DNA of 40,702 nt from Bacilli bacterium (GTDB lineage: Bacteria > Bacillota_I > Bacilli_A > ML615J-28 > CAG-698). The stretch is from positions 1 to 40,702 of the forward strand of contig JAGCUR010000011.1 of NCBI GenBank assembly GCA_017962745.1. Reading direction: 5' to 3'. Numbering within the stretch: the first letter of the stretch is position 1; each line of letters starts with the position of its first letter. Shown one piece after another: positions 1 through 40,702 of this stretch. Below the pieces are notes generated by a model that was given only the letters and a program-made list of their open reading frames with translations, did no database searches and was not told the origin of the DNA. A program made the translations under genes and the position numbers.

Positions 1-1
1 G

Positions 2-247
2 AGTAAATGGGAATCTTATTGTGGAAAGTATGAAACTAATTTTAAAAACTTCAAATTAAAAGAAGTATGGATGAAAGATGGAGATTTATATGGCAAAGCT
101 TCAAATGAAGTGCGTAATAATTTCACTTTTAAATTTTATCCTATAAGAGATAATGTCTTTGGACGTAGAGACGGAAACGCAATTGTAAAATTTGAAGATG
201 GTTATTTTGAAATTGAGGGTGTTAAATGTATGAAAATCCAATCATGA
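2..247 (+). CDS. C-terminal fragment, probable serine hydrolase (beta-lactamase-like family)
   Basis: A reading frame open from the window edge gives about 81 residues and ends in tandem stops TGA TAA. The tail has a pattern I associate with the C-terminal beta-rich domain of beta-lactamase-related serine hydrolases: a W..YCGKYE opening, a segment containing KDGDLYG, then FYPIRDNVFGRRDG and a final FEDGYFEIEG strand. The catalytic SxxK and YxN motifs would lie upstream, outside the window, so the enzyme assignment rests only on resemblance of this tail. A clean hairpin terminator follows the stop. Confidence 0.5.
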   Translation, partial: SKWESYCGKYETNFKNFKLKEVWMKDGDLYGKASNEVRNNFTFKFYPIRDNVFGRRDGNAIVKFEDGYFEIEGVKCMKIQS

Positions 248-253
248 TAACAT

Positions 254-280
254 AAAGCAGCTGATAGAAGCTGCTTTTTT
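254..280 (+). terminator. Rho-independent terminator after the serine hydrolase fragment
   Basis: AAAGCAGCT (254-262) pairs perfectly with AGCTGCTTT (269-277) around a 6-nt loop, and the 3' arm runs straight into a T6 tract. It lies 7 nt after the upstream stop. Confidence 0.9.
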
Positions 281-313
281 CAATATTTTGCAAATTATTA
301 GCAAAGGGAGTGC

Positions 314-340
314 TAGACATAAAAGATAATATGATATAAT
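314..340 (+). promoter_or_regulatory. Extended -10 promoter for the split lipoprotein gene
   Basis: TGATATAAT (332-340) is a perfect TGn-TATAAT extended -10. TAGACA at 314-319 is a possible -35 (5/6 match) but with a short 15-nt spacer, so the extended -10 probably carries most of the activity. The downstream AAGGAGGT (381-388) precedes the ATG at 396. Confidence 0.65.
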
Positions 341-395
341 TACATTAGAAAATTACTTTGCTAATTTGTTTTACTAGCATAAGGAGGTAAGGCTC

Positions 396-809
396 ATGAA
401 AAAGATATTATTAATAATTTTGTTATTTTTTTCAGCATTGTTCTTTGTCGGTTGTAATGTAAATGAATTTAAACTTATAGTTAATGATGACTTTGGGATA
501 ATAAAAAATAAACTTAGTGGTAGTTATAAAGCTGGAGAAGAAGTAGAAGTTAAAATTCAATTCTTTAGTGGTCTTCGTGCTCAAGTATATTTGGATGAAA
601 AAGAGTTAGAATTGACGTCTATTGAAGCTTATGAATATGAATCGTTTGTATTTACTATGCCTAATCATGATGCTATTCTTCAAACAACAATAAATGGTTA
701 TACTAAACCACAAAAAAATGTAATGACCACAAATATGAAAATGGTCATTGTATATATTGCGGCGCAAAAGAAACCAAAGATGATACTTCAGATTATAATA
801 AATTCATAA
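396..809 (+). CDS. Frame-split lipoprotein gene, 5' part (signal peptide half)
   Basis: The protein starts with a lipoprotein signal peptide: MKK, a hydrophobic stretch, and lipobox FVGC with the lipidated Cys at residue 20. About 85 residues of extracellular beta-rich sequence follow. A strong AAGGAGGT sits 8 nt before the ATG. After residue 107 the frame loses any protein character. The -1 frame, open from 707, instead continues with a cysteine/histidine motif, so this ORF is the N-terminal half of one gene of about 602 codons whose other half ends at 2203. The switch point is the A7 run at 712-718. Whether it is a true mutation, a sequencing error or programmed slippage cannot be told from the sequence. 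Confidence 0.8.
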   Translation: MKKILLIILLFFSALFFVGCNVNEFKLIVNDDFGIIKNKLSGSYKAGEEVEVKIQFFSGLRAQVYLDEKELELTSIEAYEYESFVFTMPNHDAILQTTINGYTKPQKNVMTTNMKMVIVYIAAQKKPKMILQIIINS

Positions 810-2203
810 ACATCGATAGTAGTTGCGGCCTTGATTTATTTGTCTATAATGATAATGGCACTGATAAATGTGTGTTGTTCTCTCATAAAAAAATAATAGA
901 AGAAAGCTATGGAACAACTATAAATGCATTATTAGAAAGCATTCAAGACTTACTTGACAATCATAGTTTAACAATAGATGAAATGAAAGAAGTATTTAAG
1001 ACATACGCAGAAGATGATTTGCATTACATCATTATTCATATTGTTGATAAAAAAGTAAATTATGATGATTTAAAATATAAAAATATTGTTGATGATAAAC
1101 TAACAAAGAGAACAGAAGTTGCTAATAAACTTGGACTTAATATCTCTAGTGAGTTAGAGGGCATTTTATTGCATCCTGCTTTTTCATCTGGAGTTATTTA
1201 TGCAAAAGTTGGAAATGAATTGAATATCAGTTTCGATGTTTTTCCAACGGACTATGTCTATAAAAATGTTTATATTAAATCAAGTGATGAAAGTATAGTA
1301 ACAATAGATAATACGTGCAAAGCATCCTTCATTAGTGAAGGTAATGCCCAAATTATATTTAGTATTGATGGTATTTTAGAATATTATCCAGTCTTAGTTA
1401 GAAATGATGATATTGATATAATTACATTACCTGATGAAATAAAGAATATTAGTCAAGATGATTTGGTTGCTATGAGTGGTTTTCATTCAGCGATTAGCTC
1501 ATATATATTTCATTCAACAAATCAAGATTTACTAAAATATGTTTTGGACTTAAGCCTATCAATTGATTATAATGAAGTGCTAACAAATGAAAATAGAGAT
1601 CCTGTAGCGAAATATCAAGATATGCAAGTTTCTATTCAACTAGCAGGTGATAGATCGTTAAGCCTCACTCTTACAACTGAATCTAATATTTATTTACAGT
1701 ATTTTGTAAAAGAAAATGATGAAATTGTGGCAAAATACGAGTTCAAAGCATATAAACCAAAACAGTACAAAACTTTAACTGCTTTTTGTAAAATGGGAAT
1801 GCCATCTAATCATTGGTGGTGTGAAACTCCTGCTTGTACACAATATTATACTGGCAACTATTCAATTGATGAATATATGCAAGAGTCAATTGTAAAAACA
1901 TTTATTGATAATAAAAGTCCTTTGAGTGAATATTATGAAAAAGGTACTAAATTTAGTGGCTTTATAAGAAAATCATTAGGTAGATTTAATGGCTGGTATG
2001 CTGTAATAGTTGATGGATGTGGCCTTTATTATACCGAATGCGAAGAGGAAGAGACTATTGATGGAGTTAATTTTAAGTACTCTAATGGTAACCGAATCTA
2101 TTTAATAGGAGGCGGATTATACTCTTTAGAAAAAGCATTAGAAGAAGGAATAATAAATCATGATGATCTTGTAGAAATAAGCAATAGACTGAATGAATAT
2201 TAA
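719..2203 (+). CDS. Frame-split lipoprotein gene, 3' part (Cys/His motif and Ig-like region)
   Basis: This is the continuation of the preceding signal-peptide ORF in the -1 frame, with no start codon of its own that has a ribosome binding site (the first candidate is a GTG at 872). Right after the A7 run it encodes CNDHKYENGHCIYCG, a C-x2-H-x7-C-x2-C zinc-ribbon-like motif common in Firmicutes surface lipoproteins. Around 1205-1400 there is a stretch resembling a bacterial Ig-like (Big_2) domain, with the KSSDESIVTID signature. The C-terminal 200 residues are not recognised. The 494 codons remain free of stops, which argues for a very recent lesion, an error or recoding rather than an old pseudogene. 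The function is unknown; it was presumably surface exposed. Confidence 0.7.
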   Translation, partial: CNDHKYENGHCIYCGAKETKDDTSDYNKFINIDSSCGLDLFVYNDNGTDKCVLFSHKKIIEESYGTTINALLESIQDLLDNHSLTIDEMKEVFKTYAEDDLHYIIIHIVDKKVNYDDLKYKNIVDDKLTKRTEVANKLGLNISSELEGILLHPAFSSGVIYAKVGNELNISFDVFPTDYVYKNVYIKSSDESIVTIDNTCKASFISEGNAQIIFSIDGILEYYPVLVRNDDIDIITLPDEIKNISQDDLVAMSGFHSAISSYIFHSTNQDLLKYVLDLSLSIDYNEVLTNENRDPVAKYQDMQVSIQLAGDRSLSLTLTTESNIYLQYFVKENDEIVAKYEFKAYKPKQYKTLTAFCKMGMPSNHWWCETPACTQYYTGNYSIDEYMQESIVKTFIDNKSPLSEYYEKGTKFSGFIRKSLGRFNGWYAVIVDGCGLYYTECEEEETIDGVNFKYSNGNRIYLIGGGLYSLEKALEEGIINHDDLVEISNRLNEY

Positions 2204-2225
2204 GATTATGCAAAATTGAAATGAT

Positions 2226-2277
2226 AAACTATTAGTAGACACTAAAAGTACATTAGTGTTTATTAATAGTTTTTTAT
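2226..2277 (+). terminator. Rho-independent terminator after the split lipoprotein gene
   Basis: An outer stem AAACTATTA (2226-2234) / TAATAGTTT (2264-2272) and an inner stem ACACTAA (2239-2245) / TTAGTGT (2253-2259) form a long two-part hairpin running into a T-rich tract. Confidence 0.8.
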
Positions 2278-2296
2278 TTTTAAGACTTTTAAACTA

Positions 2297-2305
2297 TGTT
2301 ATAAT
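2297..2305 (+). promoter_or_regulatory. Extended -10 promoter for the RNA methyltransferase gene
   Basis: TGTTATAAT is a TGn-TATAAT element 34 nt before the start codon. No good -35 is visible at the right spacing. An AAAAGAGGA ribosome binding site follows at 2325-2333. Confidence 0.55.
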
Positions 2306-2338
2306 CTAAATATGAATTTATATTAAAAGAGGAAAAAA

Positions 2339-3049
2339 ATGAAATACGAAAAATATAAGTCAAGTTTACCTTATTCATATACTCTAGGAATAACGCTAAC
2401 AATTGAGTTATTAAAGAAACATCCAGAAGATGTCTTAGATATATATTATCACTCTAGTTTCAATGGGGAAGGTAAAGATATCGTAGATAGTATCTGTAGA
2501 AAGATTGGGATTGAACCAATTGATAATGATAAAATCTTCAATATCTTCGCTTCTAAAGAAAATGTATATTGTATCGGGGTATTTAAGAAGTTTGATTCAA
2601 CTGTGGAAAAAGATGCTAACCACATCGTTTTAGTAAATCCATCTAATGCTGGTAACTTAGGTACAATTATTAGAACTAGTTGTGGATTTAATTTAGACAA
2701 CTTAGTAATAATTAAGCCAGCGGTTGATATTTTTGATCCAAAGACGATTAGAGCATCAATGGGAGCAATCTTTAATATCAACTTTAGCTTGTTTGATAGC
2801 TTTGAAGATTATGCAAAAGATAATAATCATCATTTCTATCCATTTATGTTGAAAGCAAAAGCTAAGCTAAAAGATACTAAATTTGTATCCCCATTTAGCT
2901 TAATCTTTGGTAATGAGGCAACTGGGCTACCTGATTCGTTTTTAGAATATGATAGCGTTATAATACCTCATGCGAAAACAATTGATAGCTTAAATCTACC
3001 AATTGCAGTAAGTATTGCCATATATAGCGCTACTACAAATGATTTTTAA
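2339..3049 (+). CDS. SpoU/TrmH-family RNA 2'-O-ribose methyltransferase
   Basis: The enzyme would transfer a methyl group from S-adenosylmethionine to a ribose 2'-OH in tRNA or rRNA. All three knotted-methyltransferase motifs are visible in the C-terminal two thirds: motif 1 NAGNLGTIIRT with the catalytic-type Arg, motif 2 FGNEATGLP, and motif 3 SLNLPIAVSIAIY. The first 80 residues form a separate small domain, likely for substrate binding. At 236 aa it is typical for a TrmH-family protein with an N-terminal extension. The RNA target cannot be inferred. A second member of the family is encoded at 20124. It has its own promoter, and a GNAT gene follows 25 nt downstream. Confidence 0.9.
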   Translation: MKYEKYKSSLPYSYTLGITLTIELLKKHPEDVLDIYYHSSFNGEGKDIVDSICRKIGIEPIDNDKIFNIFASKENVYCIGVFKKFDSTVEKDANHIVLVNPSNAGNLGTIIRTSCGFNLDNLVIIKPAVDIFDPKTIRASMGAIFNINFSLFDSFEDYAKDNNHHFYPFMLKAKAKLKDTKFVSPFSLIFGNEATGLPDSFLEYDSVIIPHAKTIDSLNLPIAVSIAIYSATTNDF

Positions 3050-3074
3050 TAAATATAAATAAGAGGTAATTATT

Positions 3075-3602
3075 ATGATTCAACTAAAAAAAGTAGATTG
3101 GGATAATTATGAAGATGTTATTAAACTTCACGTTACTAAAGAACAAGAAGATTTTGTAGCAGATAACGATGCAAGCTTAATTCACGCTTTTTTAGCCATG
3201 TCTGAAGGAGAGCCAGTTTTTGCTTTTGCTATTTATAATGATGATACTCCAGTTGGTTTTATCCAAATGGGATATGATGATGACTGGAGTGGCGAAGAAA
3301 GAAAAGACTGGCTAGAAAGCGATGTTTTTAAAAAATGGGATGGCAAGAAATATTATTTCATTTGGCGTTTTATGATTGATAAAAAATATCAAGGAAAAGG
3401 TTACGGCAAAGAAGCACTTAGAAAGGCCATTGAATTTTTAAAAACGGAACCTTGTGGGAAAGCGGAATATATTACTTTATCGTATGAGAGGACTAACGAA
3501 GTTGCTAGGAAATTATATTTTTCGTTTGGTTTTTATGAGCCGACTGAATTTGCACCATACTATCATGATGAAGACGAAATAAGTGCTATTTTAAAATTAT
3601 AA
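3075..3602 (+). CDS. GNAT N-acetyltransferase (spermine/spermidine acetyltransferase-like)
   Basis: The 175-aa protein has the GNAT fold signature: beta4 RFMIDKKYQGKGYG with the acetyl-CoA pyrophosphate loop Q-G-K-G-Y-G, followed by helix KEALRKAIEFL. The N-terminal region (KLHVTKEQEDFVADN) and the C-terminal YERTNEVARKLYFSFGF segment resemble the BltD/PaiA-like polyamine acetyltransferases of Bacilli. The polyamine substrate is inferred from this resemblance only. An AGAGGT ribosome binding site precedes the ATG. It lies 25 nt after the methyltransferase gene and is probably co-transcribed with it. Confidence 0.8.
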   Translation: MIQLKKVDWDNYEDVIKLHVTKEQEDFVADNDASLIHAFLAMSEGEPVFAFAIYNDDTPVGFIQMGYDDDWSGEERKDWLESDVFKKWDGKKYYFIWRFMIDKKYQGKGYGKEALRKAIEFLKTEPCGKAEYITLSYERTNEVARKLYFSFGFYEPTEFAPYYHDEDEISAILKL

Positions 3603-3654
3603 TAGACGAACCAGGCACATTATTATTTTTAAATGATACTTACGAGGTGCTACT

Positions 3655-4170
3655 ATGGAAATAAAAAGAGTAAAACTAGAAGAAATATATGCTGTTATGG
3701 AAATAATTGATGATGCGAAAAGATTACTTAGTAGATTATCAGGCCAGTGGCAAGAAGGCTACCCAAATAAAGATACCTTAATAGGTGATATCAAGAATGG
3801 TAATTTGTTTGGTGCATACATCAATCTTACTTTAGTAGGAATAGCGGCCTATGTAAAAGGATTTAATGTTGATTATGACTATATTGAAGGTAAGTGGCTA
3901 AGTGAACACGATGATAACGATTTAGTGATTCACCGCATTGCTGTAAAAGATGGTTATCATAATCAAAAGATAGGAGATGCATTAGTCAAATACGCCGAAG
4001 TATATGCAAAAGATAATAATCTTAAGTCAATCAAGATTGATACACATATTAAAAATATACCGATGCAAATGCTATGCATAAATAATGGATATATTGATTG
4101 TGGAATAATTTATATTAAGCGCAAAGAAAAAGATCCTAAAAGGATAGCATATGAAAAACTAATATCATAA
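3655..4170 (+). CDS. GNAT N-acetyltransferase
   Basis: At 171 aa this is a second GNAT-type protein. It has the acetyl-CoA binding segment HRIAVKDGYHNQKIGDALVKYAE, where the usual Q-x-x-G-x-G is reduced to Q-K-I-G-D-A, followed by a KSIKIDTHIKNIPMQ strand and an NNGYIDCGI tail typical of the beta6-beta7 region. The W near residue 31 (GQWQEGYPNKDTL) is shared with many acetyltransferases of this sort in Firmicutes. The substrate is unknown. The start is supported by GAGGTG 6 nt upstream. It is followed by the carboxypeptidase gene after 12 nt. Confidence 0.78.
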   Translation: MEIKRVKLEEIYAVMEIIDDAKRLLSRLSGQWQEGYPNKDTLIGDIKNGNLFGAYINLTLVGIAAYVKGFNVDYDYIEGKWLSEHDDNDLVIHRIAVKDGYHNQKIGDALVKYAEVYAKDNNLKSIKIDTHIKNIPMQMLCINNGYIDCGIIYIKRKEKDPKRIAYEKLIS

Positions 4171-4182
4171 AGGAGAAAAACG

Positions 4183-5676
4183 ATGAATGCTAATTTAAAG
4201 AAACTATACGAAAAACTAAAACTTATTAGATATTATGAACACGCAGAAGGAATCATGTATTTTGATTTTGAAACATGCGTTCCCAAAGATGCGATGGAAA
4301 ATGAAGGCGACACAATGTCTTTCTTTTCTAATCAAGCATTTAAGATTAAAAAGAGTAAAGCATTTGAAGAGTTAGTTATTGATTTATATAAAGATATAAA
4401 TAGCCTTGATTATCTAGATCAAATATTAGTAAAAGATTTATATGAAGATTATCAAAAAGCTAAAAACATTACACCAAAGATGGAACTAGCGATGTCTAAA
4501 GTTTACAACCAAGCATATATTGATTGGTTAAAAGCAAAGAATGAGAAGAATTATAAATTATTTGTTCCTTCATTTAAAAAAGTAATCGATATCTCTAAAA
4601 AGCAAATAGAGTTAAGAGAAAATAGATTAGATGATCTATATGATAATATGCTTAATGATTGTGAAAAAGGATTACTTCAAAAAGAACTTGATGTATTCTT
4701 TAATGATTTAAAGAATGGTTTAATTGAATTAATTGGTAAGATTAAAAAATCTAAGAAAAAGATTAGAAAAGATTTCTTAAGTAGAATAGTACCAATTTAT
4801 AAACAAGAAGCATTCTCTAAATACTTACTTGAATTAAATGGATATGATTTTAATAGAGGCTACCTAACTACAACTGAACATCCATTTACATCTTCAATTG
4901 CCAAAGACGATGCAAGAGTTACAACTCATTATCATGAAGATATGGTTTTATCTAATATCTATTCAATTATTCATGAAGGTGGACATGCCATTTTAATGCA
5001 AAATGAACCAGAGGTTGATTATGAACATTTCATTAATGATAATGTAACTAATGGTATGCATGAATCAGTTTCTAGATTTTTCGAAAATGTTATTGGTAGA
5101 TCAAAAGCATATGTTCATTTGATTTATCCAAAGTTTATCGAAACATTTGAAGAATTTAGCGATATTAGTGAACAAGAATTATATGAAGCTATTAATATCG
5201 TAGAGCCAAGTTTAATTAGAACTGAAGCTGATGAAGTAACATATGGATTACATATTGTAATTAGATATGAAATGGAAAAGAAACTAGCAAGTGGCGAGTT
5301 AAAAGTAAAAGATGCACCTAAAGAATGGAATAGACTTTATAAAGAATATTTAGGTGTTAAACCTAAAGATGACTCCGAGGGTATTCTTCAAGATGTTCAT
5401 TGGACTGGCGGATTTGGATATTTCCCAAGCTATGCAATTGGAAATGCCTATAACGCTATGTATTTAAAAGAACTAAGAAAAGAATATAATTTTGAAGAAT
5501 TAATTGAAAAAGGTGACTTTAAGACAATTAATTCATGGCTTAAAGAGCACGTCTTTAAAGATGCTAATCATTTAGATCCAAAGGATTGGATTAAACAGAT
5601 TACTAATAAAGAATTATCAGCTAAAGACTTCTTAGAGTATTTAAATAATAAGTATAAAGATATTTATAAATTTTAA
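4183..5676 (+). CDS. M32-family metallocarboxypeptidase
   Basis: This is a zinc-dependent carboxypeptidase related to the thermostable Taq carboxypeptidase, removing C-terminal residues from peptides in the cytoplasm. No signal peptide is present. The zinc motif HEGGH is at residues 264-268 and the third ligand is the Glu of MHESVSRFFEN (E294). The family motifs for substrate binding, IRTEADEVTYGLH and HWTGGFGYFPSYAIGN, are intact. The length of 497 aa is the usual one for M32. A GGAGA ribosome binding site lies just before the ATG. It may be co-transcribed with the GNAT gene. Confidence 0.95.
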   Translation: MNANLKKLYEKLKLIRYYEHAEGIMYFDFETCVPKDAMENEGDTMSFFSNQAFKIKKSKAFEELVIDLYKDINSLDYLDQILVKDLYEDYQKAKNITPKMELAMSKVYNQAYIDWLKAKNEKNYKLFVPSFKKVIDISKKQIELRENRLDDLYDNMLNDCEKGLLQKELDVFFNDLKNGLIELIGKIKKSKKKIRKDFLSRIVPIYKQEAFSKYLLELNGYDFNRGYLTTTEHPFTSSIAKDDARVTTHYHEDMVLSNIYSIIHEGGHAILMQNEPEVDYEHFINDNVTNGMHESVSRFFENVIGRSKAYVHLIYPKFIETFEEFSDISEQELYEAINIVEPSLIRTEADEVTYGLHIVIRYEMEKKLASGELKVKDAPKEWNRLYKEYLGVKPKDDSEGILQDVHWTGGFGYFPSYAIGNAYNAMYLKELRKEYNFEELIEKGDFKTINSWLKEHVFKDANHLDPKDWIKQITNKELSAKDFLEYLNNKYKDIYKF

Positions 5677-5685
5677 GATATAGAT

Positions 5686-5691
5686 TATAAT
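5686..5691 (+). promoter_or_regulatory. Possible -10 element before the small membrane protein gene
   Basis: A perfect TATAAT lies 27 nt upstream of the ATG at 5719. TTTATA at 5663-5668 with a 17-nt gap is only a weak -35, so this promoter is tentative in such AT-rich DNA. Confidence 0.35.
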
Positions 5692-5718
5692 GTAATTAAC
5701 TAGTAGGAGGAAGGCAGG

Positions 5719-6186
5719 ATGATAGATAAGAAAAGAAGGATTATTGATATAGTTAGTTTAGTCTGTATCATAATATTAGCGATAATATATATTATTTATA
5801 TGTATCAAATTGCTAAAGCATTCTTTGATACGTTTCAAGAACTTCCAGAAGACGAAGGAAGAGCAACAGTTGCTTTAGCGTTTTTGGTGGTAAGAATATT
5901 TGCTCCTATTGTATTTTTTAGCTTACTTAGTATGCTTATACTAATTATTGTTGCGTTATGCTTATTTAAAAAACCAAAAGCTTGTGTATTTTTAATAGTT
6001 GTATCTGCTGTATGCTTACCAGAAACTACTATTACTTTAAGAGTTGGTATTGATAATCATAATGATATTTATCTCTTTTTTGGAGTATTATCTACTGCCT
6101 TTGGTATAGCTAACTTAATTATTCAAATATATAGAACTAGATTAGTAAAGAAAACAGAAGCTGAAACTCAAAAGACGCTAAGTTAA
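5719..6186 (+). CDS. Small multi-pass membrane protein, unknown function
   Basis: The 155-aa protein is largely hydrophobic, with predicted membrane segments near residues 9-30, 48-80, 88-105 and 115-138, a basic N terminus (IDKKRR) and a charged C-terminal tail. I recognise no family. A strong AGGAGGAAGG ribosome binding site supports the start. Its last codons form the 5' arm of the following terminator, and the stop codon sits in the hairpin loop, so the gene ends its transcription unit. Confidence 0.75.
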   Translation: MIDKKRRIIDIVSLVCIIILAIIYIIYMYQIAKAFFDTFQELPEDEGRATVALAFLVVRIFAPIVFFSLLSMLILIIVALCLFKKPKACVFLIVVSAVCLPETTITLRVGIDNHNDIYLFFGVLSTAFGIANLIIQIYRTRLVKKTEAETQKTLS

Positions 6187-6199
6187 TTAGCGTCTTTTT
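6171..6199 (+). terminator. Rho-independent terminator overlapping the 3' end of the membrane protein gene
   Basis: AAAGACGCTAA (6171-6181) pairs over 11 bp with TTAGCGTCTTT (6187-6197) around a 5-nt loop, followed by further Ts. The loop contains the TAA stop of the upstream gene (6184-6186). Confidence 0.92.
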
Positions 6200-6220
6200 G
6201 TTTGTGTAAGTTTAATGCCG

Positions 6221-6229
6221 TGATATAAT
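6221..6229 (+). promoter_or_regulatory. Extended -10 promoter for the metallophosphoesterase gene
   Basis: TGATATAAT is a perfect extended -10, 24 nt upstream of the ATG. An AAAGGGG ribosome binding site lies in between. Confidence 0.65.
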
Positions 6230-6253
6230 GAATGTATAGATAAAGGGGAAAAT

Positions 6254-7966
6254 ATGAAAAATATTGTTTTTAAAGTTATAAAATATTTAGGCACAGTACT
6301 TGCTTTCTTTAACTTATTAATGTTTTTTGCGATGAGACCTTGTTGGAGCGGAATAAGTTCTACGATTGGTTATGGTCAAAATGGTAAAGCGATACTTTAC
6401 TATTTACCAATCCTAATTTGTATATTATTCTTCTTAATCGCGATAAGCGATATAGTATTAAAGAAGTTATTTAATAAAAACTGGTTACATATTACTTATT
6501 TAGCAGTTAGCTTTGTATTCTTTGTAGTAATAATGGTGATTATTAAACTTGGGGCTATTGACTATATGCGTTTCATTTGGCCAAAGTTCTTTGAAGCATT
6601 AGGATTATTAGCAATTGTACTTGCCCTATACTGCTTAGTATTTATTTATCCAAAGAGTATTTTAAAAGATAGTAAACTATATAAATATTGCCTAATTGGT
6701 TTAGCAAGTTTATTGATGATTTTAATTGCATTAAACTTTTCAATCAATAGAATAACTTATAAACCAGTTGTATATGCGGTAGAAGATAAATATCAAATCA
6801 TCTTTTCTACAAACTCGGAAGCTACTGCTTGGGTAGAAGTAGATGGGGTAAACTACTACGATACATATAACGGATCAACTAAGAAATTTAGTAAGATCCA
6901 CAAAATAGAACTACCGATGGCAGTTCTAGATGCCGCTAAAAAATATACAGTTCATACGCAAAGATCAATATATTGCGGACCATTTGGTGGCTTCTTAGGT
7001 AAAGATATATCACTAACTTCTAACTTTAAACCAGTTGATACAAGCGACGGCATTCAATATTTATCATTTAGTGATATTCATATGAATGTCCGCCAAGCAG
7101 CCAAGACAGCAAGTTTTATTGAAAAGTATGACTTCCTAGTTTTAGCTGGCGATATCATTTCGGATGTAGAGACATTTGATGATGCCAACTTTAATAACTT
7201 AGTTGCATACACTATTACAAATGGTGAAATCCCAGTAGTATATGCTAGAGGTAATCATGACGTTAAAGGCAGATACGCAGAAGTTCTTCATAAATTCGTT
7301 GGTGCTAAAGGCGAAGACTTCTACTATAACTTCTACTTTGATGATATCTACGGAATTGTATTAGATATTGGTGAAGACCACGATGATGATTGGTGGGAAT
7401 ATTATGGAACTAGCCATTACGATGAATATCGTGATAAGCAAGTTGCTTTCTTAGAAGAAGAAATCGCAAAACACGAATATGACCACTTCGCATATCATTT
7501 AGCAGTATGCCATATTCCACCAGTATTTGTTAATTACCGTCACAACCACGAAGATATTAAAGCAAGACTTACTAACCTACTTAATCAAATGGATATCGAT
7601 ATGTTTTTATGCGGACATCAACACGAAATCATGATTTTTGAACCAGGTCTAATTACACCTAACACTAAATTAAACTATAACCCTAATTTCAAGAGTGGCA
7701 CATACAATGGTTATTTAACAGATTTCAACTTCCCATGCTTAATGATTAGTAAGCAAGGATTTACATTTAGTGATGATCAACCACTTTCTAAAACAAAGAG
7801 CCATATCGGTTTATTTATTGATGTAGACTTAACAAATAAAAAAGAAACATGTAGATACATCAATGGTAAAGGGGAAGATGTTAACGTTATGAACATGTTC
7901 TATGACAAAAATTATGGAACTAAAATCGTAATTGACTTAGATACTAAAGAGTTTATGCCAAATTAA
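6254..7966 (+). CDS. Membrane-anchored metallophosphoesterase
   Basis: The first 170 residues contain about five membrane segments, followed by a short beta-rich region and a calcineurin-like phosphoesterase domain from about residue 268. The metal-binding motifs are all present: D274-x-H276, GD-x-ISD, G333-N-H-D336, the histidine in VCHIPP, and G454-H-Q-H457. The 570-aa protein therefore most likely hydrolyses a phosphomonoester or diester at the membrane surface. Neither the substrate nor the side of the membrane can be told from the sequence. It is monocistronic, with its own extended -10 promoter and a strong hairpin after the stop. Confidence 0.88.
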   Translation: MKNIVFKVIKYLGTVLAFFNLLMFFAMRPCWSGISSTIGYGQNGKAILYYLPILICILFFLIAISDIVLKKLFNKNWLHITYLAVSFVFFVVIMVIIKLGAIDYMRFIWPKFFEALGLLAIVLALYCLVFIYPKSILKDSKLYKYCLIGLASLLMILIALNFSINRITYKPVVYAVEDKYQIIFSTNSEATAWVEVDGVNYYDTYNGSTKKFSKIHKIELPMAVLDAAKKYTVHTQRSIYCGPFGGFLGKDISLTSNFKPVDTSDGIQYLSFSDIHMNVRQAAKTASFIEKYDFLVLAGDIISDVETFDDANFNNLVAYTITNGEIPVVYARGNHDVKGRYAEVLHKFVGAKGEDFYYNFYFDDIYGIVLDIGEDHDDDWWEYYGTSHYDEYRDKQVAFLEEEIAKHEYDHFAYHLAVCHIPPVFVNYRHNHEDIKARLTNLLNQMDIDMFLCGHQHEIMIFEPGLITPNTKLNYNPNFKSGTYNGYLTDFNFPCLMISKQGFTFSDDQPLSKTKSHIGLFIDVDLTNKKETCRYINGKGEDVNVMNMFYDKNYGTKIVIDLDTKEFMPN

Positions 7967-7980
7967 TTAGTATAATTTAA

Positions 7981-8019
7981 AAATAAACTAGATTACATCA
8001 TTTGTAATCTAGTTTATTT
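7981..8019. terminator. Bidirectional-type hairpin after the metallophosphoesterase gene
   Basis: A perfect 17-bp stem (AAATAAACTAGATTACA with its exact complement at 8003-8019) encloses a 5-nt loop. Being A-rich on the left arm and T-rich on the right, it could stop transcription, though the T tract is interrupted by A. Confidence 0.75.
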
Positions 8020-8044
8020 ATTATCTTAAATTAGTTTTTCTAAT

Positions 8045-8074
8045 TTGCCTTTTTAGTAGTATGTGTGATATAAT
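8045..8074 (+). promoter_or_regulatory. Promoter of the gdpP-rplI-dnaB operon
   Basis: TTGCCT (8045-8050), an 18-nt spacer and TATAAT (8069-8074) with an upstream TGA that makes an extended -10. The ATG is 23 nt further on, after a GGTGGG ribosome binding site. Confidence 0.7.
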
Positions 8075-8096
8075 CTTATAGATAAGGTGGGTAACT

Positions 8097-10553
8097 ATGA
8101 AGAAACAATCTAGATTACAACTTATATCCGAAATAATCCTACTCGCATATATCATAATGATGTTAGTAGTATTTTTGCTGTTCAAAGATATGCCAGAATT
8201 CTTGGTAGATGCCATGTTTGCTGGTTTTGGAGCAGTATTATGCGTAGTCATTGTATCTTTTATCTCGCGTAGAAGAGTTAAGAAGATGACTTATCTAGAA
8301 AATAGATTAGGTTTATGGAATTCAATTTCATACCGCGTTAAAGGCGCTGGTGAGACAGCATTCAATAAAATGCCAGTTGGTATTTTAGTTTATAACAACT
8401 CACTTGAAATTGAATGGGCTAACGCATATGCGAAGGAAGCATTTAGAAGTCAGTTAGTGGAAAGAAACATTCACAATGTAGACCCTAAACTTGCTGGTTT
8501 CCTTCAATCAAATACGATGAACTTCAATATCGTTTTATATGGTAAGACATATGAATGTAGTGTTATTAAGGAAAGTAACATTTTATATTTAAGAGATGTA
8601 ACTGAAAGAATTGAATATTTAGCTAGATATCGTGACAGAACTCTTGCCATTGGTATCTTGCACTTAGATAACTTAAACAATGCCTTAGGTTCACTAGATG
8701 CCAAAGAAAGATCAAGTCATATCACAAGTTTAATTGGTATCATTACTGAATGGTGCGAAAAATATAATATTTGTACACTAAGTTATTCTGATGAAAGATA
8801 TTTATTAGTATTCGACTATGTCATTTTGCAAGAAGTTATCAAAGAGAACTTTGATATCCTTGATAAGATTAGAGAATATTGTAGCGAACAGTTCATTAGA
8901 ATTACCGCAAGTATTGGTATTGCATGTAGCGACGTTGATGCGGATAAACTATTTGAACAAGCATCAAGTCAGTTAAGACTTGCCCTAGATAGAGGTGGTG
9001 ACCAAACAGCGGTATCAATCGATGGCGAGACATCATACTATGGTGCTAAGTCAATGGTTCTTGAAGGTAGAACATCAATTCAAATTCGTGTTAAAGCCCA
9101 AGAACTTGGTGATTTAATTAAACGTAGTGAAAAAGTATTTATCGTTGGTCACTCAGCAATGGATGCCGATGCCTTCGGTGGCGCTTTAGCTTTATACAAA
9201 ATGGTTAAAGCTTATAAAAAAGAAGTATACATTGCGATTGATGAAAAGAAGATTGATAAGACAGTAGAAACAATTTATTCTTCAATTAAAAATGAACATA
9301 CTAATGCGCTAGAATACTTTATGAGCGTTAAAGATGCTACTAAAGCATTAACACCAAATTCACTTTTAATTATTGTAGACTGTCAGTTCCAAAATATTTT
9401 AATCGATGAAAAGATTTATAAGAAGGCTAAACATATAGCTGTTATTGATCATCATAGAAGTAATGCTAATACAATTCATAACTATGATTACTTATACATT
9501 CAATCATCAGCATCATCTTCTGTTGAGTTGGTTGTAGAAATGTATGACTACCTAGAAGAAAAAGAAGCTGAAGAATTAGATGTATCAGATATCGAAGCAA
9601 CATGGATGTTAATTGGTATTGCGGTAGATACAAATAACTTTGCTTATCGTACAAGTAGTAGAACATTTAACGTACTTGCAAAACTTCAAACATATGGAGC
9701 ATCAACTGCTACGGCTAATAGATACTTACGTGATGAATATAATGAATTTATTAAGCGTAACTTATTCTTAAGCAATATTGATTTAATCAATGAACATTAT
9801 GCAATCGTAACTTGTGATGAAGAGATATATTCACGTGCTTTCATCGCTAAGATTGCCGATGACTTAGTACTTGTAGAAGGAGTTAAACTAGCCTTCTGTA
9901 TCGGTAAGATAGCTGAAGATTTAGTTGCTATTAGTGCGCGAAGCTTAGATGAATCTAATGCCCAAGTTGCAATGGAAAGACTTGGTGGTGGTGGCCACTT
10001 TAATAATGCCGCTACTCAAATTCAAGGTATTACCATTGAAGAAGCAAAGAGTAGACTAATTCAAGTAATTGACAATTTATATCAAGGAGACAATGGAACT
10101 ATGAAAGTAATCTTAGTAAAAGACGTTAAAGGTAAAGGTAAAGTTCATGATGTAATCGATGTAACTACTGGGTATGGTAATTACTTATTACGTAATGCCC
10201 AAGCGATTGAAGCAACTCCTGATAACTTAAAGAAACTAGAACAAGACTTAGCAGCAGAACAAATTGCTAACGACAAAAAGATTGATGAAGCAAAGGAATT
10301 AAAAGAAAAGATTAATTCAATAACTGTATCAATCAAAGTTAAAGTTGGTACGCAAGGTAAGTTATACGGTAGCGTAACTAGTAAACAAATTTGTGAAGAA
10401 TTAAAAGCTCAATATAATATTGAACTTGGTAAACACCAAGTAATGTTAAATAAGAGCGATATGATTAATGCATTAGGTACTTATAAGATTCCTATTTACT
10501 TACACAAAGAAGTAATAGCAAGCCTTACAGTATACATCGTAGAAAAGGAGTAA
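8097..10553 (+). CDS. gdpP-rplI: GdpP cyclic-di-AMP phosphodiesterase fused to ribosomal protein bL9
   Basis: Residues 1-668 are a complete GdpP: two membrane segments (about 10-29 and 38-58), a PAS-like region, a degenerate GGDEF domain where the motif reads YSDER, a DHH domain (HSAMDADAFGG, then D451-H-H) and a DHHA1 domain with GGGGH at 630-634. GdpP degrades the second messenger c-di-AMP at the membrane. Residues 669-818 are a complete 150-aa bL9, from MKVILVKDVKGKGKV through AIEATPDNLKKLE to GSVTSKQI and the C-terminal domain. In most Firmicutes these are neighbouring genes; here no stop separates them. The L9 methionine codon (10101) keeps an upstream AAGGAG, so free L9 could also be made. 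The start is supported by GGTGGG. dnaB follows after 3 nt. Confidence 0.95.
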   Translation: MKKQSRLQLISEIILLAYIIMMLVVFLLFKDMPEFLVDAMFAGFGAVLCVVIVSFISRRRVKKMTYLENRLGLWNSISYRVKGAGETAFNKMPVGILVYNNSLEIEWANAYAKEAFRSQLVERNIHNVDPKLAGFLQSNTMNFNIVLYGKTYECSVIKESNILYLRDVTERIEYLARYRDRTLAIGILHLDNLNNALGSLDAKERSSHITSLIGIITEWCEKYNICTLSYSDERYLLVFDYVILQEVIKENFDILDKIREYCSEQFIRITASIGIACSDVDADKLFEQASSQLRLALDRGGDQTAVSIDGETSYYGAKSMVLEGRTSIQIRVKAQELGDLIKRSEKVFIVGHSAMDADAFGGALALYKMVKAYKKEVYIAIDEKKIDKTVETIYSSIKNEHTNALEYFMSVKDATKALTPNSLLIIVDCQFQNILIDEKIYKKAKHIAVIDHHRSNANTIHNYDYLYIQSSASSSVELVVEMYDYLEEKEAEELDVSDIEATWMLIGIAVDTNNFAYRTSSRTFNVLAKLQTYGASTATANRYLRDEYNEFIKRNLFLSNIDLINEHYAIVTCDEEIYSRAFIAKIADDLVLVEGVKLAFCIGKIAEDLVAISARSLDESNAQVAMERLGGGGHFNNAATQIQGITIEEAKSRLIQVIDNLYQGDNGTMKVILVKDVKGKGKVHDVIDVTTGYGNYLLRNAQAIEATPDNLKKLEQDLAAEQIANDKKIDEAKELKEKINSITVSIKVKVGTQGKLYGSVTSKQICEELKAQYNIELGKHQVMLNKSDMINALGTYKIPIYLHKEVIASLTVYIVEKE
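10084..10103 (+). promoter_or_regulatory. Internal ribosome binding site and start codon for the L9 module
   Basis: AAGGAG at 10084-10089 lies 11 nt before an in-frame ATG (10101) that aligns exactly with the first residue of free-standing bL9 proteins. It falls inside the gdpP-rplI reading frame. The spacing is longer than ideal, so initiation may be inefficient; that it is used is an inference. Confidence 0.5.
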
Positions 10554-10556
10554 GTT

Positions 10557-11996
10557 ATGGAAGATACTTTTGATATGCCTATCATTCCACCAGTTGAAGA
10601 AGAAACAAGCGAACGTGGCCATAATTATTCACTTGAAGCTGAAAGATATGTTTTAGGCTGCGTATTACTTGATAGCGATGCTGTTGTAGAAGTAATGCAT
10701 AGAATCGATCATGATGATTTTTATGACCCACGTCATAAAGCAATCATGACAGCGATGGAACAAATCTATGAACGCGATGAAGTTGTAGAATACGCTAAGG
10801 TTTGGGAAGAATTAAAGAAGCTTAAAAAAGAAAACCAAGTTGGTGGTCCTGAATATATCGCTTCAATTCTAGAAAGTGTACCAAGTGTTGCTAACATCAC
10901 AAGTTATGTAGAGATTATTGAAGAAAACTCATTAATCAGAAGATTAATGAATTTCTGCGATAATACAAAACGTGAAATATTAGCTGGTAAGAAAAACTTT
11001 AAAGATTTAAGTTTAAACGCTGATGAGCAATTACAAAAGATCATTGAAAGAAGAAAAGTAATTAATGTTCAACGTATTAAGCATTTCACTGAAAAAGTTA
11101 TTGAAATGGCTGAAGGTGCAAAGCTTAATGAAAGCCAACTACTTGGCTTAGATACAGGATTTGTAGAGTTAAATAGAGCTACATCTGGTTTCCAAAAAGG
11201 TGAATTAATCATCCTTGCTGCTCGTCCTGGTATTGGTAAGAGTGCTTTAGCGATGAATATCGCTACATACACTGCTAGAAACACTAAAGCAAACGTAGCA
11301 TATTTCTCATTAGAAATGTCTAATGAACAACTTGCTGCCAGAATCTTAAGTAGTTTCTCTGGCATTGGCTTTAAGAAAATTAGAGATGGTAAGATCACTA
11401 GTAAAGAAATGCTACAACTTACTGGTGCGCAAGCTGAAGTTAATAAGCTTAACTTATATCTAGATGTAGAATGTAATACTAACTTAGATGATATTAGAGC
11501 AAAGTGTACAAAACTTAAACGTGAAGATAAACTTGACTTAATCGTTGTTGACTACTTACAACTTGTAACTGATACAAGAGGTGGTGGATCACGTCAAGAA
11601 GAAGTAAGTAGAGTATCACGTGGACTTAAGAAGATGGCTCGTGATTTTAACTGCCCAGTTTTAGCTTTGTCACAACTTTCTCGTGATGTAGAAAAGAGAA
11701 ACTTAGCAGCATCAGCTACTGCTGAAGATCATGAACCAGGCTTGTCTGACCTTCGTGAATCAGGAAGTATCGAACAAGATGCCGATGTTGTATTATTCCT
11801 TCATCGTCCAAAATCTAAACAAAGCGATAGTGAAGTTAGAAAAGCTACGAACCATCGTACAGTATTAATTATCGCTAAGAACCGTCAAGGTGAACAAACT
11901 AAAATTGATTTAATCTTTAGAGGTCCTCAATTCACATTCAGAGAAATGAATGATGCCGATAAAGAAGAACCAAAAGAAACTGAAATTAAAGAATAG
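10557..11996 (+). CDS. dnaB: Replicative DNA helicase DnaB
   Basis: The 479-aa protein is the hexameric helicase that unwinds DNA at the replication fork (called DnaC in B. subtilis). The N-terminal domain (EAERYVLGCVLLDSDAV) and the RecA-like core are complete: Walker A PGIGKSALAMN with K228, Walker B LIVVDYLQL, QLSRDVEKR, and the arginine-finger region LRESGSIEQDADVVLFLHR. AAGGAG precedes the ATG. The order gdpP-rplI-dnaB is conserved in Firmicutes. Only 3 nt separate it from the fusion gene, so it shares that promoter. Confidence 0.98.
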   Translation: MEDTFDMPIIPPVEEETSERGHNYSLEAERYVLGCVLLDSDAVVEVMHRIDHDDFYDPRHKAIMTAMEQIYERDEVVEYAKVWEELKKLKKENQVGGPEYIASILESVPSVANITSYVEIIEENSLIRRLMNFCDNTKREILAGKKNFKDLSLNADEQLQKIIERRKVINVQRIKHFTEKVIEMAEGAKLNESQLLGLDTGFVELNRATSGFQKGELIILAARPGIGKSALAMNIATYTARNTKANVAYFSLEMSNEQLAARILSSFSGIGFKKIRDGKITSKEMLQLTGAQAEVNKLNLYLDVECNTNLDDIRAKCTKLKREDKLDLIVVDYLQLVTDTRGGGSRQEEVSRVSRGLKKMARDFNCPVLALSQLSRDVEKRNLAASATAEDHEPGLSDLRESGSIEQDADVVLFLHRPKSKQSDSEVRKATNHRTVLIIAKNRQGEQTKIDLIFRGPQFTFREMNDADKEEPKETEIKE

Positions 11997-12007
11997 GAGA
12001 AATAGCT

Positions 12008-13081
12008 ATGTTTGAAAGGCTTGATATTACTGAAAAAAGATATCTTCAATTAGAAGAAGAATTACAAGATCCTGCATTAGCTAGTGATATCAAGAAATAC
12101 ACTGCTATAATGAAGGAACGTAAATCAATTGAAAAGATTGTAGAGAAATATAGAGAATATAAGCAATTACAATCATCAATTGAAGAATTAAAAGAACTAT
12201 CTAAAGATAGTGATCCAGAAATCCGTGAAATGGCGGAAATGGAACTAGATGAAAATAAAGCAAGAAGTGCTAGCATTATTGAAGAATTAAAGATATTACT
12301 AATCCCTAGAGATCCTAACGATGATAAAAACGTAATCGTTGAAATTAGAGGAGCAGCTGGTGGTGATGAAGCAAATATCTTTGCTGCTGATTTATTTAGA
12401 ATGTATCAAAAATATGCGGAATCAAAAGGTTGGAAAATTGAAATTACTAACTCACAACCAACTGGCCTTGGTGGATTCTCAATTATTGAATTTATGGTAT
12501 CAGGAGAAGCAGCATATTCATTCTTAAAATATGAATCAGGTGCTCATCGTGTTCAAAGAGTACCAGTTACTGAAGCTAATGGTAGAATTCAAACATCAAC
12601 TGCTACAGTATTAGTAATGCCTGAAGCCGATGAAATTGATGCACATCTTGATATGAACGATGTTCGAATTGATATCTTTTGCGCCTCTGGTCCTGGTGGA
12701 CAATGCGTTAATACTACAAAATCAGCTATTCGTGTAACTCACATCCCAACAGGAATCGTTGTTTCTTGTCAGGACGGAAAGAACCAACACGATAATAAAG
12801 CAAATGCCCTAAGGGTATTACAAGCAAGACTTTATGATAAGATTTTACAAGATAAGTTAGAAGCTGAAGGAAAAGAACGTTTAAGTAAAATTGGACGTGG
12901 CGACCGTAGTGAAAAGATTAGAACATATAATTATCCACAAAACCGTGTAACTGATCATCGTATTGGTTTCACTCTTCAACAGTTAGATCGCATCATGGAA
13001 GGTAAACTTGATCCAATCATTGAAGCTTTAATTCAAGAAGATCAAAAACAAAAACTTTCAGGTGAAGAGTCTAAGTTTTAA
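12008..13081 (+). CDS. prfA: Peptide chain release factor 1
   Basis: RF1 recognises UAA and UAG and triggers peptide release. The stop-codon-reading tripeptide P186-V-T188 (in HRVQRVPVTEANGR) identifies RF1, since RF2 has SPF. The catalytic G230-G-Q232 lies in SGPGGQCVNTTKSAIR. The length of 357 aa is normal. AGGAGAA precedes the ATG, 11 nt after dnaB. Since two genes in the window end in UGA, an RF2 must be encoded elsewhere in the genome. Confidence 0.98.
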   Translation: MFERLDITEKRYLQLEEELQDPALASDIKKYTAIMKERKSIEKIVEKYREYKQLQSSIEELKELSKDSDPEIREMAEMELDENKARSASIIEELKILLIPRDPNDDKNVIVEIRGAAGGDEANIFAADLFRMYQKYAESKGWKIEITNSQPTGLGGFSIIEFMVSGEAAYSFLKYESGAHRVQRVPVTEANGRIQTSTATVLVMPEADEIDAHLDMNDVRIDIFCASGPGGQCVNTTKSAIRVTHIPTGIVVSCQDGKNQHDNKANALRVLQARLYDKILQDKLEAEGKERLSKIGRGDRSEKIRTYNYPQNRVTDHRIGFTLQQLDRIMEGKLDPIIEALIQEDQKQKLSGEESKF

Positions 13082-13090
13082 ATGATAAAT

Positions 13091-13122
13091 TATGCCTAAT
13101 CTTTAATTAGGCATATTTTTTT
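13091..13122 (+). terminator. Hairpin terminator between prfA and prmC
   Basis: TATGCCTAAT (13091-13100) pairs with ATTAGGCATA (13106-13115) around a 5-nt loop, and T7 follows. The T tract directly abuts the prmC ribosome binding site AGGAGGAG (13123-13130), so little room is left for a new promoter. Confidence 0.88.
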
Positions 13123-13133
13123 AGGAGGAGATC

Positions 13134-13949
13134 ATGCGCTACTTAGAGTTATTAAATAAATATACAACTATTGCAAAATATCGCGGCCTTGAGGAAGAAG
13201 CCGTAAAACTAATCGTAGCAGAGCTTTCCGATATGACGCAGACCGAAGTGTATCTACATTATAATGATGAAGTATCTCCTCTATTAGTTGATAAGATAAT
13301 TAGTAGCTTAGAAAAATATATTACAGGTTACCCTGCTCAATACATCTTAGGTTACACTTACTTTTACGGACTTAAATTAAAAGTATGCGAAGATGTATTA
13401 ATTCCAAGATTTGATACTGAAGTAGTTGTAGAACAGGCTTTAAAAGTAGCATCGTTTTATAAAGAACCAAAAGTATTAGATATTTGTACTGGAAGTGGAG
13501 CTATCGCTATCGCTTTAGCAAAGAATGGAATAAGCGCAGTAGATGCCCTTGATATTTCTAAAAATGCTTTAAAGATAGCTAGAATTAATGCCAAAGAAAA
13601 TGACGTAAAAATAAGATTCTTTGAAAGCGATTTATTAAGGAATGTTAAAGAAAAGTATGATATACTGATATCAAATCCACCATATATCGAAAATAATGCT
13701 AAAGATGTTGATAAGATGGTTTTAGACCACGAACCACACCTAGCTTTATTTGGCGGAATTGATGGTCTAGATTTTTACCGTGCTATCTTAAAAGATGCAA
13801 AGGATTACTTAAAACCTGGTGGAAGTATCATTTTTGAAATACCATATGACAAAGCAAATGAAATTAGATCAATTGCTTTAATGTATTTTAAAAATATTCA
13901 AATTGAAAAAGACTTAGCAAATAATGACCGTGTGATGATTATTAGTTAA
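13134..13949 (+). CDS. prmC: Release factor glutamine methyltransferase PrmC
   Basis: PrmC methylates the glutamine of the GGQ motif of release factors using S-adenosylmethionine. The catalytic N181-P-P-Y184 is in LISNPPYIENNAKDVD, and the S-adenosylmethionine-binding motif is VLDICTGSGAIAIALAKN. The N-terminal helical domain with the YILGYTYFYGLKLKVCEDVLIPRFDTE segment is typical. At 271 aa it is slightly short but complete. It sits directly downstream of its substrate gene prfA, the usual order, but with a terminator in between. A strong AGGAGGAG precedes the ATG. Confidence 0.96.
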   Translation: MRYLELLNKYTTIAKYRGLEEEAVKLIVAELSDMTQTEVYLHYNDEVSPLLVDKIISSLEKYITGYPAQYILGYTYFYGLKLKVCEDVLIPRFDTEVVVEQALKVASFYKEPKVLDICTGSGAIAIALAKNGISAVDALDISKNALKIARINAKENDVKIRFFESDLLRNVKEKYDILISNPPYIENNAKDVDKMVLDHEPHLALFGGIDGLDFYRAILKDAKDYLKPGGSIIFEIPYDKANEIRSIALMYFKNIQIEKDLANNDRVMIIS

Positions 13950-13959
13950 TGGTGATATT

Positions 13960-14859
13960 ATGAAAAATATATTGATATTATTTTTAAGTTTCTTTTTATT
14001 AACAACAATTCAAACTACTAATAAAGATAAGTTTTTATCAGAAGTTAAAAATGGTTATAAAAATTATGAAGTTTTAACTGATATAGATGATGATAATTAT
14101 ACTTTATGTGTTGTAAGAGGAGTTAATAAAAATAAAGCGAGCCTTGGCATCTATTTCCATAGCGTATGCGATGGGGAATATGTTTGTATAATTAATGATG
14201 GATCTAGCGAAAAAGAATTATCATTAGATAAAAATAAAGAAGCATATTATCCAGCTATGAGTTATACAATTAACTTAGCTGTTAATATTTATAACTGTGA
14301 TGATGAACTTGTGCAAAGCGTTAAAGTTAATAGAATAACAGTTGCTAGCTTTGCAGGGGAAGCTGGAAATAACGCAGGTATTAATTTTTCAGGTCCTGGA
14401 AGAATCGTATCACAAGGGTTTGTACTGGTTTATATAGTTGGAATTGGTATCATTGTAATTTGTGCCATCATTATCATTTTACTTAAAGTAAATAAAAAAG
14501 GTATGTTTAATGATGATACAAGAAAAGAAGGTTTAGAAGAATTACATCATTTAGAACAAACTTATGTAAATACTGAGTTTAGTGAAGAAGATGAATATTC
14601 TATTCCTAAAGAAGATTACCAAGAAGATATAAGTCACGAACAAGTATACGAACGTACTAGAGATTATGATGATGAAATTGATGAAAATCGTCCAAGCGTT
14701 AAAAGTGTTTTAAATAGTAGAGGTTTTAATACTGATTATTTAAACATGAGCGTGGAAGATAAAAATAAAGTAATGGTTGAACTCATGATGATGCGTGAAC
14801 AAGGCATCATTAATAATGACGAGTATCAACATGAAATCGTAGATCTATGGAAAAAGTAA
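13960..14859 (+). CDS. Single-pass membrane protein with SHOCT-like cytoplasmic tail, unknown function
   Basis: A hydrophobic N terminus (residues 4-16) looks like a signal peptide or anchor. An extracellular domain of about 130 residues with four cysteines (50, 70, 76, 113) follows, then a membrane helix near 152-177. The acidic cytoplasmic tail of about 120 residues ends in VELMMMREQGIINNDEYQHE, which resembles the short C-terminal SHOCT motif. I do not recognise the extracellular domain. The gene lies 10 nt after prmC with a GGTGAT ribosome binding site and overlaps tsaC by 13 nt, so it is co-transcribed with translation-related genes. A role in that process is not implied by its sequence. 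Confidence 0.75.
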   Translation: MKNILILFLSFFLLTTIQTTNKDKFLSEVKNGYKNYEVLTDIDDDNYTLCVVRGVNKNKASLGIYFHSVCDGEYVCIINDGSSEKELSLDKNKEAYYPAMSYTINLAVNIYNCDDELVQSVKVNRITVASFAGEAGNNAGINFSGPGRIVSQGFVLVYIVGIGIIVICAIIIILLKVNKKGMFNDDTRKEGLEELHHLEQTYVNTEFSEEDEYSIPKEDYQEDISHEQVYERTRDYDDEIDENRPSVKSVLNSRGFNTDYLNMSVEDKNKVMVELMMMREQGIINNDEYQHEIVDLWKK

Positions 14860-15401
14860 GCGTAGCTGAGTTATTAAAAAAAGATATAACTGGTAAAGTT
14901 ATATGTTTTCCAACTGATACAGTATATGGAGTAGGAGCAATAGTAGGGGATAGTATTGCAATCGATAAAATTTATGCGATGAAGAAAAGAGATTATTCTA
15001 AACCACTTGCAATTTTAACTCCGGATAAAAATATCAATAAATATGTTGTTTATACAAATAGCGAATGCTATAAACTTATGAGGGATGGTTGGCCAGGAGC
15101 ATTAACCTTAATCTTTAAGAAGAGCGGCATTGTTGGTTATGATATAACAAGCGGCTTAGATACAGTAGCTTTTAGAATGCCAAATAGCGAAATAGCTTTA
15201 AAGATTTTAGAGCACTTCGGCCCTCTTGCTACAACATCAGTTAATTTAAGTGGTGAAGCACCAATTAACAATTTAGCCGAAATTGAAGATAAGTTTAGTA
15301 AATATATCGATTACTTAGTAATCGATAAAGAAGAAATAAAAGGTGCGCCATCTAGAATTATCGATGTAAGCGGTGATTACATCAAAGTTATTAGAAATTA
15401 A
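14847..15401 (+). CDS. tsaC: Threonylcarbamoyl-AMP synthase (TsaC/YrdC type)
   Basis: It makes L-threonylcarbamoyladenylate from threonine, bicarbonate and ATP, the first step of the t6A37 modification of ANN-decoding tRNAs. The family signatures FPTDTVYGVGA, MKKRDYSKPLAIL and ATTSVNLSGEAP are present. At 184 aa it is the short TsaC form without the extra Sua5 domain. The start overlaps the preceding gene by 13 nt and has no clear ribosome binding site, suggesting translational coupling. prmC and a YrdC protein are neighbours in B. subtilis too. Confidence 0.93.
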   Translation: MEKVSVAELLKKDITGKVICFPTDTVYGVGAIVGDSIAIDKIYAMKKRDYSKPLAILTPDKNINKYVVYTNSECYKLMRDGWPGALTLIFKKSGIVGYDITSGLDTVAFRMPNSEIALKILEHFGPLATTSVNLSGEAPINNLAEIEDKFSKYIDYLVIDKEEIKGAPSRIIDVSGDYIKVIRN

Positions 15402-15411
15402 GAGGTGAAAG

Positions 15412-15852
15412 ATGAGAATTAGTATTGGATCAGATCACGGTGGTTTTAATTTAAAACAAGATGTAATTAACTATCTAATTAGCAAAGGCTATGATGTAGT
15501 TGATAAAGGATGTGACTCGGTTGAGTCTGTACATTATCCAATATATGCTAATTTAGTATGTGAAGATTTACAAAAAGGTAATTGTGACTACGGCATTTTA
15601 ATATGTACAACTGGCTTTGGGATGTGTATGTGTGCAAATAAACATAAAGGCATTAGGAGCGCAACTGTTAGATGCACTGATGAAGCATTCTTAACAAGGA
15701 GCCACAACGATGCTAATGTTTTATGCTTAGGTGCTAAATACACTAATATTGAAGAGGCTAAAGAAATTATCGATACATTTTTAAATACCCCATTTGCTGG
15801 TGGAAGACACCAAATAAGAGTAGATATGATTAAGAAAACGGAGGATAAATAA
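15412..15852 (+). CDS. rpiB: Ribose-5-phosphate isomerase B
   Basis: RpiB interconverts ribose 5-phosphate and ribulose 5-phosphate in the pentose phosphate pathway. The N-terminal IGSDHGGFNLK motif (D8, H9), the catalytic cysteine C65 in ILICTTGFGMCMCANKHKG and the HNDANVLCLGAKY motif are conserved. The anion-hole sequence is CTTGFG where most homologues have CGTGxG, a mild variant. AGAGGTG precedes the ATG. The 146-aa length is typical. Its TAA is followed immediately by the upp ATG. Confidence 0.94.
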   Translation: MRISIGSDHGGFNLKQDVINYLISKGYDVVDKGCDSVESVHYPIYANLVCEDLQKGNCDYGILICTTGFGMCMCANKHKGIRSATVRCTDEAFLTRSHNDANVLCLGAKYTNIEEAKEIIDTFLNTPFAGGRHQIRVDMIKKTEDK

Positions 15853-16482
15853 ATGAGCGGAAAAGTAGTTGTTTTTGATCATCCTCTAATTAGCCATAAA
15901 TTAGCTTTAATTAGAGATGAAAACACCGGAACTAAACAGTTCCGTGAAACAGTTTCAGAAATCGGTATGTTAATGGCATACGAAGTAACAAGAGATTTAC
16001 CAACACTTAACATTGATGTTAAGACACCTTGTGGAATTGCGCACACACGCACACTAGCTAAAGATGTTGTGCTTGTTCCAATTCTAAGAGCAGGTCTAGG
16101 CATGGTTGAAGGAATTATGGCTTTAATCCCTACAGCTAAAGTTGGTCATGTTGGAATGTATAGAGATGAAGAAACTTTAGAACCACATCTATATTATGCT
16201 AAATTCCCTAAGACTATCACTGAATCTACAGTACTTGTTGTAGACCCAATGTTAGCAACAGGTGGTAGCGTTGATTTCACTATCGGCTTACTTAAAGAAA
16301 GAGGCATTAAAGACATTAGATATGTTGGTTTAGTTGGTGCACCTGAAGGTGTTGCCCGCATTCAAAAAAATCATCCAGATGTAGATATCTACTTAGCAGC
16401 TCTAGATGATCATCTAAACGAAAATGGTTATATCGTACCAGGACTAGGTGATTGTGGCGATAGAATCTTTGGAACTAAATAA
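15853..16482 (+). CDS. upp: Uracil phosphoribosyltransferase
   Basis: Upp converts uracil and PRPP to UMP in pyrimidine salvage. The 209-aa protein is full length: the N-terminal [18 protein letters not shown], the [13 protein letters not shown] segment, the PRPP-binding motif [10 protein letters not shown] (D131) and the C-terminal uracil-binding region [16 protein letters not shown]. The GGAGG ribosome binding site is inside the end of rpiB. The rpiB-upp arrangement recalls B. subtilis, where glyA lies between them; glyA is absent here. Confidence 0.97.
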
Positions 16483-16703
16483 TGGCTAGTTGGGTTAGTA
16501 CACTTTGGTTCTTTATTACCTTTCTACCAATGGTATATTTAGTGTATACACTACTTAAAATATTTGATTATTCTAAAATATTATTAAAAGGTAGAGTAGG
16601 TGAATTAAAAGCATTACTTTTAATAATTAGCATTGGCATAGCATTTTTATTCGCTAGTGCTTTTGTAGAAGTGATTGAAAGAATTGCTAATTTATTCGTA
16701 TAA
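16482..16703 (+). CDS. DUF1146-like small membrane protein (YwzB type)
   Basis: The 73-aa protein has two membrane segments (about 5-25 and 42-68) separated by a short basic stretch with FDYSKILLKGRVGELKALLLIISIG, which resembles the YwzB/DUF1146 family found near upp and the ATP synthase genes in Bacilli. The start codon shares one base with the upp stop (TAATG), indicating translational coupling. The function of the family is not known. The gene ends in a bidirectional terminator. Confidence 0.7.
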   Translation: MASWVSTLWFFITFLPMVYLVYTLLKIFDYSKILLKGRVGELKALLLIISIGIAFLFASAFVEVIERIANLFV

Positions 16704-16732
16704 AAAAAGATAGACTTTAGTCTATCTTTTTT
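16703..16732. terminator. Bidirectional terminator shared by two convergent genes
   Basis: A6-GATAGAC pairs with GTCTATC-T6 over 13 bp around a TTTA loop. It serves the plus-strand upp unit and the minus-strand TSCPD gene, and it overlaps the last base of the former and the stop codon of the latter. Confidence 0.93.
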
Positions 16733-16982
16733 GATTTAATGCTTGAATTAATGCTCTAGATAATTGATCAGCACAACTAGTAGGACGAGGTCCACAAGTA
16801 TTGCCTGAAAGTAGGCTTGATATTTCTTCAGCTGTTTTACCTTCACAAAGCTTTCCGATTGCTTTAAGGTTACCATTGCAGCCACCTGTAAATACTAAAT
16901 TGTGGATTGAACCTTTTTCATCTAAGTCGAAATCAATTTGTCTTGAACATACACCTTGAGGATAATAAACGTAATGTTGCAT
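16722..16982 (-). CDS. TSCPD-domain protein (TIGR03905-like)
   Basis: This 86-aa protein matches the small TSCPD family: YYPQGVCSRQIDFDL, FTGGCNGNLKAIGKL, then GNTCGPRPTSCADQLSRAL. Four conserved cysteines (12, 35, 63, 70) suggest metal binding or redox chemistry. The TSCPD domain is also found at the C terminus of some class II ribonucleotide reductases, but the role of the free-standing form is not established. I chose the ATG at 16982 over the GTG at 16991 because GAGGTGG (16986-16992) overlaps the GTG and is correctly spaced for the ATG. It is divergent from iscS. Confidence 0.87.
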   Translation of the reverse strand: MQHYVYYPQGVCSRQIDFDLDEKGSIHNLVFTGGCNGNLKAIGKLCEGKTAEEISSLLSGNTCGPRPTSCADQLSRALIQALNQKR

Positions 16983-17003
16983 AATTTCCACCTCTAGTTA
17001 GAT

Positions 17004-17030
17004 TTTATATAAATTGTTTTTTCAAATCAA
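17004..17030 (-). promoter_or_regulatory. Candidate promoter of the TSCPD gene
   Basis: On the minus strand TTGATT (17030-17025) and TATAAA (17009-17004) are 15 nt apart. The spacing is short, so confidence is modest. Confidence 0.35.
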
Positions 17031-17048
17031 GCGTAATGCTTTATTTTA

Positions 17049-17077
17049 TTGATTTGATAAGGCAATAAATGTATAAT
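17049..17077 (+). promoter_or_regulatory. Promoter of the iscS-thiI operon
   Basis: TTGATT (17049-17054), a 17-nt spacer and TATAAT (17072-17077), followed 39 nt later by the iscS ATG with a CAGGAG ribosome binding site. Confidence 0.6.
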
Positions 17078-17116
17078 GAATATAGTTAATAGATTTAACA
17101 GCCAGGAGAACAAAAT

Positions 17117-18250
17117 ATGATTTATTTAGATTATGCGGCATCAACGCCGGTAGATGAAGAAATACTTGCTAATTACTGTAATGTAGAGAGCAAGTATTTT
17201 GCAAATATAACATCTATGCATATGTTAGGACAAAAATCTAACTATATGTATGAACAAATTAGCCAAGATATTTTAAAAACACTTGGCTTACCAGATCATG
17301 AAGTAATTTACACAAGTGGAGCAACCGAAGCTAATAATATTGGTTTATTTGGTATTGCTAATAAATATAGCGGTGGCACAATCATCACTACAAAAGTAGA
17401 ACATCCATCAGTAGCCGAAGTAATGCAATCACTAGAATCTAGATTTAATGTTATTTATTTAGATATTAACGCTGATGGCATTATTGATATTGAAGAGTTA
17501 AAGAAAGTGATTAGTAAAGATACAATCCTTGTATCAATTATGTGGGTAAACAATGTCATAGGTACAATTCAACCAATCAAAGATGTTATTAAAGTAATGA
17601 AAGATTATCCAAAAGCTAAACTACTTGTGGATGCAACACAAGGGATTGGTAAAATCAGACCTGATTTTAATTTAGCAGATGTGGATATGTTTACTTTTTC
17701 AACTCATAAAATATATGGACCAAAAGGATCCGGATGCTTAATTAAGAAAAAAGGGATTGAACTATTAAAATACATTCAAGGTTCCCATGCTCAACATAAC
17801 CTACGTCCAGGAACATTTGACCTAGCCCTAGTTAGCTCAACGGGCTTAGCTATTAAGAAATGTATGGCAAATCTTGATAGCCACTATAAATATACTAAAG
17901 AATTATATATGTATTTATATAATGGCTTATCTAGTATCAAAGAAGTCGTAATCAATAGTCCACTTAAATATAATAGTTTTAACTGTTTAAATATATCGAT
18001 ATTTAATAAAGGTAAATTTGTTAAGAGTGAAACAGTTCTTCATTATTTAGAACAAAGCGACATATATGTATCAATTGGATCAAGTTGCTCTAGTAAACTA
18101 GCTAAACCAGAAGCAACAGTCCTAGCCTTAACAAAAGATATGGATAGAAGTTATGCGGCAGTTAGAATATCGATTAGCTACCTAACTACGAAAGAAGAAA
18201 TCGATACTTTAATTAACGCATTAAGAAAATATGGTGAAATATATGTATGA
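17117..18250 (+). CDS. iscS: Cysteine desulfurase (IscS/NifS family, ThiI partner)
   Basis: This PLP enzyme takes sulfur from cysteine and passes it on as a persulfide. The PLP-binding lysine K198 lies in FSTHKIYGPKGSG, the PLP-ring histidine in TTKVEHPS, and the catalytic loop cysteine C324 in GSSCSSKLAKPE. At 377 aa it has the usual length and a full C terminus. Its overlap with thiI indicates that it feeds ThiI for tRNA 4-thiouridine formation, like NifZ-ThiI of B. subtilis. It ends in TGA, which overlaps the thiI start region, so UGA is read as stop in this organism. Confidence 0.93.
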   Translation: MIYLDYAASTPVDEEILANYCNVESKYFANITSMHMLGQKSNYMYEQISQDILKTLGLPDHEVIYTSGATEANNIGLFGIANKYSGGTIITTKVEHPSVAEVMQSLESRFNVIYLDINADGIIDIEELKKVISKDTILVSIMWVNNVIGTIQPIKDVIKVMKDYPKAKLLVDATQGIGKIRPDFNLADVDMFTFSTHKIYGPKGSGCLIKKKGIELLKYIQGSHAQHNLRPGTFDLALVSSTGLAIKKCMANLDSHYKYTKELYMYLYNGLSSIKEVVINSPLKYNSFNCLNISIFNKGKFVKSETVLHYLEQSDIYVSIGSSCSSKLAKPEATVLALTKDMDRSYAAVRISISYLTTKEEIDTLINALRKYGEIYV

Positions 18251-19454
18251 TATGATTTTAATTCGTTATGGGGAAATGACTTTAAAAAAGAAAAACTATA
18301 AACAGTTTTTAAAAGCCATTAACGATAACATCAAAGATAAAATTAAAGATATTCCTAATATTAAATTTGTTAATACTGATTATAGAGCTTACATTTATTT
18401 AAATGGCCAAGACTATAATTTAGTAATCGATAAATTAGGCGAAGTAGTAGGACTATATTCATATAGTTTATGTAAAGAAGTTAATAAGGATATTGAAGAT
18501 ATTGCTAAGTGGGGTATTGAAATCATTAATGATTATATTAATGAAGCTAATATTACTTCTAACTTTACGTTTAAAGTAGAAACGCATAGAGGTGATAAAA
18601 GATTTCCTTTAACATCTTTAGAAATATCTAGTAAAGTTGCTGGCCTAGTTTTACCAAAGATTGAAAAGATGAGTGTTGATGTGCATAACCCAGATGTAAC
18701 TTTACATATCGACTTAAGAAGCGAAGGTGCTTATATTTATACTAATACTATTAAAGGATTGGGTGGATACCCTAGTGGCATCGGTGGCGAAGCCTTACTT
18801 ATGATGAGTGGGGGAATTGATTCACCAGTTGCTGGTTTCTTGACAATTAAAAAAGGTGTTAAGATTAGTGCGATCCACTATGCATCGCCTCCTTACACTT
18901 CCCCAATGGCTTTACAAAAAGTAATTGATTTACTAAAAGTACTTGCTAAGTATCAAGGAAGTGGCGAAATAGATTTATATGTTGTGCCATTTACAGATGT
19001 GCAAACAGCCATTCACGAAAAGGCAAATCAAATTTATTTAGTAACTATCATGCGCCGCATGATGTATACGATCGCTACAAAGTTAGCCCGTGATCTTGAA
19101 ATTAGCGCTTTAGTAAACGGTGAATCAATTGGCCAAGTAGCTAGCCAAACACTAGAGAGTATGATGGTAGTTAATGATGTAACTAATATTCCAATTTTAA
19201 GACCGCTTTGTGCGATGGATAAATTAGATATTATTGGCATTGCTTCAAAAATTAATACATATGATATATCGATTAGACCATATGAAGATTGTTGCACAGT
19301 GTTTGTACCTGAACACCCAATCATTAAACCACGGCTTGAAGATGTAAAGTATGAAGAAGCTAAATGTAATTTAGAACCATTAGTTGAAGCTGCTTATCAA
19401 AATATTAAAAAATATACGATTAGTATTGATAGCAATATTAATGTATTTGAGTAG
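18243..19454 (+). CDS. thiI: tRNA 4-thiouridine synthase ThiI
   Basis: ThiI activates U8 of tRNA with ATP and inserts sulfur from the desulfurase. It has an N-terminal ferredoxin-like plus THUMP region (LIRYGEMTLKKKNYKQF, then FKVETHRGDKRFPLTS) and a PP-loop ATPase domain with SGGIDSPVAGFL starting near residue 189. No C-terminal rhodanese domain is present, as is usual in Firmicutes. An ATG lies at 18231, but I prefer 18243 because the protein then begins MYDMILIRYGE like its homologues and a GGTGA sits 6 nt upstream. An ATG at 18252 is also possible. The gene overlaps iscS by 8 nt. Confidence 0.92.
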   Translation: MYDMILIRYGEMTLKKKNYKQFLKAINDNIKDKIKDIPNIKFVNTDYRAYIYLNGQDYNLVIDKLGEVVGLYSYSLCKEVNKDIEDIAKWGIEIINDYINEANITSNFTFKVETHRGDKRFPLTSLEISSKVAGLVLPKIEKMSVDVHNPDVTLHIDLRSEGAYIYTNTIKGLGGYPSGIGGEALLMMSGGIDSPVAGFLTIKKGVKISAIHYASPPYTSPMALQKVIDLLKVLAKYQGSGEIDLYVVPFTDVQTAIHEKANQIYLVTIMRRMMYTIATKLARDLEISALVNGESIGQVASQTLESMMVVNDVTNIPILRPLCAMDKLDIIGIASKINTYDISIRPYEDCCTVFVPEHPIIKPRLEDVKYEEAKCNLEPLVEAAYQNIKKYTISIDSNINVFE

Positions 19455-19461
19455 GTAAATT

Positions 19462-20124
19462 ATGGAAGAAAAAGATAATGTTTTAGAAGAACAAACTGAA
19501 GTTAAAGAAGAAACAGAAGTAACTGAAGAAGTTAGCGAAGAATTAAGCGAATATGATGCAAAAGTAGCAGAATACGAATATCGCTTAGAAGAAGCATTCG
19601 TTAATATTGAAATATGCGAAAACGTTGCTTTAGCTAATCCAGAAGATGAGGCTGCTATTAAAGCTTATAAAGATGCTAAGGCTAATTATGAAGATTTAAG
19701 AAAAGAATATAAACAGTTTAAAAAAGAAAATAAACCTGTTACTTGGTGGACTACTTTACCTCTTAGAGTAAAGGTAATTAGCTTCTTTAATTTAATACTA
19801 GCATTTCCACTATTATCTTGGTCAGTTATACCTATTTGGTATTATCCATATAGTTGGTTATATGATCTATTTTCAGATGGATTAAATAAACTATATGATA
19901 ATGGCAAAATGGCTTTAGTTTATACATATTTAGGAGTTATGTGGTTTTCGTTAATATTAGTATTAATTACATGGTTAGTAATTGTCCTAATTATTGGTAA
20001 AAATAAAAAAGATATTAACCCTAAGTATAAAAAAACATATATAGGATTTATCATCGGCAATGGTGTATTTGAACTTGGTTTATTAATTTACCAAATCGTG
20101 TTGATGATTCAAAGTTGGTCATAA
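19462..20124 (+). CDS. Membrane protein with acidic coiled-coil N terminus, unknown function
   Basis: Residues 1-35 are strongly acidic (repeated EEQTEVKEETEV pattern), residues 35-90 are likely coiled coil, and three membrane segments follow near 105-130, 150-178 and 190-217. I recognise no family. It lies 7 nt after thiI with a GTAGGT ribosome binding site and shares a base with the next start (TAATG), so it is part of the iscS-thiI transcription unit. Confidence 0.75.
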   Translation: MEEKDNVLEEQTEVKEETEVTEEVSEELSEYDAKVAEYEYRLEEAFVNIEICENVALANPEDEAAIKAYKDAKANYEDLRKEYKQFKKENKPVTWWTTLPLRVKVISFFNLILAFPLLSWSVIPIWYYPYSWLYDLFSDGLNKLYDNGKMALVYTYLGVMWFSLILVLITWLVIVLIIGKNKKDINPKYKKTYIGFIIGNGVFELGLLIYQIVLMIQSWS

Positions 20125-20870
20125 TGAAAGATATTACTAAAATTACATCGCTAACTAATAATCATATTAAAGAATTAGCTAAGTTAGCAGATAGTAAAGA
20201 AAGACAAAAAAGAGGCGAAGTATTAGTAGAAGGTGCTCATCTAGTAAAAGAAGCATACGACTTAGGCATTTTAAAAGAAGTACTAATCGTTGATGAAAAA
20301 GATTATCTAGATGGAATAACTAACATACTAGTAACTAGTGAAATTATTAAAAAGTTATCCACAACTTCTACTCCCCAAGATATCTTAGGTTTAGCTAAAA
20401 TCGAAGAAAAACAAATAATATATGGTGATACTGTTTTAATTCTTGATGGTGTAAGCGATCCTGGGAACTTTGGTACAATCGTAAGAAGTGCGAAAGCATT
20501 TGGCGTAGCAAGCATTGTGGTTTGTGAAGGAATTGATATTTATAATGAAAAAGTAGTTAGAGCTACACAAGGGGCAATCTTTAAAATGCCAATTGTTAAG
20601 ATGGATTTAATTGATGCTATTAACAAATTAAAAGATAAAGGTTATACCATCTTAACAACTGCTTTAAAAGGCGCTACTGATATTGAACTAATTAGCGATA
20701 TTAATAAATATGCACTAATTGTAGGTAATGAAGCAAAAGGCGTAAGTAGTGATGCTATTCGATGCGCTGATAAATTAATTAGAATACAAATGAGTGCGGA
20801 TGTAGAATCATTAAATGTAGCGATTGCTACCGCTGTATGCATTTATACACTTAATAATAAAAGGAAATAA
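20124..20870 (+). CDS. SpoU/TrmH-family RNA methyltransferase (YsgA-like)
   Basis: The 248-aa protein has the N-terminal SpoU substrate-binding domain (TSLTNNHIKELAKLADSKERQKRGEVLVEGAHLVKEA) and the C-terminal knotted methyltransferase domain with motif 1 DPGNFGTIVRSAKAFG, motif 2 VGNEAKGVS and motif 3 VESLNVAIATAVCIY. It is a ribose 2'-O-methyltransferase of rRNA or tRNA with unknown target. I chose the ATG at 20124 (TAATG overlap with the preceding stop) instead of the in-frame TTG at 20115, because the conserved N terminus starts there. ung follows after 2 nt. Confidence 0.93.
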   Translation: MKDITKITSLTNNHIKELAKLADSKERQKRGEVLVEGAHLVKEAYDLGILKEVLIVDEKDYLDGITNILVTSEIIKKLSTTSTPQDILGLAKIEEKQIIYGDTVLILDGVSDPGNFGTIVRSAKAFGVASIVVCEGIDIYNEKVVRATQGAIFKMPIVKMDLIDAINKLKDKGYTILTTALKGATDIELISDINKYALIVGNEAKGVSSDAIRCADKLIRIQMSADVESLNVAIATAVCIYTLNNKRK

Positions 20871-20872
20871 AC

Positions 20873-21538
20873 ATGGTTAAATTTGGTAATGATTGGGACA
20901 ACTTAATAGCTTATCAATTTGATGCACCATACTACTTAAAGTTAAGGCAGTTTTTAATCGATGAATATCAACACTATACGATTTATCCATCGATGTATGA
21001 TATCTTTAATGCATTAAAGTTAACATCATACGCTGATACTAAAGTAGTAATAGTTGGCCAAGATCCTTACCACGAACCTGGTCAAGCCCATGGGTTAGCA
21101 TTTTCTGTCCAAGATGGAATTGCCCTACCTCCATCTTTAAAAAATATTTATAAAGAGATTGAAGATGAGTTTGGCATTAGAATGAATAGATCAGGTAATT
21201 TAACTAAATGGGCAAAACAAGGCGTCTTACTTTTAAACAATGTCTTAACGGTAAGAGCAGGACTTGCTAATTCGCACCGCAATCAAGGGTGGGAAATATT
21301 TACTGATGAAGTAATTAGATTATTAAATGTGAGGAAAGAACCTGTCATCTTTGTCTTTTGGGGAAACAACGCCAAAGCCAAAATGCAACTAGTTACTAAT
21401 CCCATTCATTTAGCATTAACTAGTGCACACCCATCACCACTTTCGGCTTATAATGGGTTCTTTGGTTGTGGCCATTTTAGAAAGATCAATGAGTTTTTAA
21501 TGGCGAATGGTAAAAGCCCAATTGACTGGCAAATATAA
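20873..21538 (+). CDS. ung: Uracil-DNA glycosylase, family 1
   Basis: Ung removes uracil from DNA to start base excision repair. The 221-aa protein has all family 1 motifs: the water-activating G62-Q-D-P-Y-H67 (D64), LLNNVLTVRAGLANSHRNQGW, and the DNA-intercalating H186-P-S-P-L-S. AAAGGAA at the end of the methyltransferase gene serves as ribosome binding site. It is the last gene of this unit. No terminator hairpin is visible before the next promoter. Confidence 0.98.
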   Translation: MVKFGNDWDNLIAYQFDAPYYLKLRQFLIDEYQHYTIYPSMYDIFNALKLTSYADTKVVIVGQDPYHEPGQAHGLAFSVQDGIALPPSLKNIYKEIEDEFGIRMNRSGNLTKWAKQGVLLLNNVLTVRAGLANSHRNQGWEIFTDEVIRLLNVRKEPVIFVFWGNNAKAKMQLVTNPIHLALTSAHPSPLSAYNGFFGCGHFRKINEFLMANGKSPIDWQI

Positions 21539-21541
21539 TAA

Positions 21542-21570
21542 TTGACAATAATGGCTAGTTATTATATAAT
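21542..21570 (+). promoter_or_regulatory. Consensus sigma-A promoter of the rimP-nusA-infB operon
   Basis: TTGACA (21542-21547), exactly 17 nt, then TATAAT (21565-21570): both hexamers match the housekeeping consensus perfectly, the best promoter in the window. An AT-only 9-bp inverted repeat (21533-21541 / 21559-21567) flanks the -35 element. Confidence 0.9.
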
Positions 21571-21596
21571 GCTTATAGAGGAATATTAAATTATTC

Positions 21597-21620
21597 AGGA
21601 GTGAGTTGTCTCACTCCTTT
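21597..21620 (+). promoter_or_regulatory. Leader hairpin of the rimP-nusA operon (attenuator candidate)
   Basis: AGGAGTGAG (21597-21605) pairs perfectly with CTCACTCCT (21610-21618) around a TTGT loop. It is GC-rich for this genome and sits in the 5' untranslated leader, 20 nt before the rimP start. Only TTT follows before A residues, so it would be a weak or factor-dependent terminator, or a different RNA control element. Confidence 0.6.
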
Positions 21621-21640
21621 AATAATTGAAAGAGGTCAAA

Positions 21641-22108
21641 ATGAATAATTACGAAGAGAAGACTTTTCTACTTGCAAGCCCTATTTGTGCAAAGCATAAT
21701 TTAGATTTAGTAGAAGTAAGTTGGGTAAAAGAATACAATACATTTTTCTTAAGAATCATTATTGATAAAGAGGGTGGTATCACAGTCGATGATGCTACAG
21801 TTGTATCGGAAGAATTATCACCACTACTCGATAAAGAAGATTTTATTAAAGAAGAATATATGTTAGAAGTATCGAGCCCAGGGGTTGAAAGAGAATTAAA
21901 AACTGATAAAGATATAACTTCTTCAATCGGTGAATATGTCCATATTAGCTTGTATGCTAAAAAAGATGGGTTTAAAGAAATTGAAGGATACTTAAGATCA
22001 TTTGAAAATGATGAGATTATGATAGAAGCAAATATTAAAGGCAGAAACAAGAGTTTTACTTTTAATAAAAAAGAAATAAGTAAGATAAGGTTAGCTATTA
22101 AGTTTTAG
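21641..22108 (+). CDS. rimP: Ribosome maturation factor RimP
   Basis: RimP helps 30S subunit maturation. The 155-aa protein has the N-terminal alpha/beta domain (LDLVEVSWVKEYNTFFLRIIIDKEGGITVDDA) with the family signature YMLEVSSPGVERELKT, and an SH3-like C-terminal domain. I start it at ATG 21641 because AGAGGT lies 4 nt upstream; an in-frame TTG at 21626 lies before that site. It is the first gene of the conserved rimP-nusA-ylxR-ylxQ-infB-rbfA cluster, 9 nt before nusA. Confidence 0.94.
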   Translation: MNNYEEKTFLLASPICAKHNLDLVEVSWVKEYNTFFLRIIIDKEGGITVDDATVVSEELSPLLDKEDFIKEEYMLEVSSPGVERELKTDKDITSSIGEYVHISLYAKKDGFKEIEGYLRSFENDEIMIEANIKGRNKSFTFNKKEISKIRLAIKF

Positions 22109-22117
22109 GAGGAAATT

Positions 22118-23203
22118 ATGAACGCTAAATTTTTTGAATCTTTAGAAGAGATCGCATACGAAAGAGGCTTAAACGTTGAAGACGTTTTAAGTAAAGTTGA
22201 AATTGCTATGCAAGTAGCATGTAAAAACAGCGAATCAGTTCCATACAAAGGAACAATTAAAATGGAATATGATTTAGATCGTAAATTGGTTAAATTCATC
22301 AACTATCAATATGTAGTTAATGAAATTGATCCAGAAGGTCCTCGTGGACAAATTTTAGTTGAAGATGCTAAGTTAATTAAACCTAAAGCTAAAGCTGGTC
22401 AAAGTATTAAAACTAAAGTTGATTTAAAACTATTCTCTAGAAAAGCAGCTTCAATGTTTAAACAAAACTTCTTAAATGAATTAAAGTCACTTGAAAGAGA
22501 TGAAGCTTATAATTTCTTTAGCGATAAAGTTGGAGAAATTATTACAGCTAGAGTTTGTGAAATCAAAGAACAATATATTGGTTTTGATTTAGGTAAAGGT
22601 GTTGTGGCTACAATGAGTGAAAAAGACCAATTACCTGGTGAAAACTATACAGTAGATGATCAATTAAAAGTATATATTTCAAAAGTTGAAAAAACTGGTC
22701 GTGGACCTAAAGTATTTATTTCAAGAAGTTCTAAAGAATTCGTTCGTAAATTATTTGAAATGAATATTCCAGAAATCGCTAATGGTCAAATCGAAATCAT
22801 GAGCGTAGCAAGAGATCCAGGCAAGAGAAGTAAGATCGGTGTTTTAAGCGTTAATGGTGATGTAGACCCTAAAGGCGCATGCGTTGGTGCTGGTGGACTT
22901 AGAATTAAATCTATCAATGCCGCATTAAATGGCGAAAAGATCGATGTATTCGTATGGAAATCAGATCCGGTTGAATTAATAGCTGAAGCAATTTCACCTG
23001 CTAAATGCATTAGCGTTATGGCAAATACTGAAGAAAAGAAAGCCATCGTTATAGTTAACGATGACCAGTATTCTCTAGCAATTGGTGCTAAAGGCCAAAA
23101 TGCAAGACTTGCAGTTTTAGCAACAGGTTGGAAAATTGACTTCAAGAAATTAAGTGAAGCAAGCGAAGAAGGAATTGACTTTAAATATAACGTAAGTCAC
23201 TAA
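22118..23203 (+). CDS. nusA: Transcription termination/antitermination protein NusA
   Basis: NusA binds RNA polymerase and modulates pausing, intrinsic termination and antitermination. The 361-aa protein has an N-terminal polymerase-binding domain, an S1 domain near residues 140-205 (GEIITARVCEIKEQYIGFDLG), and KH1/KH2 domains with RDPGKRSKIGVLS, VDPKGACVGAGGLRIKSI and LAIGAKGQNARLAVLATGW. It lacks the acidic C-terminal repeats of the proteobacterial protein, as expected for Firmicutes. AGGAGGA precedes the ATG. Confidence 0.97.
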   Translation: MNAKFFESLEEIAYERGLNVEDVLSKVEIAMQVACKNSESVPYKGTIKMEYDLDRKLVKFINYQYVVNEIDPEGPRGQILVEDAKLIKPKAKAGQSIKTKVDLKLFSRKAASMFKQNFLNELKSLERDEAYNFFSDKVGEIITARVCEIKEQYIGFDLGKGVVATMSEKDQLPGENYTVDDQLKVYISKVEKTGRGPKVFISRSSKEFVRKLFEMNIPEIANGQIEIMSVARDPGKRSKIGVLSVNGDVDPKGACVGAGGLRIKSINAALNGEKIDVFVWKSDPVELIAEAISPAKCISVMANTEEKKAIVIVNDDQYSLAIGAKGQNARLAVLATGWKIDFKKLSEASEEGIDFKYNVSH

Positions 23204-23214
23204 GAGGTAAGCAA

Positions 23215-23478
23215 ATGGCTCAAGTTAAGAAAGTTCCTATTCGTCGCTGCTTAGCAACGAATCAACCATTTCCAAAGAAGGAAATGTTTCGTATAGTACG
23301 TACTCCAGATGGTGCTGTAATTATTGATGACACAGGAAAAGCAAATGGAAGGGGAGCATATCTTTCTAAAACTAAAGAAGCGATTATGATTGCTAAGTCT
23401 AAGAAGTTATTAGATAAGCAATTAGAAGTTGCAGTTGGTGAAGAAATATATGACGAGTTATTAAAAAAGCTAGGCTAG
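23215..23478 (+). CDS. ylxR: YlxR-family RNA-binding protein (RnpM)
   Basis: The 87-aa basic protein has the YlxR signature: RRCLATNQPFPKKEMFRIVR at the start and GKANGRGAYLSKTKEA in the middle. YlxR is a nucleic-acid-binding fold; the B. subtilis protein has been reported to modulate RNase P and was renamed RnpM. It lies between nusA and ylxQ as in Bacillus. AGAGGTAAG precedes the ATG. Confidence 0.93.
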   Translation: MAQVKKVPIRRCLATNQPFPKKEMFRIVRTPDGAVIIDDTGKANGRGAYLSKTKEAIMIAKSKKLLDKQLEVAVGEEIYDELLKKLG

Positions 23479-23482
23479 AAAA

Positions 23483-23788
23483 ATGAAAACTCGCATTTTA
23501 AATATGTTAGGTATTGCTAACAAAGCGGGTGCGATTATTTCTGGAGAAGATAGTGTCATTAAAGGATTACAGAAAGGAAATGTAAAGATGGTTTTTGTAG
23601 CAAGTGATGCGAGTGCTAACACGATTGATGATTTTTCACGTAAGTGTTTTTATTATCATGTGGAAGTAGTTAACACATTCACAACTGATGAATTAACAAA
23701 AGCTATCGGAAGATGTAGAAAAATTGTTGGGATTGCAGATGTTGGATTTTGTAATGCCATCAAAAAAATAATGGAGGAGTCCAAATGA
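23483..23788 (+). CDS. ylxQ: YlxQ, L7Ae/L30e-family RNA-binding protein
   Basis: The 101-aa protein has the L7Ae-like fold: LGIANKAGAIISGEDSVIKGLQKGNVKMVFVASDAS, then EVVNTFTTDELTKAIGRCRKIVGIAD. The family probably binds kink-turn RNA; its exact role is unknown. It has no strong ribosome binding site and starts 5 nt after ylxR. It ends in TGA within an ATGA overlap with infB. Confidence 0.92.
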   Translation: MKTRILNMLGIANKAGAIISGEDSVIKGLQKGNVKMVFVASDASANTIDDFSRKCFYYHVEVVNTFTTDELTKAIGRCRKIVGIADVGFCNAIKKIMEESK

Positions 23789-26079
23789 AAGTAAAGCAAA
23801 TAATTGAAATATTAAACGAAAAACATATTGCTTGTGATAATCTACTAGATTTATTGGACAATGTTGGCGTAGAAGCTGATTTAGAAACAGAAATTGAAGC
23901 AGACATTCTTAAGAAACTAGGTAAGTTCTATAAGACTGAAATTAAAGTATCTAAACCTAAGAAAGAAACTGAACCTGCTCCAGAACCAGTTGTTGCTCCT
24001 GAAGTTAAAGAAGAACCAAAAGTTGAAGTTAAGCCAGAACCTAAAAAAGAAGTTAAAGAAGAACCTAAGAAGGAAGAAAAGGTAGAAGCTAAACCTGAAG
24101 TTAAAAAGGAAGCTAAAGAGGAGCCAAAGAAAGAAGAAGCAAAACCTGCGCCTAAGAAAGAAGAACCAAAAGCAAAAGAGGCTGAAGTTGAACTATCTAG
24201 AGTATATGATGATACATATGAAGAATATGAAGCACCTAAGAAAGAATATACACGTTTAAAGAACGTTAAGAAGAATAAAGCTAAAGGTGTTAAGAATCGT
24301 CAAGCTAACGTACCTATTAAGAAAGAAAAAGATGCTAAGATCTTATACTTCTCTGAAGGTATGACAGTAGGTAAAGTTGCTAGCGTCTTAGGATTAGGTC
24401 AAGGCCAAATCGTAAGCCAATTAGTATCACTTGGTATTATGGCATCTTTATCAGAAGTAATTGATAGAGAAACAGTTGAACTACTTGCAGTTGAAGCTGG
24501 TTTTGAAGTTAAAGATGAAATCGAAACAGATATCACTAAATTTGAACAAATGGATTTTGAAGATAGCGAAGACTTACTTGAAGAAAGACCAGCTATCGTT
24601 ACTATTATGGGTCACGTTGACCATGGTAAAACTTCACTACTTGATAAGATTCGTAAGAGCCATGTAGCTTTAGGTGAAGCTGGTGGAATCACACAAGCAA
24701 TTGGTGCATACCAAGTAACACATAATGGTAAACTAATTACCTTTATCGATACTCCAGGTCATGCCGCATTTACAGAAATGAGAGCACGTGGTGCGCAAGT
24801 AACTGATATCGTAGTATTAGTTGTAGCAGCAGACGATGGTGTAATGCCTCAAACAATTGAGGCTATTCAACATGCTAAAGCAGCTAATGTTCCGATCATT
24901 GTAGCAATTAACAAGATGGATAAGACTGGTGCTAATCCTGATCGCGTAAAACAAGAATTAGCAGCTCATGATTTACTTGCAGAAGACTGGGGTGGAAAAA
25001 CTATTTTTGTTCCAATCAGTGCAAAAGTAGGAACGGGAATTGATGATTTACTAGAAATGATTTTACTAGTAGCCGAAATGAACGAATACAAAGCTAATCC
25101 AAATCGACTTGGTAGTGGTTATGTCTTAGAATCTCGCCTTGAAAAGGGTAGAGGAGTTGTTGCTAGTATCCTAGTAAGAAATGGTTCAGTTAAAGTTGGT
25201 GACCCAATTGTAGCTGGTAATACATACGGTAAGATTAGAGCAATGCAAGATGAAAATAGAGTTAACTTAAAAGTTGCTCTACCTTCTAAAGCAGTAGAAA
25301 TTACTGGTCTAGTTGATATTCCTAGCGCTGGTGACCATTTCATGGTATTCGAAGATGAAAGAACTACTAGATTAGTAGCTGAACAAAGAGCAATGCGTGC
25401 AGCTCAAGCCGCTAAGGCAGGCGTTAAAGCTGTCAGCCTTGCTACAATGTTTGATGATTTAGAAGGTGGAACTAAAGAACTTAACTTAATCGTTAAGGCT
25501 GATGTTCAAGGTTCTATTGAAGCAATTACTGGTTCACTAGAAAAACTTAATATTGAAGGCACAAAAGTTAACGTTATTGGAACCGGTGTTGGTTCAGTTA
25601 CAGATAACGATATCGCACTAGCTATTCCATCTAAAGCAGTTATTATTGGATTTAATGTAAGACCTACTAGTCAAATTAGCGATAACGCTAAACAAAAAGG
25701 TATTGAAATTAGATTATACAATGTTATCTATAAACTAATTGAAGATATCGAAGCTGCCTTAAAAGGATTACTTGATCCAGTTTATGAAGAAAAAGTTGTT
25801 GGTGAAGCTGAAGTTAGATCGACATTCCATGCATCTAAAGTTGGTACAATTGCTGGATGCTATGTTAACAATGGTGTTATCACAAGAGGTGCTAACTGTC
25901 GTCTTGTAAGAGATGGTATTGTAGTCTTCACTTCTACAATCGCATCTTTAAAGCATTATCAAGATGATATTAAAGAAGCTAATAAAGGATATGAATGCGG
26001 TCTTACAATCGAAAACTATAACGATATTAAAGTTGGCGATATTGTAGAGACATATATCTTAGAAAAGGTACAACTATAG
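23785..26079 (+). CDS. infB: Translation initiation factor IF-2
   Basis: IF-2 is the GTPase that places initiator tRNA on the ribosome. Residues 1-50 form a small N domain, followed by a low-complexity linker of about 90 residues rich in Lys, Glu and Pro, a conserved helix-loop region (YFSEGMTVGKVASVLGLG), and the G domain with G1 GHVDHGKT (276-283), DTPGHAAF, NKMDK and SAK. Domains II-IV are complete to the YNDIKVGDIVETY tail. At 764 aa the length is standard. GGAGGAG lies before the ATG. The start overlaps the ylxQ stop (ATGA). Confidence 0.98.
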   Translation: MKVKQIIEILNEKHIACDNLLDLLDNVGVEADLETEIEADILKKLGKFYKTEIKVSKPKKETEPAPEPVVAPEVKEEPKVEVKPEPKKEVKEEPKKEEKVEAKPEVKKEAKEEPKKEEAKPAPKKEEPKAKEAEVELSRVYDDTYEEYEAPKKEYTRLKNVKKNKAKGVKNRQANVPIKKEKDAKILYFSEGMTVGKVASVLGLGQGQIVSQLVSLGIMASLSEVIDRETVELLAVEAGFEVKDEIETDITKFEQMDFEDSEDLLEERPAIVTIMGHVDHGKTSLLDKIRKSHVALGEAGGITQAIGAYQVTHNGKLITFIDTPGHAAFTEMRARGAQVTDIVVLVVAADDGVMPQTIEAIQHAKAANVPIIVAINKMDKTGANPDRVKQELAAHDLLAEDWGGKTIFVPISAKVGTGIDDLLEMILLVAEMNEYKANPNRLGSGYVLESRLEKGRGVVASILVRNGSVKVGDPIVAGNTYGKIRAMQDENRVNLKVALPSKAVEITGLVDIPSAGDHFMVFEDERTTRLVAEQRAMRAAQAAKAGVKAVSLATMFDDLEGGTKELNLIVKADVQGSIEAITGSLEKLNIEGTKVNVIGTGVGSVTDNDIALAIPSKAVIIGFNVRPTSQISDNAKQKGIEIRLYNVIYKLIEDIEAALKGLLDPVYEEKVVGEAEVRSTFHASKVGTIAGCYVNNGVITRGANCRLVRDGIVVFTSTIASLKHYQDDIKEANKGYECGLTIENYNDIKVGDIVETYILEKVQL

Positions 26080-26088
26080 GAGTAAGAT

Positions 26089-26430
26089 ATGGCATTTAAG
26101 AAAGAAAGATTAGAAAAGATAATTGCTCGCGAAACTAGCCAAATCTTATTTAGCGAAGTAAAAGACCAAAGATTAAAACTAGTAACTATTACTAATGTTA
26201 ACTTGAGTGGTGACTTATCTATCGCTACAATCTTCTTTACTGTTTATGGAAATGAAGATGTAAGAATGGAAACTAGTAAGTCATTAGAAGATGCTAAAGG
26301 CTTTATTCGCTTAAATTTAGGCCATAGAATTGAAGTTAAAAAAGTACCTGAACTAAGATTCAAATATGATGAATCATTTGAACAAGGTAATCGTATTGAA
26401 GATATTTTAAAAGGATTAAATGATAAATAA
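26089..26430 (+). CDS. rbfA: Ribosome-binding factor A
   Basis: RbfA assists late 30S maturation at the 16S rRNA 5' helix. The 113-aa protein has the KH-like core, with LVTITNVNLSGDLSIATIFFTVYG, the helix ending in GFIRLNLGHRIEVKKVPELRF and the closing DESFEQGNRIEDIL. AGGAGTAAG precedes the ATG. It is the last of the nusA-infB cluster and overlaps uvrC by 11 nt. Confidence 0.96.
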   Translation: MAFKKERLEKIIARETSQILFSEVKDQRLKLVTITNVNLSGDLSIATIFFTVYGNEDVRMETSKSLEDAKGFIRLNLGHRIEVKKVPELRFKYDESFEQGNRIEDILKGLNDK

Positions 26431-28165
26431 AATGAATGAGAAGTTTAAAGATAAATTAGCTACTGTTCCTAATAAGCCTGGTTGTTACCAGATGAAGGAT
26501 AAAGATGGCGTAATCATTTATGTTGGTAAAGCTAAAAATTTACATAATCGTGTTAGTAGTTATTTTATCGGTTCTCATGATTATAAAACTACTAAGATGG
26601 TTAGTTTGATTGATGATTTTGAATACATCATCACTTCAAGTGAACTTGAAGCTTTCATCTTAGAAAATAATCTAATTAAAAAATATGATCCTAAATATAA
26701 TATTCTAGCTACTGATGATAAAACTTATCCATATATTTGTTTAACAAATGAAGCGCACCCTAGATTAATCTATACGAGAAGCGTTAATAAAAAGTTAGGT
26801 AAATATTATGGACCATATCCCAATGCCTATTCTTGTAAAATGGTATGCGAAAAACTTAATAAGTTATATCCATTAAGAAAATGTAGACTTATTCCTAAAA
26901 AAGAATGTTTATATTATCATTTACACCAATGCCTTGGCCCATGTATTAAAGATATAGATACATCTATTTATGAAGAATACAAGATGCATATCGATAACTT
27001 ACTTAGCGGCAAAGCCAAAGAAGAGATAAGTTATTTAACGAAGCAAATGAATGAAGCGAGTGAAGCTTTAGATTTTGAAAAAGCGATTGAGTTAAGAAAC
27101 TTACTTGATGATGTAAATGTGGTTATTCAAAAACAAAATATGGAAGGCTACTTAGAAGATAGCGATATCTTTGGCTATTACGAGAATGAAGAATTCGTAT
27201 CGATTCAAGTATTCCATTTGCGTGAAGGTAAAATCTTAGAAAGAAATGGTTACTTATACGATAAGATTGGTGATGGCAAAGAAATCTTTAATGATTTCGT
27301 TGTTAAGTTTTATTTAGATTTAAATAACCCGCTACCTAAGAATATTTATATTTTAGATGGAGAAGCTGAGGATATCTCTGACTTAATCAAACATAGCGTT
27401 ATCATTCCTAAAAAAGGTAAGTATAAAGAACTAATGAACTTAGTTTGCGAAAACGCTAAGAATAAGATTGAAGAAATTATTAAAAAGCGCGATATCGAAT
27501 ATAAAAAGAGTGGGGGAGCAGTAGAAGAATTAAGTAATCTTTTAGGCTTACCTTACCTAAAAGTAATCGAAGCATTTGATAACTCAAATATTAGTGGAGC
27601 AAGCCCCGTTAGTGCGATGGTAGCATTTGTGGACGGAAAGAAAGCAAATAAGCTATATCGTAGGTTTAAAGTTAAAACGGTAGAAGGGGCAAACGATGCG
27701 GCTACGATGTTTGAAGTAGTCTCTAGACGCTACAAAGATTTAGAAAACAATCCTAATTTAATAATTATGGATGGTGGAGCAATCCAAGTTAATAGTTGCC
27801 TTAGCGCTTTAGGCAAACTTGGTAGAACGATTCCTGTTTTAGGATTAGTTAAAGATGATAAACATCAAACTAGAGCACTATATTACGAAGGAAAAGAAAT
27901 CGTAATCGATAAGAATTCATATACATTTAAATTATTATATGAGATTCAAGAAGAAGTGCATCGTTATGCAATTAGCTATTTCCACTCTGCCCATACTAAG
28001 AATATGATTTATTCTAAACTAGAAAACATTAAAGGTATTGGTAAAGTTAAAAGAGAAAAGATACTATATTTAGTAGGATCAAACACATTTGAAGAGGATT
28101 TGAAGGCTCTTCATTTAAATGAAGAACAAATTGAGGAAGTAAAAAATATATTTAAGAACAGGTAA
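26420..28165 (+). CDS. uvrC: Excinuclease ABC subunit C (UvrC)
   Basis: UvrC makes the two incisions in nucleotide excision repair. The 581-aa protein has an N-terminal GIY-YIG nuclease domain (GCYQMKDKDGVIIYVGKAKNL), a cysteine cluster near 150, a UVR domain (MNEASEALDFEKAIELRNLL), an RNase H-like C-terminal nuclease (EAFDNSNISGASPVSAMV and LIIMDGGAIQV) and a final helix-hairpin-helix (IKGIGKVKREKIL). The ATG at 26420 has AAAAGGA five nt upstream, which supports it over the ATG at 26432. Placement right after rbfA is unusual compared with B. subtilis. Confidence 0.96.
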   Translation: MINKMNEKFKDKLATVPNKPGCYQMKDKDGVIIYVGKAKNLHNRVSSYFIGSHDYKTTKMVSLIDDFEYIITSSELEAFILENNLIKKYDPKYNILATDDKTYPYICLTNEAHPRLIYTRSVNKKLGKYYGPYPNAYSCKMVCEKLNKLYPLRKCRLIPKKECLYYHLHQCLGPCIKDIDTSIYEEYKMHIDNLLSGKAKEEISYLTKQMNEASEALDFEKAIELRNLLDDVNVVIQKQNMEGYLEDSDIFGYYENEEFVSIQVFHLREGKILERNGYLYDKIGDGKEIFNDFVVKFYLDLNNPLPKNIYILDGEAEDISDLIKHSVIIPKKGKYKELMNLVCENAKNKIEEIIKKRDIEYKKSGGAVEELSNLLGLPYLKVIEAFDNSNISGASPVSAMVAFVDGKKANKLYRRFKVKTVEGANDAATMFEVVSRRYKDLENNPNLIIMDGGAIQVNSCLSALGKLGRTIPVLGLVKDDKHQTRALYYEGKEIVIDKNSYTFKLLYEIQEEVHRYAISYFHSAHTKNMIYSKLENIKGIGKVKREKILYLVGSNTFEEDLKALHLNEEQIEEVKNIFKNR

Positions 28166-28170
28166 TTAAA

Positions 28171-29025
28171 ATGAGAGTTTACGGAAGAATTCAAAAATTG
28201 AGTGTAAAAGATAGAATCATTGGCGTGATTGTAGATGGTAAGTTAGTTTATGTTCATATGACTAATAAAGTCTTAAAAGAATTTAAACCATACTTAACTA
28301 AAAAGACATATGTCATTTTAGAAGCTACAGATGAAAAAGTAGTTATTGAAAACATATCATGCTTAACCCTTGATTACTTTATTAAAATAATGGTACCAAG
28401 TGGTAAGTATACAAAAGTATACTTTGATATTAATGACATCAAAAATGAAATTAAATCTTTAGTAAACTCACTTAATTACAAAATGTTCTTAGATTTAGAA
28501 TTTAGTTGGCCAATTCCATATAGCCATATGCCAGCTGAAATCCTTCAATATGGTTTTGTTATTGAAGATAAAGATGGTAATGTGGTAGAAGAAGGATCAT
28601 CTTTAGTAAGACCACTTAGAAATACTTCTTTAAATAAAGGTACTTTAGAGTTTCTTCATCACGAATATAGTGATTTTGATAATGCGTGTCCATATGTGGA
28701 GTTTTATCAATTGATGGAAAGATTAATCAATAAATATGACCCAAAGATTATTGCTTGGGGAAGAAATGATGTTATCACTTTAGAAAAGTCATTTAAGATT
28801 AATCATTTGCATCCACTTGATATAAGACATAGATATATTAACTTAATGCAAGTTATGAAAAACTATTATAACTATAAAAAAGAAATGGGTTTGTTTGCTA
28901 CATACCAAGAATTAACTGGTGGTGAAGAGCAAGAACAAGCACATGATGCAATGGAAGACGCAGTAATCGCTAAGAGAATATTTGATATTTTTAAAGAAAG
29001 AATCAATAACGATCAAAATCTTTAA
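28171..29025 (+). CDS. DEDDh 3'-5' exonuclease with unrecognised N-terminal domain
   Basis: The second half (from about residue 105) is an RNase T/DnaQ-like exonuclease: Exo I FLDLEFSW (D and E), Exo II around AWGRNDVITLEKSF, and Exo III QAHDAMEDAVIAKRIF with the catalytic His and Asp. It probably trims single-stranded RNA or DNA. The first 100 residues (MRVYGRIQKLSVKDRIIGVI...) look like a small beta-rich, OB- or SH3-like domain that I cannot assign and that could bind nucleic acid. It is 5 nt after uvrC, so repair or RNA processing are both plausible. A strong bidirectional terminator follows. Confidence 0.82.
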   Translation: MRVYGRIQKLSVKDRIIGVIVDGKLVYVHMTNKVLKEFKPYLTKKTYVILEATDEKVVIENISCLTLDYFIKIMVPSGKYTKVYFDINDIKNEIKSLVNSLNYKMFLDLEFSWPIPYSHMPAEILQYGFVIEDKDGNVVEEGSSLVRPLRNTSLNKGTLEFLHHEYSDFDNACPYVEFYQLMERLINKYDPKIIAWGRNDVITLEKSFKINHLHPLDIRHRYINLMQVMKNYYNYKKEMGLFATYQELTGGEEQEQAHDAMEDAVIAKRIFDIFKERINNDQNL

Positions 29026-29031
29026 AAAATT

Positions 29032-29062
29032 AAAAAAGTCCGAGTAAAATCGGACTTTTTTT
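29032..29062. terminator. Bidirectional terminator between the exonuclease and RNase J genes
   Basis: AAAAAAGTCCGA (29032-29043) pairs over 12 bp with TCGGACTTTTTT (29050-29061) around GTAAAA. The A6 and T6 flanks make it functional for both converging units. Confidence 0.94.
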
Positions 29063-29068
29063 ATTTAG

Positions 29069-30715
29069 CTAAATATCTAAAATAGTTGTAATTATCATTG
29101 GGCGACGATCGATTTCTTCATCTAAGAAATTGATGATCTCGTTGTTGATTAAGCCTTGAGCATAAGCTTTATTATATTCTTTAGTAGATGCGATATATTG
29201 TTTTAATTTATCAGCTGCTTTAAATTTAACTTTCGATAAAATAAAACTTGAATCTTTTGCATATACAAAGCCAATCGTATTTAGAATAGGTAGGTCAAAT
29301 TCTTTATCTTTGTTTAACATGAAGACAATTGATATCATACCTTCTTCAGATAACATTCTACGTTCTTTGATCGTAGCACCATTTACTATTTCATCGTTAT
29401 TATCGATGAATAAGTTATCGGCGTATACTTTACCACTAATTTTAGCTTTCGTTTTAGTTAATTCTAAAACATCACCATTTTCCATTATGAAGCAGTTTTC
29501 TTTAGGAATTCCCGTTTCAACCGCAATATCTACATGCGTTTTAAGCATTGCATATTCACCATGGATTGGCATAAAGAATTTAGGTTTAACAATCTGTAAC
29601 ATTAACTTTAGCTCTTCTCTGCTGGCATGGCCTGATGTATGTGTATCTAAAAGCGGGCTATTAGCAATTACATTAGCACCTGCTTTGTAAAGGTTGTTAA
29701 CAATTTTATTGATACTTGCTTGGTTACCAGGAATGATTGAAGAAGAGAAGATGATAGTATCACCTTTTGTTACTTTAATGTAAGGGTGATTGCCTTGAGC
29801 AATTCTAGATAAGGCTGCTAAAGGTTCACCTTGTGAACCAGTACATAAAATTGCAATCTTATCATCAGGTAAGAATGTGAAATCTTTAATATCCACAAAT
29901 GTATCTTCGCTAGCTGTGATGTAGCCCATTTCTTTTGCTACATTAATATTTTTAACCATTGAACGGCCGATGATTACTAATTTCCTACCGCTTTCAATAC
30001 ATGCTTTTACGATTTGATCAACACGGTAAACGTTAGATGCAAATGTGGAGATGATGATACGGCCTTTGATTTGACTAAACATCATCGAGATGTTTTCACC
30101 GATTAACTTTTCTGATGGTGATAAGTGATTAACAGTAGCATTAGTACTATCAGATAGAAGTAAGGCTACGCCACTAGATGCATATTTTGATAATTTATCA
30201 AATTCAGTACCAGGACCAATTGGGGTTAAGTCAAATTTAAAATCACCGGTATGTAGAATATAGCCAATCTTTGTTTTAAAGGCGATACCAAATGAATCAG
30301 GAATTGAGTGCGTTGTTCTAAAAAAACTTACTTCAAATTCTTCAAATTTGAATATCGAATCGCTACTATATTCTTCTAGTTCAATAGTTAGGTTAGTTAA
30401 TTCCGCAATCTTGTTTTTAATTAAACCTAAAGCAAGGCCGGTTGCATATACTTTTGGTTTTGATAAGTATTGAAACAAGAAAGGAAGACCACCAATATGA
30501 TCTTCGTGTCCATGGGTAATAAATATACCAACGATTTTATCTTCGTTTTCTTTTAAATAAGTGACATCAGGAAAGATATAATTAATTCCATAAGCGCTAT
30601 CAGGAAATAAAATGCCAGAATCGATAACTACGATCCTGTTACCGATTTCAATTGCATACATATTTTTACCGACTTCGCCTAAGCCACCTAGAGCAAATAC
30701 CTTTACATTACTCAT
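29069..30715 (-). CDS. rnj: Ribonuclease J
   Basis: RNase J is the metallo-beta-lactamase/beta-CASP enzyme with endonuclease and 5'-3' exonuclease activity on RNA. The metal motif T-H68-G-H70-E-D72-H73 is intact, with HSIPDSFG and HTGDFKFD further metal ligands, and the beta-CASP region contains STFASNVYRVDQI and CTGSQGEP. The length of 548 aa and the C-terminal domain match RnjA/RnjB. I cannot tell A from B. The start overlaps the def stop by 8 nt (ATGAGTAA). In B. subtilis rnjA lies near rpoY and def; here no rpoY lies between. Confidence 0.96.
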   Translation of the reverse strand: MSNVKVFALGGLGEVGKNMYAIEIGNRIVVIDSGILFPDSAYGINYIFPDVTYLKENEDKIVGIFITHGHEDHIGGLPFLFQYLSKPKVYATGLALGLIKNKIAELTNLTIELEEYSSDSIFKFEEFEVSFFRTTHSIPDSFGIAFKTKIGYILHTGDFKFDLTPIGPGTEFDKLSKYASSGVALLLSDSTNATVNHLSPSEKLIGENISMMFSQIKGRIIISTFASNVYRVDQIVKACIESGRKLVIIGRSMVKNINVAKEMGYITASEDTFVDIKDFTFLPDDKIAILCTGSQGEPLAALSRIAQGNHPYIKVTKGDTIIFSSSIIPGNQASINKIVNNLYKAGANVIANSPLLDTHTSGHASREELKLMLQIVKPKFFMPIHGEYAMLKTHVDIAVETGIPKENCFIMENGDVLELTKTKAKISGKVYADNLFIDNNDEIVNGATIKERRMLSEEGMISIVFMLNKDKEFDLPILNTIGFVYAKDSSFILSKVKFKAADKLKQYIASTKEYNKAYAQGLINNEIINFLDEEIDRRPMIITTILDI

Positions 30716-31295
30716 CTTCTTCCTCCTTGAATACTACAGGAGAAGAGTTGTAAGGAATATAAAAAGGATTTTCTTTATTGATATGATCATAGAATAATCT
30801 ACCAAATAAATGATCATATTCGTGTTGGAATACAATAGCGATATATCCTTTTAGCCTTAGAGTAGTCTCTTTTACTTCAAGCGTCTCAGGGTCTAGTAAA
30901 TGACACCTAGCAGATAGCCTTGCTGCACGGTGGATATATCCTTTACATTCTTTATCAACTGACAAGCATCCCTCACCCGTTTTTAAGAAAGTTAGTTGTT
31001 CAGAAGTAGAAGTAATCTTTGGATTGATTACTAGATATGAGTGCTCTTCCTTTTTTTCATCGTAAGCAAGGATGGCAAACATTTGTTTTAAAACATCAAT
31101 TTGCGGAGCAGCCATACCAACGCCAGGTCTAATTTTGTATTTCTTTACGAATTCTGGATCGTATCCATTTTCTAAATACTCATACATTGAAAGAAGTGTA
31201 TTTCGATCTTCTTCGCTTAAAGGAAGTTCGACTGGAACTGATACTCTTCTTAAATCTGGATTGTCATCTTTAATAATATTTTGCGATAGTAACAT
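30708..31295 (-). CDS. def: Peptide deformylase
   Basis: Def removes the N-formyl group from nascent proteins. The three motifs are present: GVGMAAPQI (from residue 58), EGCLS with metal ligand C110, and H158-E-Y-D-H162. At 195 aa, with the insertion before motif 1, it is the Gram-positive (type 2) form, close in layout to B. subtilis YkrB. I start it at the ATG at 31295 rather than the in-frame GTG at 31304, because AGGTG overlaps the GTG and is spaced 6 nt from the ATG. It is the first gene of the def-rnj operon. Confidence 0.95.
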   Translation of the reverse strand: MLLSQNIIKDDNPDLRRVSVPVELPLSEEDRNTLLSMYEYLENGYDPEFVKKYKIRPGVGMAAPQIDVLKQMFAILAYDEKKEEHSYLVINPKITSTSEQLTFLKTGEGCLSVDKECKGYIHRAARLSARCHLLDPETLEVKETTLRLKGYIAIVFQHEYDHLFGRLFYDHINKENPFYIPYNSSPVVFKEEEDE

Positions 31296-31312
31296 AATTT
31301 TCACCTATATAA

Positions 31313-31341
31313 ATTGTACTAAAAGATTTCTTTTTTTACAA
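31313..31341 (-). promoter_or_regulatory. Promoter of the def-rnj operon
   Basis: On the minus strand TTGTAA (31341-31336), a 17-nt spacer and TACAAT (31318-31313). TTGACT slightly upstream has a better -35 sequence but a 22-nt spacer. Confidence 0.55.
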
Positions 31342-31353
31342 GTCAATAGCATA

Positions 31354-31408
31354 TTTTTCGTACACGCGAAAATAGGCGAAAACCTTTTCAAAAAAAAGAG
31401 ATTTTCGC
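31354..31408. promoter_or_regulatory. Cluster of TTTTCG/CGAAAA half-sites between divergent promoters
   Basis: Four copies of the motif occur in 55 bp: TTTTCG at 31355-31360, GCGAAAAT at 31366-31373, GCGAAAAC at 31376-31383 and ATTTTCGC at 31401-31408. The arms form inverted repeats. The arrangement looks like an operator region or RNA hairpin between def and the gene at 31474. No known regulator motif was matched. Confidence 0.4.
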
Positions 31409-31473
31409 TTTACTAATTGCACTGTTTTTTGTAAAATAAATATGTATGGTTAAATTATAAAAAGGAGACTTAT

Positions 31474-31941
31474 ATGAGTGAAAGAAACTTCAAAGAAAAA
31501 TTAGCTGAAAAGCAATCTTTGCTTAAAGGAATTGCTTGTGCAGTAGGTGGACTTGCAGTAATTGCAGGTGGATTATTTTACCTTTTGGTTAGTGACTTAT
31601 ATTTATTAAATAGTTCTCAATGGCTATTTTATGGATCAGTTTGCGCATTTGGAGCTGGTCTTGCATGTTTACTTTCTGAAGGTTTGAGACACAAACATAC
31701 ATGGTTCTATGTAGTTAAAGGAATTGCTATTGCAGTTGCTATATTATTTGTTGTTGTTGCTTTTGCTTATAAAGGTCATTGCGATGTAGATAGCGTAGTA
31801 AAAATTAAAGGATTCACAACTGCTAAAGTAAATTCTATAGTTTCGTTAGTAAGTCTAGTATCTTCAATACTTGGATTTGTAGGAATCGCATTCCAAGGCT
31901 GCGGAGTAGTTTTAAATCTAATTTATGGCATTGATGACTAG
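31474..31941 (+). CDS. Small multi-pass membrane protein, unknown function
   Basis: The 155-aa protein has four predicted membrane segments (about 17-38, 48-65, 80-99 and 120-148) and a charged N terminus. I recognise no family. AAAGGAGA lies 8 nt before the ATG. The next gene, an RDD protein, starts 12 nt after its stop, and the ABC importer genes follow, so it is probably the first gene of the importer operon. Confidence 0.75.
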   Translation: MSERNFKEKLAEKQSLLKGIACAVGGLAVIAGGLFYLLVSDLYLLNSSQWLFYGSVCAFGAGLACLLSEGLRHKHTWFYVVKGIAIAVAILFVVVAFAYKGHCDVDSVVKIKGFTTAKVNSIVSLVSLVSSILGFVGIAFQGCGVVLNLIYGIDD

Positions 31942-31953
31942 TGGAGGAAATAC

Positions 31954-32718
31954 GTGATATATGATATTCAGCCTGCTAGCATCTTAAAAAGAATATCTGC
32001 CTTTATTCTCGATATAATACTTCTAGCAACAATTGCTGTTGGGATTGCATATCTTGTTTCAATAATTTTAAAAGTTGATAATCACCAACAAGTATTGCAA
32101 GATAAGTATACATATTATGAAGAAACATATAATGTGAAATTTAACTTAACTCAAGAAGAAATAGACGCTTTGAGTGAAGAAGAAAAAGCACATTATGAAG
32201 AAGTAGAAGATATTATTCAACATGATGAAGAGTTGATTAAAGAATACAATTTGGTTATCAATTTAACATTAATAACAATTGTATTAGGGGTGCTATTTGC
32301 GGTATTGATTTTAGAATTTGTCATTCCTTTAATATTTAAAAATGGACAAACAATTGGTAAAAAAATCTTTTCAATTATCGTTGCTAAATCAAACTCAGTA
32401 AAGATTAGCAATGTACAATTGTTTGTGCGTACAATCTTCGGAAAATTTTTAATCGAATTGATGATACCAATTTATATTATTGTTGCTATGTTTTTTGGAA
32501 CTGCTGGAAGATTTTGGGTATTCTTTTTAATAGGATTAACCCTACTTCAAATGATATTGCTAGTAGCTACAAAAAATCACACTGTGATTCACGATGCGAT
32601 TTCATTTTGTGTGGTATGTGATAAGCAAACACAAAAATTATTTGCATCGGAAGATGAATTGATCAAGTACAAAGAAAAAGTCCATAGCGAAGAAGTTGCT
32701 AAGACACACACTTACTAA
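31954..32718 (+). CDS. RDD-family membrane protein
   Basis: The RDD signature is present: KRISAFILDIILL (R13, D20) in the first membrane helix and the NGQTIGKKIF loop after the second. About four membrane segments are predicted, with an acidic loop of about 50 residues (45-95) between helices 1 and 2. RDD proteins include sodium/proton antiporter-like members, but most have no known function. It starts with GTG, supported by GGAGG seven nt upstream; no alternative ATG fits. It lies 21 nt upstream of the ABC ATPase gene. Confidence 0.82.
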   Translation: MIYDIQPASILKRISAFILDIILLATIAVGIAYLVSIILKVDNHQQVLQDKYTYYEETYNVKFNLTQEEIDALSEEEKAHYEEVEDIIQHDEELIKEYNLVINLTLITIVLGVLFAVLILEFVIPLIFKNGQTIGKKIFSIIVAKSNSVKISNVQLFVRTIFGKFLIELMIPIYIIVAMFFGTAGRFWVFFLIGLTLLQMILLVATKNHTVIHDAISFCVVCDKQTQKLFASEDELIKYKEKVHSEEVAKTHTY

Positions 32719-32739
32719 ATAAGGAAAGGAAAAAATGGT

Positions 32740-33864
32740 ATGAAAGTTGTTCTTGAAAATTTAACAAAAATTTTCCCAAGTCGTACAAAAGGTGGAAAAG
32801 AAGTTATAGCTGTTAATGACTTCACATTCGAAATACCTGATGGAAAACTTATTGGTTTACTAGGACCTTCTGGTTGCGGTAAATCAACTACGCTTTACAT
32901 GATTTGTGGTTTACAAAAACCATCAAGCGGTAAAATTTTCTTTGGAGAAGATGATGTAACAGAACTTACTCCAGAGAATAGAGGAGTTGGACTTGTGTTC
33001 CAAAATTATGCACTATATCCTCATATGACAGTTAAACAAAACATCTTGTTCCCTCTTCAAAACCTAAAAGGCGCTGATAAGATGAGCAAAGATGCGATGC
33101 TTGAAAGAGCATATGAAGCAGCAAAATTAGTGCAAATTGATGAATTGATGGATAGAAAGCCATCAGAATTATCAGGCGGTCAACAACAACGTGTTGCTAT
33201 TGCTAGAGCACTTGTTAAGATGCCAAGAGTATTATTGCTTGATGAACCATTATCAAATCTTGATGCACGTCTAAGACTTCAAACTCGTGAAGAAATTAAA
33301 CGTATTCAACAAGAAACTGGTATCACAACAGTATTCGTAACACACGACCAAGAAGAAGCAATGTCAATTTCTGATATGATTGTAGTTATGAAGAGTGGTG
33401 TTGTTCAACAAATCGGAAAACCTCAAGATGTTTATGATTCTCCACTTAACTTATTCGTTGCTAAGTTCTTAGGAACTCCACCAATTAATGTATTTAATGG
33501 TAAAGTTGAAAATGAAAAATTACTTATTGGCGGAAATGCAGTACTTGATGTAAAAGGCGTTAGCGATCAAGAAGTATTTGTAGGTATCAGACCTGAAGCA
33601 TTTATTATTGATAAACAAGGACCACTTGAATGTAAACTATTAAACGTTGAAGTTATGGGTCGTGATGTATCAATCGTTTCAAGTCACGAAGATAGCGTTA
33701 ACCCAATCATTAGATCAATAGTTGATGCGGACAACTTAAAAGAAGTTGCACAAGAAAGTGTTCACTTCGCATTAAAACCTCACAAAGTATTTATTTTCAA
33801 TAAAGATACAGAAGAAAGAATCTATGTTGGGAATGAAAAAGAAAAAGTGGAGGCAGATAAATAA
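32740..33864 (+). CDS. ABC transporter ATPase of the CUT1 (MsmK/UgpC) type
   Basis: This subunit powers an importer. The 374-aa protein has Walker A GPSGCGKSTT (K48), the Q-loop VFQNYALYPHM, signature LSGGQQQRVAIARAL, Walker B LLLDEPLSNLDARLR and the switch THDQEEAM, then a C-terminal TOBE-type regulatory region with VGIRPEAF. This is the MalK/UgpC/MsmK class, usually serving sugars or glycerol phosphate. Just upstream is a two-codon ATG GTA TGA whose stop overlaps the true start. The ribosome binding site AAGGAAAGGA is at 32721-32730. The downstream genes supply the rest of the transporter. Confidence 0.95.
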   Translation: MKVVLENLTKIFPSRTKGGKEVIAVNDFTFEIPDGKLIGLLGPSGCGKSTTLYMICGLQKPSSGKIFFGEDDVTELTPENRGVGLVFQNYALYPHMTVKQNILFPLQNLKGADKMSKDAMLERAYEAAKLVQIDELMDRKPSELSGGQQQRVAIARALVKMPRVLLLDEPLSNLDARLRLQTREEIKRIQQETGITTVFVTHDQEEAMSISDMIVVMKSGVVQQIGKPQDVYDSPLNLFVAKFLGTPPINVFNGKVENEKLLIGGNAVLDVKGVSDQEVFVGIRPEAFIIDKQGPLECKLLNVEVMGRDVSIVSSHEDSVNPIIRSIVDADNLKEVAQESVHFALKPHKVFIFNKDTEERIYVGNEKEKVEADK

Positions 33865-34808
33865 TGGTTGATAGCAAACAACAATGGAAGGCTTGGTTAT
33901 ACTTAGCTCCTGCAATTGTTCTTTTGCTAATCTTTACAGTATGGCCTATTATCAATACTGTTAGAATTTCCTTTTTAGAAGGATACAATGCAATGTCTGC
34001 TGTAAATGGCGCACATTTCAAGTTTGGCTTTGGAAACTTCAAAAAGGTTGTAGAATATAGAGGTTTTGCCACATGTTTAAAGAACACAATGCTTCTTTGC
34101 GTGTTAACAGTTCCAATCTCTACATTCTTAGCATTATTAATTGCGGTATGCTTAAATTCAATTAAGCCTTTGAATAGATTACTTCAAACTATTTATTTCT
34201 TACCATATGTAACTAACTCAATTGCTATTGGTATGGTATTTGCTGCAATGTTTAAAATCGTTGGTTTTAGCGTTGAAGGCATTGAACAATCGACATCGTT
34301 AGGTATTGTAAATAACATCTTGGCTGTGTTTGGCGCTGGCCCAGTTAACTGGATGAACCAAGGTTCATCATATGGCGCTAACATTGCTGTTATGACAATA
34401 TATATTGTATGGAACGCTTTACCATTCAAGATCTTAATTCTTCTTGGTGGATTACAAAGCGTTAACAAACAATATTATGATGCAGCTAAAGTTGATGGAA
34501 CAAGTAAAGTTAGAGTGTTCTTTAGAATTACCGTTCCACTACTTTCTCCAATGATTGCATATGTTGTTATTACAGGCTTTATCGGTGGATTTAAAGAATA
34601 TACAAGTATCATTGGTTTGTTTGGGGAAAATATGGGCCCAGTTGGATCTGGAGCTGACAAACCACTAAACACAATGGTCGGATTCATTTACGATTCAATT
34701 GAATTACATCAAGGCCGTGCAGGTGCTGCAGCCTTAATCTTATTTGGAATTATCTTAGTAGTTACACTTCTTAACTTATATGTAAGTAAGAAGAGAGTAC
34801 ACTACTAG
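33864..34808 (+). CDS. ABC transporter permease (MalF/UgpA type)
   Basis: The 314-aa protein has six predicted membrane segments and the inner-membrane coupling motif KQYYDAAKVDGTSKVRVFFRITVPLLSP, the EAA loop of CUT1 permeases. With the next permease it forms the channel. The start shares a base with the ATPase stop (TAATG); GGAGG lies in the end of the ATPase gene. It is a full-length family member. Confidence 0.94.
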   Translation: MVDSKQQWKAWLYLAPAIVLLLIFTVWPIINTVRISFLEGYNAMSAVNGAHFKFGFGNFKKVVEYRGFATCLKNTMLLCVLTVPISTFLALLIAVCLNSIKPLNRLLQTIYFLPYVTNSIAIGMVFAAMFKIVGFSVEGIEQSTSLGIVNNILAVFGAGPVNWMNQGSSYGANIAVMTIYIVWNALPFKILILLGGLQSVNKQYYDAAKVDGTSKVRVFFRITVPLLSPMIAYVVITGFIGGFKEYTSIIGLFGENMGPVGSGADKPLNTMVGFIYDSIELHQGRAGAAALILFGIILVVTLLNLYVSKKRVHY

Positions 34809-34821
34809 AAAGGAGAAGATT

Positions 34822-35718
34822 ATGGCAAACGAAACTATGATGGAAAAAGATATGCAAAAAGTAACTGCTAAGCAACGAGTAATTCGTATCATTAGTTTAG
34901 TATTAGTTTATGCATTCTTAATTTTAATGGCCTTAATTGTATTATTCCCATTCTATTGGATGTTAAATTCATCTTTGAAATCTTTAGAAGAATATAGATG
35001 GAGTATTCCTTCTTTATTCCCACATAAATTAAGATTTGTTAACTATGTAACTGCATTTAAAGCAGAAAGTTTATCAGTATCACTTGGACAATTATTTGTT
35101 AATACTGCATATGTTGGTATTGTATCAACAATTTTATCATTAGTTGTTACAGTATTATCAGCATTTGCATTTGCAAGATTAGAATTCAAAGGCAAAAACA
35201 TTTTATTTGCCGGCTTACTTGCAACAATGATGATTCCTGGTGAATTATTCACAATCACAAACTATACAACAGTTTATCGCTTTGGATGGACAAATACATT
35301 TATCGTATTGATTGTTCCATTCTTAGTAAGTGTATTTTATATTTATTTACTTAGACAAAACTTCTTACAAATACCAAATGAATTATATCTTGCTGCCAAG
35401 GTTGATGGCACAAGCGATATTAAGTATTTGTGGAAGGTAATGATTCCATTGTCACTTCCAACTTTAATTTCAATTACAATTTTAAAGATGATGGGTGCAT
35501 GGAACTCATATATTTGGCCAAGACTTGTTGCTAATGATGGAGCACATAGTTTAATTACAAATGGCTTAAGAAATGCGTTTACAGATACAGCTGGAGATAT
35601 CGATTATCCAGTTCAAATGGCCGCTGTAGCATTGGTTTCACTACCACTATTCTTAGTATTTATTTTCTTAAGAAAATATATTATGAAGGGTGTTAGTAGA
35701 AGCGGTATTAAGGGCTAA
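34822..35718 (+). CDS. ABC transporter permease (MalG/UgpE type)
   Basis: The 298-aa protein is the second permease. It has the EAA loop NELYLAAKVDGTSDIKYLWKVMIPLSLP and six membrane segments, including FPFYWMLNSSLKSLEEY after the first, typical of the MalG side. AAAGGAGA precedes the ATG, 13 nt after the first permease. Confidence 0.94.
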   Translation: MANETMMEKDMQKVTAKQRVIRIISLVLVYAFLILMALIVLFPFYWMLNSSLKSLEEYRWSIPSLFPHKLRFVNYVTAFKAESLSVSLGQLFVNTAYVGIVSTILSLVVTVLSAFAFARLEFKGKNILFAGLLATMMIPGELFTITNYTTVYRFGWTNTFIVLIVPFLVSVFYIYLLRQNFLQIPNELYLAAKVDGTSDIKYLWKVMIPLSLPTLISITILKMMGAWNSYIWPRLVANDGAHSLITNGLRNAFTDTAGDIDYPVQMAAVALVSLPLFLVFIFLRKYIMKGVSRSGIKG

Positions 35719-35757
35719 AAAAAATTAATTAATTATTTTTCATATAGGAGGAAAAAG

Positions 35758-37209
35758 ATGAAAAAAATTAAAAGACTCGTTTTCATCGTAGTGTTCGCTT
35801 TATTAGCATTTGGTCTAATTGGCTGTGCAGGCACTAATGGTGGAAATTCAGCAAACTTCACTGTTCCAGAAGGTGGATACGATGGAAGCGAAGTAACTAT
35901 TAAATTCTATCACACAATGAGTGCACAAAACCTTCAACCAGTTTTAGAAACTTACATTAAAGAATTTAATAAAATTTATCCAAACATTCATGTAAATCAT
36001 GAAGCAGTTGGTGGATACGATGACGTAAGAGATCAAGTATCTAAAGAAATCACAGTTGGTGGTCAACCAAACATTGCTTATTGTTATCCTGACCACGTAG
36101 CACTATATAACTTAGCTGGTGCTGTAGTTCAATTAGACAGTTTAATTGATTCTACTGAATCAGATGGTGCTAATGGACAATTAGGTTTAACAGCAGAACA
36201 AAAAGCTGACTTCATTCAAGGTTACTACAATGAAGGTTTACAATTCGGTGATGGACACATGTATACAATGCCATTCAGTAAATCAACTGAAGTATTGTAC
36301 TACAACAAAACATTCTTCGAAGCTAACAACATTAAAGTTCCAACTCATTGGTTCGCAGCAAGTGAAGATGATGATACATCATTAGAATATGTAATGAAGA
36401 AGATCAAGACTCTTGATCCTACAAGCTTCCCTCTAGGATATGACTCAGAAGCTAACTGGTTTATCACTATGTGTGAACAATTAGGTTCTCCTTACACATC
36501 TGCTACAGGCGAACATTTCTTATTTAACAATGACACAAATAAAGGCTTTGTTAAGACATTTAGAGAATGGCATCAAGCTGGTTTAGTAACAACTCAATCA
36601 ATTTATGGTTCTTACACATCTGGATTGTTTGTTGAAACAGGCGTTAACGATGATGGAACTCCTAAACAAAGATCTTATATGTCAATTGGTTCTTCAGCTG
36701 GTGCAACACATCAACGTCCAAAAGCAGTTGATGATGTTTATCCATTCGAAGTTGGCATTGCTCCAATCCCTCAAATGGATGCAAGCAAACCAAAAGTTAT
36801 TTCACAAGGACCAAGCGTTTGTATTTTCGGTAAATCAAATTCTCAAGAAGTAATCGCTTCATGGTTATTTGTTAAGTTCTTAACTACAAGCGTTGAATTC
36901 CAAGCAGAATTCTCTATGGTTTCTGGATATGTTCCAGTAATTAAATCTGTTAATAGCAACGAAGTATATGCTGCTTTCTTAGCAAAAGCTGATGGTGGTG
37001 CAAATATTGCTTCATTATCTGCAAAAGTATGCTTAGAACAAGAAGCTGCATATTATACTTCACCAGCATTTAACGGTTCTTCAGAAGCTCGTAGTCAAGT
37101 TGGTGCATTACTTCAAAAAGTAATGGTTTCTAAAGAAGCTGATGTTGATGCAATGATTAACAAAGCATTTGCTGACGCAGTTGAAGAATGTAAATATAAG
37201 GCAGAATAA
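35758..37209 (+). CDS. ABC transporter solute-binding lipoprotein (CUT1 family)
   Basis: A lipoprotein signal peptide with lipobox LIGC (Cys 23) precedes a type I solute-binding fold: VTIKFYHTMSAQNLQPVLETYIKEFNKIYPNIHVNHE, GQPNIAYCYPDHVALYN, MPFSKSTEVLYYNKTFFEANN and the hinge-region FGKSNSQEVIASWLFVKFLT. The 483-aa length and the sequence resemble UgpB/MalE-type proteins, which would capture a sugar or a phosphorylated small molecule outside the cell. The ligand cannot be read from the sequence. AGGAGG precedes the ATG. A nuclease lipoprotein follows after 5 nt, which raises the possibility of a nucleic-acid-derived ligand. Confidence 0.92.
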   Translation: MKKIKRLVFIVVFALLAFGLIGCAGTNGGNSANFTVPEGGYDGSEVTIKFYHTMSAQNLQPVLETYIKEFNKIYPNIHVNHEAVGGYDDVRDQVSKEITVGGQPNIAYCYPDHVALYNLAGAVVQLDSLIDSTESDGANGQLGLTAEQKADFIQGYYNEGLQFGDGHMYTMPFSKSTEVLYYNKTFFEANNIKVPTHWFAASEDDDTSLEYVMKKIKTLDPTSFPLGYDSEANWFITMCEQLGSPYTSATGEHFLFNNDTNKGFVKTFREWHQAGLVTTQSIYGSYTSGLFVETGVNDDGTPKQRSYMSIGSSAGATHQRPKAVDDVYPFEVGIAPIPQMDASKPKVISQGPSVCIFGKSNSQEVIASWLFVKFLTTSVEFQAEFSMVSGYVPVIKSVNSNEVYAAFLAKADGGANIASLSAKVCLEQEAAYYTSPAFNGSSEARSQVGALLQKVMVSKEADVDAMINKAFADAVEECKYKAE

Positions 37210-37214
37210 AACTG

Positions 37215-38585
37215 ATGACGAAAAGATTCCTTAAAATCTTTTCTATAGTATTATTATTCGCTTGTGTTATTAGTCTTTGCGCTTGCGATGTTAAAATTAA
37301 TCCTAGTGGAGATGATCCTCAGGAAGAAAAATTTGTAGAGCAAGATTACGTCAGTCAACTAAAGCTTAATATGAACTCTAACACCAAAAAAGCTACAGTT
37401 ACTGTTAAGAATTATGTTGATGGTGATACAACTCATTTTAATGTTCCTGATGGAATTGCAGATGATAATGTATTAAAAGCTAGATATTTAGCAATTAATA
37501 CACCTGAATCTACTGGACAAATAGAACCATGGGGAAAGGCAGCATCTAATTTTACAAAATCAAAACTGAAGAGTGCTCAGTCAATCATCATTGAATCAGA
37601 TGATGACAAATGGAACTTAGACTCTACAGGCGGAAGATATTTAGTATGGGTATGGTATCGTACAAGCGAAGATAGTGAGTATAGAAATTTAAATATCGAA
37701 ATTCTTCAAAATGGCTTAGCGCTTGCATCTAATACTGCAAGATCAAGATATGGTGATATCGGTGTTAAAGCATTAGATCAAGCTAAAAAGTTAAAGCTTA
37801 AGGTTTATTCTGACGAGCAAGATCCTGATTTTTATTATGGTGATGCCCAAGTATTAACTCTTAAGGAAATCAGAACTAACATTCAAAAATACGAAGCAAC
37901 AACTGTTGCCTTTGATGCAGTTGTAACTAAAAATTATAATGATGCAATATACGTTGAGAATTACGACGAAGAAACTCAACTATATTATGGCATGTATATT
38001 TATTTAGGCTATAGCTTATCTGGGCAAGGGTTAGAAATTGTAAGCGTTGGAAATTTAGTTCGATTTGTTGGTAGTTTACAATATTATGAGACAGGTGGCA
38101 CATACCAAGTTGCTAACTTGAAATATCAAGCAATGCGACCAAATGATCCAACTAATATTAAATTAATTGAATCGGGCCATACTGGTGCATTTGTTGAAAC
38201 TAATCCGGATACATTTGTAAATGGCAAAGTTACAGTTGAAATGATTGAAATATTAGAAGATGAAACAGAGCAAAAGACAGATAAAGAATTTGATTATGCA
38301 TATCTTACTCTTGACACTTCAATTCAAATGAAGAATTTAGAAGTAAAATCTGTTTACACTACTACTAATGAATCATCATCTTCAAAAGGAGCTATGACAC
38401 TTACTTGTGTAGCTAATGGCATTACTGTAAAAGTAAGAACCGTCGTATTATACGATGAGGACAACAAAATCGTAACAGCCGATACTTACCAAGGTAAGAC
38501 AATTGATGTTAAAGGATTTGTTGATTATTTTGATGGAGAATATCAAATCAAGGTCTTCTCAACAAAAGACATTACTATTCATTAA
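37215..38585 (+). CDS. Staphylococcal-nuclease-like surface lipoprotein with OB-like domain
   Basis: A lipoprotein signal (lipobox LCAC, Cys 24) is followed by an SNase domain at residues 60-200. V-D69-G-D71-T, R90-YLAINTP-E98 and G-R141-YLVWVW correspond to D19-D21, R35/E43 and R87 of staphylococcal nuclease. The calcium ligand equivalent to D40 is N95. Residues about 215-310 look like an OB-fold (TTVAFDAVVTKNYNDAIYVENY), followed by an unassigned C-terminal region. The architecture recalls the Bacillus YhcR nuclease. The protein would degrade nucleic acid at the cell surface. It directly follows the solute-binding protein gene and has only a weak ribosome binding site, so it may be translationally coupled. 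Confidence 0.88.
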   Translation: MTKRFLKIFSIVLLFACVISLCACDVKINPSGDDPQEEKFVEQDYVSQLKLNMNSNTKKATVTVKNYVDGDTTHFNVPDGIADDNVLKARYLAINTPESTGQIEPWGKAASNFTKSKLKSAQSIIIESDDDKWNLDSTGGRYLVWVWYRTSEDSEYRNLNIEILQNGLALASNTARSRYGDIGVKALDQAKKLKLKVYSDEQDPDFYYGDAQVLTLKEIRTNIQKYEATTVAFDAVVTKNYNDAIYVENYDEETQLYYGMYIYLGYSLSGQGLEIVSVGNLVRFVGSLQYYETGGTYQVANLKYQAMRPNDPTNIKLIESGHTGAFVETNPDTFVNGKVTVEMIEILEDETEQKTDKEFDYAYLTLDTSIQMKNLEVKSVYTTTNESSSSKGAMTLTCVANGITVKVRTVVLYDEDNKIVTADTYQGKTIDVKGFVDYFDGEYQIKVFSTKDITIH

Positions 38586-38606
38586 AGGAGAAATTGTTAA
38601 TTTAAA

Positions 38607-40702
38607 ATGAAAACATTTAAAAGAATTATCTTACTTGTTTTAGCTGCACTTTTAGTTTTCAGTGCTGCTGGTTGTAAGACAAAGAAACAAAAAGAAGCAG
38701 AAGAATTAGAAAGACAAAAAGCTGCTGCTATTGAAAATGCAAAGAACTTCGTTAAAAACTTATACATCAACGATGCAAAATCAACTGGTGCAGATTACGA
38801 AGTAATTAGCCAAATTGCTGTTAGTGGCACAACTTATGAAATTGAATGGACAGTTGAAATCGTTAGCGGTGAAGCTGAAGATGTTAAAGTAACTAAATCT
38901 GAAGGCAAAACGATAATTGATGTAAATGAAAATGCAACTGTTGCAACTGAATATAAATTAGTTGCTACAATTAAAGGCACAGATGTATCTGTATCATTTA
39001 ATCATACTGTTCCTGCGTTCAAGTATACAAGCTATGAAGAATGGCTAGATGCTTGTAAAAAAGGTTCACAAGATGCATTAGTAATTAAAGGTTATGTTAT
39101 TTGCGTAGTTGCTGAAGGATCAAGCTCTGCTGGATCAATCTATTTCCAAGATGCTGATGGCCATGGATATTATGCTTATAATCCTACTACTAAGCCAGCA
39201 TTAGAATATGGTGATGAAATACTAGTTAAAGGTACTGGTACAGTTTATGGTGGCCAATATGAATTTAATAAAGGTTGCACAGTTGAAAAGACTGGTGAAA
39301 AAGCAACTACATTAAAGATCAATGATGGTACTGCTGATTGGGCTGCAGCCAAGAGCCAAACTGATGAATCATTAATTCCTTACCAAAATGCATTAGTTAA
39401 ATTAACTGGTTGTACAATGGCAGAAGTTGATGGTGCATATTATTATTTCACTGTTGGCAATGGCACTGCTAAATTTAATTTATATGATACATATTACTTC
39501 TTATCAGAAGCACAAAGAAAAGCTATTACTGATCAATGGGCTGCAGGAAAAACATTTGATATCGTTGGTTTAGTATCTTGCTATTCTAAAGCATATCAAG
39601 TTTATCCAATCTCTGAAGATTGCTTATCTAATGTATCATTCCCACAACTTAACGATGCAGAAGCAGTTGCAGTTATTAAAGATAGCTTAGTATTAACACA
39701 AGTTAAGTTTGAAAAAGATACTGAACTTGTAGTAGATGTTAAAGGATACAACGATCAAGTATCTATCTCTTGGGCTTCAAATAGCGAACAAGTTGTATTC
39801 AACGCTGAAACTGGTAAACTTGTTATCACTTTAGGCGAAGCAGATGTAGAAGTAACAGTTACTGCTACTTTAACTGCTGGTGAAGCAACTGATACAAAAG
39901 AATTTAAACTTACATTATTAAGCGCTTCATCTGATATTTATGTACCAAAAGCTGTAGAAGAAGCTAAAGCAGGCACATATAAATTTGCTTTATATCAAGC
40001 TACTTTAGGCAAATATTTATATGCAGATGGTACTTGCAATGATTACCTAGGCACAACTGAAAAAGCAGATAAAGCTGCTGATTTCGTTGTTGCTTTAGTT
40101 GAAGGCAAGGATGATGAATATACAATTAAAGTTGGCGATAAGTTCGTAGAAGTATTTGAAAATGATTCACAAAAAGTACGTATTCATTTAGTTGATACTG
40201 CAACAGGTGCATGGAAATATGATGCTACATTAAAATTATTCACATACGCACTAACTGGATGTGCAAAAGAAACTAATAATACTACTTATTATTTAGGTAC
40301 TTATAGCAACTATACAACAATGAGTGCTTCAGGAACATCATATATTAGTGGTGATAAGATGAGCACAATTGGTGTTAGCCAATTCCCTGCATACATGTCA
40401 ACACTTGCACCTGCTGTATATGGCTTTGATTCATTAGAAGAAGCTAAAGCAGGCACATATAAGTTTGCTTTATATCAAGCTACTTTAGGCAAGTATTTAT
40501 ATGCAGATGGTACTTGCAATGATTACCTAGGCACAACTGAAAAAGCAGATAAAGCTGCTGATTTCGTTGTTGCTTTAGTTGAAGGCAAGACTGATGAATA
40601 TACAATTAAAGTTGGCGATAAGTTCGTAGAAGTATTTGAAAATGATTCACAAAAAGTACGTATTCATTTAGTTGATACTGCAACAGGTGCATGGAAATAT
40701 GA
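38607..40702 (+). CDS. Large lipoprotein with OB-like, Ig-like and tandem-repeat regions (partial)
   Basis: The frame opens with a signal peptide and lipobox AAGC (Cys 23) and continues for 698 codons to the window edge without a stop. A charged helix (KQKEAEELERQKAAAIENAK) is followed by an Ig-like region, an OB-like region (IKGYVICVVAEG to VKGTGTVYGGQYEFNKG), a second OB- or Ig-like part, and an Ig-like strand set near TVTATLTAGE. Then comes a repeat unit of 160 residues (TYKFALYQATLGKYLYADG...) that is copied again before the window ends. I recognise no family for the repeat. The only ribosome binding site (AAAGGAG, 38584-38590) is 16 nt from the ATG, oddly far, but an upstream in-frame stop excludes an earlier start. 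It is likely part of the importer-nuclease operon. Confidence 0.82.
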   Translation, partial: MKTFKRIILLVLAALLVFSAAGCKTKKQKEAEELERQKAAAIENAKNFVKNLYINDAKSTGADYEVISQIAVSGTTYEIEWTVEIVSGEAEDVKVTKSEGKTIIDVNENATVATEYKLVATIKGTDVSVSFNHTVPAFKYTSYEEWLDACKKGSQDALVIKGYVICVVAEGSSSAGSIYFQDADGHGYYAYNPTTKPALEYGDEILVKGTGTVYGGQYEFNKGCTVEKTGEKATTLKINDGTADWAAAKSQTDESLIPYQNALVKLTGCTMAEVDGAYYYFTVGNGTAKFNLYDTYYFLSEAQRKAITDQWAAGKTFDIVGLVSCYSKAYQVYPISEDCLSNVSFPQLNDAEAVAVIKDSLVLTQVKFEKDTELVVDVKGYNDQVSISWASNSEQVVFNAETGKLVITLGEADVEVTVTATLTAGEATDTKEFKLTLLSASSDIYVPKAVEEAKAGTYKFALYQATLGKYLYADGTCNDYLGTTEKADKAADFVVALVEGKDDEYTIKVGDKFVEVFENDSQKVRIHLVDTATGAWKYDATLKLFTYALTGCAKETNNTTYYLGTYSNYTTMSASGTSYISGDKMSTIGVSQFPAYMSTLAPAVYGFDSLEEAKAGTYKFALYQATLGKYLYADGTCNDYLGTTEKADKAADFVVALVEGKTDEYTIKVGDKFVEVFENDSQKVRIHLVDTATGAWKY
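39955..40434 (+). repeat. Tandem repeat unit 1 (480 bp, 160 codons) in the lipoprotein gene
   Basis: The first 268 bp of this unit recur 480 bp later with only four mismatches. The period is an exact multiple of three, so the reading frame is kept. The unit starts at TAGAAGAAGC. Confidence 0.92.
40435..40702 (+). repeat. Tandem repeat unit 2, cut by the window edge
   Basis: 264 of 268 bases match unit 1. Two differences are synonymous AAA/AAG changes and the other two fall in a single codon (Asp to Thr). The rest of the unit and any further copies are outside the window. Confidence 0.92.

Follow-up and report, generated by a model that had tools for sequence, protein, structure and literature searches.

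We found that a single open frame in the window, the 40,702-nucleotide stretch of DNA analyzed in this study, joins the c-di-AMP phosphodiesterase GdpP to ribosomal protein L9, and that the L9 part carries a start signal of its own. This one gene very probably gives rise to two products, a membrane-bound GdpP–L9 protein and a free ribosomal L9. The new element is L9's own start within the fused gene; the fusion and internal initiation are each known separately.

A single frame encoding GdpP and bL9

The fused frame spans 818 codons, and its translation and domain matches describe a complete GdpP followed by a complete bL9 (Table 1). All six Pfam domains of the fused protein exceed their curated cut-offs, in the order PAS_GdpP, GGDEF_GdpP, DHH, DHHA1, Ribosomal_L9_N (residues 669–714) and Ribosomal_L9_C (residues 731–815). 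In addition, the C-terminal 150 residues give an end-to-end match to the TIGR00158 L9 model (model positions 1–147 of 148; 118.8 bits, as compared to the cut-off of 58.6). Among solved structures, the GdpP portion is closest to two c-di-AMP phosphodiesterases, 9n0l and 5xsi, and the C-terminal portion to bL9. The catalytic metal-binding residues of the DHH domain (H352, D356, D358, D428, D451-H452-H453 and D511) are all present in the window's protein, and these eight motif residues are invariant in all 141 rows of the alignment.

A preliminary description of this DNA had proposed an in-frame GdpP–bL9 fusion with this domain content. Both proposals are confirmed: the frame is uninterrupted and recurs in 144 distinct fused genes, and the domains are borne out by the Pfam and TIGR00158 matches. 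The description had further asked for a check that the genome has no second rplI; a search of the whole draft genome (97% complete, 19 contigs) detected no second L9, and the fused L9 is the sole L9 match. A relative with 95% identity has the identical fused frame.

The window's genome has one diadenylate cyclase domain. A second DHH/DHHA1-type match lies elsewhere in the same genome (G000:C15:49043-49780), and is possibly a stand-alone phosphodiesterase or NrnA. Within the window, the gene just upstream of the fused gene (6254–7966) encodes a membrane protein that contains a calcineurin-like phosphoesterase domain. A 443-codon frame with a GTG start (872–2203) matches no Pfam model and shows hardly any Shine-Dalgarno pairing; its start may be misplaced.

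Table 1. Features of the fused gdpP-rplI locus (window coordinates)
Feature	Position	Strand	Evidence
Fused gene gdpP-rplI	8097–10553	+	Open frame, domain matches, 144 distinct fused homologues
AAGGTGGG, Shine-Dalgarno-like site for the full-length start at 8097	8084–8091	+	Sequence; predicted pairing -7.2 kcal/mol
N-terminal hydrophobic region, about 2 putative membrane helices	8097–8276	+	Read from the translation
PAS_GdpP domain, residues 81–168	8337–8600	+	PF21370, E 2.7e-17
GGDEF_GdpP domain, residues 188–311	8658–9029	+	PF24898, E 2e-24
DHH domain, residues 346–508	9132–9620	+	PF01368, E 1.2e-18
DHHA1 domain, residues 569–660	9801–10076	+	PF02272, E 2.9e-08
AAGGAG, L9 Shine-Dalgarno within the gdpP part	10084–10089	+	Predicted pairing -8.3 kcal/mol; conserved in the 140 single-copy fused genes
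bL9 internal start codon ATG	10101–10103	+	Start codon in 140/140 single-copy fused genes
bL9 (rplI), 150 codons, in frame with gdpP	10101–10553	+	TIGR00158 E 2.6e-34, PF01281, PF03948
dnaB, replicative helicase, next gene	10557–11996	+	TIGR00665, 423 bits vs cut-off 385

Evidence for an internal start of L9

How could a ribosome obtain an ordinary L9 from such a gene? The L9 part has its own Shine-Dalgarno sequence and ATG, which the preliminary description had overlooked, and the sequence comparisons below indicate that L9 almost certainly still starts independently within the fused gene. We used the 140 fused genes with a single L9 as the test set, keeping apart the four genes of the lineages with a duplicated L9. 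Codon 1 of L9 is a start codon in every one of the 140 (133 ATG, 6 GTG and 1 TTG); GTG accounts for 13% of the Val codons and TTG for 15% of the Leu codons in these fused genes. The Shine-Dalgarno pairing before L9 averages -9.2 kcal/mol, as compared to -1.2 kcal/mol at the 2434 other in-frame ATGs of the same genes, and a pairing of -6 or better precedes 92% of the L9 starts but only 2.3% of the other in-frame ATGs.

We then compared this pairing with that of synonymous recodings that follow each gene's own codon use. The recodings yield an expected mean of -5.7, against the observed -9.2, with a pooled Z of -21; the fused genes are related, and pooled statistics of this kind overstate their independence. 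Applied to one gene at a time, the comparison is weak (median P 0.15), since the amino acids are dictated by the Shine-Dalgarno site itself. Across lineages the motif occurs mainly in two reading frames, and therefore different amino acids (EE, GG and GD) encode it. Moreover, the synonymous differences at codons -6 to -3 drop fourfold, to 0.11 from a background of 0.46 further upstream (43 independent pairs), and the 50 nt surrounding the L9 start fold less stably than randomly chosen in-frame positions (-3.0 vs -5.9, P 3e-23).

In the window itself, the predicted pairing at the internal site is no weaker than that at the gdpP start and is typical of the window's genes, and its spacing of 11 nt is longer than the usual 5–9 nt. 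The standard anti-Shine-Dalgarno sequence is present in the two members of the order in which that 16S region is assembled; the 3′ end of the 16S of the window's genome is unassembled. An in-frame internal start codon with a conserved ribosome-binding site is one of the marks of dual-product genes that use internal initiation, and the single-copy fused genes carry both elements. A short out-of-frame mini-frame, ATG GAA CTA TGA, at window positions 10092–10103 overlaps the L9 ATG and may be either a chance occurrence or a coupling element.

Two lineages with a second, free rplI

In the class sample, only four genomes have two L9 matches. Three belong to the genus g20 (L096, L101 and L102) and one, G081 (L151), to another family, and in all four a free rplI lies directly downstream of the fused gene. 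In the L9 tree, the free copies group with the fused copies of their own lineage (support 0.92 and 0.93), and therefore look like the results of two tandem duplications from a fused ancestor.

The internal Shine-Dalgarno sequence of the fused copy has been lost in both lineages. In g20 alone, the start codon has disappeared as well, and codon 1 of the L9 part is AAG or ACT. Among the 144 collected fused genes, these four are the only ones lacking the internal signal. Such a loss beside a free rplI is as expected if the internal signal serves to make free L9; the number of independent losses is two.

The fused L9 domains of these lineages have also changed in sequence. All of the 140 single-copy fused genes and all of the 35 separate L9s compared have G24 (100% each), whereas G90 occurs in 97% of the former and 91% of the latter. 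Both glycines are lost in all four fused copies of the duplicated lineages, while the free copies keep both. The fused L9 domain nevertheless remains full length there, and in the one close pair its dN of 0.17 and dS of 0.53 (0.10 and 0.62 for the free copies) show purifying selection on the fused domain of that pair. An L9 domain freed of its ribosomal duty thus appears to be kept in some form, though not as a typical L9.

A possible role of the long product

Does the long product matter in its own right? In 113 genes, 38–41 residues separate the GGGGH motif from the L9 Met, and length changes in this stretch have therefore kept the frame. In addition, over 55 pairs picked from the fused genes, we counted 460 nucleotide differences within the final 13 codons before L9; none of them creates a stop codon, as compared to about 24 expected at random under the assumption of uniform mutation. 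These observations support selection for an uninterrupted fused frame. The maintenance of the frame in turn suggests that the long product probably has some value.

It is possible, although we would not put it as high as an even chance, that only the free L9 matters, and that the long product is a tolerated by-product with a functionless tail. The conserved ribosome-binding site and start codon, and the loss of conserved L9 residues from the tail once it is decoupled, would both agree with this explanation, and upstream translation may hold the internal site open, which would favor an uninterrupted frame. The lack of stops before the internal start is harder to explain in this way, as are the full-length tail of the duplicated lineages and the dN and dS of the close pair described above. 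A selected role of the L9 tail within GdpP, for example in dimerization, RNA sensing or ribosome sensing, is an idea that we put forward tentatively.

The preliminary description had suggested that the fused L9 docks on ribosomes, and thereby tethers them to the membrane or couples c-di-AMP hydrolysis to translation. We consider this unlikely. The maintained frame and the full conservation of the L9 residues in the single-copy fused genes are compatible with it, and the free and fused L9 could both bind ribosomes. However, free L9 translated from those very codons would account for the conservation, and the fused L9 lacks G24 and G90 in both lineages with a separate rplI, which indicates that tethering has not been kept there. 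The duplicated lineages thus speak against docking on ribosomes as what generally underlies the fusion, and are compatible with a structural or new role. As a general explanation, the suggestion found no support in our analyses; free L9 most likely comes from the conserved internal start. Tethering may nevertheless occur in single-copy fused genes such as the window's own.

Could a protease acting at the junction, rather than internal initiation, release L9? This would likewise provide free L9 from a single frame, but the residues before the L9 Met vary widely between lineages (EEKP, GDGK, GDNT and KGEK), and therefore no conserved cleavage site is present. Moreover, the initiation signals are conserved at the nucleotide level, and a protease has no need for GTG or TTG at codon 1, which makes cleavage a very improbable source of L9. 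Finally, an assembly or base-calling artefact masking a stop codon, which the draft state of the window's assembly (19 contigs) might suggest, is ruled out with near certainty by the recurrence of the fusion in 144 distinct genes from many genomes, including single-contig assemblies.

Distribution and origin of the fusion

The preliminary description had left the spread of the architecture to a survey of databases and the species tree. Such a survey found the fusion in eight families. The description had missed that NCBI already names a family for this architecture. NCBIfam NF011110/PRK14538 is entitled “putative bifunctional signaling protein/50S ribosomal protein L9”, and the GdpP–L9 architecture is therefore no discovery of ours. 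Residues 46–817 of the window's protein align to positions 64–835 of the 838-position NF011110 model with 616.6 bits, below the curated 707, and the protein is accordingly a relative with the same architecture and not a member. The name of the model is silent on a separate L9 start. The model presumably stems from Acholeplasma and phytoplasmas; the family scoring highest against it, f10, includes several genomes of 0.6–0.9 Mb, which fits such a source. Acholeplasma laidlawii, which can be grown in the laboratory, is expected to belong to the fused clade.

Our set of 144 distinct fused genes covers eight families of the class, a sizeable part of the Bacilli, and includes genes from single-contig assemblies. 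Within the sampled class, the fusion is fixed in f1, f2 (the window's order), f10, f13, f15, f20, f21 and f22, while members of other families, such as f4, f8, f12 and f17, have separate gdpP and rplI. In the window's order, every genome in which L9 was matched carries the fused form. Two further members, G078 and G321, have neither an L9 nor a dnaB match; dnaB is the next gene, and the locus is therefore probably absent from their assemblies, an assembly gap being likelier than a loss of the locus.

A quick GdpP tree requires three changes between the fused and separate states. Grouping all of the fused genes into a single clade gives a tree that is no poorer a fit (log-likelihood higher by 8, AU P 0.61), and the fusion may have arisen once or several times. 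In the outgroups with separate genes (L142, L143, L147 and L148), rplI abuts gdpP or overlaps it out of frame, and its ribosome-binding site falls inside the end of gdpP or adjoins it. We propose that the ancestral gdpP and rplI were likewise adjoining or overlapping genes, and that the ribosome-binding site of rplI was located at the 3′ end of gdpP, either inside it or alongside. The loss of the gdpP stop codon, or a small insertion or deletion, would then have created one frame and left the rplI ribosome-binding site and start untouched.

Our literature search found no paper on the fusion, its expression or an internal L9 start. A survey of Mollicutes states that fusions are marked in its supplementary table (PMC4014445).

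Comparison with known systems

Other Bacilli have the same two genes in the same order, separated by a stop codon or an out-of-frame overlap, whereas the window's gene is one frame. The separate gdpP and rplI are co-transcribed in S. pyogenes (PMC3711813). In a study of an atypical GdpP in Mycoplasma bovis, the separate L9 and DnaB genes, Mbov_0277 and Mbov_0278, are listed as down-regulated (PMC10720645). bL9 is reported to be nonessential, and to mediate local ribosome coordination in the polysomes of Mycoplasma pneumoniae (PMC10931766).

CcmM, CheA and E. coli infB each provide two products through in-frame internal starts, and in the case of CcmM, the long form serves as an anchor and the short form as a structural component (PMC11005335). 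The window's gene resembles them in having two starts in one frame. Unlike them, it would yield a complete ribosomal protein as the short form, and its internal start looks as if inherited from a once separate gene. The products of CcmM, CheA and infB have been measured, whereas the two products of the window's gene are deduced from sequence.

Proposed mechanism

Initiation at position 8097 would produce the long form, a GdpP of 818 residues that is anchored in the membrane and ends in L9. Initiation at position 10101 of the same mRNA would produce the ordinary 150-residue bL9 for the ribosome. We infer that both products are made and that free L9 is the one that serves in the ribosome. The tail of the long form would then be either tolerated or structural, and would not need to contact the ribosome.

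Implications

On a naive reading, the fused genes of eight families would describe cells without free L9, or with L9 tethered to the membrane. The evidence presented here suggests that these cells probably do produce a normal free L9, using a hidden start, and that genes can be fused without the loss of independent expression. The two lineages with a second rplI provide natural cases of this arrangement coming apart, and they raise the question of what, if anything, the L9 domain does for GdpP. If the tail does have a selected role, then a ribosomal protein domain would have been recruited into a second-messenger enzyme and kept even after the ribosomal duty had moved to a separate gene, and in the single-copy fused genes the same codons would also make the ribosomal protein.
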